Positions 1 to 42,265 of a DNA stretch of 42,265 nucleotides are shown in pieces. The first letter of the stretch is position 1; the number at the start of each line of letters is the position of its first letter. Below the pieces are notes generated by a model. The model was not told the DNA's origin. It saw nothing but the letters and a program-made list of their open reading frames with translations, and searched no databases. The position numbers were made by a program, and so were the translations under genes. This DNA is from a virus. The stretch is from the IMG/VR virus record IMGVR_UViG_3300025889_000243, positions 1 through 42,265 of that record; one strand, given 5' to 3'.

Positions 1-1066
1 TGGTGTTGCGGCGGAGATACATTGGAACACCACCAGCGCGAGTCACTTGAACTTCGCCGTGATCCATTATTTCCGTACCTGCCACTGCAAAATCAACAGC
101 AGTTTTACCCACCAACACGTTGCCTGATGTGTCGATACGCATACGTTCTGTATTACCACCAGCATGAAAAACTAAGTGAGCAGAATTTAAATCATAACCT
201 AAACAACCTATGCCTGCTCCAGACGTTGAAGCCCCAGCAGTAAGCTGTATTCTTGCTCCGTCATTGGCAGAAGTTCCTTCATTCTGAAATCTTGCAACAT
301 CAATGAGACCAGAGCCATTACTTCCTGTTGATCCGTGTAAAATACAACTAGGACTTGTAGTTCCAATACCAACTCTATCATTACCACCATCAACAAATAA
401 CATATTAGCGTTGCCATTAGATTCAACTCTAAAGTCTGCATCTATTGAACCTTCGTTAAAGACTGCGTGTCCACCAGCAACTGGTGTAACCACAAATCCG
501 CCATCGTCTTTTATTCTAACTCTCTCTGCTGTAGACCCTCCGCTGGGCTGTGTGAAAAAAGCTATTTCAGAACCAGAAGAGCTGTCATATGTTAAAAATC
601 TAGCTAAGTTTGTTGACCAATCAATCAACATTCCCTCTGAAATACCAGCACCTGCTGCACCATTTATTTCAATAGCTGCACTGGCTGTTAAAAGACCATC
701 CACATCTACCACGTCTAGGTTAGTTGTGCCGTCTACGTCAAGATCACCATTAAAGTCTACATTTCCAGCAACTGTTAGGGTCGTAGCCATATCTACAGCA
801 CCATCAATATCTACAACGTCTAAGTTACTTATGCCATCAACATCAATATTTCCACTTACATTTATTGTAGGAGCAACTAGTGTTCCTGTCATTGTATCGC
901 CAGTAATTCTTACGAAACCAGTACCAGTATCTAAAGCAGTCTTTAATTCAGCGTATGTTATTTTCTTAGTCTGTACTGCGGATGTATCAACGACTGCAAA
1001 AGCATCAACATCTGCAAGGTTTGCCCCAGTAAGGGCGGTAAGTTCACTTATCTTTTGATCAGCCAT
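1..1066 (-). CDS. Tail fibre protein, 3' end cut by window edge
   Basis: An open frame starts at the ATG at 1066 (MADQKISEL) and runs off the left edge without a stop, so about 355 N-terminal residues are visible. AGGAAT lies 6 nt before the ATG. The N-terminal region (MADQKISELTAL) is the type seen at the virion-attachment end of phage fibres. Residues about 65-115 hold repeats of the form NLDVVDVDG/NIDVDG. The later part (RVGIGTTSPS, TERMRIDTSGNVLVG) is typical of fibres that often end in an intramolecular chaperone or endosialidase-like domain; that end is outside the window. Likely role: receptor contact. It is the last visible gene of the leftward virion operon. Confidence 0.88.
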   Translation of the reverse strand, partial: MADQKISELTALTGANLADVDAFAVVDTSAVQTKKITYAELKTALDTGTGFVRITGDTMTGTLVAPTINVSGNIDVDGISNLDVVDIDGAVDMATTLTVAGNVDFNGDLDVDGTTNLDVVDVDGLLTASAAIEINGAAGAGISEGMLIDWSTNLARFLTYDSSSGSEIAFFTQPSGGSTAERVRIKDDGGFVVTPVAGGHAVFNEGSIDADFRVESNGNANMLFVDGGNDRVGIGTTSPSCILHGSTGSNGSGLIDVARFQNEGTSANDGARIQLTAGASTSGAGIGCLGYDLNSAHLVFHAGGNTERMRIDTSGNVLVGKTAVDFAVAGTEIMDHGEVQVTRAGGVPMYLRRNT

Positions 1067-1088
1067 ATTTTATTCCTATATTAATTAT

Positions 1089-1724
1089 TTAAGCCCTTAG
1101 TTCAGACCAATGGATTCTAGTTCCAGATGTTAATTTGTAGTAATGATTAACTGGCACAATAAAACTAAATGCAGACCTTTCGTATTCACCATCATTCGAA
1201 GGCCAAGTTGCTATTGTTATATATGAGTTTGTTGCCGTACCAACGTAAATTGCTGGTTCTCCACCACCATCACCACCTCTACAGTTAATTGCTACTTGTA
1301 TTGGTAATGATGTTGTGTTTTGATACCAAGTATTATTTACACGGTTACTAGTGGAAAATGATTGCCACGTTTGACCCACACCGATAGAGCCAGTACTTAT
1401 TTGATCTATTGCATTCTTAACTCTTAAAGCAGTCATTGTTTTAGTATTTTCAGTTCCAGCTTCAGCTTCAGATTGAGATGCTATAGCTACTTTTGCTTCA
1501 AACGCAGAACCATTAATAATACCAATCGTTACCCAACCACTGTTAGCTTCGTTTCTTATGTAAAGAGTGTTTGTGTCAGTTTCATACCACAGCATATTAG
1601 CAAAGGTAGTTGATGGTGCGCTTGTACCTGACGAAAGACTAACTAATGCACCTAAAGCATTATTAATATCCGCTCTCGCATTAGCTGAAGTCTGATTAGC
1701 TATGTTCATATCATGTTGTGACAT
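1089..1724 (-). CDS. Tail fibre / receptor-binding-like virion protein
   Basis: The 211-residue protein has a coiled N-terminus (MSQHDMNIANQTSANARADI) followed by a short domain with the pattern SAPSTTFANMLWYETDTN. Residues about 78-105 (ASQSEAEAGTENTKTMTALR) match the short repeat found in lambda Stf-like side-tail fibres. The C-terminal 90 residues look like a beta-rich tip (WQSFSTSNRVNNTWYQN, then a Gly-rich GGDGGGEP loop). It lies between the tip protein and the long fibre, so it is probably a fibre or fibre adaptor. The motif match is seen directly; the receptor role is inferred. Confidence 0.75.
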   Translation of the reverse strand: MSQHDMNIANQTSANARADINNALGALVSLSSGTSAPSTTFANMLWYETDTNTLYIRNEANSGWVTIGIINGSAFEAKVAIASQSEAEAGTENTKTMTALRVKNAIDQISTGSIGVGQTWQSFSTSNRVNNTWYQNTTSLPIQVAINCRGGDGGGEPAIYVGTATNSYITIATWPSNDGEYERSAFSFIVPVNHYYKLTSGTRIHWSELRA

Positions 1725-4370
1725 TTAATATCCTACCGTTCCTTTTAATACTGATATTGAAGGTGTTACATTGGGGTTTGAATTAGATAGTGTTGCTCTG
1801 AACCTAAAACCACGACCAACAACTTGAGATCCATTTGCGGCTGTATATGAACCCCAAGTTGGAGAACCAGAATTAGGATCATCGTTAGTTGCAGAAACTT
1901 CTACTAAAACAAAATTATCGTCGAACCCTACATCAGCGTCTGTCCAATCATCAAAATTCTCAGGCCAAGTATCCCAGTTTTGGGGTATCGCATCCCATAA
2001 TGTCGTTGATTGGTGCCTAGTAAATACTACTTCTGAAGAAACTGTTGCTGTTCTAGCAGTGGTTAAATCAATGTAATTATTAAACTCATATGTGCCAGAC
2101 GCACTACTTGAACTAAAACTTGTTAATCTTAATTCATCAGGATCAGCCGTTGTGTAAATAGATGTATTACTTTTAGATCCTGAGAAACTAGGGTTTTCTG
2201 TTAGTGTTGTAGACACACCTAAAGATGGTAACTGTGATGCAGTAATAACAAAACTCGTAGCTGTAACACTTTCGTTTCCAGTTTTATCATATGCTTTAAT
2301 TAAGTATGTTCCAGATAAAGCTGGTAGAGCCGCACTTGTTGCTGGTCTTGCTATTTTTTCTATACCAACAGGATCAAAACTTGAATTTTCCCATGTTGCA
2401 CCAGACGTTAAAGAATTATGTTTAACTTGATAATAACTTAAATCTAAATCAGCAACAGCAGTCCATTTTAAAAATAGTGTACCTGACGAAATACTAAAAC
2501 TAAAATTAGTAACATTAGCTGGAGGTGTTGCTTCTGGTAAGAAAACAACGGAAGCTGTTGCATAAGTTCCTTTAACACCTAGTGAGTTTATAGCTCTTGC
2601 TCTTACGTTATAAGTTGTACCAGTTGTAGATGCTTCTAAATCAAGTATTTCAAATACACCTAATTTACCAGTTCCTAGAGCTTTATATTCTGTTTCTGAT
2701 TGCTCTTTATACTCAACTTCTACTTTATCAACTTGTGATGTCTCATTAGCACTTGCTGTTGTTGTCACACTCAAAACATTAACAACGTGTTCATTAACTA
2801 TTCTCAGTTCTTGACCAAGAGTTACACCTATGTCTGGAACAAAGAAAGGTGAAGGTAGAGTTGTGTTATTAGTTTCAAACGCTGTTTCGTCAGCATCCCA
2901 ATCAAATATACCAGAGCTTATTTCTTGAAGAACCATATTGCATTGAAGTGACATTTCAGAATCTAACCCAAATGACCAATCAACAACCTCAAATAACTTA
3001 CCTAAAGAACTATCGTCAGGGTCTTTAAATCCTAATCTTTCGTTTTTAAGCCTAACAATATCACCAACAGTTAACTGTAATGCTCTTAAACCATATACAC
3101 CAGATACTGATAACTGCTCTCTGTTCCTATACAAAGAAATCTTAGATACCCTTTGTGCTTGAGGGGAGTTTGATATAAAAGGAAAGTTTAATTCTACAGT
3201 GTTTTCTTGATTGTTATCTACACCTAAAAATACTGTTGAAGTTATTGCTGGATAATTAGTTGTCTGCCAATTAGTTTGTTCCCCTCTGAAAGTACCTACA
3301 ATCTTATTAAAACCGTCTCTTCTTGAGTTTCTTGTTTTAATTGATAAAGCAGATACAAGATCATTTTCATCCAAATTAAGAACTGGGCTTGTAAAGGAGG
3401 CGGCTTTCATTTTCCACTTACCTTGGCTGTACCACAACATTCCACCCATTGAAGCTAACATTCCAGATATAACTTCTTTTGGCGCTGAATCAGTTGTAAA
3501 CATACCATTACATTCATATCTTTTTTGTGTTCCACCACCAGAAAGAGTTACGTTTTCATCACATACACTTGTTGCTGTCGTAAATAAACTATTGTCAATT
3601 TCATCGTAAGTAGCAATGCCACTATAAACTAAATAGTCAGCTAAACAACGTGCGGAGTTAGCACTATAAGTTCCAGTACTACTTCCAGTTTGAACAACCT
3701 TTTTACCTTGTACTAAAGTTGTTACTTGTGGAACTCCGTTTGGAAAAACATCTGCATCAAATTCAAATCTTGTGTATATGTAAGCTATACCACTTGCTTT
3801 ATGATCAACTCCCCACTGAGAACTCTCTGACGCTAGAGTTGCATCAGCCGCTTGGTTGTCTTCTCCTAAGTGTAATTTAATTCTTACCTTACCAGCATAC
3901 TTAGTTGGAGAGGACACTTCATATATTGGTAAACCGTTAGAGTCATTTGATGAAGTTGTTAGTGTAAGTTCTTCATCATTTAAATATACTTTTTCTATTT
4001 GTTGTACTTGATGTCCAGCTAAAGCAATTAAACTGTGTAAATATTTATTATCGTTAGTTGTTTCTTGATAGAATATAACACCACCAACTTTAACTTTACC
4101 ATATATAACAGCAGTAGGTTGTGCGGCACCATAGGTATTTACTGTGTAACCCTTTCCTAATCCAGAAGGTTTAGGTACTAGAGCGTTAAGAGCATAGCCT
4201 AAAGCTAAATTAGTTACTACTGCTGTTGCAAAAGCAGTCCAAGTAAATCCTGTACCAGCAGTAGTAAATACGGCTGAAATAATTGCCATAACAGTAGCCA
4301 TTTCTGCTTGAGCTACCGTAGGAATTAGTACACAAGTTAAGAATGTAGTAGCTAATATTATCTTTTTCAT
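1725..4370 (-). CDS. Tail tip / host-specificity protein (lambda gpJ-like)
   Basis: I place the start at the ATG at 4370, because this ATG overlaps the stop of the upstream gene (ATGA) and upstream residues have no support; this gives 881 residues. The protein has a hydrophobic N-terminus, then AAQPTAVIYGKVKVGGVIFY and a long beta-rich body. Fibronectin-III-like stretches lie in the middle (PPANVTNFSFSISSGTLFLK). The DAIPQNWDTWPENFDDW section and beta-rich end are usual for marine phage tip proteins. By gene order it closes the tail and binds the host. Unusually, residues 1-22 (MKKIILATTFLTCVLIPTVA plus QA) look like a Sec signal peptide. Confidence 0.82.
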   Translation of the reverse strand: MKKIILATTFLTCVLIPTVAQAEMATVMAIISAVFTTAGTGFTWTAFATAVVTNLALGYALNALVPKPSGLGKGYTVNTYGAAQPTAVIYGKVKVGGVIFYQETTNDNKYLHSLIALAGHQVQQIEKVYLNDEELTLTTSSNDSNGLPIYEVSSPTKYAGKVRIKLHLGEDNQAADATLASESSQWGVDHKASGIAYIYTRFEFDADVFPNGVPQVTTLVQGKKVVQTGSSTGTYSANSARCLADYLVYSGIATYDEIDNSLFTTATSVCDENVTLSGGGTQKRYECNGMFTTDSAPKEVISGMLASMGGMLWYSQGKWKMKAASFTSPVLNLDENDLVSALSIKTRNSRRDGFNKIVGTFRGEQTNWQTTNYPAITSTVFLGVDNNQENTVELNFPFISNSPQAQRVSKISLYRNREQLSVSGVYGLRALQLTVGDIVRLKNERLGFKDPDDSSLGKLFEVVDWSFGLDSEMSLQCNMVLQEISSGIFDWDADETAFETNNTTLPSPFFVPDIGVTLGQELRIVNEHVVNVLSVTTTASANETSQVDKVEVEYKEQSETEYKALGTGKLGVFEILDLEASTTGTTYNVRARAINSLGVKGTYATASVVFLPEATPPANVTNFSFSISSGTLFLKWTAVADLDLSYYQVKHNSLTSGATWENSSFDPVGIEKIARPATSAALPALSGTYLIKAYDKTGNESVTATSFVITASQLPSLGVSTTLTENPSFSGSKSNTSIYTTADPDELRLTSFSSSSASGTYEFNNYIDLTTARTATVSSEVVFTRHQSTTLWDAIPQNWDTWPENFDDWTDADVGFDDNFVLVEVSATNDDPNSGSPTWGSYTAANGSQVVGRGFRFRATLSNSNPNVTPSISVLKGTVGY

Positions 4371-4783
4371 TCTACACTCCAAGTAATACACCTATTTACC
4401 TCAGCAAATAATAAACCTTTTTCACCAACAAAAGCTGATCTTTTATCTACCTTTACTCCCAGAGAATAACCCAGAACATCACCCTCTGACTTTATAGCAA
4501 CTATAGATCCAACTTCAGCTAGTAAACACCTACTTAATCTATCATCTAGCCCGTCAATAATATCATTATATATTCCATAACGAGTAATCCTAGCGTAGTT
4601 TAGTGCCGCTCCTCTTGGAGTTGAGTAAGATCCAAACCAATCATCTGCAAAACCTACATTACGTTGGGCTTTAACTGCACCATTAACAAACTTAAGACAA
4701 TCCCATTGACCCCATATAAAACCTTTGTCTTTACAGTCATCAATATATTTTAGTAAGTTATCTTTCCAATTAGTTAGTTTCAC
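4367..4783 (-). CDS. DUF6950-like tail protein with WDC motif (NlpC/P60-like position)
   Basis: The 138-residue protein carries GQWDCLKFVNGAV near residues 25-37. This W-D-C pattern with a candidate catalytic Cys is typical of the DUF6950 and NlpC/P60-like proteins that precede the tip protein in GTA-like tails. These are thought to act on peptidoglycan or to help assemble the tail tip. The usual downstream His is not obvious, so enzyme activity is unproven. It overlaps both neighbours by a few bases, which suggests translational coupling. Confidence 0.65.
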   Translation of the reverse strand: MKLTNWKDNLLKYIDDCKDKGFIWGQWDCLKFVNGAVKAQRNVGFADDWFGSYSTPRGAALNYARITRYGIYNDIIDGLDDRLSRCLLAEVGSIVAIKSEGDVLGYSLGVKVDKRSAFVGEKGLLFAEVNRCITWSVE

Positions 4784-5654
4784 TGGCTCGACCCCAACTT
4801 AGATCTTTACCTTGTAAGTCATTTAAAAACTCAAACGCTTTATCATTTGGAAATAGTGCTTTTTGACTTTCGTTGTTGTATCTTCTAATAACTGGTTTAT
4901 CTAAATCTAATAATTTACTTTCTAGAGATAAACTAATTGTAGCTGTGTCTGGACTCTCATCAATGTTCATCTGATCCATGTAACCAACAAACATATCAAC
5001 AAGAACATTTGATTGTTCTGGATTTTCTAACCCAATATCGATTCCACTTTCGAGCAACATATTAAAAGCAGTTTCAAGTTGTAGTAAATTATTATCAGCA
5101 TCAATCAAACCAAATTTTATTTTACCAATTCTACCTTGATAAGGAACACTTAATGCTAAACTTAACATATCTGCTGGAATACCACTTAGAGTAAGAGTTG
5201 CACCTGCGGCTTGTATTTCAGCAGTTTCCTGTATATTAGAGATCTGCATAAGATTTCCAGTACCTATATAAGTAATTCCATCTATTGTTGTATCACCTAG
5301 ACCTGTCCAAAAATACAGAGGTTCAGAAAGTATAGTGTTACCTGTAACTGTTGCATTGTCACTATGAGAGGCGGCTGTTGTACTATTAATACCTCTTGTT
5401 AAACCTGTTAAAGTTAGATCTGTAATCCCTGTATATGAGATTTGTTCAGACCCTATTGTTACAGTACCGTCAGAAAATAATCCAGCAACTGATTCAACAG
5501 TTAGGGTAGTTTGACTTGCATTTATACTAGCAGTTAAAGAAGTTGTAGCTGTACCAATAGTTGTACCAGTTTCAAATAGTAATTCTACAGCAAAGAAAGG
5601 CTTTACTTCATCAAACTCAAGGTAAGATAGTATACCTGTAAGATCTCTACTCAT
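4770..5654 (-). CDS. DUF2163-family distal tail (baseplate hub-like) protein
   Basis: The 294-residue protein starts MSRDLTGILSYLEFDEVKP and includes PLYFWTGLGDTTIDGITYIG, the pattern of DUF2163 proteins of gene transfer agents and siphoviruses. It shows an extra beta-rich insert at about residues 35-100 (LTVESVAGLFSDGTVTIGSE, ISYTGITDLTLTGLTRGI), a small domain also found in other phage structural proteins and possibly used for glycan contact. The position between the distal tail protein and the WDC protein fits a tail-tip hub component. Function is by family and order only. Confidence 0.7.
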   Translation of the reverse strand: MSRDLTGILSYLEFDEVKPFFAVELLFETGTTIGTATTSLTASINASQTTLTVESVAGLFSDGTVTIGSEQISYTGITDLTLTGLTRGINSTTAASHSDNATVTGNTILSEPLYFWTGLGDTTIDGITYIGTGNLMQISNIQETAEIQAAGATLTLSGIPADMLSLALSVPYQGRIGKIKFGLIDADNNLLQLETAFNMLLESGIDIGLENPEQSNVLVDMFVGYMDQMNIDESPDTATISLSLESKLLDLDKPVIRRYNNESQKALFPNDKAFEFLNDLQGKDLSWGRASETN

Positions 5655-6274
5655 ACTATTGCCTGTACTGCACCAAAAGTAATACCATAGTTTGAAACAT
5701 CATTGATACTCCAGTTACTTGTGTTATCATTAAGTCTAAATACACCAACTGTGTTAGAAGTAACTACAGTAGAATTATCAGCTTTTGCTACATTAATGTT
5801 AGGCCATATATCTAGTAACACTTGACCACTACTATCACTGTTAGCGTCAGCTAGTACCTTATGTAATGAAGCAGAGGATGCAGAACCTAGTTGTATGTAG
5901 TCACCTGCTTTAATCCAAGGAGACTGAGAGGCTGTACACCCATCTATGTTTAATGTATCACCTGTTTGATTAGCACCATTAACTAGAGGTGTTCCTCCAA
6001 CTGAACCTCTTGGAGTCGCATTATTAGGGTCCCCCAGTAGAAAAGTACCTCTTAATCCCCTTAGACTAACTAACCAAGCAAGCCATACTTCAGCATTGTC
6101 TCTTTTCATAGGCGGTAGAGTAACATCAACTTCCCACCTTTGTCCTTGATGAGCAAATACTTGTTGTTTATACGTAAAAGGAGACATAGACATTGCTACC
6201 GCATTAACAGCAGTGAATGTAATATCTTGAATACCAGTTACAGTTGGTAAGGTTAGTGGGTAACTTATGCTCAT
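5651..6274 (-). CDS. Distal tail protein (DUF2460/Dit-like)
   Basis: The 207-residue protein begins MSISYPLTLPTVTGIQDITF and has RWEVDVTLPPMKRDNAEVWL and RGTFLLGDPNN, which resemble the distal tail proteins located between tape measure and DUF2163 genes in GTA-like tails. Start and stop overlap the neighbouring genes by 4 nt, as elsewhere in this operon. The likely role is a ring at the tail end connecting the tube to the tip. No catalytic motif is visible. Confidence 0.62.
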   Translation of the reverse strand: MSISYPLTLPTVTGIQDITFTAVNAVAMSMSPFTYKQQVFAHQGQRWEVDVTLPPMKRDNAEVWLAWLVSLRGLRGTFLLGDPNNATPRGSVGGTPLVNGANQTGDTLNIDGCTASQSPWIKAGDYIQLGSASSASLHKVLADANSDSSGQVLLDIWPNINVAKADNSTVVTSNTVGVFRLNDNTSNWSINDVSNYGITFGAVQAIV

Positions 6275-8184
6275 GCGAATGCACTCCCAAATGATCCACC
6301 TCTACGTTTAGCATCTAGGACTGCTGACTTAGCACCTTCTGCTATCTGAGGCATAAGAGTTTTTATTTCGTTTCTTACTGTCTGGGCTACACCAGTAGAA
6401 ACATTAATAGTTTGGTTAACTACAACACTCCCCCCTGATGATTCAACGCCTAGTTTACCGTCAGGTCCTCTCTTAAGAGGAAGTATAGCTTCTGGTCCAG
6501 CTTCACCCATAAGTCCAGTGTTACCACCTGACATTGGGAACATAGTAGGAGAGCCAACAACACCACCATTAGCGTAAGGAATTATCTTACCATTGTTAAA
6601 TGCATTACCGTTAGCGCTAGGGAATACATAACCTGATAAACTTGTTATAGCAGTTTTAGCTTGATTTACTATTTGTTGTACTACAAGTATTCTATATAGC
6701 TCTTTTATTACATCTGTAGCCATAGATCTGAAAGCATCAGTTACAGACTTAGTACCATCAATCATAGACATAAATCCAGACTCTAAGAACCCTTCTATTT
6801 TCTTCTCAAATTCTGCTCTTTCTTGTTCAAGCTCTAGTAGTTTTTCTTTCTCTTCCCTCTGTTTTCTAGCTAAAAGTAAAAGATTCATCTCTCTAGTCCA
6901 CTGCATATCTAAATCGTGTATCATACCTTCGCTTAGCTTAGCTTTTCTAGCGGCTTCTATTTTTCTCCATCTCTCTTGTTGTAATATAGCTGTTTCAAGT
7001 TCTAGGCTGTCTTGTCCGTAATCTAACTCTATTTCTAGAAGTTTTATTCTATCTTCAGCTTCTTTATTTTGTTTTTCAAAAAGCTCTTGTCTTGGGTCAT
7101 AACCTTTTGCCATTTGCTCCATGCCACCTTTAAAGGCAAGTTGTTGAGCTAACTTTTGCATAGTCTCAGTAAACTCGATTGTTTCCTGTTCGTATTTTCT
7201 TCTTTGCACAAGATCTTGAGCCATTAATATATCAAAGTTATTAGATTGAGCATCTTGTATGTTTTTTTGTTCTATTGAAAGTCTAAAATACTCATTAAAA
7301 TAAGATTTTTGTAAGTCTATTAAACTATCATAATACAGTTTAGATTTTTTTAAATTATTACTTTCTTCTAATCTTTCTTCTGCTTGTAAAACCTTAGCTC
7401 TAAATCTTGCATTCTTACTTTTTTCTAGTCTTTCTTCTTCTGATTTAATTAAAGCATCTGTATTTTTTATTATCTCCTCTGCCATTTCCTCAGAAGAACC
7501 TTGATAATATTGACCGTATGGACCAAGATCTGATGGATCAGGAGCCGCCCCTCTTTGTAACTCATTACGTAATTCTTTTAACTCTTCTATCTTTTTAAAT
7601 ATAGCATAATCAGCTTCTTCTGTAAAGCCAGCGTTTAGCATATCTATTTGTAAAGCTAATTCTCCAAACTCTTTACCTAAATCTTTTACAGCTTTTCCAT
7701 AAGACATTAGTGAGTTTTCAGCTTCTTCCATTTGCTGACGAGTTCTTAAAACCATAGTACCTATGGCAAGACCAATACCAACTATAGCACCTCCAATTCC
7801 AGGAATCAATCCAGCTAACTGTGTACCCTGTTGACCGAATGCAACTAAAGCTGAAGTACCTGACTGAACTTGAACAAAGAAGTCACCAACCTGATAACCT
7901 ACTTGTTGAGAAATCATTCCAAATCTATTTGTTCCACTTTTAGCTTGATTTAAACGATTATTATAAATTGAAAATTCTTTACCGCCTCTTTTTACAGCCT
8001 CAGTTAACGCCTTTTGTCTACTTTCGAGGGCATTAGTAGCAATACTATACTGTTGTGCAGTAATTTTACCACTATTATGAGCCTTTTCAAGAGCCTTTTG
8101 ATCTCTCGTTATAGCCTTAAAAGCTTTTTGAGCCTGTAAAATATCTACTTCTACTGATATTTCAATGTCTTTAAGATCAGCCAT
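6271..8184 (-). CDS. Tape measure protein
   Basis: The 637-residue protein is mostly helical. It has long charged coiled coils (about residues 30-90 and 150-460, rich in E/K/R) and a Gly-rich hydrophobic segment at about 110-146 (LAGLIPGIGGAIVGIGLAIG), the usual membrane-active part. The C-terminus has MFPMSGGNTGLMGEAGPEAI and SVVVNQTINVSTG, both common in lambda/GTA-type tape measures. It follows the tail chaperone frameshift pair, as expected. At about 0.15 nm per residue the tail would be near 95 nm. It is short for the family but looks intact. Confidence 0.92.
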   Translation of the reverse strand: MADLKDIEISVEVDILQAQKAFKAITRDQKALEKAHNSGKITAQQYSIATNALESRQKALTEAVKRGGKEFSIYNNRLNQAKSGTNRFGMISQQVGYQVGDFFVQVQSGTSALVAFGQQGTQLAGLIPGIGGAIVGIGLAIGTMVLRTRQQMEEAENSLMSYGKAVKDLGKEFGELALQIDMLNAGFTEEADYAIFKKIEELKELRNELQRGAAPDPSDLGPYGQYYQGSSEEMAEEIIKNTDALIKSEEERLEKSKNARFRAKVLQAEERLEESNNLKKSKLYYDSLIDLQKSYFNEYFRLSIEQKNIQDAQSNNFDILMAQDLVQRRKYEQETIEFTETMQKLAQQLAFKGGMEQMAKGYDPRQELFEKQNKEAEDRIKLLEIELDYGQDSLELETAILQQERWRKIEAARKAKLSEGMIHDLDMQWTREMNLLLLARKQREEKEKLLELEQERAEFEKKIEGFLESGFMSMIDGTKSVTDAFRSMATDVIKELYRILVVQQIVNQAKTAITSLSGYVFPSANGNAFNNGKIIPYANGGVVGSPTMFPMSGGNTGLMGEAGPEAILPLKRGPDGKLGVESSGGSVVVNQTINVSTGVAQTVRNEIKTLMPQIAEGAKSAVLDAKRRGGSFGSAFA

Positions 8185-8371
8185 TACTATTATTAACCTT
8201 CATATATACTTCATCAAGACGTTTTATTGCTTCGACCTCCCAAGTGGAAATTGGCGTAGCAGTTAAATCTCTCCATGCTTTTATTTGTTCATAACTTAAG
8301 GGGTTAGCTCCAGAAAAACCAGCAGTCCTACTGTTGCTTAAAGTAACAAAGGCAGACCAGATATGAGACAC
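8177..8371 (-). CDS. Tail assembly chaperone, frameshift extension (T-like part)
   Basis: A 64-residue stretch is open from a GTG at 8371, but the same frame is open further upstream to 8560. It is therefore best read as the C-terminal half of a -1 frameshift product of the upstream gene. The protein part SHIWSAFVTLSNSR with NPLSYEQIKAWRDLT resembles the small chaperone located before the tape measure in GTA-like phages. Such fusions bind the tape measure during tail assembly. Separate initiation at the GTG is possible but I see no good ribosome site. Confidence 0.65.
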   Translation of the reverse strand: MSHIWSAFVTLSNSRTAGFSGANPLSYEQIKAWRDLTATPISTWEVEAIKRLDEVYMKVNNSNG

Positions 8372-8560
8372 TAGCGATGGAAATTGGGGTCCATTTAATG
8401 CTTGTGGTCTATGTCCAGTCTGCCTTTCAACTTGTTCTAAATGTTCATATTCTGTTGTGCCATTTTGATCAGGAACATTAAGTTTAAAGCTGTGTTCAGC
8501 AAACTCAACTAGTTCTTCAATCAGGCTTTCGTAAAATCCAGAGAGGTAGAAACAGCCTCC
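8177..8560 (-). other. -1 frameshift open window, tail chaperone G/GT
   Basis: The frame of the downstream chaperone part has no stop between 8560 and its end at 8177, while the upstream gene stops at 8521-8523. A -1 shift inside 8521-8560 gives one protein of about 247 residues. The best slip point I see is T-TTT at 8533-8536 in GGATTTTACGAAAGC; GAAAG just before the stop is a second choice. No classical X-XXY-YYZ heptamer is present. Confidence 0.65.
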
Positions 8561-8919
8561 TCAATCTGATCACGAATCCAAAATACCTCAGAGTAAATCT
8601 CCTTTGCTTTATCAACAGAGAACTTAGGTTGTTCCTTGTTGTAAGTAATGTTCCACTCTTTAGTAGCTTTAGCTAACAGCTCAAGAGTTGATTCCTCAAG
8701 ATCCTCTGCTGTAACATCTACCTTTCTTTTACCTTGGGCTTGTTTTAATCTTCTATTAGTTTGATCAAAAACTGCCTTCTTATACTCTTTAGAATGAGGT
8801 GCGTAAACAGTTATACTCATCTCAGACTTATCATCATTAAGTAGTGGGTCTAAAGTAGTTGGATGCACGATTGGTACATTTACAGTATCATTTATAGGTG
8901 TTAAATCTTTTAAATCCAT
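8521..8919 (-). CDS. Tail assembly chaperone (G-like)
   Basis: The 132-residue protein from the ATG at 8919 (MDLKDLTPINDTVNVPIV) is preceded by AAAGGAAC. An upstream TTG at 8991 would add 24 residues but crosses a structured intergenic region, so I reject it. The acidic, helical protein sits between the tail tube and tape measure genes, the fixed position of tail chaperones. Its C-terminal end (SLDFTKA) overlaps the -1 frame described separately. No enzyme motif is visible. Confidence 0.75.
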   Translation of the reverse strand: MDLKDLTPINDTVNVPIVHPTTLDPLLNDDKSEMSITVYAPHSKEYKKAVFDQTNRRLKQAQGKRKVDVTAEDLEESTLELLAKATKEWNITYNKEQPKFSVDKAKEIYSEVFWIRDQIEEAVSTSLDFTKA

Positions 8920-9011
8920 GTCGAGTTCCTTTCGGGTTGTAAAGTCGGGTTTTAATTTTAGTTGGGGGAAGGCCAGACCCGACACCGACAATCCCCCACC
9001 CTAGCTAGGGA
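8920..9011 (-). other. Structured gap after the tail tube gene
   Basis: This 92-nt gap holds the palindrome CCCTAGCTAGGG (about 9001-9013) and a 7-bp stem TGGGGGA/TCCCCCA with a long loop, downstream of the tail tube stop on the minus strand. There is no clear U-run, so this is an attenuator or RNA-stability element rather than a canonical terminator. It may help set the high ratio of tail tube to chaperone. Confidence 0.4.
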
Positions 9012-9929
9012 TTACGATGTTCTTGTTATTTCCATGTTGCTTGCTTCATCTGTATCATACAGACCAACAAATTCCATACTTACTATTCTACTAGTAGGAC
9101 CATCTACACCTACATCCGCACTGTTAATCTTACACCGTGGGAATTTGAATGTGTATGGGTTAGAACCAGTTGGATCATTTACAATAACTTGTACTCCAGT
9201 TTCTGTTTCGTTTAAGAACCTGTTTATTAAGGCGGCATCTTCAAAGTAAGCAGATATTGTACCTGATACTTCAGCTCTACCAAATTCAAGAGATGGTGCG
9301 CTATCACTACCAATAACAAATGTTGGAGCGTATGAGTTTTCTAGTGTAAAGTCTATACCTGTTACAACAGCTACTGATGATGGTGTACCAGTTCCTATAG
9401 CACCTATACCGATACTACCACTGTACGCATCAAAAGGAGCATATGTTCCAGAAGCATTTAATGTTTTCTCTGTTTGACTTATTGTCATATCTTTACCTAC
9501 CATACCAAAAGTAGTTGCTACCATTTGGTTTGGAGCCATAGATATACCAAGAGTAGATACAGTCATACCTGTAAATAATCTTGCCTGATCAATGTCTGCG
9601 GCATAATCTTCTATAGAGAAGAACTTAGGTGTTGTACCAACTTTAAGTACATCAGTAGACCAAGTACTTAGCATTGCGGCTTCTAGTAAAGGATCAAAAT
9701 CACCTCTACGTAGATCAACAGCTATATCTCCGCTTGTTTGTCTGTTACCTTGCCTGTTAACTCTAGGCATACGGTCAGCTTGAATGTCATTTCCTTCCAT
9801 TATATCTTTAGTTAGATTTAAAGAATGTGATGTGAAAGGTAGTGTAGTAAAGTTACCAGAAGGTGTTGTACCAAAAGTGCTTTCGACTATGTACGACAGA
9901 CTGGATCTAGAACCCTGTGCAAAGGCCAT
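9012..9929 (-). CDS. Major tail (tube) protein
   Basis: The 305-residue protein begins MAFAQGSRSSLSYIVESTFG, contains TSGDIAVDLRRGDFDPLLEA and many beta-strand stretches. This is the pattern of long tail tube proteins (phage tail protein 2 type) with an added C-terminal beta domain (EFVGLYDTDEASNMEITRTS). It follows the tail terminator and precedes the chaperones. AGGAGATATTAA precedes the ATG, a strong ribosome site in keeping with high expression. Confidence 0.85.
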   Translation of the reverse strand: MAFAQGSRSSLSYIVESTFGTTPSGNFTTLPFTSHSLNLTKDIMEGNDIQADRMPRVNRQGNRQTSGDIAVDLRRGDFDPLLEAAMLSTWSTDVLKVGTTPKFFSIEDYAADIDQARLFTGMTVSTLGISMAPNQMVATTFGMVGKDMTISQTEKTLNASGTYAPFDAYSGSIGIGAIGTGTPSSVAVVTGIDFTLENSYAPTFVIGSDSAPSLEFGRAEVSGTISAYFEDAALINRFLNETETGVQVIVNDPTGSNPYTFKFPRCKINSADVGVDGPTSRIVSMEFVGLYDTDEASNMEITRTS

Positions 9930-9943
9930 TTAATATCTCCTAT

Positions 9944-10369
9944 TTATTTGTAAATGTACCATCCGATATTAATCGGAACATAGTACCAAGGACTATCCAA
10001 GAAACCTTGCTGGCGTTCAGCGTAATCTATGGATACGATTATTGTCTCGTTAGACGAGTTAGTGAATGATATGTCAGTTGTTGCTTCAAACGATTCTATT
10101 ATATCATTAGATAAATCATCAGCAACAGAAGGACCGAGTTTTTCGGGTGTGTGTGGGGTAACAGCATATAATCCCTGATACCTTTGCTGTGGGTTTGGAC
10201 TTCCCATAACAGCAGACCTTCTTAATGTAGGAACAAACTTACTTTGTACATAGCTAGTTCCTACTACAGGAGTAAACGGTACATTTTCATACGCAATAGA
10301 AGGGATATTACTTATATTACTAAGCCGAGTTTCTAGAGCCGCCCTTATGTCATTATATATACTAGCCAT
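9944..10369 (-). CDS. Tail terminator / head-tail joining protein
   Basis: The 141-residue protein starts MASIYNDIRAALETRLSNI and has the small alpha/beta layout of tail terminators (SFEATTDISFTN, then a strand-rich end IGWYIYK). It lies directly before the tail tube gene, where the terminator is expected. It overlaps the upstream HK97-gp10-like gene by 8 nt. Function is inferred from order and length; no residue-level signature is decisive. Confidence 0.65.
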   Translation of the reverse strand: MASIYNDIRAALETRLSNISNIPSIAYENVPFTPVVGTSYVQSKFVPTLRRSAVMGSPNPQQRYQGLYAVTPHTPEKLGPSVADDLSNDIIESFEATTDISFTNSSNETIIVSIDYAERQQGFLDSPWYYVPINIGWYIYK

Positions 10370-10769
10370 AGACTACCTCTATATTCTTTATTTGGGCAAA
10401 AACACGATGTTTAAGTTCAACAGGATATGCGTGAGGAGCATTATTTCTTAAATACAATGTTCCTATATTAGAAAAATCTTGTATTTTGTTTATATCATCA
10501 ATTAACTGTTGCATACCAACTGACGCTCTTTCTTGTTTATCAGCTTTAGGTCTTCCGTGAAGAGTATAACCTCTAGGTCTACCTGCTCCAGTATTAAAAG
10601 AAAACGAGGTTATATAAGCACCTGATTGAACAAAAGGTTGTGAAAATTTTATTGCTGTATTAGCTATATCATATAGTCTATTCTTTACAATATCCTCTGC
10701 TAACTCTGGTATTTTACTTAGTTTCTTTTTAAAAGAGTTATTAACTTTAATTTTACCTTTAATCTTCAT
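10362..10769 (-). CDS. HK97 gp10-like head-tail connector protein
   Basis: I choose the ATG at 10769 (MKIKGKIKVNNSFKKKLSKI) because it overlaps the upstream stop as TAATG; an ATG at 10787 would add six residues inside the upstream gene. The 135-residue basic N-terminus followed by FSQPFVQSGAYITSFSFNTG fits the HK97 gp10 family of neck/tail-completion proteins. It lies between the head closure gene and the tail terminator, the usual place. Confidence 0.62.
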   Translation of the reverse strand: MKIKGKIKVNNSFKKKLSKIPELAEDIVKNRLYDIANTAIKFSQPFVQSGAYITSFSFNTGAGRPRGYTLHGRPKADKQERASVGMQQLIDDINKIQDFSNIGTLYLRNNAPHAYPVELKHRVFAQIKNIEVVYG

Positions 10770-11128
10770 TAGCTTACTACATCGCATATGTGGTGAAGTA
10801 CTACGCCATTAGAATAAGCAGTTACAACATGAACTATGTTTACTTTTTCAGACCCTCTTAATATTTGGTCATCTATTTCAGGAGCGGCACTTATGTTAGG
10901 TGCAGGTATAAGGCACTTTCTGTTACCTCTTTCTACTTGATCTAACGTAGGTATAAAACCAACATTATAATTATAGAAGTAACCTACAAAAGAATAGTCT
11001 GTAGTTGCCATGTTATCTATAGAACCAGTAGCAGGATTATACGTTCCAGCAGTGGTTCTCTTACGTAGTGTAAGAGTTTCACCAAAGTCGTCTACTAGTT
11101 TGGCTAAGTCATAGGCTCTAAAAGACAT
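10769..11128 (-). CDS. Head closure (stopper)-like protein
   Basis: The 119-residue protein has LTLRKRTTAGTYNPATGSID and GYFYNYNVGFI, a small beta-barrel pattern common to head closure proteins of siphoviruses. It is in the expected order after the connector adaptor and before the gp10-like gene. Its stop is fused to the next start as TAATG. Assignment rests on order, size and the RKRT-x-GTYNP pattern. Confidence 0.6.
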   Translation of the reverse strand: MSFRAYDLAKLVDDFGETLTLRKRTTAGTYNPATGSIDNMATTDYSFVGYFYNYNVGFIPTLDQVERGNRKCLIPAPNISAAPEIDDQILRGSEKVNIVHVVTAYSNGVVLHHICDVVS

Positions 11129-11138
11129 TTTCTATTCC

Positions 11139-11606
11139 TTAGTCAAAATCAGATGAGTAATCATTACCGCTATAGCTAGGTGGGTTCTTAAATCTATCTC
11201 TTCTAAACGAAGGTGGAACCCTGTTTGTATCTTCTCTTACAGAATCTATAACAGAGATCTCTATACCGCCAGCTTTTACACCAAATCCACCACCAGCTTT
11301 CTTACCTTGATATTCTAAGGTTTCAGCTAAACTTGAGTAGTGAGTTGCTAGATCAGAGTAGTCAGCTTTTAAAGCACCATCTAAACTTGTGGTAACTTTA
11401 CGTGAGTATTTAGCACTAACAACCCTAGCAGACCATGCCGCCGCATAATATATGTTATCACTTGTCTGGCCTAATCCAAATACTATTTCTTCATTCTGTA
11501 CTTGTTGGTCAGAAGTATCTGTATCACCCAATAACAACCTGACAGAATTAATCCGTTCAGCTTCAGTTGAAGTTCCTAGTTGTTCAGGATTGTAGCTCCA
11601 AGCCAT
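11139..11606 (-). CDS. Head-tail connector adaptor-like protein
   Basis: The 155-residue protein begins MAWSYNPEQLGTSTEAERIN and contains RLLLGDTDTSDQQVQNEEI, a pattern I associate with the adaptor placed after the capsid gene in GTA-like phages. The helical middle (YYAAAWSARVVSAKYSRKVT) fits a helical-bundle adaptor binding the portal. The start ATG overlaps the upstream stop as TAATG. Confidence 0.68.
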   Translation of the reverse strand: MAWSYNPEQLGTSTEAERINSVRLLLGDTDTSDQQVQNEEIVFGLGQTSDNIYYAAAWSARVVSAKYSRKVTTSLDGALKADYSDLATHYSSLAETLEYQGKKAGGGFGVKAGGIEISVIDSVREDTNRVPPSFRRDRFKNPPSYSGNDYSSDFD

Positions 11607-12001
11607 TAATCACTCTCCAGATTCCCAAAATTTCGTCGCCAACTTCTTATCAAGCCACGTTGTTTATCTACTACCTTAGACTTCTTACATTTCTTACGTG
11701 CAAAGTCAGTTTTACTGGTAGTCTTACTTTCAACTTTCTTGTTTATAGTGTCTACAAGTCCATGTAAACTTTCTATATTAAGAGCTTCTAATCCATCACC
11801 TGTATTAATTGTGGTTTCTAATTCAGAGTTATGGTGTAAGAAATTTAATGCGTATAGTTGTAGAACTTTGTTTTCGTCTATACTTAATTCTTTCCATTTG
11901 TACTCGTCGTTTTTCTTCCAGTCTCTTCCAGCAGAATTAAACTCTTCTTTTACAAACAGTGGCCTATCAAATTGCATAGGCATTTTTTCATATCGGGTCA
12001 T
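11606..12001 (-). CDS. Hypothetical protein after the major capsid gene
   Basis: I do not recognise the 131-residue basic protein. It starts MTRYEKMPMQFDRPLFVKEE, is rich in Lys toward the end (KTTSKTDFARKKCKKSKVVD), and has no membrane segment. The start has AAAGGAA 7 nt upstream. It sits between major capsid and adaptor, so a virion or assembly role is plausible. A hairpin terminator-like structure separates it from the capsid gene, so it is probably made in smaller amounts. Confidence 0.7.
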   Translation of the reverse strand: MTRYEKMPMQFDRPLFVKEEFNSAGRDWKKNDEYKWKELSIDENKVLQLYALNFLHHNSELETTINTGDGLEALNIESLHGLVDTINKKVESKTTSKTDFARKKCKKSKVVDKQRGLIRSWRRNFGNLESD

Positions 12002-12019
12002 ATCAATTCCTTTCGGGTT

Positions 12020-12047
12020 AAAAAGTGAGGGCCACTACAGCCCCCAC
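12020..12047 (-). terminator. Terminator-like hairpin after major capsid gene
   Basis: On the minus strand, GTGGGGGC (12047-12040) pairs with GCCCTCAC (12032-12025) with one G-T wobble and a 7-nt loop, followed by a run of five U (12024-12020). It comes directly after the capsid stop. Since virion genes continue downstream without a new strong promoter, it is probably a partial terminator or an mRNA-stabilising hairpin. Confidence 0.7.
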
Positions 12048-12061
12048 AGTAGAAATTAAAG

Positions 12062-13063
12062 TTACTGAACGATAGCGTTAAAGAAGTAACCCAAGTCAGC
12101 ACCGACCAATTTCATGTCGTATGCCATCTTAACTTGGATGTGTTCAGCTACTTGTTGACGCTTAAGAGCATCATCAGAGAATGACTCAACTGTTATACCT
12201 AAGTTGTTAGCCCCTGGAATCGAGTTCCAAGCGAATGTCAAACCTGCGGCTGGTGACATAAGACCAGCACTTGAAGGTGTGTAACATAGAAGAGCGTGTT
12301 TACCACCGATGAACGCATTACTTTCAGCAACACCTTCAGCAGAAGAGTTTTTCACGGCTTCCATTACGTAGAAGTTTTCCACACCAAAGATTTCTGCTAG
12401 TTTAGAATCTACTATTAGTGCAGGGTTAGATACTGTTGATCCACCATTCAAACGTGCTAAGATGTCTGGATGGTTAACTAACTTGTCTCTAACTTCTTTA
12501 CCAACAACCATTGTGTTTGGTTTGAACCCACCAGAAGTGAGCATCATAGTACGGCTACCTAAAGTAACATCAGCAATAGGTGTTGAGTTAGTATAGTCGT
12601 TCCAGTAAACTGGAGTACCAGCACCGTTAGCGGCACCAGACACACTAGTTGTCCAAACAGCGTTAGCAAAGAATGTAGATGCGAATTGCTCTTCTCTATG
12701 TATCATAAGACGCATAGCTAGAGTTTCTGCACCAGCGGCTCTTACTTCCAACATTGAGTCTTCGTTAGCTAATGTTTGCTCATCGAAGTCCATACCTAGA
12801 CCGTAAACGTCTGCATAGTATGAAGAGTTTGAAAGTGACATACCGATTCTGTTTACTTCGGTACGTGGAGCTAGTTTCTGAACATCACCTGTACGATTCA
12901 TATTCGCACGGTCATATTCATAGTATTTGTCTGATTGACGAGCAACGCCAACGACAGGGAAAACCTTATCAGCAACAAAGTTTTCATTTGATTGTACATA
13001 AGCGAGCGTTAAGTTGCTTAACGGCTGATCAATATGTACCTGAGATGGTGTTAATAGAGGCAT
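12062..13063 (-). CDS. Major capsid protein
   Basis: The 333-residue protein starts MPLLTPSQVHIDQPLSNLTL and has ENFVADKVFPVVGVARQSDK, a pattern of major capsid proteins of the P22/GTA-like HK97-fold lineage that follow a DUF2190 decoration gene. AAAGGAAATAACAA precedes the ATG. It is flanked by decoration protein and connectors and followed by a hairpin, as expected for the most abundant virion protein. There is no N-terminal delta domain; a separate scaffold gene lies upstream. Confidence 0.9.
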   Translation of the reverse strand: MPLLTPSQVHIDQPLSNLTLAYVQSNENFVADKVFPVVGVARQSDKYYEYDRANMNRTGDVQKLAPRTEVNRIGMSLSNSSYYADVYGLGMDFDEQTLANEDSMLEVRAAGAETLAMRLMIHREEQFASTFFANAVWTTSVSGAANGAGTPVYWNDYTNSTPIADVTLGSRTMMLTSGGFKPNTMVVGKEVRDKLVNHPDILARLNGGSTVSNPALIVDSKLAEIFGVENFYVMEAVKNSSAEGVAESNAFIGGKHALLCYTPSSAGLMSPAAGLTFAWNSIPGANNLGITVESFSDDALKRQQVAEHIQVKMAYDMKLVGADLGYFFNAIVQ

Positions 13064-13087
13064 TTGTTATTTCCTTTCTAAATGCTA

Positions 13088-13456
13088 TTAAGCAGCGTTA
13101 CCGCCTTGGATTAGTTCCATAGCAATTATTTGCCCTGCCGCGCCAGCTTCATTAGCGTAGCCCATTACGATGTGTGAACTAGCCGCAGTTTTGGCTAGAC
13201 CATTAGCGTCAGTACATAGTTTTGCTCCAGCCGCAACTGCAACAGCACCAACTTTTATCATAACCTTACCAGATACGCATACAGTAGCCGCGTTTCCGCT
13301 TGTAGGTTCATTTAAAAGAACGCCAAGGCAGTTTTCACCTAGAGTTGATGCACGAGTAACAGTACCTGCACCAAGTTTTACGAATTTAAATTGATCAGAT
13401 GATAGATCGGCTCCAGCATTGTATGAGCGATTATCACGAGATTGCATTACAGCCAT
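13088..13456 (-). CDS. DUF2190 capsid decoration (cement) protein
   Basis: The 122-residue protein is rich in Ala and Gly with no long helix. It has YNAGADLSSDQFKFVKLGAG, GVLLNEPTSGNAATVCVSGK and IKVGAVAVAAGAKLCTDANG, which match the DUF2190 family of small beta-barrel cement proteins. It lies between scaffold and major capsid, as in many siphoviruses. It probably trimerises on the capsid surface. Confidence 0.85.
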   Translation of the reverse strand: MAVMQSRDNRSYNAGADLSSDQFKFVKLGAGTVTRASTLGENCLGVLLNEPTSGNAATVCVSGKVMIKVGAVAVAAGAKLCTDANGLAKTAASSHIVMGYANEAGAAGQIIAMELIQGGNAA

Positions 13457-13458
13457 AG

Positions 13459-14058
13459 TTATTCCCCTTTATAGGATTTATTAATAAGAGCTTTACCTTC
13501 ATCAGTCTTAGCAACAATAGCGTAAGCCTTGGCGTAGTCTCCTTTTTTCATTTCATTTTCACTCATGTAAGATTTTACAAGAGCGTCTAGTTTATCAGAA
13601 GAAGTAGCAAACTCGCCATCTGCATCTGACTTACCAAACTCTTTCATGGATTCTGAAAACGTCTTATCTGCCGCTTTTAGAGCTTCCATTACTGCCTCAT
13701 CTTCAGCAAAAGATTTTACTAAAGGTTTAGCTACAGCCACATTAAAATGAGGAAGTAGTTCCTCTGCACGTTTAGTCAACTCAATGTCAGCTTTTTCGAT
13801 CTCAGCATTTTCAAGAGCCTTTAAGATAGGCGCAGGTATATCTGCCTTATTGATCTGTTCCCCTTCGTACTCAACATACTCTGGTTCAACTTTTTTCTCG
13901 ATTACATCTGACTTAACAATGTAACCTGCTTCTTCAAGCGATTTTGTTAGTCGCTCGTTGTCTGCTTTTAGTGTTTCTACTTCAGCCTCTAGAGGATTTA
14001 CCTCTGGTGCTTCAGCTTTAGTTGTGTCTTTAGACACCTTTTCGATTTTCTGTTCCAT
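13459..14058 (-). CDS. Capsid scaffold protein
   Basis: I place the start at the ATG at 14058 (MEQKIEKVSKDTTKAEAPEV) because GGAGAACAT precedes it directly. The 199-residue protein is acidic, helical and Glu/Lys-rich, with a coiled coil near residues 25-45 (EAEVETLKADNERLTKSLEE). This is the usual look of a scaffold located between protease and capsid genes. The open frame continues upstream to 14202, but the added 48 residues look like the end of the protease (SLVDRPANAQA), not scaffold. Confidence 0.75.
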   Translation of the reverse strand: MEQKIEKVSKDTTKAEAPEVNPLEAEVETLKADNERLTKSLEEAGYIVKSDVIEKKVEPEYVEYEGEQINKADIPAPILKALENAEIEKADIELTKRAEELLPHFNVAVAKPLVKSFAEDEAVMEALKAADKTFSESMKEFGKSDADGEFATSSDKLDALVKSYMSENEMKKGDYAKAYAIVAKTDEGKALINKSYKGE

Positions 14059-14167
14059 ATGTTCTCCATTGGAATTGTCACGCTTGTACAAAGAAACCAT
14101 TGCTTGTGCATTTGCTGGTCTATCCACCAAAGACAATTCTTCCAGTTCAAGCTGTTTTAAAAGGTTA
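14059..14167 (-). other. Candidate +1 frameshift, protease to scaffold
   Basis: The protease reading frame stops at TAA (14165-14167). The +1 frame then continues NLLKQLELEELSLVDRPANA, followed by QAMVSLYKRDN, and passes in frame into the scaffold start at 14058. SLVDRPAN-x-x-A is the conserved C-terminal motif of XkdF/S78-type prohead proteases. A +1 slip at GCC-TAA-C, or an assembly indel, would join them. Confidence 0.6.
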
Positions 14168-15301
14168 GGCACTGTAGTCCTCCTTGCTTGCACGACCCCC
14201 AATAGAGAAGGCCGCTAGTTCACCAGACTTGACTCTAGCCCAGACATCATCGTCATAGACTTTGAAAGCCACAATCCAGCCCTCACGGTCACTCTGTATG
14301 CCAAGGGAATCACCTATTTCTTTAGTGATAGGCATGGAGTGTATAACAGCACCAATTTGACCCCCTTTGTGCATTTCTTTTCCGACACGAACGTGTTCCA
14401 TAAAGTTGTTTACGGCTTTTACGAGCGTATCAGGTTCAATCACATCGCCCTGACGGTCAACTACAAGTTCACCCTTTTCAGAAACGACTGAGGCCCAACC
14501 ATAGACTAGACGTTGTTCTTCGTCAGTCTTTAGTATTTGACCTTCTATATTCTTAGTTAAATCAGACACCGATGTGCCTCCTTCCCACATACGACAAGAC
14601 CAGTATCTAGCAGATGTCTTATCTTTTGCTGTATCGCAGGAATGTCTTGCTCTAAAGTTAGCTCTAGCTTTAGGGTTATCTCTTCTGATCTCCATGTTAG
14701 GATCTCCGAATGTAACTCTCTTTACTTTACTTCCACTTTGAACAAACACTTCAAATTTCTTGTTGCCACCTTGAATACGTCTAGGTTTATTTAAAGTTAC
14801 CTTTTCACCTTGGTATTCAGCTTTAGCAAACTCTTCTTTCATAATCTCTTGTATAATAACTCTTAGTGCTTCCATACGATCTGCTGAAGGTGCTTCCATT
14901 TGCATCTCTTCTGGTCTTTCACCGTAGCTTTCTACTTCGTAGTATCTTATGTACTCTTCGTGACTCTTTGCTGGCATAAACACAGCTTGACCATCATACT
15001 CGTGTATATGAGTTTCACCATCTAAACCCATGTCCATGCTTCTTGCAATAGCTTCTCTTTGGGTAGTAAATATATCAGTTGCGTACTGACCTTTGCGAAG
15101 AGTAGAAACCTTATGACCCACCATCTGACCTGTAGGCTTACCGTCATCATCAATAATCTCAATACGAGCGGCAGGTTCTTCTTTAGTACCTGTAATCTTA
15201 ACTGGTATGTTAGGTACGTTTCCGTCACTAACTATCTGACGAACAATACCACGCGCTGTTCCACCAGAACTATTCCAAGATACTCTTGATCCTACTTTCA
15301 T
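14165..15301 (-). CDS. XkdF-type prohead protease with TUDOR and DUF5872-like domains
   Basis: The 378-residue protein appears to have three parts. Residues 1-60 (MKVGSRVSWNSSGGTARGIV) look like a hypervirulence-associated TUDOR domain. Residues about 165-240 (VTLNKPRRIQGGNKKFEVFV and ANFRARHSCDTAKDKTSARY) match DUF5872. Residues about 260-378 (RLVYGWASVVSEKGELVVDR, REGWIVAFKVYDDDVWARVK, AAFSIGGRAS) match the XkdF putative serine protease. It probably cleaves scaffold and capsid during maturation. The frame ends right after GGRAS, without the usual SLVDRPAN tail, which is found in the +1 frame. Confidence 0.8.
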   Translation of the reverse strand: MKVGSRVSWNSSGGTARGIVRQIVSDGNVPNIPVKITGTKEEPAARIEIIDDDGKPTGQMVGHKVSTLRKGQYATDIFTTQREAIARSMDMGLDGETHIHEYDGQAVFMPAKSHEEYIRYYEVESYGERPEEMQMEAPSADRMEALRVIIQEIMKEEFAKAEYQGEKVTLNKPRRIQGGNKKFEVFVQSGSKVKRVTFGDPNMEIRRDNPKARANFRARHSCDTAKDKTSARYWSCRMWEGGTSVSDLTKNIEGQILKTDEEQRLVYGWASVVSEKGELVVDRQGDVIEPDTLVKAVNNFMEHVRVGKEMHKGGQIGAVIHSMPITKEIGDSLGIQSDREGWIVAFKVYDDDVWARVKSGELAAFSIGGRASKEDYSA

Positions 15302-15326
15302 TATTAACTCTCTTTCTTATGTACTC

Positions 15327-16658
15327 TTAGGTAGTCACCGAAGCTAAATAACCTTTAAATGTTGAAAATACTACAGAGTTATTTGTATCTCCATCTGCCC
15401 TAAACCTAACGTCTGAGTTTTTCTTTATTATAATAGATGGGTCAAACTCTATATTAAATGCTCCACCACTAGAAGATGCAGTAAACGAAACTAGTTGCCT
15501 AAACACCTTACCTGCTTGTCTTTCTTCTAGATAGAAATCTACAGATGCAGATTGTTTTTTACTTACAGCTCCGTAAGCACCAGTTAGTATATAATAATCC
15601 GAAGAACTAAAAGTTGTAGCTGATTTAAATGACTGTTGAAAACCAGCAGGTATATCTATATGTATTTTAGTTACATCACTTGGTATTCCGTTTGAAACTG
15701 ATGTGTTTTCATATACAACAACCCTACCAACTAATTCAGAACTACCATTATTATAAGCTCTTGATACACGAGCAACTGGTGTTGATAAAGCTACTGGAGT
15801 TTGACCATTTAAAGTTACATTCTGTGTAACAAAAGTAAATACACTGTTTACACCTGTTCCAGTTACAGTATGAGACTCTATTGTTATCTCTTCTGTATCT
15901 GAAGCTGAAGATGATGATATGTATGCGATGGTGTTGCCAGTTACGTAAGTCTCATTTCCACCTACAGTCCAAACAGTTTCTAAAGCACTGTCAGCTGTAA
16001 GATCACCAGACTTACCGAACTTAATTAAAGACTTAGCTTTCTTATCTATTGATATAACATCGCCATAAGTTCTTTGTACTTCACGTTCAGCTTGTACTAG
16101 CTTTCCATCAGGTACTTCGTAAGCTCTTCTTCCCCATCCACCAAACATCTTTTCTAATTCCTCAATTTCTTGTTTAGTAGGATCATCAGCTTCTCCCACA
16201 TCAGGGCTAGGTGTTAATATATCATAAGGTGATAAATTATGTTGTTGGGTTATAGCAGTCGTTTGTAAGACTGGAGTTCCAGTTGTAAAAGATGGAACAT
16301 TTATTGCTTCATCTTCTATCATGGTACTGTTTGAAACTACAGGTTGTCCTGTCGTGAAACTTACAACTTGTAGACCATGAATCTGATTAAAGACTGCATT
16401 ATTTACAACAGCATTACCAGTAACTATTATATTACAGCTTAAATCATGTTGCTGAGATATATTAGACGTTGATACAACAACAGGACTAGTTGTAATTCCT
16501 GTACACGTTATATTATGTTGTTGCCCAATAGAAGAGGTTGATACTACTGGTGTTCCAGTTACGAACCCCTCAGTGGAAATAAAGTTATCATTTATTAGTA
16601 CATTACTGTTTTCAGTAAGTATTAAATCGGTATTTTCTTGTAGGACCCTACTTGTCAT
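15327..16658 (-). CDS. Virion protein with five 23-residue repeats
   Basis: The 443-residue protein has five imperfect repeats of 22-24 residues at about 31-145, built on FVTGTPVVSTSSIGQQHNIT. The units end QQHNIT, QQHDLS, QIHGLQ, a diverged one, and QQHNLS. A short helical linker follows (EIEELEKMFGGWGRRAYEVP), then a beta-rich C-terminal domain (about 230-443). It lies between portal-proximal and protease genes. A head fibre or capsid-surface spike is a reasonable guess. The repeats are seen directly; the role is inferred. Confidence 0.65.
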   Translation of the reverse strand: MTSRVLQENTDLILTENSNVLINDNFISTEGFVTGTPVVSTSSIGQQHNITCTGITTSPVVVSTSNISQQHDLSCNIIVTGNAVVNNAVFNQIHGLQVVSFTTGQPVVSNSTMIEDEAINVPSFTTGTPVLQTTAITQQHNLSPYDILTPSPDVGEADDPTKQEIEELEKMFGGWGRRAYEVPDGKLVQAEREVQRTYGDVISIDKKAKSLIKFGKSGDLTADSALETVWTVGGNETYVTGNTIAYISSSSASDTEEITIESHTVTGTGVNSVFTFVTQNVTLNGQTPVALSTPVARVSRAYNNGSSELVGRVVVYENTSVSNGIPSDVTKIHIDIPAGFQQSFKSATTFSSSDYYILTGAYGAVSKKQSASVDFYLEERQAGKVFRQLVSFTASSSGGAFNIEFDPSIIIKKNSDVRFRADGDTNNSVVFSTFKGYLASVTT

Positions 16659-16673
16659 ACTACATGACCTTTA

Positions 16674-17045
16674 TTATGCAGGGTCAGGGATACCGATGGA
16701 AAATGACCCTAGTGTAAAAGTGTTACCAGAAGATACGACTTGACTTGCAGTTAAAGCTCCAGTTGCAAGAAGTCTGGAGTTTCCTGTATCTACTATTGAG
16801 TAATGAGTTGCTGTTCCGTTACCTGTAACCGAACCATTTGATATAGAAGATGCTACTACCTCTCTACCACCACCTGATCTATCTGAAGGTGCGGCTATAC
16901 TTAATGAAGTAGAGTTACCTAAACTGTATGTAGATGTTGCTTCAGCATAAGTAGTTGCTTCTTGTGAAGTTATATCTATTCTATTTGCTTCTGTGTCTAA
17001 AACAGTAAGTCCGTTGTCAAATACTCTATTTGCTAAACTAGGCAT
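16674..17045 (-). CDS. Small Ser/Thr-rich structural protein
   Basis: The 123-residue protein MPSLANRVFDNGLTVLDTEA is low in charge, rich in Ser/Thr/Gly, and likely all beta. Its C-terminal part (LATGALTASQVVSSGNTFTL) resembles beta-rich virion proteins encoded next to the portal in related marine phages. It overlaps the portal stop by 8 nt. No catalytic motif is visible. A virion role is inferred only from place and composition. Confidence 0.6.
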   Translation of the reverse strand: MPSLANRVFDNGLTVLDTEANRIDITSQEATTYAEATSTYSLGNSTSLSIAAPSDRSGGGREVVASSISNGSVTGNGTATHYSIVDTGNSRLLATGALTASQVVSSGNTFTLGSFSIGIPDPA

Positions 17046-18399
17046 CGTCTTCCTCTGCTATTCCGACTTCTTCCTCTTCTTCCATGACTTTTGCATTTGC
17101 ATCATATCGAAGTTCAGCAATATTCATAAGATCCTCTATAACTTCTGGGTGATCACTTACATTAATGTCTGCACCATTTAAGTTACGTAGGAAAGAAGCT
17201 ATTTCTCTTAGATCGTGTGGAGCTACATCACCAGCTACAATAGTTGGCATTAGATTGTAGTCTAGTCCGTTTAACTGCCATAGACGTTCTACAAGCTGTT
17301 TATTTAAGACATCGACTATAGATTGTATGTAGCTTTCTAATGCACGTAGGAATAAGTCAGTCTTAGACTTAGACAACGCATAAGAACCAGCAGTATTACC
17401 ACCAAGCATAAGAAACTCAGATAATACACTTCTTGCTATGTCATGTTGGTATCTTCTTACAACAGGGTCTATATCTATGTTTCGAGATCCGTTAGAAGAC
17501 ATTAATTCAACATCAACTAGCTTTTGACTTGTTGGACTACCATCCTTGTCTGGATATGTATCAGAAGGTAGTATTATGTAACCTTGTTCGTTAAACTTAA
17601 CATCTCTAAGTATTTGCTTAAGATTATTTACGAATGTTGTTTGACCACTAGAAGCATCTGTAGATAAGTACTCTGCTGGAATACGAGCTACTGGAATACC
17701 AGCTAGTTCTCTTTCAATAGCTATAGCCTCAATAGACTGTATATTATTAAGATACTCATAAGAAGTATAAGCGTTCCTAAGTATGGATCTACCAGAAGGA
17801 TCTCCATTAACAGTAGTAGTTCTATAATAAAGACTCTTAGAAGAAGGAATAAAGTGTGTATTACCACGAAAACCAACATCCTGATATAAACCTTTTACAT
17901 AACCTGTTTTGTGGTCTACTTCAAATCTGTTAACTGTCCAAGGTGCGCGAGAACATATCTTACGTACACCTAATCTACCATCAGTATATTTAGAGTTCTT
18001 CTTACCAGAAGTCTCTTGCGGTCCAATTCTTCTTTTGTATACAACTTCAAACCAAGCAAAGCCATAAGATAGAGAAGATATAGCTTCTGATATATGATCA
18101 TCTAATGTATGGTCCATATCATTAAATATAGACTCTACAAAATCAGCTTCTCTTTTAGCCGCCTCAGAATCATCTGCTGGCATAACCTTAAGATCAACAT
18201 CTCTTAGTACTTGTTCTGTTGCATACATGACAGCACCAATCGTACTGTCGTTATCTCTCATTTCACGGTATTTACGTATAGCACGTTTACCACGTAACTC
18301 TGGCAGAAATTCATCTGCTCTAATTTGACCATTTGTGGTATTATCACCAGCTACACCAAGATAAGACTTGGCTTTTGTTTCAGAGAGCTTTTCAACCAT
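17038..18399 (-). CDS. Portal protein (DUF935-like)
   Basis: The 453-residue protein has RKYREMRDNDSTIGAVMYAT near residue 42, then VNRFEVDHKTGYVKGLYQDV and LERELAGIP-like central patterns, matching DUF935/Mu gp29-type portals. It follows the large terminase and overlaps a small virion gene. The acidic C-terminus (MEEEEEVGIAEEDDA) is usual for portals. It should form the dodecameric ring through which DNA is packaged and released. Confidence 0.88.
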   Translation of the reverse strand: MVEKLSETKAKSYLGVAGDNTTNGQIRADEFLPELRGKRAIRKYREMRDNDSTIGAVMYATEQVLRDVDLKVMPADDSEAAKREADFVESIFNDMDHTLDDHISEAISSLSYGFAWFEVVYKRRIGPQETSGKKNSKYTDGRLGVRKICSRAPWTVNRFEVDHKTGYVKGLYQDVGFRGNTHFIPSSKSLYYRTTTVNGDPSGRSILRNAYTSYEYLNNIQSIEAIAIERELAGIPVARIPAEYLSTDASSGQTTFVNNLKQILRDVKFNEQGYIILPSDTYPDKDGSPTSQKLVDVELMSSNGSRNIDIDPVVRRYQHDIARSVLSEFLMLGGNTAGSYALSKSKTDLFLRALESYIQSIVDVLNKQLVERLWQLNGLDYNLMPTIVAGDVAPHDLREIASFLRNLNGADINVSDHPEVIEDLMNIAELRYDANAKVMEEEEEVGIAEEDDA

Positions 18400-18400
18400 T

Positions 18401-19759
18401 TTATTTTAAGCCTTGTGCGTTACTATATGCCAACTTCAACTGGGGCTTGGCGTATCCATTTAATGAAAGGTCCGTTATTGCCCAAACGCAAGCATCAAGA
18501 CGGTCTGGTGACCCTTTGGACCCTAAAGGTTCCCACTGTACCATCTGATCTTCTAATTCGTTTAATCCCTTAACGTGCTTTACTTTACCTTGCTCATAAA
18601 GTGCAGAAACAGGTTCGGCTCTTGCCATCTTGCCTCTTGAAGCGTGTACTAACTTAATTGGGATTGTTTCATCCTCTGTGTGAAGGGTATGTCTTACCAT
18701 ATCTCCACCCTGATTTCTCTCAGCTACAATTCTATCAGCCATATGCTCGTAATAGAGATTTACTGCTTTAGATGCCCATTGTTGAGGTGTGTATCTTCCA
18801 GTATGATCTTCTAGTACGTAAGCTACACCGTTTACATCTACTCCTGCAACTACAATACCAGTTAAGTCCGAGTCTGTCTTCGATGTTATAGCTGGGTCAA
18901 TAGATACGATAACACGGTTTAGGTCAGGTACATCACCCTTTCTAATCTCACATTTAGCTAGTAACTCTCTACTCCACAAAGCCCCAGATGCTTCGTCTAG
19001 TATTTCAGCATAGAGTTCCTGTCTACCAAGACGAGTTCCCTCATATGTCTTTTTTACAGCATCTAGAAACGTATCTGCTAAATTAGCTGAGTTATCGTAT
19101 GTAGACCCTTTAGAGATAACTGTCTTGTCATCTTCTAGTATAGCTCTTAATAACTTTGTTGTCTTAGGTGTTGTTGTTACAAAGAGTTGCGGCCTACGAC
19201 CTAACCGTAAACCAAACATCATCATATCCCAAGTTTCTTGTGCGTTTCTCCAAGCACATAACTCATCAGCCCAAGCACTGTATGCCTGTGGACCACGTAA
19301 TCGTTCTGGGTCCTCTGCTGAGAAGAATACAGCTTTAGCCCCATTCTCCCATGTTAAGGTATTATTCGTAGGCGACCAAACAGGATAACCCATTACCTTA
19401 TTCTTATATGTCTTATCTCCAGCCCAACATACACTTAATAGCCCACTGTCACCCTCAACCATCACGCGACGAACATCACCTTTAGTTGGAGCCACACAAT
19501 GGACTATTTTATCACCTTTACGTATTCTATGTCTAACCCACTCTGCTCCAGCACGAGTTTTACCCCATCCTCTACCAGCAAGAGCTACCCAAACATTCCA
19601 ATTACCTTCAGGTTCAAGTTGTTCAGGTCTGGCCCAAAAACTCCAGTTATGTCTTAGTTCCTCTGACTTTTTAGGACCCAGTTGTTTTAATAAGGCTTGT
19701 ACTTTTTCAGTGGGTAAGTCCCGAAGTACGTCAGCCGTAATTCTTTTCGTCTGCATCAT
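18401..19759 (-). CDS. terL: Terminase large subunit
   Basis: The 452-residue ATPase/nuclease has Walker A AGRGWGKTRA at 61-70, Walker B AWADEL at 162-167 (D165, E166), a TTTP coupling motif at 195-198, and the RNase H-like nuclease with VIVSIDPAI (D288) and DSDLTGIVVAG following. The SPDRLDACVWA end supplies a further acidic metal ligand. The family is close to the GTA/alphaproteobacterial type. The gene overlaps terS by 29 nt. It packages DNA into proheads. Confidence 0.95.
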   Translation of the reverse strand: MMQTKRITADVLRDLPTEKVQALLKQLGPKKSEELRHNWSFWARPEQLEPEGNWNVWVALAGRGWGKTRAGAEWVRHRIRKGDKIVHCVAPTKGDVRRVMVEGDSGLLSVCWAGDKTYKNKVMGYPVWSPTNNTLTWENGAKAVFFSAEDPERLRGPQAYSAWADELCAWRNAQETWDMMMFGLRLGRRPQLFVTTTPKTTKLLRAILEDDKTVISKGSTYDNSANLADTFLDAVKKTYEGTRLGRQELYAEILDEASGALWSRELLAKCEIRKGDVPDLNRVIVSIDPAITSKTDSDLTGIVVAGVDVNGVAYVLEDHTGRYTPQQWASKAVNLYYEHMADRIVAERNQGGDMVRHTLHTEDETIPIKLVHASRGKMARAEPVSALYEQGKVKHVKGLNELEDQMVQWEPLGSKGSPDRLDACVWAITDLSLNGYAKPQLKLAYSNAQGLK

Positions 19760-20153
19760 AATCAGAGTTTCCTTGTTCGGGGTCAGAACTCTTACCTAAT
19801 AATACCATAAGTGAATCTATGGCACTTTCATCTGTGTCAGGGTCAGTATCTTGTTCTACTTCATTTACAGTAGATGTAGGTGACCAACCTCCCTTAGATC
19901 TTAAATATAACTCTTGAGATTTAAAGTCACCGTCTAGTGCCTGTTGAACTACAACATCACCAATACGACTTACAATATCAGCTTTCTCTTCCGATATTAT
20001 ACCACCATAAAGTTTATAGAATGTAGTTGTAGAAGCAGGTGCGTACTGATACTTCTGTATCGAACCCATAATATCTTTTACTGGTACTCCACTACGAATA
20101 CCCTTACGAACCTTGTTCGCTATAACTACACTAAAAGGAAGTGCATCTTTCAT
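19731..20153 (-). CDS. Terminase small subunit-like protein
   Basis: The 140-residue protein directly before terL has an N-terminal helix-turn-helix-like part (VRKGIRSGVPVKDIMGSIQK, ASTTTFYKLYGGIISEEKAD) and a helical oligomerisation middle (VSRIGDVVVQQALDGDFKSQ), ending in a long acidic tail. This is the common layout of small terminases that bind the packaging site. It is the first gene of the leftward virion operon, about 220 nt downstream of the late promoter. Confidence 0.75.
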   Translation of the reverse strand: MKDALPFSVVIANKVRKGIRSGVPVKDIMGSIQKYQYAPASTTTFYKLYGGIISEEKADIVSRIGDVVVQQALDGDFKSQELYLRSKGGWSPTSTVNEVEQDTDPDTDESAIDSLMVLLGKSSDPEQGNSDYDADEKNYG

Positions 20154-20288
20154 TTTTATTACTACCCTATAGTGGAAATAAGAATCCCCTCTTCAGCATG
20201 ACCACTTCTATTAAATAATATTTGAGTAGATTCGTCATGGTTTAGGGGAAATAGTTTTAAGACTACAATAGATCTTTCGATTATTAAA

Positions 20289-20365
20289 CTTAAGTTATAA
20301 CTTACGTTATTAACTATATTAATATATATACTATTAGTAAAAAATCTTAAGTATATACTTACGTT
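20289..20365 (-). promoter_or_regulatory. AACGTAAGT repeats in the terS leader
   Basis: On the minus strand AACGTAAGTATA (20365-20354) and a 23-nt unit built of AATAACGTAAGTTATA followed by ACTTAAG (20311-20289) lie downstream of the late promoter. The same two units, in the same order and orientation, lie downstream of the promoter before the primase-helicase (26291-26364). They may be operators or leader-RNA elements. Confidence 0.6.
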
Positions 20366-20374
20366 GTGTCTCTT

Positions 20375-20415
20375 ACTTATTATATAGCACTATTTTTAAG
20401 AATAATATAAGTAAA
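20375..20415 (-). promoter_or_regulatory. Phage promoter element copy 1 (late, virion operon)
   Basis: A 41-nt element reads leftward: TTTACTTATA, 13 nt, then AAAATAGTGCTATATA and ATAAGT. It is almost the same as 29797-29837 and shares both blocks and the spacing with 26240-26280. The second block holds an extended -10-like TGCTATAT. It is oriented into terS and is the only promoter-like element seen before the 20-kb virion operon. Confidence 0.78.
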
Positions 20416-20858
20416 TAATTTAAGTTTTTTTATATGTGTTTGAAAACTAACGATTCTTTTTTTCTAGTGTAGATCTGTGATCATTGGTGGTGTAGTTGAC
20501 TTAAGTGGGTAGCGCATATTATGACCCTCTAGTAGAAATGTACATTTTAGTTTAAAACAAGGCAAACTAATTTTCTTATGTTGTAGATAGGGGTGAATGC
20601 CGCCCCCCACCTCCGAATCACCTAGGAAATCCTAGGGTCCCATAAGTCAAGGGCTATAGTGGAAATAATGGCTATTACGTAGCGTAAAATGACCGTTTTT
20701 GGCTGTTTTTACTCGGTTTTGGTGTGGTTTGGTCTAAAACCTGAGAGAATCTCTCGGATAGCGAGTCGGCAACACAATAACACATAAAATCAAGACGCTG
20801 TGAGAGCCGTTTTAAAGCCCATACAACCACCGTTTAGACTCTAGGCTATTGAACTACA

Positions 20859-20890
20859 TAAAAAAAGACTCACGCTGTTACACGTGAGCC
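20859..20890 (-). terminator. Rho-independent terminator of the small-gene operon
   Basis: On the minus strand a stem CTCACG/CGTGAG (20888-20883 with 20874-20869, 8-nt loop) is followed by UCUUUUUUU (20868-20860). It lies about 30 nt past the stop of the last small leftward gene and should isolate that operon from the terS control region. Confidence 0.85.
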
Positions 20891-20920
20891 AGTGAGGAGA
20901 AAACAGATTAAAAAGATCAA

Positions 20921-21103
20921 CTAGTTCTTTGGTTCTTTGTATACCTCCAGTTGGATCTTAAAATGGTAGCAGGTCCAGTCCTTGACGTTGGAGTCTACTA
21001 TTCGATCAAACGCGGACTCAAATTGTTTATGTTCTTCATCGGTTAACCTATCGCCTTTAACTTCTATAATTGCGGTTGGTGTTATTATATCACTGTAATC
21101 CAT
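20921..21103 (-). CDS. Hypothetical small protein, last gene of leftward cassette
   Basis: I do not recognise the 60-residue protein. It starts MDYSDIITPTAIIEVKGDRL, is acidic, and has a strand-helix-strand feel (TDEEHKQFESAFDRIVD, then WTCYHFKIQLEVY). AAGGAGTC lies 10 nt before the ATG, the same junction sequence as in the other genes of the cassette. It overlaps the upstream DUF7227-like gene by 14 nt and precedes the terminator. Confidence 0.75.
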   Translation of the reverse strand: MDYSDIITPTAIIEVKGDRLTDEEHKQFESAFDRIVDSNVKDWTCYHFKIQLEVYKEPKN

Positions 21104-21836
21104 TGACTAGACTCCTTGCCTTATTCTTAGCAGTACCGTGCGCAACGATAGCGACTGATTTTGCTTTGATTGTATTGCCACTACATAACTTGCAACGCTC
21201 ACAAGTGACTCGCCTGCCTGCCTCTTCACTAGCAGGGCATAAGACTTCATGGCCTTTGATAATGTCTGATAAGCTACTAATGACTCTAAATGTCCTTTCA
21301 CCTCTAGACCATGCGTTAACGGCATCATTAGCAGAGTCTGCGCTTGTCATAAGTGTTGACGGTGAACAGTTAGACTCGCCGTGAGTATAACCAGTATGGC
21401 CCATAGACTCAGACAATAGGGAGTCCCATATGTAAGACGGGCAAGCCATAGGGTCGCCATACGTGCCTAAACGTACCATTTGACCACGACCTAACGCTTG
21501 AATCTCTTTATGCCCATTAACGCGCTTATATTGGCCTTTTTTATAGGCTTTGTACTTACCTAGCGGAGCATGAGCTAAAGTAACGTAGCAAGTTCGATCT
21601 TTAGCTTGACCCTTGTCTAAATTGGTTGGTTGTCCTCTATGGATACAGTCGCCACATATTGAGCGATCACCACCAGTTCTAGACGCAGTAATAGGGTCAA
21701 TATCTGATCTGATAATAAAAGTTTGCACCATGTCACCAGTCTTAGAATTGCGCGAACCAGTTTGGATTAAAACCGTAATGTCGAGTCCGTCAATATTCGA
21801 AGGACCCTCATAAGCTATAAAAGTTTTAAACGCCAT
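21090..21836 (-). CDS. DUF7227-like phage protein with Cys clusters
   Basis: The 248-residue protein has RNSKTGDMVQTFIIRSDIDP, then SICGDCIHRG (two Cys and a His) and a later CYVTLAHAPLG. The C-terminal region has CPASEEAGRR and CERCKLCSG. From memory this is the DUF7227 family, common in phages and of unknown function. The paired Cys suggest metal binding, perhaps zinc. Start ATG is fused to the previous stop (GAGGAGTCGGAATAATG). It is the largest gene of the small leftward cassette. Confidence 0.75.
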   Translation of the reverse strand: MAFKTFIAYEGPSNIDGLDITVLIQTGSRNSKTGDMVQTFIIRSDIDPITASRTGGDRSICGDCIHRGQPTNLDKGQAKDRTCYVTLAHAPLGKYKAYKKGQYKRVNGHKEIQALGRGQMVRLGTYGDPMACPSYIWDSLLSESMGHTGYTHGESNCSPSTLMTSADSANDAVNAWSRGERTFRVISSLSDIIKGHEVLCPASEEAGRRVTCERCKLCSGNTIKAKSVAIVAHGTAKNKARSLVNGLQ

Positions 21837-22039
21837 TATTCCGACTCCTCTAAAATCTGTTTAAACTGTTCTAAAACTTTCTTTTTACTACCCTTGAGTC
21901 CGAACTCCCTTTTAATAATCTTGTAACAGCTTTGACCTCTGGACAATGTGAGTCCGTGGTTCGCTTCAAGTTCGAGTCCTTTTAACAAGGTCCTATGTCT
22001 AAAATTAAGAATGTTTTCTCTACCTGTTATCATTGTCAT
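21836..22039 (-). CDS. Hypothetical small protein
   Basis: I do not recognise the 67-residue basic protein. It is mostly helical (GLELEANHGLTLSRGQSCYK, IIKREFGLKGSKKKVLEQFK) and ends LEESE. Its last codons contain the GAGGAGTC ribosome site of the next gene, whose ATG overlaps its stop (TAATG). A DNA- or RNA-binding role is possible from charge alone. Confidence 0.75.
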   Translation of the reverse strand: MTMITGRENILNFRHRTLLKGLELEANHGLTLSRGQSCYKIIKREFGLKGSKKKVLEQFKQILEESE

Positions 22040-22227
22040 TATTTTGACTCCTCTAATTTTAATTCAAATGGGAAAAGGTTGTTTAATTCATCAGCGAAAA
22101 GACAAACAGTGAATCTATCTCCTTTTGTATTAGTGATTATTAAATGAGTTACAAAAACTGGATTATCTCCGATTTCGTGAGTCTTCCAATCAATACTCTT
22201 AACATCATGTAAATTTAAATTATTCAT
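22039..22227 (-). CDS. Hypothetical small protein
   Basis: The 62-residue protein starts MNNLNLHDVKSIDWKTHEIG and is probably strand-rich (PVFVTHLIITNTKGDRFTVC). It ends LEESK, again coding the GGAGTC junction for the next gene, with TAATG overlap. No family recognised. Confidence 0.75.
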   Translation of the reverse strand: MNNLNLHDVKSIDWKTHEIGDNPVFVTHLIITNTKGDRFTVCLFADELNNLFPFELKLEESK

Positions 22228-22448
22228 TATTCAGACTCCTTATAATGTGAATAAACTGTATCATTGAATCGCCTCATTATAACCATACTTTGAAAAGCCT
22301 TTTCAGCTTCCGACCAAAAATCGGATTTATAAAGTATATCTAAACGCCCTTGAATGTACTCAAAAACCTCCGATAAGTTATTGAATGTGAAACCGTCAAA
22401 TTCAATCCAGTTTCCAACATTGCTCCAATCTATTGCTTTATTTGTCAT
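22227..22448 (-). CDS. Hypothetical small protein
   Basis: The 73-residue acidic protein starts MTNKAIDWSNVGNWIEFDGF and is helical later (SEVFEYIQGRLDILYKSDFW). It ends YKESE with the AAGGAGTC junction and TAATG overlap into the next gene. Its start overlaps a 38-codon gene by 11 nt. No family recognised. Confidence 0.75.
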   Translation of the reverse strand: MTNKAIDWSNVGNWIEFDGFTFNNLSEVFEYIQGRLDILYKSDFWSEAEKAFQSMVIMRRFNDTVYSHYKESE

Positions 22449-22554
22449 TATCTTGACTCCCGAACATGATTAAAAATTGCTGAAACCAAAAATATAAAAT
22501 GATTAATGGAACAAGCGAACCTAAAACTATGCATATTAAATCAAATAAACTCAT
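22438..22554 (-). CDS. 38-residue membrane microprotein
   Basis: A short gene starts at the ATG at 22554, which overlaps the previous stop (TAATG) after AAGGAGTC. It reads MSLFDLICIVLGSLVPLIIL, then YFWFQQFLIMFGSQDNDK. Almost all of residues 3-31 is hydrophobic, so it should span the membrane once. It fits the same junction pattern as its neighbours, which is the main support that it is real. Confidence 0.65.
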   Translation of the reverse strand: MSLFDLICIVLGSLVPLIILYFWFQQFLIMFGSQDNDK

Positions 22555-22754
22555 TATTTTGACTCCTTTTTGGTTCCGTCTTCATTCCATCCGCAATAGT
22601 CCAAGATCCAAGACCTAGCAAAACTTGCGTTCTCTTCAACATTCTCTGGATTAGATAACGGTTTTAATTTCTCGATTATGTCGGACATTACCCAACTATT
22701 TGAAAATTCTATTTCTGATTTAATAAAATCTACTATGTGACTCATATCTCTCAT
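22554..22754 (-). CDS. Hypothetical small protein, first gene of leftward cassette
   Basis: The 66-residue acidic protein starts MRDMSHIVDFIKSEIEFSNS and ends KKESK. The ribosome site AGGAGTTAAAAA resembles the cassette junction. An ATG four codons later (MSHIV) is an alternative start. It is the promoter-proximal gene of the leftward cassette that begins in the 22755-23686 control region. No family recognised. Confidence 0.72.
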   Translation of the reverse strand: MRDMSHIVDFIKSEIEFSNSWVMSDIIEKLKPLSNPENVEENASFARSWILDYCGWNEDGTKKESK

Positions 22755-22975
22755 TTTTTAACTCCTATTTATTAATTGATTAATTGATTAAATATTAAAC
22801 CTAGTTTTCTTCTAGGTAGACTCTGCTTCCTTAGTACCCTTGAGAATTGCCGACGTGGAGTCCTGTTCTCGCTTGGTGTGCTTATGCCGCCTAGGTGGTT
22901 TATATCGATTCGGTCTAGGTCATCCGCGTACCATTAATAGGCGTTATTTTCAGCATAAATTCAAGACTTTTTTTG

Positions 22976-22990
22976 CCTATTATATAGTAT
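22976..22990 (-). promoter_or_regulatory. Candidate leftward promoter -10 region
   Basis: On the minus strand ATACTATATAATAGG shares CTATATAATA with the -10-like block of the phage promoter element. It faces the leftward small-gene cassette about 220 nt away. No matching upstream TTTACTTATA block is visible, so a host-type promoter is equally possible. Confidence 0.45.
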
Positions 22991-23117
22991 AAATAAAATG
23001 CTCTCAGATCGATTTTAAGCCGATTCTAGGGGGGTAAACGACTCTCGCTTATCATACATCAAAAAAATGATTCCCTGCGATTTGGGCGTGTCAACCCCTA
23101 AAATGAGGAACAGAAAA

Positions 23118-23248
23118 AGAACAAACCGTGAACGAATCATAAACGAAAAACTCGGATAAATTATAAAATGTCAATAGCTAATATTATTAATAAAGAGAAC
23201 AAAACGTGAACAGATTCCTGGTCCATAAATATAGAACAAAACGTGAAC
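23118..23248 (+). repeat. Three direct repeats AGAACAAAACGTGAAC
   Basis: Copies lie at 23118-23133 (one mismatch, ACAAACCGTG), 23196-23211 and 23233-23248 (both exact). The third ends 10 nt before the -35 of the rightward promoter. Spacing of 78 and 37 nt and one orientation suggest binding sites for a regulator or initiator. Confidence 0.75.
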
Positions 23249-23258
23249 AAAATATCTA

Positions 23259-23288
23259 TTGACTAAAAATAGCGAATCATGGTAAAAT
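23259..23288 (+). promoter_or_regulatory. Rightward sigma-70-like early promoter 1
   Basis: TTGACT (23259-23264), an 18-nt spacer and TAAAAT (23283-23288) face the early operon, directly downstream of the third AGAACAAAACGTGAAC repeat. If used, the transcript leader would include the iterons and the motif cluster. Confidence 0.55.
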
Positions 23289-23310
23289 GGATTGACGACC
23301 TATCGAAAGA

Positions 23311-23501
23311 TTCGAATCAGTTGCATAATTGTCACACATTAAAAAATTCAATTTGTCAAGGTGGTATTTTGACACGTTGCGAATCAGTTGCAAAAATGTC
23401 ACTGTTGCATTTATGTTACATTGTCACAAAAATATCACTGTTGCAGAATTATCACACTGTGGTAAAAATATCACTGTTGCAGAAATGTCACACTGTTGCA
23501 T
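23311..23501 (+). repeat. Iteron-like repeats (AAAAATRTCACTGTTGCA)
   Basis: A unit near AAAAATATCACTGTTGCA recurs at 23390-23410, 23427-23446, 23462-23482 and 23482-23501, with a degenerate copy at 23446-23462. Related GAATCAGTTGCA units lie at 23314 and 23381. Spacing is about 20-37 nt, all in one direction. The AT-rich setting beside the motif cluster suits an initiator-binding array or regulatory array. Confidence 0.7.
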
Positions 23502-23504
23502 TTA

Positions 23505-23648
23505 TACCCCACCGATGGAAAATGACCCCCCACCAGTGGAAATAGAGAGTCGACCCCCACCAGTGGAAAATGACCCCACCGATGGAAATAAAGAGTCAGA
23601 CCCCCACCGATGGAAAATGATTTTACTTGACCCCACCGATGGAAAATG
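23505..23648 (+). repeat. Cluster of six oriented CC-N6-GGAAA motifs
   Basis: Copies lie at 23505-23525, 23525-23545, 23552-23572, 23573-23593, 23600-23620 and 23629-23648. The units read CCCCACCGATGGAAAATGA or CCACCAGTGGAAATAGAG with small changes. They are the densest group of a motif found about 28 times in the window. They have mosaic halves: CGAT or CAGT before GG, and AAAATGA or AAATAAAGAG after it. Confidence 0.85.
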
Positions 23649-23655
23649 TCATAAT
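23627..23655 (+). promoter_or_regulatory. Rightward sigma-70-like early promoter 2, spacer occupied by the motif
   Basis: TTGACC (23627-23632), a 17-nt spacer and CATAAT (23650-23655) lie 32 nt before the first early gene. The spacer is CCACCGATGGAAAATGT, a copy of the oriented motif, so a motif-binding factor would directly control this promoter. Confidence 0.68.
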
Positions 23656-23686
23656 GATTCGTATAAACTAGAATAAAGGTAAAGAC

Positions 23687-23974
23687 ATGAAGAAATTAAG
23701 AGAAATTGTAAAAGATGCCTATAAATGTGAAGGATTAATTTATCAGTTTGAGGAGATTGATGCTTCAGATAATTATTTAGGAATTACTTGGAAATCTGAT
23801 TTAACAATTGAAGAGCAAGTCAATAAAGTTTATAGTGATAAAGGTATTATTGCAGAGGCACTCAATCGTTATGATATTGGTTTGTGTAATCCTGATGATA
23901 AAGATTACCGAAAAGAAAATAGACAGATAAAGAAATTCTTAGACAAATATCATCCAAAATGGAGTGAAAAATGA
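23687..23974 (+). CDS. Hypothetical early protein
   Basis: I do not recognise the 95-residue protein. It starts MKKLREIVKDAYKCEGLIYQ and ends in a basic helix (NRQIKKFLDKYHPKWSEK). AAAGG lies 7 nt before the ATG. It is the first gene of the rightward operon, where phages often place host-takeover proteins. Its stop overlaps the next ATG (ATGA). Confidence 0.8.
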   Translation: MKKLREIVKDAYKCEGLIYQFEEIDASDNYLGITWKSDLTIEEQVNKVYSDKGIIAEALNRYDIGLCNPDDKDYRKENRQIKKFLDKYHPKWSEK

Positions 23975-24252
23975 ATTGGATAATAGCAGAAGATCCTTAT
24001 GAAGTTAAGGTAGATAGAAAAGTAGAAATAGATGTAGTTTGGCATCTTATAGAGGATGGAGATTTTGAGTTGTCAGACTCTGATTGTGGTGTTGTAGTAA
24101 TGGAACCCACAAAATGTCCTCAATTTAAACTTATATCAGCTACAGACCCCGATGGAAATGAAGTTGAACTCTCAGATAAAGAAGTTGAGGATGCTGAGAA
24201 TAAAGCTATAGATGAATACTGGGATTGTATGAAAGATAAAAGCGAACTGTAG
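23971..24252 (+). CDS. Hypothetical acidic early protein
   Basis: The 93-residue protein is very acidic (WHLIEDGDFELSDSDCGVVV, DKEVEDAENKAIDEYWDCMK). Such charge is typical of small phage proteins that mimic DNA or block host enzymes, but nothing more specific can be read. A copy of the oriented motif lies inside the gene and encodes DPDGNEVEL (24142-24163). Confidence 0.75.
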   Translation: MNWIIAEDPYEVKVDRKVEIDVVWHLIEDGDFELSDSDCGVVVMEPTKCPQFKLISATDPDGNEVELSDKEVEDAENKAIDEYWDCMKDKSEL

Positions 24253-24264
24253 AAAGGAAATAAA

Positions 24265-24396
24265 ATGACTAAACACGAAGAACTTTTGGAGTGGCTAAAG
24301 ACTTGCCCAGTAGATTACATTCGTCATGGTACGATGAAAATTAAAGACAAATCAGGTCAGATTGTAGTTACATTTGATGTTATGGAGAATAAATAA
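24265..24396 (+). CDS. Hypothetical 43-residue protein
   Basis: The gene starts at the ATG at 24265 after AGAAAGGAAATAAA and reads MTKHEELLEWLKTCPVDYIR followed by HGTMKIKDKSGQIVVTFDV. It ends ENK, and its stop overlaps the next ATG (TAATG). The helix-then-strands layout and good ribosome site support a real gene. Function unknown. Confidence 0.68.
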   Translation: MTKHEELLEWLKTCPVDYIRHGTMKIKDKSGQIVVTFDVMENK

Positions 24397-24587
24397 TGAG
24401 TGAAGATAGTTACATTATAGCGTTGTTAACAAATAAAGACTACATAATACAATTAGATGTAGGCAGAAGTTATAGTAGAATGGCGGCTATGGACAGGGCA
24501 GAGATGCTAGAAAAAAACTGTTGGTTAGAGAAGGAAGCTCTTGACGGTAAGAAGTTTATAGCGTACAGTAAGAATCAGGTAACATGA
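24396..24587 (+). CDS. Hypothetical small protein
   Basis: The 63-residue protein starts MSEDSYIIALLTNKDYIIQL and continues with a helix (MAAMDRAEMLEKNCWLEKEA). The ATG overlaps the stop of the gene before it. No family recognised. Confidence 0.7.
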   Translation: MSEDSYIIALLTNKDYIIQLDVGRSYSRMAAMDRAEMLEKNCWLEKEALDGKKFIAYSKNQVT

Positions 24588-24599
24588 TAGGAGATTAAC

Positions 24600-24893
24600 A
24601 TGATAGATCCAATAGCAGTAAGTAACATCTTAGGTGATGAAGTAGGTAAAGAAGTGACAGTCAAGTTCCTTAAAGATAACGGTGAGGAAAGAACTTATAC
24701 AGGCTTGATCAACTCTAAGGATGGACTAAAGAACAATGAACGTGGTAAGACTACTACTGAGATGTTCGAATCACATGGTATAGTACCTCTAAAAACTGCC
24801 GATGGTTACAAGTCATTTAAAGTTCATAGGGTACTTGCAATGAAGACAAGCGATAGACATATATACTGTATGGGTTCGCATATAGAAGATTAA
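24600..24893 (+). CDS. SH3-like beta-barrel protein (WYL_2/DUF2693-like)
   Basis: The 97-residue protein has GKEVTVKFLKDNGEERTYTG, then GIVPLKTADGYKSFKVHRVL. The layout of a strand pair, an insert and a final strand pair ending SFKVHRVLAMK resembles small Sm/SH3-like phage proteins (DUF2693, WYL_2). Those are common in marine phages and may bind nucleic acid or regulate transcription. The match is from memory and moderate. AGGAGATTAAC precedes the ATG. Confidence 0.55.
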   Translation: MIDPIAVSNILGDEVGKEVTVKFLKDNGEERTYTGLINSKDGLKNNERGKTTTEMFESHGIVPLKTADGYKSFKVHRVLAMKTSDRHIYCMGSHIED

Positions 24894-24909
24894 TCTAGGG
24901 GGTATACCG

Positions 24910-25104
24910 ATGGAAAATGAGAGTAAATCGTCAATAAAATATAGCAATAACAAGGGAGTAGGTTTTATACTAAGGATTGTCCGATACCTTCTAGGGAAAA
25001 TGACTGATGTAGATAAAACTGATCCCGTTGACGATTGGGCTAAAAACATAGATAAACTACCTAAACCACCAGTTAAACCACCAGTTAAAAAGGAAGACAA
25101 ATGA
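24910..25104 (+). CDS. Hypothetical protein with Pro-rich tail; start codon lies in the motif
   Basis: The 64-residue basic protein starts MENESKSSIKYSNNKGVGFI and ends LPKPPVKPPVKKEDK. Its ATG is the ATGG of a motif copy (ATACCGATGGAAAATGA, 24904-24920), so the motif here sets the first codons. GGGGG lies 6-10 nt upstream as a weak ribosome site. No family recognised. Confidence 0.6.
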   Translation: MENESKSSIKYSNNKGVGFILRIVRYLLGKMTDVDKTDPVDDWAKNIDKLPKPPVKPPVKKEDK

Positions 25105-25667
25105 ATAGATTTATAGTTGACCATGACCCTCAAGATATAGCTAGGGCATTATGTGACCAACATATTGTTAAGATGCCACTCGAAGAAGCACAGATGTTAT
25201 GTACTGCACTGTGGCATCATGCACCTGACTATGCAGAAGAACATAACCTGTATAGAGCCGTACATCAAAAGCATCCATGTACTCTATGGGCTATGGAGAC
25301 TCAGAGTAACTATAGGTTTGCTTGGAGATTGTATGATGCTATGCTTGATGAGTATACACATAGGTATGGTAAGAAGCATGGTTGTGCTAAACACTATGGT
25401 GTTCTCCTCCAAGGTGCCTACTACATACCCGAAGGTCCTCGAACACCGCACCCTCAGTGTTTCTCAGGACATGATGACCTTAAGACAGATGAAGACTATC
25501 CTATCAGAGCCTATCGTCAATTCTATAAGCGTTGTAAGATGTCCTTTGCACGTTGGAACAAAGATAGATCTATGCCTGAGTGGTTGCAGGAGGGTATATA
25601 TAAAGACGACTTAGTAACAAAACCTTTAGGGTCAGTAGATCTAAGTGAGTATGGTTTAAACGTATAA
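25101..25667 (+). CDS. Conserved marine-phage protein of unknown function
   Basis: The 188-residue protein has a strongly patterned sequence: DHDPQDIARALCDQHIVKMP, LEEAQMLCTALWHH, HPCTLWAMETQSNYRFAWRL and DEYTHRYGKKHGC. From memory, close patterns (DKHVVKM-LE-AQ-L, HPC-W) are found in many marine phages and bacteria without assigned function. The conserved Asp/His/Glu could build an active site. It sits just before the sigma-like gene. The 4-nt overlap with the gene before suggests coupling. Confidence 0.7.
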   Translation: MNRFIVDHDPQDIARALCDQHIVKMPLEEAQMLCTALWHHAPDYAEEHNLYRAVHQKHPCTLWAMETQSNYRFAWRLYDAMLDEYTHRYGKKHGCAKHYGVLLQGAYYIPEGPRTPHPQCFSGHDDLKTDEDYPIRAYRQFYKRCKMSFARWNKDRSMPEWLQEGIYKDDLVTKPLGSVDLSEYGLNV

Positions 25668-25682
25668 CAGGAAAGAGTTATT

Positions 25683-26291
25683 ATGAATGAGAAAGAGATA
25701 CTTAAGATCTGTAAGAAGATAGCATTTAAGTACAACAGGCCAGACTTACACGATGATTTAGTGTCAGAATGTGTAGTTGAATGCTACGAGCAGATGTCTA
25801 AAGGGAACACTCACCCTGCTAACCTGTATAGAATGGCTAACAGAAAGGTACATGACTTCGTTAATCTTAAGTCTCTTCCTGTTAGTGTCCCTATTAGAGA
25901 GGAAGCAAGAACCATAGTAAGAGGTAATGAAATAAAAGTAACATCTATGAATGAGATTGGTATAGAGAACTTATCTAAAGCAGTGAACTCAACCTATGTG
26001 AATGTAGAAGGATATGAAACACAAACACAAGACCATGCAATAGAGTATGAGAGAGAAGAGTACTTTAATCATATACTCAAGATAGCTGAGTTATTTCTTA
26101 CCCCCCTACAATGGAAAATAATACAAATGAAATACTTACAAGATATGTTTCAAGTTGATATAGCTGATGAATTAAAAGTTACGCAACCGTTTATATCTCA
26201 ACAGGAAAATCTAGCACTTGAAACAATTTGTAACAAAACTTTACTTATAGAGAAAAGAAAAATAGTGCTACATAATAAGTGTAAACCTTAA
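25683..26291 (+). CDS. Phage sigma-70-like factor
   Basis: The 202-residue protein looks like a two-domain sigma factor. Residues about 21-60 (DLHDDLVSECVVECYEQMSK, LYRMANRKVHDFV) resemble region 2 (compare DLVQE/ANRxxxD patterns). Residues about 139-182 (LTPLQWKIIQMKYLQDMFQV, DIADELKVTQPFISQQENLA) are a region 4 helix-turn-helix. Regions 1 and 3 are reduced, as in small phage or ECF-like factors. Its 3' end overlaps promoter copy 2. It likely directs RNA polymerase to the 41-nt phage promoters; that pairing is inferred. Confidence 0.75.
   Translation: MNEKEILKICKKIAFKYNRPDLHDDLVSECVVECYEQMSKGNTHPANLYRMANRKVHDFVNLKSLPVSVPIREEARTIVRGNEIKVTSMNEIGIENLSKAVNSTYVNVEGYETQTQDHAIEYEREEYFNHILKIAELFLTPLQWKIIQMKYLQDMFQVDIADELKVTQPFISQQENLALETICNKTLLIEKRKIVLHNKCKP
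26240..26280 (+). promoter_or_regulatory. Phage promoter element copy 2 (primase-helicase)
   Basis: TTTACTTATA (26240-26249), 13 nt, then AAAATAGTGCTACATA and ATAAGT up to 26280. The total length of 41 nt equals copies 1 and 3. It lies inside the last codons of the sigma-like gene and is followed by a leader with three AACGTAAGT sites (26291-26364), as in copy 1. Confidence 0.75.
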
Positions 26292-26364
26292 ACGTAAGTA
26301 TAACGTAAGTTAAAACTATATTAATAATACTACATAAGTTAAATAACGTAAGTTAATACTTAAG
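26291..26364 (+). promoter_or_regulatory. AACGTAAGT repeats in the primase-helicase leader
   Basis: AACGTAAGT occurs at 26291, 26302 and 26346, with ACATAAGT at 26332. The last is part of a 23-nt unit (26342-26364) that differs from the terS leader unit by two bases. It ends in CTTAAGAGGAAATAG, which includes the ribosome site of the next gene, so a factor or RNA fold here could also affect translation. Confidence 0.6.
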
Positions 26365-26374
26365 AGGAAATAGA

Positions 26375-27949
26375 ATGTCAGAAGAGAGAAAACACCAACC
26401 TTGTCCTTATGTTGACTGTAAGTCGAGTGATGCATTTAGTTATAACACTGGTGGTTATGGTATATGCTTTTCTTGTAACAGAAAGTACCCATCTAAAGAT
26501 ACTATGTTTAGTTGGGCTAAAGATAAATATCCTGTAGAAGAGAGGAATGATATGAATACTGTTGTAGATTACACCCCTAAGAATATTGAAGATATAGGTA
26601 CGTGGAAATATGAAGCTATGCGTGGTGTTAATGCGTCTACAATGCAAGACTTTAATGTTAGGACCTATGCAGACAGACAAGAATACATATACCCCAGTGG
26701 GGGAATTAAGGTTAGAAAGTTAAGTGAGAAGGTATTTTATACTAAAGATAACTTTAGAGGTGATGAGTTGTTTGGTATGAATATGTTTACCGCAGGATCA
26801 TCTAAGATGGTAACTGTAACAGAAGGTGAACTTGATGCTTTATCTGTAGCCCAGATGCTTAAGAGCGGTTACACTACACCTGTAGTCTCATTACCATCAG
26901 CTACCCCATCGAGGAAATTATGGGAAAACTGTAAAGAATGGTTAGATAGTTTTGAGAAGATTATTCTGTCTGTAGATAACGATGAAGCAGGGAATGCAGT
27001 AGCTGACAGAATGGCTAAGTTGTTTCCTAATAAGGTCTATAGAGTACCTCACGACAAGTATAAGGATGCTAATGAGTTTCTACAGGATAATGCTAATCAG
27101 GAGTTTAAGTCTGCTTGGTGGAATGCTAAGAAGTACACACCAGAGAATATACTTAACACTACAGATCAGTTCTTATCTTTATATCACGATACACCAGAGC
27201 ATCAGTATGTTCCTACAGGGATAGAAGCATTGGATGAGAAGATACTTGGTTTGATGCAGGGTCATTTTACTGTCATTAAAGCACAGACTGGTATAGGTAA
27301 GACTGAAGTTATGAGGTACTTAGAGTATAACTTCCTTAAGCAAGGTGTACCTATTGCCGCATGGCACTTAGAAGAAACTAAACTTAGGACACTGTTAGGT
27401 TTAGTATCGTATGAGTTGAAAGATAATGTAACTAGAAGAGACTTAATAGATGGCAAGGGCGTAGAGGATAAGGTTGTAGGTGCTATTGAATCTTTAACAA
27501 AGGATGAGTTGTTCTATCAATTCTACCTTGGTGATGGTCAGAGTGCAGAAGAACTTATAGATCAGATACGTTTCTTTAGTCAGGCTTGTGGTTGTAAGTT
27601 TGTATTCTTTGAACCTATACAGGATGTTGTAGCAGGTAGATCAGAGTCAACAAAAGAGGAGTTACTTGCAGATTTATCTATACGGTTGTCTAAGTTAGCG
27701 GCAGAACTTAATGTAGGTATTGTAACGATTGCACATACGAATGAAGATGGCGATCCTAAGTATTGTAAAATGATAGGCCAACGTGCATCAGTTATTATAG
27801 ATTTACAGAGGGATAAAGAAGCTGATGATGTAGATGAACGTAACACTACATACATTAGTGTACAAAAGAATAGACCTTGTTCAGAGGAAGGTAGAGCAGG
27901 GCGTATGAGATTTAACATGGAAACATTTACATTAAAGGAAGTTGTATGA
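26375..27949 (+). CDS. Primase-helicase (T7 gp4-like)
   Basis: The 524-residue protein has an N-terminal zinc-binding domain (C10, C15, C31, C34), a TOPRIM primase (TEGELDA at 149-155, SVDNDEAG at 199-206) and a RecA-type hexameric helicase with Walker A AQTGIGKT at 303-310 and a Walker-B-like CKFVFFEPIQDV. It unwinds the fork and lays primers for the phage polymerase. The acidic C-terminal tail of T7 gp4 is absent (end TLKEVV). AAGAGGAAATAGA gives a good ribosome site. It overlaps the polymerase gene by 4 nt. Confidence 0.94.
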   Translation: MSEERKHQPCPYVDCKSSDAFSYNTGGYGICFSCNRKYPSKDTMFSWAKDKYPVEERNDMNTVVDYTPKNIEDIGTWKYEAMRGVNASTMQDFNVRTYADRQEYIYPSGGIKVRKLSEKVFYTKDNFRGDELFGMNMFTAGSSKMVTVTEGELDALSVAQMLKSGYTTPVVSLPSATPSRKLWENCKEWLDSFEKIILSVDNDEAGNAVADRMAKLFPNKVYRVPHDKYKDANEFLQDNANQEFKSAWWNAKKYTPENILNTTDQFLSLYHDTPEHQYVPTGIEALDEKILGLMQGHFTVIKAQTGIGKTEVMRYLEYNFLKQGVPIAAWHLEETKLRTLLGLVSYELKDNVTRRDLIDGKGVEDKVVGAIESLTKDELFYQFYLGDGQSAEELIDQIRFFSQACGCKFVFFEPIQDVVAGRSESTKEELLADLSIRLSKLAAELNVGIVTIAHTNEDGDPKYCKMIGQRASVIIDLQRDKEADDVDERNTTYISVQKNRPCSEEGRAGRMRFNMETFTLKEVV

Positions 27950-29784
27950 TTTTTGATATAGAAACTGATGGCCTTTTAGATGACCTAACTAAGATTCACG
28001 TTATGTCATACTCCCCCGATGGAAATAAGGTCTATCATACCCACGACTATGATGAGATGAGAAGACTCCTGTTAGAAGCTGATAAACTTATCGGTCATAA
28101 CATCATAAGATTTGACATCCCTGCGGTGGAAAATGTGCTTAAGATTAAGGTCAAGGCTACTTTAATAGACACTCTAGCTTTGTCTTGGTATCTAAATCAT
28201 CACAGACCTAAGCATGGACTAGAAGGTTATGGTGAAGACTACGGTGTACCTAAACCACAAATAGAGGACTGGAATAATTTAACTCCAGAAGAGTATGCTC
28301 ATAGATGTGATGAGGATGTAAAAATAAATAGTAGGTTATGGAGAGACTTAGGTTATAAGTTAAGTAAGTTGTATCCTAATCCGATTGATAGAGATAAGTT
28401 CATAGACTACCTTAGTTTTAAGTTGGATTGTGCAAGAGAACAAGAGGCCCTACAGTGGAAATTAGACGTAAAGAAAGCTACTGAATACAAAGATGAGTGG
28501 GAAAAGCTAAGAGAAGAAAAGATAGAACAGTTAGCTGATGCTATGCCGAGAAAGGATATTACAAGAATAGCTAACAAACCTAAAGTTATGTACAAGAAAG
28601 ACGGTGAACTTAGTTCTCATGGAGAGCGTTGGGTTGATCTATGTAAGGAATACAGAATGCCTGTAACGACACAAACTTTTGTAGTTAAGACAGGTGAAGA
28701 AAAAGCTAACCCTAACTCGACTGATCAGGTTAAAGATTGGTTGTTTTCTATTGGTTGGCGGCCTCAAACATTTAAGTTCTTAAGAGATAAAGTTACTGGT
28801 AAAGAAAGGAAGATAGAACAAGTTAGAAAAGGTAGTGAGTTGTGCCCTTCTGTAAAGAGATTGTCTAGTGTAGACCCTAGGATTGATTTGCTAGATGGGT
28901 TAAGTGTATTGTCTCATAGGATTGGTATAATAAAGTCCTTTGTTGAGTGTGAGAAAGATGGTTACTTACAAGCTACTATTGCAGGGTTAACAAACACCTT
29001 GAGGTTTAAACACGCAAAACCTTTAGTTAATCTACCGTCTGTAGATAAGCCATATGGTGAAGAGATACGTAGTTGTCTTACATCACCAGAAGATTACATT
29101 CTATGTGGTGCTGACATGACGAGTTTAGAAGACACAACCAAGAGACACTACATGAAACCCTTAGATCCTAATTACGTAGAAGAGATGTCAAAAGAAGGAT
29201 TTGACCCACATTTAGATTTAGCTAAACACGCAGGTTTAATATCTCAAGAGGATATAGATAAGCACAATTCTGGAGAGAAAAGCCTTAAGGATTTAAGGAA
29301 GAACTACAAAGTTGTTAACTACAGTGCTACGTATGGTGTAGGAGCCTCTACGTTGGCTCGTAACACTGGTATGAGTGCTTCTGAGGCAAAAAACTTATTA
29401 GAAGCGTTCTGGTCACGTAACTGGTCTGTGGAGGCCGTAGCGAAGGGTGTAAGAATTAAGGAATTGTTTGGTTCTATGTGGCTACAAAACCCAGTTTCTA
29501 ACTTTTGGTACTCTCTTAGAAGTGAGAAAGATAGGTTTTCTACTCTAAATCAGGGAACAGGTGTTTATTGTTTTGATAATTGGGTAAAGTTTTGTAGACA
29601 ACAGGGGTTAGAGACTGTTGGTCAGTTTCACGATGAGGTTATAGCCTTAGTAAAAAGGGGAAAAGAGGATGAAGTAGTCAGTATTATGCATAACTCTATA
29701 AGAGATTTAAATCAGTTGTTAAAGTTAAATGTAGATTTAGGTATGGAAGCCCAGTTTGGAAACAATTATGCTGAAATACACTAA
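27946..29784 (+). CDS. Family A DNA polymerase (T7-like, 3'-5' exonuclease plus polymerase)
   Basis: The 612-residue enzyme has an N-terminal DnaQ-like proofreading domain (FDIETDG at 3-9 with D4 and E6; GHNIIRFDIP), and the polymerase with motif A ADMTSLED (D390), motif B RKNYKVVNYSATYG (R451, K455, Y463) and motif C HDE (562-564). The residue equal to E. coli Pol I F762 is Tyr459, as in T7; in marine surveys this goes with virulent phages. Three copies of the oriented motif lie in the gene. It copies the phage genome with the primase-helicase. Confidence 0.95.
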   Translation: MIFDIETDGLLDDLTKIHVMSYSPDGNKVYHTHDYDEMRRLLLEADKLIGHNIIRFDIPAVENVLKIKVKATLIDTLALSWYLNHHRPKHGLEGYGEDYGVPKPQIEDWNNLTPEEYAHRCDEDVKINSRLWRDLGYKLSKLYPNPIDRDKFIDYLSFKLDCAREQEALQWKLDVKKATEYKDEWEKLREEKIEQLADAMPRKDITRIANKPKVMYKKDGELSSHGERWVDLCKEYRMPVTTQTFVVKTGEEKANPNSTDQVKDWLFSIGWRPQTFKFLRDKVTGKERKIEQVRKGSELCPSVKRLSSVDPRIDLLDGLSVLSHRIGIIKSFVECEKDGYLQATIAGLTNTLRFKHAKPLVNLPSVDKPYGEEIRSCLTSPEDYILCGADMTSLEDTTKRHYMKPLDPNYVEEMSKEGFDPHLDLAKHAGLISQEDIDKHNSGEKSLKDLRKNYKVVNYSATYGVGASTLARNTGMSASEAKNLLEAFWSRNWSVEAVAKGVRIKELFGSMWLQNPVSNFWYSLRSEKDRFSTLNQGTGVYCFDNWVKFCRQQGLETVGQFHDEVIALVKRGKEDEVVSIMHNSIRDLNQLLKLNVDLGMEAQFGNNYAEIH

Positions 29785-29796
29785 AAAAATTAATTA

Positions 29797-29837
29797 TTTA
29801 CTTATATTATTCTAAAAAATAGTGCTATATAGTAAGT
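29797..29837 (+). promoter_or_regulatory. Phage promoter element copy 3 (ssb)
   Basis: TTTACTTATA, 13 nt, then AAAATAGTGCTATATA and GTAAGT. The 50-nt stretch from 29792 matches the minus-strand stretch ending at 20371 at all but a few positions, which makes the two a long inverted repeat 9.4 kb apart. It lies 27 nt before the SSB start and lacks the AACGTAAGT leader. Confidence 0.8.
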
Positions 29838-29863
29838 ATCAGTTATAAAAAAGGAATCCGACA

Positions 29864-30415
29864 ATGGCTAAATATGTTATGGAAATGGTACTTGAGTACC
29901 CAAAAGTATTTGAAGAGAACTTAGACATGGGGAACCCTGATGGGCCTCGTGCCGCACAAGCGATTGCTCAAAAGGGCGGTCAGTTTATAGTTAATGGTTA
30001 CTTTACTAACGAGGATCAGATTGATCAGTTATACGGTGATGGACTTGATCCTGCTCCTATGAACTCCTCTAGGGTTATACAGGGCAATTCACAGTTTGGT
30101 ATAGGTAAGTTTATGAAACTCAAACGTGATAAAAACAACATTAAAGTGTTCCAAGATAAGTCTGGAAAGGATGTTGAAGTTGATTATGGTGGGGCACCTA
30201 AAGTAGTTGATCTAACGAAAGGAGAAGATAAAAAACGTATGTGGTCTTTTGTTGATGATGGTCCTCTAGGTAATGGCACTAAAGCTAAAGTACAGTTTGA
30301 GACTTACGCTAAAGGTGCAGGAGTTAGGCTTATGAATATTGGAGTAGTAGATCATGTTGCATACGAATCTAATTCTGAGCCTTCTGAAGATGACAAATTG
30401 TTTATGGTGGACTAA
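29864..30415 (+). CDS. Single-stranded DNA-binding protein (T7 gp2.5-like)
   Basis: The 183-residue protein follows the polymerase and has its own promoter. It has an OB-fold-like layout (GGQFIVNGYFTNEDQIDQLY, GNSQFGIGKFMKLKRDKNNI, KAKVQFETYAKGAGVRLMNI) and an acidic C-terminus ending EPSEDDKLFMVD, as expected for phage SSBs whose tail contacts polymerase and helicase. There is no single decisive motif; the call rests on fold pattern, tail and place. AAAAGGAATCC precedes the ATG. Confidence 0.7.
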   Translation: MAKYVMEMVLEYPKVFEENLDMGNPDGPRAAQAIAQKGGQFIVNGYFTNEDQIDQLYGDGLDPAPMNSSRVIQGNSQFGIGKFMKLKRDKNNIKVFQDKSGKDVEVDYGGAPKVVDLTKGEDKKRMWSFVDDGPLGNGTKAKVQFETYAKGAGVRLMNIGVVDHVAYESNSEPSEDDKLFMVD

Positions 30416-30616
30416 ATGAAACTTACTATTATCTTTGAGAGTGAAGAAGAATCAGACGGTTACGATGGTAAGGTACACATGGAACGTAAAGTAGTTAAAG
30501 ACTTACATCAGTTAGCTTGGGCTTTTCACGAAGCTACTAAAGCAGTAGGTTTTGATTACGTAAAAAGTGTAGCATTTGAAAAAGATAATGGTGAGATGGT
30601 TTGGAGTGAGCTTTAA
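30416..30616 (+). CDS. Hypothetical small protein between ssb and exonuclease
   Basis: The 66-residue protein starts MKLTIIFESEEESDGYDGKV and looks like strand-helix-strand (LHQLAWAFHEATKAVGFDYV). It starts right after the ssb stop and its stop overlaps the exonuclease start (TAATG). From its position it may be an accessory of replication or recombination. No family recognised. Confidence 0.75.
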   Translation: MKLTIIFESEEESDGYDGKVHMERKVVKDLHQLAWAFHEATKAVGFDYVKSVAFEKDNGEMVWSEL

Positions 30617-31326
30617 TGGATAGGGGAAAAGTACTGATCGACGGTGATATTGTAGCCTATAGATCAGCCTTCGCTACCCAAGACTTAAGTTCTGTTGATG
30701 CTAAAGCTAAGGCAGATGAATTAATAGAGTTTATATTAGAGCAAACTACCGTGTTCCCTACACCTGATGATTACATAATTTTCCTAACTGGTGTAGGGAA
30801 CTTTCGTCACGAAATATCTAAGACCCATAAGTATAAAGGTAACAGGTCAGATAGCGAAAAGCCAATTCATTTACCCATTATAAGAGAACATTTTGTAAGT
30901 AGATACGGAGCTATAGTTAGTGAAGGAGAAGAAGCCGATGACCTTATAGCGAAAGAAGCAACAAGACTAAACAACAAAGCAGTTGTAGCATCTATAGATA
31001 AAGATATGTTACAGATACCTTGTTGGCATTTTAATTTTGGTAAGAATGAGTGGAAAAAAGTAAGTAAGTGGGAAGGCTTAAAGTTTTTTTATACTCAGAT
31101 ATTAACTGGAGATAGGGCAGATAACATAGTTGGTTTGTGGAAGGTAGGTCCTGTAAGAGCTTCTAAGATACTACAAGAGTGTAATACAGAGTATGACTTA
31201 TGGAGTGCTTGTTTAGGGGCCTACGATGGAAATAAAGACCGTGTAGTAGAGAATGCTAGGTTACTCTGGTTAAGAAAGAAGGATAATGAAATTTGGCAAC
31301 CTCCGAAAGAAGAAGACACGCTATAA
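30616..31326 (+). CDS. 5'-3' exonuclease (T7 gp6/FEN-like)
   Basis: The 236-residue protein has the acidic metal sites of the FEN/PIN-like family: VLIDGDIVAYR (D9, D11), EADDL (106-110), SIDKDML (126-132) and LTGDRADNIVG (164-173), followed by the helix-3-turn-like KVGPVRASKIL. In T7-like phages this enzyme removes RNA primers and degrades host DNA. It lies between SSB and endonuclease I. A motif copy lies near its 3' end (31216-31237) and encodes AYDGNKD. Confidence 0.88.
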   Translation: MDRGKVLIDGDIVAYRSAFATQDLSSVDAKAKADELIEFILEQTTVFPTPDDYIIFLTGVGNFRHEISKTHKYKGNRSDSEKPIHLPIIREHFVSRYGAIVSEGEEADDLIAKEATRLNNKAVVASIDKDMLQIPCWHFNFGKNEWKKVSKWEGLKFFYTQILTGDRADNIVGLWKVGPVRASKILQECNTEYDLWSACLGAYDGNKDRVVENARLLWLRKKDNEIWQPPKEEDTL

Positions 31327-31691
31327 AAAATGGTTACAGATCTGGTTTAGAGGATGACATATCAAAAGATTTAAAGGATAGAGGTGTACAATTTGAGTAC
31401 GAATCTATGAAAATTTATTGGGAGTTATCTGAAATAAAGTCTTACACACCAGATTTTATATTACCTAATGATTTAATAATAGAAAGCAAAGGGAGATTTA
31501 CTACCGCAGACAGAAAGAAACACTTAAAGATAAAAGGACAGTACCCTGATTTAGATATTAGATTTGTATTCTCAAACTCTCGATCTAAGTTATATAAAGG
31601 TTCTAAGTCTACTTATGCTGACTGGTGTGTTAAACATGGATTTTTATACTCCGACAAAAGGATACCCGAAGAATGGATAAACCAAAAATAA
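31293..31691 (+). CDS. Endonuclease I (T7 gp3-like Holliday junction resolvase)
   Basis: The 132-residue protein has the PD-(D/E)XK site of T7 endonuclease I: E20 (YRSGLED), D54 (YTPDFIL), E64 and K66 (IIESKG). In T7 the residues are E20, D55, E65, K67, so length and spacing agree. The only in-frame start is TTG at 31293, since a stop lies two codons upstream; translation is probably coupled to the exonuclease, which it overlaps by 34 nt. It resolves branched replication intermediates and cuts host DNA. Confidence 0.93.
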   Translation: MATSERRRHAIKNGYRSGLEDDISKDLKDRGVQFEYESMKIYWELSEIKSYTPDFILPNDLIIESKGRFTTADRKKHLKIKGQYPDLDIRFVFSNSRSKLYKGSKSTYADWCVKHGFLYSDKRIPEEWINQK

Positions 31692-31909
31692 CATTTCTTG
31701 TGCATCGCGTACATGATGGTCCGAGAGAAGATAAAGGCGGTACTTGCTGGTTAAACTGTTTAGTTGAAGATACAGAAAACAATGAGTTATTCGATGAGGA
31801 AATACCGTTTATATCTTTTAATGCCGCTTATGAGTTTAAGAGACATTTTGATAAATCTATAGAGCCTATAAAATTTCAATTTAATACTGATAGGAAATAC
31901 GATGCCTAA
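31673..31909 (+). CDS. Hypothetical small protein
   Basis: The 78-residue protein starts MDKPKITFLVHRVHDGPRED and has two Cys-free strand segments and a helix (FNAAYEFKRHFDKSIEPIKF). It overlaps endonuclease I by 19 nt and the metallophosphatase by 8 nt. No family recognised. Confidence 0.7.
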   Translation: MDKPKITFLVHRVHDGPREDKGGTCWLNCLVEDTENNELFDEEIPFISFNAAYEFKRHFDKSIEPIKFQFNTDRKYDA

Positions 31910-32678
31910 TAAAACAGCAGTAATACTAACTTGTGGACACGCAGACCCTTCAGTGGAAAATGAGCGTTTTTCTTGGTTGGGTGAGTTTCTATACGACATA
32001 AAACCTGACTACGTTGTTGATCTTGGTGACGGTGCTGACATGAGGTCTTTAAACAGTTTTGATACAAGATACCCAGAAGCAATAGTAAGTCAGTCTTACG
32101 AGAAAGATATAGAGGCATACAATGATTCAATGGAGAGACTTAGGTGGAAGTTTAGACACCATAAAAGAAAACGCCCTTACTTTATTGGGTTTGAAGGTAA
32201 CCACGAGAACAGAATTAAAAAAGCAATCGCACATGATCCAAGACTTGAGGGAGCCAAGTTCGGGATTTCCTTCAAGCATCTTCAAACGAAGTACTGGTTC
32301 GACGACTATCACGAATACCAAAACTCAGGGCCTTCGATTGCTGATTATGACGGTGTATCGTATGCTCATTTCTTCTCTAGTGGTAATTTCGGTACAGCTA
32401 CTTCTGGCTTGCATCATGCTTACACCTTACTTCAGAACAGGAACCATTCTAGCACCTGTGGTCATAGTCATAAACGGTCTGTGTATTTTAAAGATGGGGC
32501 TCATCCTACAGGAATTATCGGGCTTGTTGCAGGTTGTTTCAAAGGAGGAGAAGAGTCTTGGGCAGGACAAGCAAATAGGGATTGGTGGAAAGGTGTAGTT
32601 ATAAAGAGAGATATAGACAATGGTATATATGACCCAGAGTTTGTATCAATGGGTAAGTTAAGAGAGTTGTATGGGTAA
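31902..32678 (+). CDS. Calcineurin-like metallophosphoesterase
   Basis: The 258-residue protein has the metallophosphatase motifs in order: a modified first motif TCGHADPS (10-17), VVDLGDGAD (38-46), GFEGNHENR (96-104), HFFSSGNFG, and CGHSH (186-190). These bind two metals. Substrate is unknown; in phages such enzymes occur next to recombination nucleases and may act on nucleotides or DNA ends. A motif copy encodes PSVENE near the start (31943-31964). Confidence 0.88.
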   Translation: MPNKTAVILTCGHADPSVENERFSWLGEFLYDIKPDYVVDLGDGADMRSLNSFDTRYPEAIVSQSYEKDIEAYNDSMERLRWKFRHHKRKRPYFIGFEGNHENRIKKAIAHDPRLEGAKFGISFKHLQTKYWFDDYHEYQNSGPSIADYDGVSYAHFFSSGNFGTATSGLHHAYTLLQNRNHSSTCGHSHKRSVYFKDGAHPTGIIGLVAGCFKGGEESWAGQANRDWWKGVVIKRDIDNGIYDPEFVSMGKLRELYG

Positions 32679-33039
32679 GTTTATTTTAGGTCCCTGCTCA
32701 AACTGTGATGAAAAAGCCGAACATTTACATCATGTAATTCCAGCCTCTCTTGGAGGAAGTGACAGATTAACTAATTTAGTCCCTTTATGTATAAGTTGCC
32801 ACAGTATAGTTCATAATGTGTCTTTCTTACATATAAAAGAGCTTCAAAAGGCTGGAATTGATAAAGCTAGAGAAAGAGGAGTATACAAAAATCGTAAACG
32901 TAAGACTACTATTGACAGAAAACAAGTTAGGTATTTAAGACAAATGAATTTTTCTACGTACAGAATAGCTGACATAATGAATATCTCAAGGATGTCTGTT
33001 CATAGGATACTAAGGGAGGATACTGATGGGAAAACGTAG
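32671..33039 (+). CDS. HNH endonuclease with resolvase-type C-terminal DNA-binding domain
   Basis: Residues 1-48 form an HNH domain with C9 and C12, HH at 20-21, N35, and C40, C43, H44, H48. Residues about 54-118 (HIKELQKAGIDKARERGVYK, then TIDRKQVRYLRQ and STYRIADIMNISRMSVHRIL) look like the arm and helix-turn-helix of a serine recombinase, without its catalytic domain. A site-specific nicking or cutting enzyme, possibly a homing-type endonuclease, fits this. It overlaps both neighbours slightly, so it sits in the operon rather than as an insertion. Confidence 0.82.
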   Translation: MGKFILGPCSNCDEKAEHLHHVIPASLGGSDRLTNLVPLCISCHSIVHNVSFLHIKELQKAGIDKARERGVYKNRKRKTTIDRKQVRYLRQMNFSTYRIADIMNISRMSVHRILREDTDGKT

Positions 33040-33571
33040 TAATTTTGAAAGAGTACCTCGTGATTATTACCCGACACCTATACACGCAGTAGAGCCTCTT
33101 ATACCTCACTTACCTTACTCTTTTAAGTACATAGAACCATGTGCAGGTGATGGAAGGTTAATGGAGCATCTAACTAAGTTAACGGATGGTATGGCAGAAT
33201 GTATATTAGCTCTTGATATAGAGCCTAAAGCTGACCATATAATAAAAGGAGATGCTCTTCACTTTCATGGTGCTAGTGAATTTGATACTGAGATACTAAC
33301 AATAACTAACCCACCGTGGCAAAGAAGGGTGCTACATCCTATAATAGACCAGTACTTAGATATATGTCCTACTTGGTTGTTATTTGACGCAGACTGGATG
33401 CACACAAAGCAATCATCTTTTCTTATGACTTACTGTAAGAAGATTGTAAGTGTTGGTAGGGTAAAGTGGATAGAGGGAAGTAAGAGTTATGGCAAAGATA
33501 ATTGTTGTTGGTACTTATTCGATAAAACAAACAAAGAAGCAACTGAATTTTATGGTAGGGATGTAGAATGA
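33026..33571 (+). CDS. DNA adenine methyltransferase-like protein
   Basis: The 181-residue protein has a SAM-binding motif I-like FKYIEPCAGDGRL (33-45), ALDIEP and KGDALHF motifs, and catalytic TNPPW (94-98), the NPPW form of amino-methyltransferases. The short length and DYYPTP at 13-18 recall phage methylases that protect DNA or that only bind SAM. Substrate and target site are unknown. It follows the HNH gene, but no clear restriction partner is visible. Confidence 0.75.
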   Translation: MGKRSNFERVPRDYYPTPIHAVEPLIPHLPYSFKYIEPCAGDGRLMEHLTKLTDGMAECILALDIEPKADHIIKGDALHFHGASEFDTEILTITNPPWQRRVLHPIIDQYLDICPTWLLFDADWMHTKQSSFLMTYCKKIVSVGRVKWIEGSKSYGKDNCCWYLFDKTNKEATEFYGRDVE

Positions 33572-33894
33572 ACTTTGACGAATATCAAACACAAGCAAGT
33601 AAGACTACAATATATGATGATAAGTATAATATAATATATCCCTCTTTGGGTTTAGTAAATGAAGCAGGAGAGGTAGCAGGTAAGGTCAAGAAAGTACTAA
33701 GAGACAATGGTGGTATATTTGGTACTATTGAACGAGAAGCTATTAAGAAGGAGTTAGGTGATGTCTTGTGGTATATGTCAGCAGTATGTAGTGACTTAAA
33801 TATAAATATGTCAGATGTTGCTAAAGCTAATATTGATAAGTTAAATAGTAGATTGACTAGAGGTGTCCTTGGAGGGTCTGGAGATGAAAGATAA
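33568..33894 (+). CDS. MazG-like nucleotide pyrophosphohydrolase
   Basis: The 108-residue protein has the MazG helical metal site: GLVNEAGEVAGKVKK (E32, E35) and KKELGDVLWYM (E62, D65). It hydrolyses (d)NTPs, or possibly ppGpp, to monophosphates and is common in marine phages, where it may reset the host nucleotide pool. It lies just before the ribonucleotide reductase, consistent with nucleotide supply. Confidence 0.9.
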   Translation: MNFDEYQTQASKTTIYDDKYNIIYPSLGLVNEAGEVAGKVKKVLRDNGGIFGTIEREAIKKELGDVLWYMSAVCSDLNINMSDVAKANIDKLNSRLTRGVLGGSGDER

Positions 33895-34066
33895 TATAAT
33901 CGTAAGGTATTTTAATTATTTAAAACATTGGAGACTTCATAGGGAAACTATAAAACAGTTAAATAAGCTATCTGATAGGGATCTAAATGATATAGGTCTA
34001 TATAGAGGTGACATAGATAGTATGATATGGTTAGATGAAGACAGAAAAAAAAGGGGCAAAAAATGA
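33884..34066 (+). CDS. DUF1127 protein
   Basis: I choose the ATG at 33884 (MKDNIIVRYFNYLKHWRLHR), which follows GGAGGGTCTGGAG; the longer frame from a GTG at 33863 lacks support. The 60-residue protein carries TIKQLNKLSDRDLNDIGLYR, the DUF1127 pattern. DUF1127 proteins are small, frequent in alphaproteobacteria, and some bind RNA and affect stress or small-RNA turnover. Seeing one between mazG and the reductase suggests a captured host regulator. Function here is unknown. Confidence 0.8.
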   Translation: MKDNIIVRYFNYLKHWRLHRETIKQLNKLSDRDLNDIGLYRGDIDSMIWLDEDRKKRGKK

Positions 34067-36027
34067 ACAACTACTTACCAACAGATTACCAAGCATTTAT
34101 ACATACATCAAGATATGCTAGATGGTTAGAAGATGAAAACAGAAGAGAGACTTGGCCTGAGACAGTGAGTAGGTATATGTCTAATGTTATATTACCTAAA
34201 CTAAGTGCATCACACCCAGAGATAAAAAAGATAGAGGAGATGATTCTTAATTTAGATGTAATGCCATCTATGAGAGCTTTAATGACAGCAGGTTCTGCCG
34301 CTAACAGAGACAACACTTGTATGTATAACTGTAGTTATCTACCAGTAGATGACCCTAAAGCGTTTGATGAAGCTATGTATATACTTCTGTGTGGTACAGG
34401 TGTAGGGTTTTCTGTAGAGAGTGACTTCGTAAACAAACTACCTGAGATACCAGAACTACAAGAAAGTGATTTAGTTATTAAGGTTAAAGATAGTAAAGAG
34501 GGGTGGGCTAAAGCTCTTAGACAGGTTGTAGCACTGCTATACGCAGGTGAGATACCACAATGGGATGTATCTTTAGTTAGACCTGCTGGAGCTAGGCTTA
34601 AGACATTTGGTGGTAGAGCTTCTGGACCTGCCCCTCTCGTGGACTTATTTAACTTTACATTAGCTACATTTAAATCTGCACAAGGTAGGAAACTTGCACC
34701 TATAGAGTGTCACGATCTTATGTGTAAGATAGGAGAGATTGTTGTTGTAGGTGGTGTTAGACGTTCAGCTATGATTTCACTGTCTAATTTAGATGATGAC
34801 AGAATGAGACACGCTAAGTCAGGTTCATGGTATGATAGCACACCCTATAGAGCATTAGCTAACAACTCAGTATGTTACACTGAAAAACCTGCAATGGAAA
34901 CTTTTATGCGTGAGTGGCTTGCTCTGGTAGAAAGTAAGTCAGGTGAACGTGGTGTGTTTAATAGACAGGCTTGTAAGGATGTAGCTAAACGTAATGGTAG
35001 ACGTAACCCAGAGTTTGAGTTTGGAACTAACCCCTGTAGCGAAATTAGCTTAAGACCACATGAGTTCTGTAATCTAAGTGAAGTAGTTGTTAGAGCTACA
35101 GATGATATAAATTCATTAGTTGAAAAGGTTAAGATAGCTACTATAATAGGAACTATACAATCTAGTTACACCAAGTTTCCTTACTTACGTAAAGTATGGG
35201 CTAATAACTGTGAAGAGGAGAGACTTCTGGGAGTCAGCTTAACTGGCATTATGGACAACCCACTTATGACTAAAGCCAACTCAGGACTAGATAAAACCTT
35301 AGATACACTAAGGCAAGTATCTATAGACACTAACAAGGAGTGGTCTAGTATTTTAGGAATACAACAGTCTACTGCTACTACTTGTGTAAAACCTAGTGGT
35401 ACAGTAAGTCAAATGGTTGATAGTGCGTCAGGTATTCATGCTAGGCATAGTCCTTACTATATTAGAACTGTAAGAGGAGACAACAAAGACCCACTAACTA
35501 AGTTTATGGTAGATCAAGGTATACCTTCTGAGCCTTGTGCAATGAAACCAGATAATACTACAGTGTTTAGCTTTCCTGTTAAGTCTCCTGATAACTCTGT
35601 ATTTAGAGATGACATGACTGCTATTGAGCAACTAGAGTTGTGGTTAACTTATCAAAGGCATTGGTGTGAACATAAACCCAGTATAACAGTTAGTGTTAAA
35701 GAAGAGGAGTGGCTAGAGGTAGGTTCTTTTGTCTATAAACATTTTGATGAGATGAGCGGTGTGTCCTTCTTACCTTATGTAGATCACTCTTATGTTCAAG
35801 CACCTTATCAAGAGGTAGAAGCTGAAGGTCCTCTTAAAGTTGTTGTGTCTGAGTTTGACGATTCTATTACAGAAAGGCATCATACATACGAAAGTTTATT
35901 ATCTATTATGCCTAGTAAGATTGACTGGTCTAAACTATCTGATTTTGAAGTAGAGGACACAACTAGATCAAGTCAAACCTTTGCTTGTACAGGAGAAGTG
36001 TGTGAAATGGTAGATATTAGTTCATAG
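34063..36027 (+). CDS. nrdJ: Adenosylcobalamin-dependent ribonucleotide reductase (class II)
   Basis: The 654-residue protein resembles monomeric class II reductases. It has redox Cys C90 (MYNCSYLP), the FGTNPCSE loop with thiyl C326 and E328, C337 eleven residues on, and the C-terminal shuttle pair C642/C647 (CTGEVC), the same spacing as in the Lactobacillus enzyme. It makes deoxynucleotides, needs vitamin B12 and needs no oxygen. With MazG and the DUF3310 gene it forms the nucleotide-supply block. It overlaps the DUF1127 stop by 4 nt. Confidence 0.93.
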   Translation: MNNYLPTDYQAFIHTSRYARWLEDENRRETWPETVSRYMSNVILPKLSASHPEIKKIEEMILNLDVMPSMRALMTAGSAANRDNTCMYNCSYLPVDDPKAFDEAMYILLCGTGVGFSVESDFVNKLPEIPELQESDLVIKVKDSKEGWAKALRQVVALLYAGEIPQWDVSLVRPAGARLKTFGGRASGPAPLVDLFNFTLATFKSAQGRKLAPIECHDLMCKIGEIVVVGGVRRSAMISLSNLDDDRMRHAKSGSWYDSTPYRALANNSVCYTEKPAMETFMREWLALVESKSGERGVFNRQACKDVAKRNGRRNPEFEFGTNPCSEISLRPHEFCNLSEVVVRATDDINSLVEKVKIATIIGTIQSSYTKFPYLRKVWANNCEEERLLGVSLTGIMDNPLMTKANSGLDKTLDTLRQVSIDTNKEWSSILGIQQSTATTCVKPSGTVSQMVDSASGIHARHSPYYIRTVRGDNKDPLTKFMVDQGIPSEPCAMKPDNTTVFSFPVKSPDNSVFRDDMTAIEQLELWLTYQRHWCEHKPSITVSVKEEEWLEVGSFVYKHFDEMSGVSFLPYVDHSYVQAPYQEVEAEGPLKVVVSEFDDSITERHHTYESLLSIMPSKIDWSKLSDFEVEDTTRSSQTFACTGEVCEMVDISS

Positions 36028-36029
36028 AC

Positions 36030-36085
36030 ACTTGTATTATCTAAAATAGTTCTTATATAATTAATACCCACTAGTGGAAATAAGG
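36030..36085 (+). promoter_or_regulatory. Diverged phage promoter element plus oriented motif
   Basis: ACTTGTATTATCTAAAATAG followed by TTCTTATATAATTA resembles the three 41-nt elements but with small insertions and deletions. A full oriented motif (CCCACTAGTGGAAATAAGG, 36067-36085) follows and provides the AAGGAG ribosome site of the DUF3310 gene. Confidence 0.5.
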
Positions 36086-36092
36086 AGTAAGT

Positions 36093-36380
36093 ATGGCTAA
36101 ATGGTCTGAAAAAGAGTGGAAACCCGACACTAAGAAAAAGGATAATGTGAATCACCCACCTCATTACGGAAACGGAAAGATAGAGTGTATAGACTACATA
36201 CAAGATTTCTTAAGTGATGAAGAGTTTATAGGATACCTACGTGGGAATATAGCCAAGTATATGCATAGATGGAGATACAAGAATGGGATAGAAGATTTAC
36301 AGAAAGCACAATGGTATAATAACAGACTCATAAAATTTTATATGGATAGAGTTCTGTCACTGACAAAAGATAAACAATAA
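36093..36380 (+). CDS. DUF3310 protein (T7 gp1.7-like nucleotide kinase family)
   Basis: The 95-residue protein has NHPPHYGNGKIECIDYIQDF and RGNIAKYMHRWRYKNGIEDL, the DUF3310 signature also found in T7 gp1.7, a nucleotide kinase. It is the last gene of the rightward operon, after the reductase, and is followed by a terminator. It may phosphorylate nucleotides, though many DUF3310 proteins are untested. TAAGGAGTAAGT precedes the ATG. Confidence 0.85.
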   Translation: MAKWSEKEWKPDTKKKDNVNHPPHYGNGKIECIDYIQDFLSDEEFIGYLRGNIAKYMHRWRYKNGIEDLQKAQWYNNRLIKFYMDRVLSLTKDKQ

Positions 36381-36425
36381 AAAAAGCCCCTGTACCAACT
36401 AAGGTATAGGGGCTTAATTATTTTA
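36380..36425. terminator. Bidirectional terminator between convergent operons
   Basis: A 13-bp stem pairs 36384-36396 (AAGCCCCTGTACC) with 36403-36415 (GGTATAGGGGCTT), with one G-T pair and a 6-nt loop. An A-run precedes it (U-run for the minus strand) and AATTATTTT follows. It ends both the rightward early operon and the leftward lysis operon. Confidence 0.92.
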
Positions 36426-36439
36426 AATGTATGTTATTC

Positions 36440-36814
36440 TTAAGGGTATTTTTTCCAGTTTAACTCCCAGTGAGGTCCATCTGGAAAGCTCTTCCAGTCA
36501 CCACCCCAATCAATACTAACCTTAAGTTCTTTTGCGGCCTTCTTCATAGCCTTCTCTATAGGGTCAAAGTCTTCCCATTCCCAAGAGATAGGCCAAGGTG
36601 CTATATCAACAGCATGACCTGTTAGGTGTCTTGAGTTCATTGTGGTGCTTTTACCAGTCTTAACAAGCTCTCTTTGCCTATCAATATTTCTAACACCCTC
36701 AATTACAGTGAAGTCTCTTTCAGTAATCTCTATCGCTCTTTGTATTACATCCTGTAGATCTGGATTAACACCTGATAGATTTTGTAGACTTCTTTGTCCT
36801 AACTCGTATCCCAT
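36440..36814 (-). CDS. M15-family peptidase endolysin
   Basis: The 124-residue protein has SRHLTGHAVDIAP (H63, D70) and DGPHWEL (H115), the zinc site of VanY/L-alanyl-D-glutamate peptidases used as phage endolysins. It has no signal peptide, so export needs the holin gene that precedes it. Its ATG overlaps the holin stop (TAATG). It cleaves the peptide bridges of the host wall at lysis. Confidence 0.93.
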   Translation of the reverse strand: MGYELGQRSLQNLSGVNPDLQDVIQRAIEITERDFTVIEGVRNIDRQRELVKTGKSTTMNSRHLTGHAVDIAPWPISWEWEDFDPIEKAMKKAAKELKVSIDWGGDWKSFPDGPHWELNWKKYP

Positions 36815-37179
36815 TATTTCTTTCCTCCGAATATTTTAGTTGCAGATCTTATACCAAAACTTGCGGCTATAACTACACCAAGGGAATATGTGTACCACTG
36901 AGGAGCTTGACCTAAAGCAATAAACCCTGCTTCTGCAATATCTCTACCCCAGTCACCACAGAAACTTAAAATAAATGGTCCCGACAAAAGTAGAACTAGA
37001 TATTCGTCTTTCCATGAGCTTTGTGTAGCTTTCATAGCTTCAAGATCCCAGTCAATTTCTCCTGTAGCAATCTTTAGATCTTTGGTAGCTTTTGCTTTCT
37101 GAGCGGCTGTTTTACCTTCGATCCAAGAACCTGCTAGTCCTGCAACTGGTCCAACTATGTTTCCTAATATACCCAACAT
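36814..37179 (-). CDS. Holin (DUF3154-like, 3TM superfamily)
   Basis: The 121-residue protein begins MLGILGNIVGPVAGLAGSWI, has a charged helix (AAQKAKATKDLKIATGEIDW), then WKDEYLVLLLSGPFILSFCG and a third hydrophobic segment YSLGVVIAASFGI, ending in basic KIFGGKK. The WKDEY-hydrophobic pattern is typical of DUF3154 holins. It is placed directly before the endolysin and would open the inner membrane to it. Confidence 0.82.
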   Translation of the reverse strand: MLGILGNIVGPVAGLAGSWIEGKTAAQKAKATKDLKIATGEIDWDLEAMKATQSSWKDEYLVLLLSGPFILSFCGDWGRDIAEAGFIALGQAPQWYTYSLGVVIAASFGIRSATKIFGGKK

Positions 37180-37259
37180 CAGTTATTACACTGACATTTA
37201 TCACAACAGTTGCAAGGCATAGCTAGTATTGCACGTAGTACACGATTAAGATAAGACAT
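37179..37259 (-). CDS. 26-residue Cys-rich microprotein
   Basis: An ATG at 37259 overlaps the stop of the gene before it (TAATG) and follows GGAGCAGAG. It reads MSYLNRVLRAILAMPCNCCD then KCQCNN, and its stop overlaps the holin ATG (TGATG). Five of the last eleven residues are Cys, and the first half is an amphipathic or membrane-seeking helix. The strict packing between two lysis genes suggests it is translated and may modulate the holin. Confidence 0.5.
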   Translation of the reverse strand: MSYLNRVLRAILAMPCNCCDKCQCNN

Positions 37260-37423
37260 TACTCTGCTCCACCTTTTTCTTTTAATACAATACCAAAGAT
37301 ACCACCAACTATACCTGCCCATGTTAATATAGGCATAGTAAACAAGATACCTAGTCCTACTCCTGCAAGTGCAAGTGCTAGATATGTTGTAGGCTCTTTA
37401 AGTCTTCCAGTAATCCAATCCAT
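37259..37423 (-). CDS. Small two-TM membrane protein (holin/antiholin-like)
   Basis: The 54-residue protein from the ATG at 37423 (AGGAGAAATAACT upstream) reads MDWITGRLKEPTTYLALALA, then GVGLGILFTMPILTWAGIVG and GIFGIVLKEKGGAE. One long or two short membrane segments cover residues 13-47. It lies two genes before the endolysin. A second holin or antiholin is likely, though only the membrane nature is seen. Confidence 0.65.
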   Translation of the reverse strand: MDWITGRLKEPTTYLALALAGVGLGILFTMPILTWAGIVGGIFGIVLKEKGGAE

Positions 37424-37434
37424 AGTTATTTCTC

Positions 37435-37794
37435 CTATTTAAAAGTAATAGCAACACCAACTGATAGGTCACTATATTTAAAGTCTTTGTCTAAAGATAG
37501 CTCTGAGTAAGCAGATAAGTTATCACTTATAGCCATAGTACTCTTGACAGATGCACCAGAGATATTAAAAGAATCTGAACTTGAATATCCCCAGTCTAAT
37601 GCAGGTCTAATAGAGAGTCTTGAAACATTAGCTGTAACACCAATATCACCTGACCACTTTTTCGTCTTAAGACCATACTCGACTGATGCGTCTGGTTTTA
37701 TTAGCGACATAATGCTACTTCTCGCAACACCTTCAGCTTGTGCGTAAGCTGATGATAGAGCAATAATAACACCTGCAATAAATAGTTTTCTCAT
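37435..37794 (-). CDS. Exported outer-membrane beta-strand protein
   Basis: The 119-residue protein has a clear signal peptide (MRKLFIAGVIIALSSAYAQA, cleavage before EGV). The rest alternates polar and apolar residues as in beta strands (SVEYGLKTKKWSGDIGVTAN, LSIRPALDWGY, YSDLSVGVAITFK) and ends in Phe-Lys. It looks like a small outer-membrane barrel or half barrel. It could alter the host surface or act in lysis or exclusion. Seen: signal and strand pattern. Inferred: location. Confidence 0.65.
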   Translation of the reverse strand: MRKLFIAGVIIALSSAYAQAEGVARSSIMSLIKPDASVEYGLKTKKWSGDIGVTANVSRLSIRPALDWGYSSSDSFNISGASVKSTMAISDNLSAYSELSLDKDFKYSDLSVGVAITFK

Positions 37795-37807
37795 ATATTT
37801 TATCCTC

Positions 37808-38143
37808 TTATTTATTTTGACTTGTTTTAGTTTTACTTAAAGCTGTAGCACCCATGAAACCTAGTACTACACCCATCTGTGCTACAAGAAAGGTATTAAG
37901 AAAACCCGATGCTGATTCCATTCGAGGTATATTAATAATGGGTGTAAGTAATATTATAACTGTAACTATTGTTGTACCCATAGCTAACCAAGCCATAGTA
38001 CGTTGTGTATCCATCATCTTGTCTTCATTTTCTAAACGAATCCATCTTTCGTGACGGTCTAATTCTTCATCAGTAATAACACCATCACCATTTGAATCGG
38101 CTACGGCATATTTACTATCTACTTGTAATTTTTTAGGTGACAT
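37808..38143 (-). CDS. EF-hand plus two-TM membrane protein
   Basis: The 111-residue protein has an EF-hand-like calcium loop (DSNGDGVITDEEL at about 17-29), a charged helix, and two membrane helices (TMAWLAMGTTIVTVIILLTP; FLVAQMGVVLGFMGATAL). A similar layout is, from memory, present in marine T4-like phages. It may sense calcium or anchor a complex in the membrane. It overlaps the next upstream gene by 11 nt. Confidence 0.7.
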   Translation of the reverse strand: MSPKKLQVDSKYAVADSNGDGVITDEELDRHERWIRLENEDKMMDTQRTMAWLAMGTTIVTVIILLTPIINIPRMESASGFLNTFLVAQMGVVLGFMGATALSKTKTSQNK

Positions 38144-38351
38144 TTTTACCTTTCATTCTTAATACGTGTTCATTATAACTTATGCCTAACTCTTTAGCTC
38201 TTTTTACTCTAAGTTTAACTACCATTAAGTCTGGACTTTTCCAAAACTTTTTTACGGCTTTATCCCATAAAAACTTTTTATATGCTAAATCTTTATTGTC
38301 AGAAGGTTGCCATATATCAGATAATACTGGCCCACCATTATGTCCTAACAT
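38133..38351 (-). CDS. GHNGGP-type small basic protein
   Basis: The 72-residue protein starts MLGHNGGPVLSDIWQPSDNK and continues with basic helices (RVKRAKELGISYNEHVLRMK). The N-terminal GHNGGP motif is common in small alphaproteobacterial phage and GTA proteins of unknown function. The second half could be a helix-turn-helix. Start overlaps the previous stop (TAATG). Confidence 0.65.
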   Translation of the reverse strand: MLGHNGGPVLSDIWQPSDNKDLAYKKFLWDKAVKKFWKSPDLMVVKLRVKRAKELGISYNEHVLRMKGKNVT

Positions 38352-38551
38352 TATACTTCTTCTCCATAAGGATTAAACTTAAAGCACTTAGCTTTTACAT
38401 AGTGGCCTGTAGTCAGTAAACTTTTTGCCATAGGTATTATTTGTTCTTCACATTGTATTTCTGACTGAAACAAGTGATCTCTTCGTACCATTACATCACA
38501 TGAAGTAGCGTCTGTAGGTACTGCACAGTATAGTATTATAGCGAGAAACAT
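38351..38551 (-). CDS. Small exported Cys-containing protein
   Basis: The 66-residue protein begins with a short hydrophobic export signal (MFLAIILYCAVPTDA) followed by SCDVMVRRDHLFQSEIQCEE and KAKCFKFNPYGEEV. Three Cys in the mature part could form a disulfide in the periplasm. Start and stop both overlap neighbours (TAATG). No family name known; a similar protein is, from memory, in marine cyanophages. Confidence 0.62.
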   Translation of the reverse strand: MFLAIILYCAVPTDATSCDVMVRRDHLFQSEIQCEEQIIPMAKSLLTTGHYVKAKCFKFNPYGEEV

Positions 38552-39054
38552 TAGTTTCCAACCAGAGGGTTATCCAAAGCCTCCTGTAGTCTTGTACCTA
38601 ATCTCTCTTCTAGTTTAGTCATAGCTTCTTCTATACGACTTTCTGTTTCTCGCATTGTATCTCGTACATCTTTTTCTGTCTCACGATTTAGTGCTTCTAC
38701 TTCTCGCATAGATGCTATTGTATCTTTTTGTAACTGGTTCATCTCATCAATAGCATTCTGAACTTCGTTACGTATCTTATCTACATGACCTTCTACAGTC
38801 ATTATATCTTCACGTAGATTGTTTTTAATATCACGAGTGTAGTCTATAGCTTCATCTAGTTTAGTCTGTGTTAAAGTATTCTGAGCTGTTATTGTGTCTA
38901 CATCTATCTCTTGGATAATCTCTTTCATGTCCATGTAGTCTTTATAGAACTCAAAGCCGCCCCACAGACCACCACCAAGTGCCGAAACGATTGGTACGAG
39001 TAGCATGAGTCTGCCACCTTTTATCTTTGCACCTGCTATCTCTACCTCTGCCAT
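38551..39054 (-). CDS. Membrane-anchored coiled-coil protein (spanin-like layout)
   Basis: The 167-residue protein has one membrane segment (RLMLLVPIVSALGGGLWGGF, about 15-34) and then a long acidic coiled coil to the end (LDEAIDYTRDIKNNLREDIM, EKDVRDTMRETESRIEEAMT). This is the shape of an i-spanin or of a periplasmic tether. No lipoprotein o-spanin is obvious next to it. It is part of the exported-protein cluster. Confidence 0.62.
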   Translation of the reverse strand: MAEVEIAGAKIKGGRLMLLVPIVSALGGGLWGGFEFYKDYMDMKEIIQEIDVDTITAQNTLTQTKLDEAIDYTRDIKNNLREDIMTVEGHVDKIRNEVQNAIDEMNQLQKDTIASMREVEALNRETEKDVRDTMRETESRIEEAMTKLEERLGTRLQEALDNPLVGN

Positions 39055-39062
39055 ACTACACC

Positions 39063-39464
39063 TTAGTTTTCAAATGAGAGACTTCTTAACTGATTAATCT
39101 CTTGCTGTAACTTCATTACTTCTAGTTCTTTTTTCTGTAACTCTAACTCATACAGTCTGTTACAATCTATTCTTGACTTAACTCTTTTACCTAACGGTAT
39201 TATTATTCTACTGTAAACACCTATATCACCTGTCTTAGTATTATCTGTAGATATAGTTCCACCCTGTATTATGCCTGTAACTCCAAACTCCCACTGTGTA
39301 GCTGATCCTATAGCATTACTGCAATCTAATTCTCCTGCCCTAAACTTGTCAGCTTGGTAACTCATACTAGAATTAGGAAGAGATAAACTTAATGAGTTAG
39401 ACGTTGAGTCTGCTAAACTAAAGTTATAACAACAACAAAGAATTATAATAAGAAGAACTCTCAT
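39063..39464 (-). CDS. Exported protein with C-terminal coiled coil
   Basis: The 133-residue protein has a signal sequence (MRVLLIIILCCCYNFSLADS), a conserved-looking middle (FRAGELDCSNAIGSATQWEF, GDIGVYSRIIIPLGKRVKSR, IDCNRLYEL) with two Cys, and a coiled coil end (LELQKKELEVMKLQQEINQL). From memory the middle is shared with marine T4-like phages. The two Cys likely form a disulfide. It overlaps the chaperone-like gene by 4 nt. Confidence 0.65.
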   Translation of the reverse strand: MRVLLIIILCCCYNFSLADSTSNSLSLSLPNSSMSYQADKFRAGELDCSNAIGSATQWEFGVTGIIQGGTISTDNTKTGDIGVYSRIIIPLGKRVKSRIDCNRLYELELQKKELEVMKLQQEINQLRSLSFEN

Positions 39465-39853
39465 TGTGTTTTCTTTATCTTACTACATATCCTAGAAGAC
39501 ACTAAAGTAGCTTGTTTATTACTCTTAAATACTTTTGACTCAGTGCATATGTATACAGCTTTATCTAAGTCGTTAGATCTTATGTAAACATCAAATAGTT
39601 TTCTTTTATTATGTTTTACCTGTATTACTTTTGAAGTAGAAGCAAAAGGTAAAGGTTTCCAATCATCTGTATAGACTTGTATAGAATAGTACTCTATACC
39701 TTCCCTTCTATTGAAGAGCTTCATTTTAGTTACGTGTACACCATCTATGTAAGATGACTTTAATGTCGGATAAGTCGGGGTCATTTCATGTGCGTTACTA
39801 TGAAGGCTTAAACATGAAAGAAAGGCCAACGCTAATGTTACTTGGCGATACAT
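39461..39853 (-). CDS. Exported PapD-like chaperone candidate
   Basis: The 130-residue protein has a signal peptide (MYRQVTLALAFLSCLSLHSN, then AH). The mature part reads TPTYPTLKSSYIDGVHVTKM, KLFNRREGIEYYSIQVYTDD, WKPLP and KVIQVKHNKRKLFDVYIRSN, which resembles the first Ig-like domain of PapD-type periplasmic chaperones (strands, KLFNRR, then an edge strand). Two Cys near the end could pair. It directly follows a pilin-like gene. The chaperone call is an inference from pattern and place. Confidence 0.5.
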   Translation of the reverse strand: MYRQVTLALAFLSCLSLHSNAHEMTPTYPTLKSSYIDGVHVTKMKLFNRREGIEYYSIQVYTDDWKPLPFASTSKVIQVKHNKRKLFDVYIRSNDLDKAVYICTESKVFKSNKQATLVSSRICSKIKKTQ

Positions 39854-40335
39854 TCCGCTACTATTAAAGCTGTATAATTACCTGCTGGTAATGCTTTTGT
39901 TGACCCATAACTTGCAGTAGATTTTACAGTAAACCATGTAGAACCTGCTAATGTCATATTAAACTCTGTAACATTGTTATATGTAACTTTAGCCGCTTCA
40001 TAAGCTGACATACCTGCTACACCTACTTGACCTACAATAGTACTTCCTGTCCAAGCTACTGCATCAGTCAGTGTAGGGCTAGATGAAAAGCTGTTAGGAT
40101 GTGTAAACTTTGTCTTATAATAGTCTGCTTGTGCTACATCAACTCTAATAGAAGCATGAACACCTCCATCAGAAGATTCTGTACTAAGTTTGTAAGGTAA
40201 TGGATGTCCATAAACACCATTAGTTTCAGTCCATATAGAACACTTAGGTTCTACTACACCATTAATAGGTGAGTCAACTGCCATTGCAGAGGTAGCTGAC
40301 ATTAGTAATGCTATCGTTGCTAATCTCTTAATCAT
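39838..40335 (-). CDS. Exported pilin-like / SCPU-like protein
   Basis: The 165-residue protein has a signal peptide (MIKRLATIALLMSATSAMAV), then GVVEPKCSIWTETNGVYGHP and a strand-rich body ending LPAGNYTALIVAECIAK, with one Cys near each end. This is the layout of chaperone-usher pilins and spore-coat-U-like proteins: an N-terminal Cys strand and a final YTALIV strand. It overlaps the chaperone-like gene. It may form or decorate a surface structure; no usher gene is present. Confidence 0.5.
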   Translation of the reverse strand: MIKRLATIALLMSATSAMAVDSPINGVVEPKCSIWTETNGVYGHPLPYKLSTESSDGGVHASIRVDVAQADYYKTKFTHPNSFSSSPTLTDAVAWTGSTIVGQVGVAGMSAYEAAKVTYNNVTEFNMTLAGSTWFTVKSTASYGSTKALPAGNYTALIVAECIAK

Positions 40336-40346
40336 AATATCTCCGA

Positions 40347-41273
40347 TTATTTATCATATTGAGAACGTACTATTGTTCTATGTAGTTTATCTTGTGCTAA
40401 ATTTCTTAATGCTTTAGTATTATCTTTTATTTCTGCGTCTTTTAATTCTATACTATCTTCGTAAGTACCACCTTCTATAGTTGCACCATAGTAACTATCT
40501 AGTGTGCCTGTAGAAGCTAACTGTTGCATCATAGCAAGTTGTTGCATTGGGTTAGCTATTTGTTCTGCCGCTCCAGCTACAGATAAAGCTCTCTCCATCT
40601 TTAACTCTTCTTGTTCTTCCTCTTTAGCCTTCTCTTCTTTCTTAGCTTCTTCTTCTTTCTGTTCAGCCTTACGATCTAATTGAAACTTTACCCATTCATC
40701 ATAATATGGATCATCTATATCAGGTTCATTATCTATTAAGTTGTTATCTAAAAGGTATTTATATAAAGCACTCTCATAGTCTGGACAGCTAGGATCTGCT
40801 AACGGTATAAAGCAAGGATCAAATCTGTAGTTATATGCTACAATAACATCACTGAGTGTTGCATCTCCTGTTACGCCTATACTTCCATCACCCCAACGAG
40901 TTCCTAAAGAAGGTGTAACAACATCAAATCCTATCTTAGTATTACTAGGTAGTTGATCCCAGTTATCATGTCTTTCGTATATGTTACCTGACCCACTAGC
41001 ATTCTTATTAACTATAGAAACTGTAGCATCTGCACTTGATTCTTTAGTGATTGTATACTTATGAAAGATTCCCTGTACTTCTAAACCTGCTTCTGGAGGA
41101 AGTATTTTTGACATATCCCAAGTATTTACATACTTAGCTACATTATCTGTTCTTCCATATAGTAGCTCAGAGGATAAATAAGAGGGCAAGCAACAGCCCA
41201 CCAACAGCACCAGCACCTGTAGCTGTACTCTTCGTATCTTCATCCCATTCTTCTTTCTTACCTGTCTTAGCAT
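40347..41273 (-). CDS. Exported protein with Glu/Lys coiled coil
   Basis: The frame gives up to 308 residues. The start is uncertain; MKIRRVQLQVLVLLVGCCLP (residue 11) would be a signal or lipoprotein-like start. The mature part has LLYGRTDNVAKYVNTWDMSK, ILPPEAGLEVQGIF, DPCFIPLADPSCPDY and then a Glu/Lys coiled coil (KAEQKEEEAKKEEKAKEEEQ). I recall very similar proteins in marine cyanophages without function. The first third overlaps the preceding gene by about 100 nt in another frame. Confidence 0.62.
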   Translation of the reverse strand: MLRQVRKKNGMKIRRVQLQVLVLLVGCCLPSYLSSELLYGRTDNVAKYVNTWDMSKILPPEAGLEVQGIFHKYTITKESSADATVSIVNKNASGSGNIYERHDNWDQLPSNTKIGFDVVTPSLGTRWGDGSIGVTGDATLSDVIVAYNYRFDPCFIPLADPSCPDYESALYKYLLDNNLIDNEPDIDDPYYDEWVKFQLDRKAEQKEEEAKKEEKAKEEEQEELKMERALSVAGAAEQIANPMQQLAMMQQLASTGTLDSYYGATIEGGTYEDSIELKDAEIKDNTKALRNLAQDKLHRTIVRSQYDK

Positions 41274-41769
41274 CAGGTATTAGATGAGGGTTATTGTTCC
41301 ATGCGTCTTTAGCTGGCTGACCTACAAGACCATCAAATGGACATGGTGTTCCAGCATTCATCATACTTTCAAATACTCTTTTGTCTTGGCAGAGTACAGA
41401 TACTGCCGCAACCTTCATTCCCATATCATAGAGAACTTTAGCGTTCTTCAGTCTTTCACAGTTCATATCTCTAGTTGTAACACCTGCTGATATACCTAGT
41501 ATCTGTGTCTGTACTGCACCTGACACACCTACTGTACATAAATCTGAGTTAGAGTTATTAATTGTAGGTGACATAGCTGAAGGTGGAGGTGACTTAACTG
41601 TAGTTTCTGATGTTAAATTAGAGTTAACTGTAGAGTTTGTATTACTGTTAGTCTCTATACAGTTAGCATTAGTAGCACTGTCACAACCTTCAGCATATAC
41701 TTGTTTAGCCATCATTAACATAAAAACTACAAGTATTGCTATTCCTGTATATATAAAAAATGATTTCAT
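41167..41769 (-). CDS. Exported Asn/Ser/Thr-rich protein with two hydrophobic ends
   Basis: The 200-residue protein has an N-terminal signal or anchor (MKSFFIYTGIAILVVFMLMM), an Asn/Ser/Thr-rich linker (ETNSNTNSTVNSNLTSETTV), a conserved-looking core (DLCTVGVSGAVQTQILGISA, NCERLKNAKVLYDMGMKVAA, MNAGTPCPFDG) and a C-terminal membrane segment (GAVGGLLLALLFIL). From memory the core is shared with marine T4-like phages. It could bridge the periplasm. Function unknown. Confidence 0.68.
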   Translation of the reverse strand: MKSFFIYTGIAILVVFMLMMAKQVYAEGCDSATNANCIETNSNTNSTVNSNLTSETTVKSPPPSAMSPTINNSNSDLCTVGVSGAVQTQILGISAGVTTRDMNCERLKNAKVLYDMGMKVAAVSVLCQDKRVFESMMNAGTPCPFDGLVGQPAKDAWNNNPHLIPDAKTGKKEEWDEDTKSTATGAGAVGGLLLALLFIL

Positions 41770-41772
41770 AAT

Positions 41773-42018
41773 TTACTTCCCATTAAAGCTCATCCATACA
41801 GCACCAGCTATAAATGTAAGTATAGCAACAGTTCCTATTTTAACAGTTGTATTCCATATAGACTTACGTGTATCTCTCCACGCATCCAGTAAAGATCTCA
41901 TTTCTTGTATGTCTTTAGCTGCATTTTCATCAGTTAAACCTATGCTCTCTAAAGCACGTTTAGCTGACCTATCTAGCATTGCCTCTAGTTCCTCTGGAGA
42001 AATCTTTAAGTTTGACAT
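41773..42018 (-). CDS. DUF6127-like protein with C-terminal TM
   Basis: The 81-residue protein starts MSNLKISPEELEAMLDRSAK, has DENAAKDIQEMRSLLDAWRD and ends with one membrane segment (VKIGTVAILTFIAGAVWMSF). This matches the DUF6127 pattern of small alphaproteobacterial phage proteins. A holin or inner-membrane anchor role is possible. It precedes the exported cluster. Confidence 0.72.
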   Translation of the reverse strand: MSNLKISPEELEAMLDRSAKRALESIGLTDENAAKDIQEMRSLLDAWRDTRKSIWNTTVKIGTVAILTFIAGAVWMSFNGK

Positions 42019-42092
42019 TTATTATACCCCTTCAGTGGAAATAAAGAGTACCCCCATCAGTGGAAAATGAGGGTACATCAGTGGAAAATGAT
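42019..42092 (+). repeat. Three oriented motif copies in a 74-nt gap
   Basis: Copies at 42026-42045 (CCCCTTCAGTGGAAATAAAG), 42049-42070 (CCCCCATCAGTGGAAAATGA) and 42073-42091 (GTACATCAGTGGAAAATGA) fill the gap between two leftward genes. They are on the + strand, antisense to those genes, and repeat the same two endings seen in the 23505-23648 cluster. Confidence 0.85.
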
Positions 42093-42263
42093 TTATTCTT
42101 CTTCTGTAGTTTCTTCTTTTTGTGGGCTTTCTATGTCTTGAATTAGCATATTTTCAAAACCCTTCTTGCCTACTTGTAGTTGATCGACATTAAATAAAGC
42201 ACTACCAATCTTACGATCTAAATCAACAATATGATTAACTATAGTTTTTTGCTTTTCAGTCAT
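42093..42263 (-). CDS. Small acidic protein at the right edge
   Basis: The 56-residue protein from the ATG at 42263 reads MTEKQKTIVNHIVDLDRKIG, then SALFNVDQLQVGKKGFENML and ends QKEETTEEE. It looks helical and ends acidic. The ribosome site is outside the window. I recall similar short proteins beside this exported cluster in marine phages. Function unknown. Confidence 0.65.
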   Translation of the reverse strand: MTEKQKTIVNHIVDLDRKIGSALFNVDQLQVGKKGFENMLIQDIESPQKEETTEEE

Positions 42264-42265
42264 AT

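Follow-up and report, generated by a model that had tools for sequence, protein, structure and literature searches.

A collinear six-gene module of exported proteins in unrelated tailed phages, with a predicted chaperone-like and pilin-like pair

The window (the whole stretch of DNA analysed here) is a linear IMG/VR record of 42,265 bases. Its nearest named relative at the DNA level is Roseobacter phage CRP-6, which matches in the terminase and portal genes only; the window's terminase matches Terminase_6 and its portal the Mu-like family Portal_Mu. The right end carries eight successive leftward ORFs that a first-pass annotation had described as a module of exported proteins in the lysis arm. 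All eight are present, and a signal peptide or membrane segment was found in seven (at least six had been claimed), the exception being the 56-aa ORF. Also on the minus strand are g124 (36440..36814), a peptidase M15 endolysin (PF13539, 3e-12; phrog_465, 2.6e-61), the adjoining g121 (36814..37179), a small membrane protein and holin candidate matching phrog_2524, which has no annotated function, and g111 (37808..38143), which has an EF-hand-like motif and two membrane helices. The last often accompanies the module, downstream of g167, and has a relative in CRP-207 (4.8e-46). The ORF at the left end of the window (2-1066) is the truncated start of a large tail-fibre gene; in the related genome L014 the same gene stands immediately upstream of g81 and the module, which therefore lies between tail fibre and lysis genes. 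The module is usually close to lysis genes, and a recognisable one occurs near 37 of the loci that have g200.

The conserved block, g200-g308-g165-g130-g133-g167, occupies 38551-41769 on the minus strand. g200 (41167..41769, 200 aa) has a signal peptide, a Ser/Thr/Asn-rich stretch, a Cys-rich domain and a C-terminal hydrophobic helix; the Cys-rich domain is conserved (QTQILG...DMNCERLK...YDMGMKVAAVS...CQD...AGTPCP), and relatives occur in pelagiphages and CRP phages. g308 (40347..41273, 308 aa) has a signal peptide, a beta-type N-terminal half, an acidic coiled middle and a conserved C-terminus (H..MV.SQY). Its true start is probably the internal ATG at 41243; the LVGC that precedes the mature start in the window is not kept across the family. 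Next come g165 (39838..40335, 165 aa; signal peptide, invariant Cys32 and Cys162) and g130 (39461..39853, 130 aa; signal peptide, invariant Cys103 and Cys123). g133 (39063..39464, 133 aa) has a signal peptide, a Cys-paired hairpin of two conserved strands separated by a variable loop of 8-30 aa, and a C-terminal coiled coil. It is a candidate outer-membrane element, the notion of an outer-membrane hairpin being a guess. g167 (38551..39054, 167 aa) consists of an N-terminal membrane segment and a long coiled coil that ends in a conserved NPL motif, with no Cys beyond the N-terminus; its relatives are in HTVC115P, CRP-207 and CRP-810. The coiled coils noted in the first-pass annotation thus reappear as coiled-coil-like C-termini in g133 and g167. 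The paired cysteines noted there hold almost without exception across the families: after the signal region there are two in each of g165, g130 and g133, four or six in g200, usually two in g308 and none in g167. Cysteine spacing is alike in g133 and g200, and g133 was considered as a g200 paralogue; this found no support, the hhalign alignment covering the signal peptides only.

The other two ORFs are g81 (41773..42018, minus strand, 81 aa), a DUF6127 membrane protein (PF19622, 1.5e-20) that is common in roseophages, and g56 (42093..42263, minus strand, 56 aa), a small cytoplasmic-type protein of phrog_21153. Both are limited to a smaller group of roseophage-like genomes. A conserved unit therefore does exist, but it comprises the six genes from g200 to g167 and not all eight.

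How stable is this unit? A g200 scan of viral contigs returned 598 relatives, from which 80 loci were kept, and a g133 scan supplied a second set of 80 further loci; six-gene counts come from profile searches of every ORF at the surveyed loci. All six genes occur together in 129 loci, representing 116 distinct contigs, and their order and strand are the same in every one (129/129). Within the first locus set the first five genes are contiguous, with gaps of -178 to +43 bases, and g167 may be shifted away from them by as much as 2 kb. g200 and g308 overlap, end to start, in 128/128 loci, so that the C-terminal helix of g200 and the g308 signal peptide are encoded by common DNA.

The block is carried by T4-like contigs, by a lineage with a portal and prohead protease, and by the CRP-6-like window virus. 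A T4-type Gp23 capsid gene lies on one contig with the module, UvsX is present in about eleven module loci and a gp41-like helicase in ten; the further carrier group has a terminase, a Phage_portal-type portal and a prohead protease. The likeness to genes of marine T4-like phages noted in the first-pass annotation is therefore real but too narrow. The module adjoins tail-fibre genes and lies in the late region, as would suit ordinary virion parts such as tail-tip or fibre accessories. We nevertheless consider this very improbable: nearly all members have signal peptides and paired cysteines, the module occurs with unrelated virions, and no structural PHROG was convincingly matched.

All six genes together were found in none of 50,697 GenBank records of named phages. 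Searches of genome contigs gave no match to the g165 profile and nine MAG contigs for g200, of which at least five carry the whole module along with genes shared with phage contigs. The g133 profile was also run against 296 genomes from the family of bacteria to which one of these MAGs belongs, and its matches were confined to four contigs of that MAG. No true cellular copies were found, and beyond the viral and phage collections the matches were all in MAG contigs; the system therefore looks virus-restricted.

Genomes with only part of the block show that the module is a mosaic of two sub-modules, g200-g308-g167 and g165-g130-g133. The proposal that an intact module moves between phages with unrelated virions, T4-like ones among them, is supported, with this correction. 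A g200 relative, with an exported protein after it and a membrane coiled coil of g167 type that has NPL at its end, occurs without the g165-g130-g133 trio in six pelagiphages (HTVC023P, HTVC033P, HTVC115P, HTVC202P, Baldr, Mosig) and two roseophages (CRP-207, CRP-810). The link to g167 has sequence support in HTVC115P and the CRP phages, and in the remaining pelagiphages is drawn from gene position, protein architecture and the terminal NPL.

The trio occurs alone, with its order kept, in the T5-like Vibrio phages Thalassavirus (gp150-152), 51E28.4 and K251 (HMM E-values of about 1e-12 to 1e-15 for g133, 6.5e-7 to 1.3e-5 for g165 and 7e-7 to 2e-3 for g130), where it comes after tail-fibre-like genes. 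Thalassavirus gp150-152 are phrog_25895, phrog_25455 and phrog_37374, the families of g165, g130 and g133 in unchanged order; these are listed without function, and g200, g308 and g167 do not accompany them. The window proteins match the three families weakly (g133 against phrog_37374, 2.4e-07). A reordered trio (a chaperone-like gene, g133 and a third exported protein) is probably present in Klebsiella jumbo phages, Erwinia phage pEp_SNUABM_01 and Vibrio phages 2.275.O, D479 and 1.081.O; strong sequence support there is for g133 only, the two flanking genes being assigned by position, export signals and Cys pairs. As a tblastn query the Erwinia trio matched 204 phage records, mostly through one gene; further viral scans with the g133 of Miami and of 1.081.O gave no matches. 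The phi-Kp24 proteins gp270-272 go unmentioned in the main text of the paper on that phage, a main text without mass spectrometry. In one KVP40-like genome the trio is inserted among genes matching KVP40, which suggests that it is a self-contained cassette.

Does the module act in lysis? The first-pass annotation had suggested an envelope-spanning complex, which is plausible, and such a complex, with g167 in the inner and g133 in the outer membrane, might break the outer membrane after endolysin action and so replace spanins. Holin and endolysin genes adjoin the module in the window, in Thalassavirus and at many other loci, and in HTVC023P, HTVC033P and ctXG6705 the g200 relative stands next to an endolysin or lysis gene. 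g167 resembles two-component spanins (Rz/Rz1) in being a periplasmic coiled coil that is anchored at its N-terminus and encoded close to holin and endolysin. The Rz spanin family PF03245 was absent from 36 related records and from the window, with working positive controls, although a missing Rz says little because spanins are very diverse. The module differs from spanins, however, in having six genes instead of two and apparently no conserved lipoprotein partner, and a chaperone and pilin-like pair are not obviously needed for lysis. In Thalassavirus, moreover, the trio lies upstream of a separate small lipoprotein (gp153, adjoining the trio), a possible o-spanin, which is followed by holin and endolysin. 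Jumbo or rv5-like phages of Klebsiella, Erwinia and Vibrio carry the trio in accessory regions outside the lysis cassette, and in D479 it adjoins rIIA/rIIB. A late gene position close to lysis genes is compatible both with a remodelling of the surface ahead of release and with rupture of the outer membrane. Accessory placement, in the jumbo and KVP40-like genomes and next to rIIA/rIIB, agrees better with exclusion, or with some other benefit that is optional, than with a step essential to lysis. Our preferred reading is accordingly a fibre or coat that a chaperone-subunit pair builds without an usher; a role in lysis, though the main rival, we regard as unlikely.

This preference draws on the structure predictions, which were made for g130 and g165. 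The AlphaFold2 model of g130 (pLDDT 91.4) was compared with the PDB using Foldseek, and 26 of the 30 top matches were chaperones of the chaperone-usher pathway, among them FaeE, SafB, DraB, PapD, FimC and Caf1M; the other four were MSP-type domains. The invariant cysteines lie in the final two strands of the model. FGL chaperones such as Caf1M have a Cys pair between the two last strands. Compared by hhalign with the N-domains of six E. coli chaperones, the mature g130 profile scored 23.9 over 101 columns, nearly the full domain; the best of 46 control families scored 22.0 over 15 columns. The C-terminal strand of Thalassavirus gp151 (AKVRLYWP) aligns with SRIKLYYRP of FimC. The prediction for g130 is thus a PapD-like periplasmic chaperone fold, reduced to one domain.

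For g165 (pLDDT 90.4, the N-terminal segment before Cys32 being of low confidence) the top PDB match was FimF, followed by the PapG pilin domain, CfaB, Caf1, FimG and CsuA/B. The TM-scores are modest, at about 0.36-0.48, the matches include unrelated Ig-like domains (SdrE/ClfB, AP2 mu), and as a pilin donor strand the mature N-terminal segment would be short. After removal of the signal peptides, g165 scored 17.9 against pilins in hhalign, barely above the best control (16.4), and a fold search of BFVD gave nothing below 1e-3. The predicted fold of g165 appears nearest to pilin subunits, a weaker assignment than that of g130. Sequence searches of Pfam and PDB gave no significant match of module proteins to chaperone-usher proteins, nor did PDB searches with the profiles of families other than g167 give any match. 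The chaperone-usher assignment thus comes from predicted folds, gene order and conserved cysteines, and homology at the sequence level is weak.

Might these be no more than generic Ig-like folds, in periplasmic or surface exclusion proteins that neither form a fibre nor pair as chaperone and subunit? Such folds are widespread, sequence homology to chaperone-usher proteins is at or slightly above control level, and the accessory placement, with rIIA/rIIB adjoining in D479, would be natural. We think this quite improbable, however, since the top match of g130 is specifically of chaperone type, its neighbour g165 matches pilins independently, and the trio strictly co-occurs. Each of two neighbouring genes thus independently indicates one half of a single pathway, and together they suggest that a fibre or surface structure is assembled.

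Bacteria are known to assemble pili by way of chaperone-subunit pairs. The module shares with chaperone-usher pili (FimC/FimA-FimH, PapD, Caf1M/Caf1) adjacent chaperone-like and pilin-like genes and Sec export. It differs in that classical chaperones have two domains and g130 one, in the extra partners g133, g200, g308 and g167, in its apparent restriction to viruses, and in the lack of detectable sequence homology. Among 41 records, ten of them complete records of named phages, none had an usher (PF00577) above cut-off, and an E. coli control was positive. A gene of 770-819 aa upstream of the trio in Vibrio phages was considered as a canonical usher and rejected, since its product is of cytoplasmic type (phrog_10818) and has no usher match.

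Another exported multi-gene set found across unrelated marine phage families is the curli (type VIII secretion) module of pelagiphages, for which roles in aggregation, exclusion or lysis have been proposed (PMC9599517, PMC7029224, PMC9004378). The present module resembles it in export, gene number greater than one, spread over unrelated phages and similar ecology, but is a distinct gene set. The curli pore CsgG was found in none of 36 related records (controls positive), and the possibility of a curli variant was accordingly rejected.

The reading that we favour, and hold to be evenly poised between right and wrong, is that the module is a phage envelope-assembly system related in fold to chaperone-usher pili and lacking an usher; its exact use is less certain. 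Its proteins would be made late, alongside those of the tail-fibre and lysis genes, and exported by host Sec. In the periplasm the g130 chaperone would complete the folding of pilin-like g165; g133, with its disulfide-tied hairpin and coiled coil, may serve as outer-membrane exit or anchor in place of an usher, and g200, g308 and g167 may form a membrane-anchored periplasmic scaffold. The product would be a fibre or coat, at the surface or in the periplasm of the infected cell, and its likeliest use a late surface change that blocks superinfection and progeny re-adsorption or links cells. A fuller version is more tentative, possible rather than probable: a machine confined to viruses, with a pilin-like subunit, a one-domain PapD-like chaperone and, in place of an usher, a miniature oligomeric g133 platform at the outer membrane. 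It would erect a fibre or coat on the host cell as it dies, join freely with a second envelope sub-module and pass between tailed phages of unrelated kinds.

We found no report of chaperone-subunit pilus assembly in phages in the open-access literature. If the favoured reading is true, many unrelated tailed phages have in common a previously unrecognised envelope device of late infection; a widespread group of genes of unassigned function in T5-like, T4-like, jumbo and marine phages acquires a testable role; the 800-residue usher has a minimal alternative; and there may be a new route to exclusion, cell linking or outer-membrane rupture. Since the hosts of some carriers can be cultured (Vibrio harveyi, Vibrio campbellii), the question is open to bench experiments.

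The exported-protein genes g200 and g308 of the module overlap at window 41167-41273, a case of dual coding: read in one frame this DNA specifies the membrane helix at the g200 C-terminus, and read in another it specifies the g308 signal peptide. The overlap is conserved in 128 of 128 loci. In pelagiphage HTVC115P, the g200-g308-g167 genes lie close upstream of a gene whose product is annotated as a toxin-activating lysine-acyltransferase (L005 10285-10734).

Just upstream of the module TTTCCACTGATGGGGGT occurs three times, one copy lying within a terminator-like hairpin (window 42030-42087), and several related copies are found near 23.5 kb (about 23500-23640). Sequence matches number 8 against 0.6 expected, and the repeat may be a promoter or regulatory element.

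A small lipoprotein (phrog_16916, L107 5287-5490) is encoded in Thalassavirus between the g165-g130-g133 trio and the holin gene; it could be an o-spanin or a receptor-blocking lipoprotein. Lipoprotein-like ORFs resembling it are present in 51E28.4 and K251, phages that have the trio alone. The module itself is often accompanied (69 loci) by g111 (window 37808-38143), a two-helix membrane protein with an EF-hand-like motif that is possibly a Ca-linked holin; roseophage CRP-207 likewise has a relative of g111 as companion. Elsewhere, window 34063-36027 carries a Class II (B12-dependent) ribonucleotide reductase gene.
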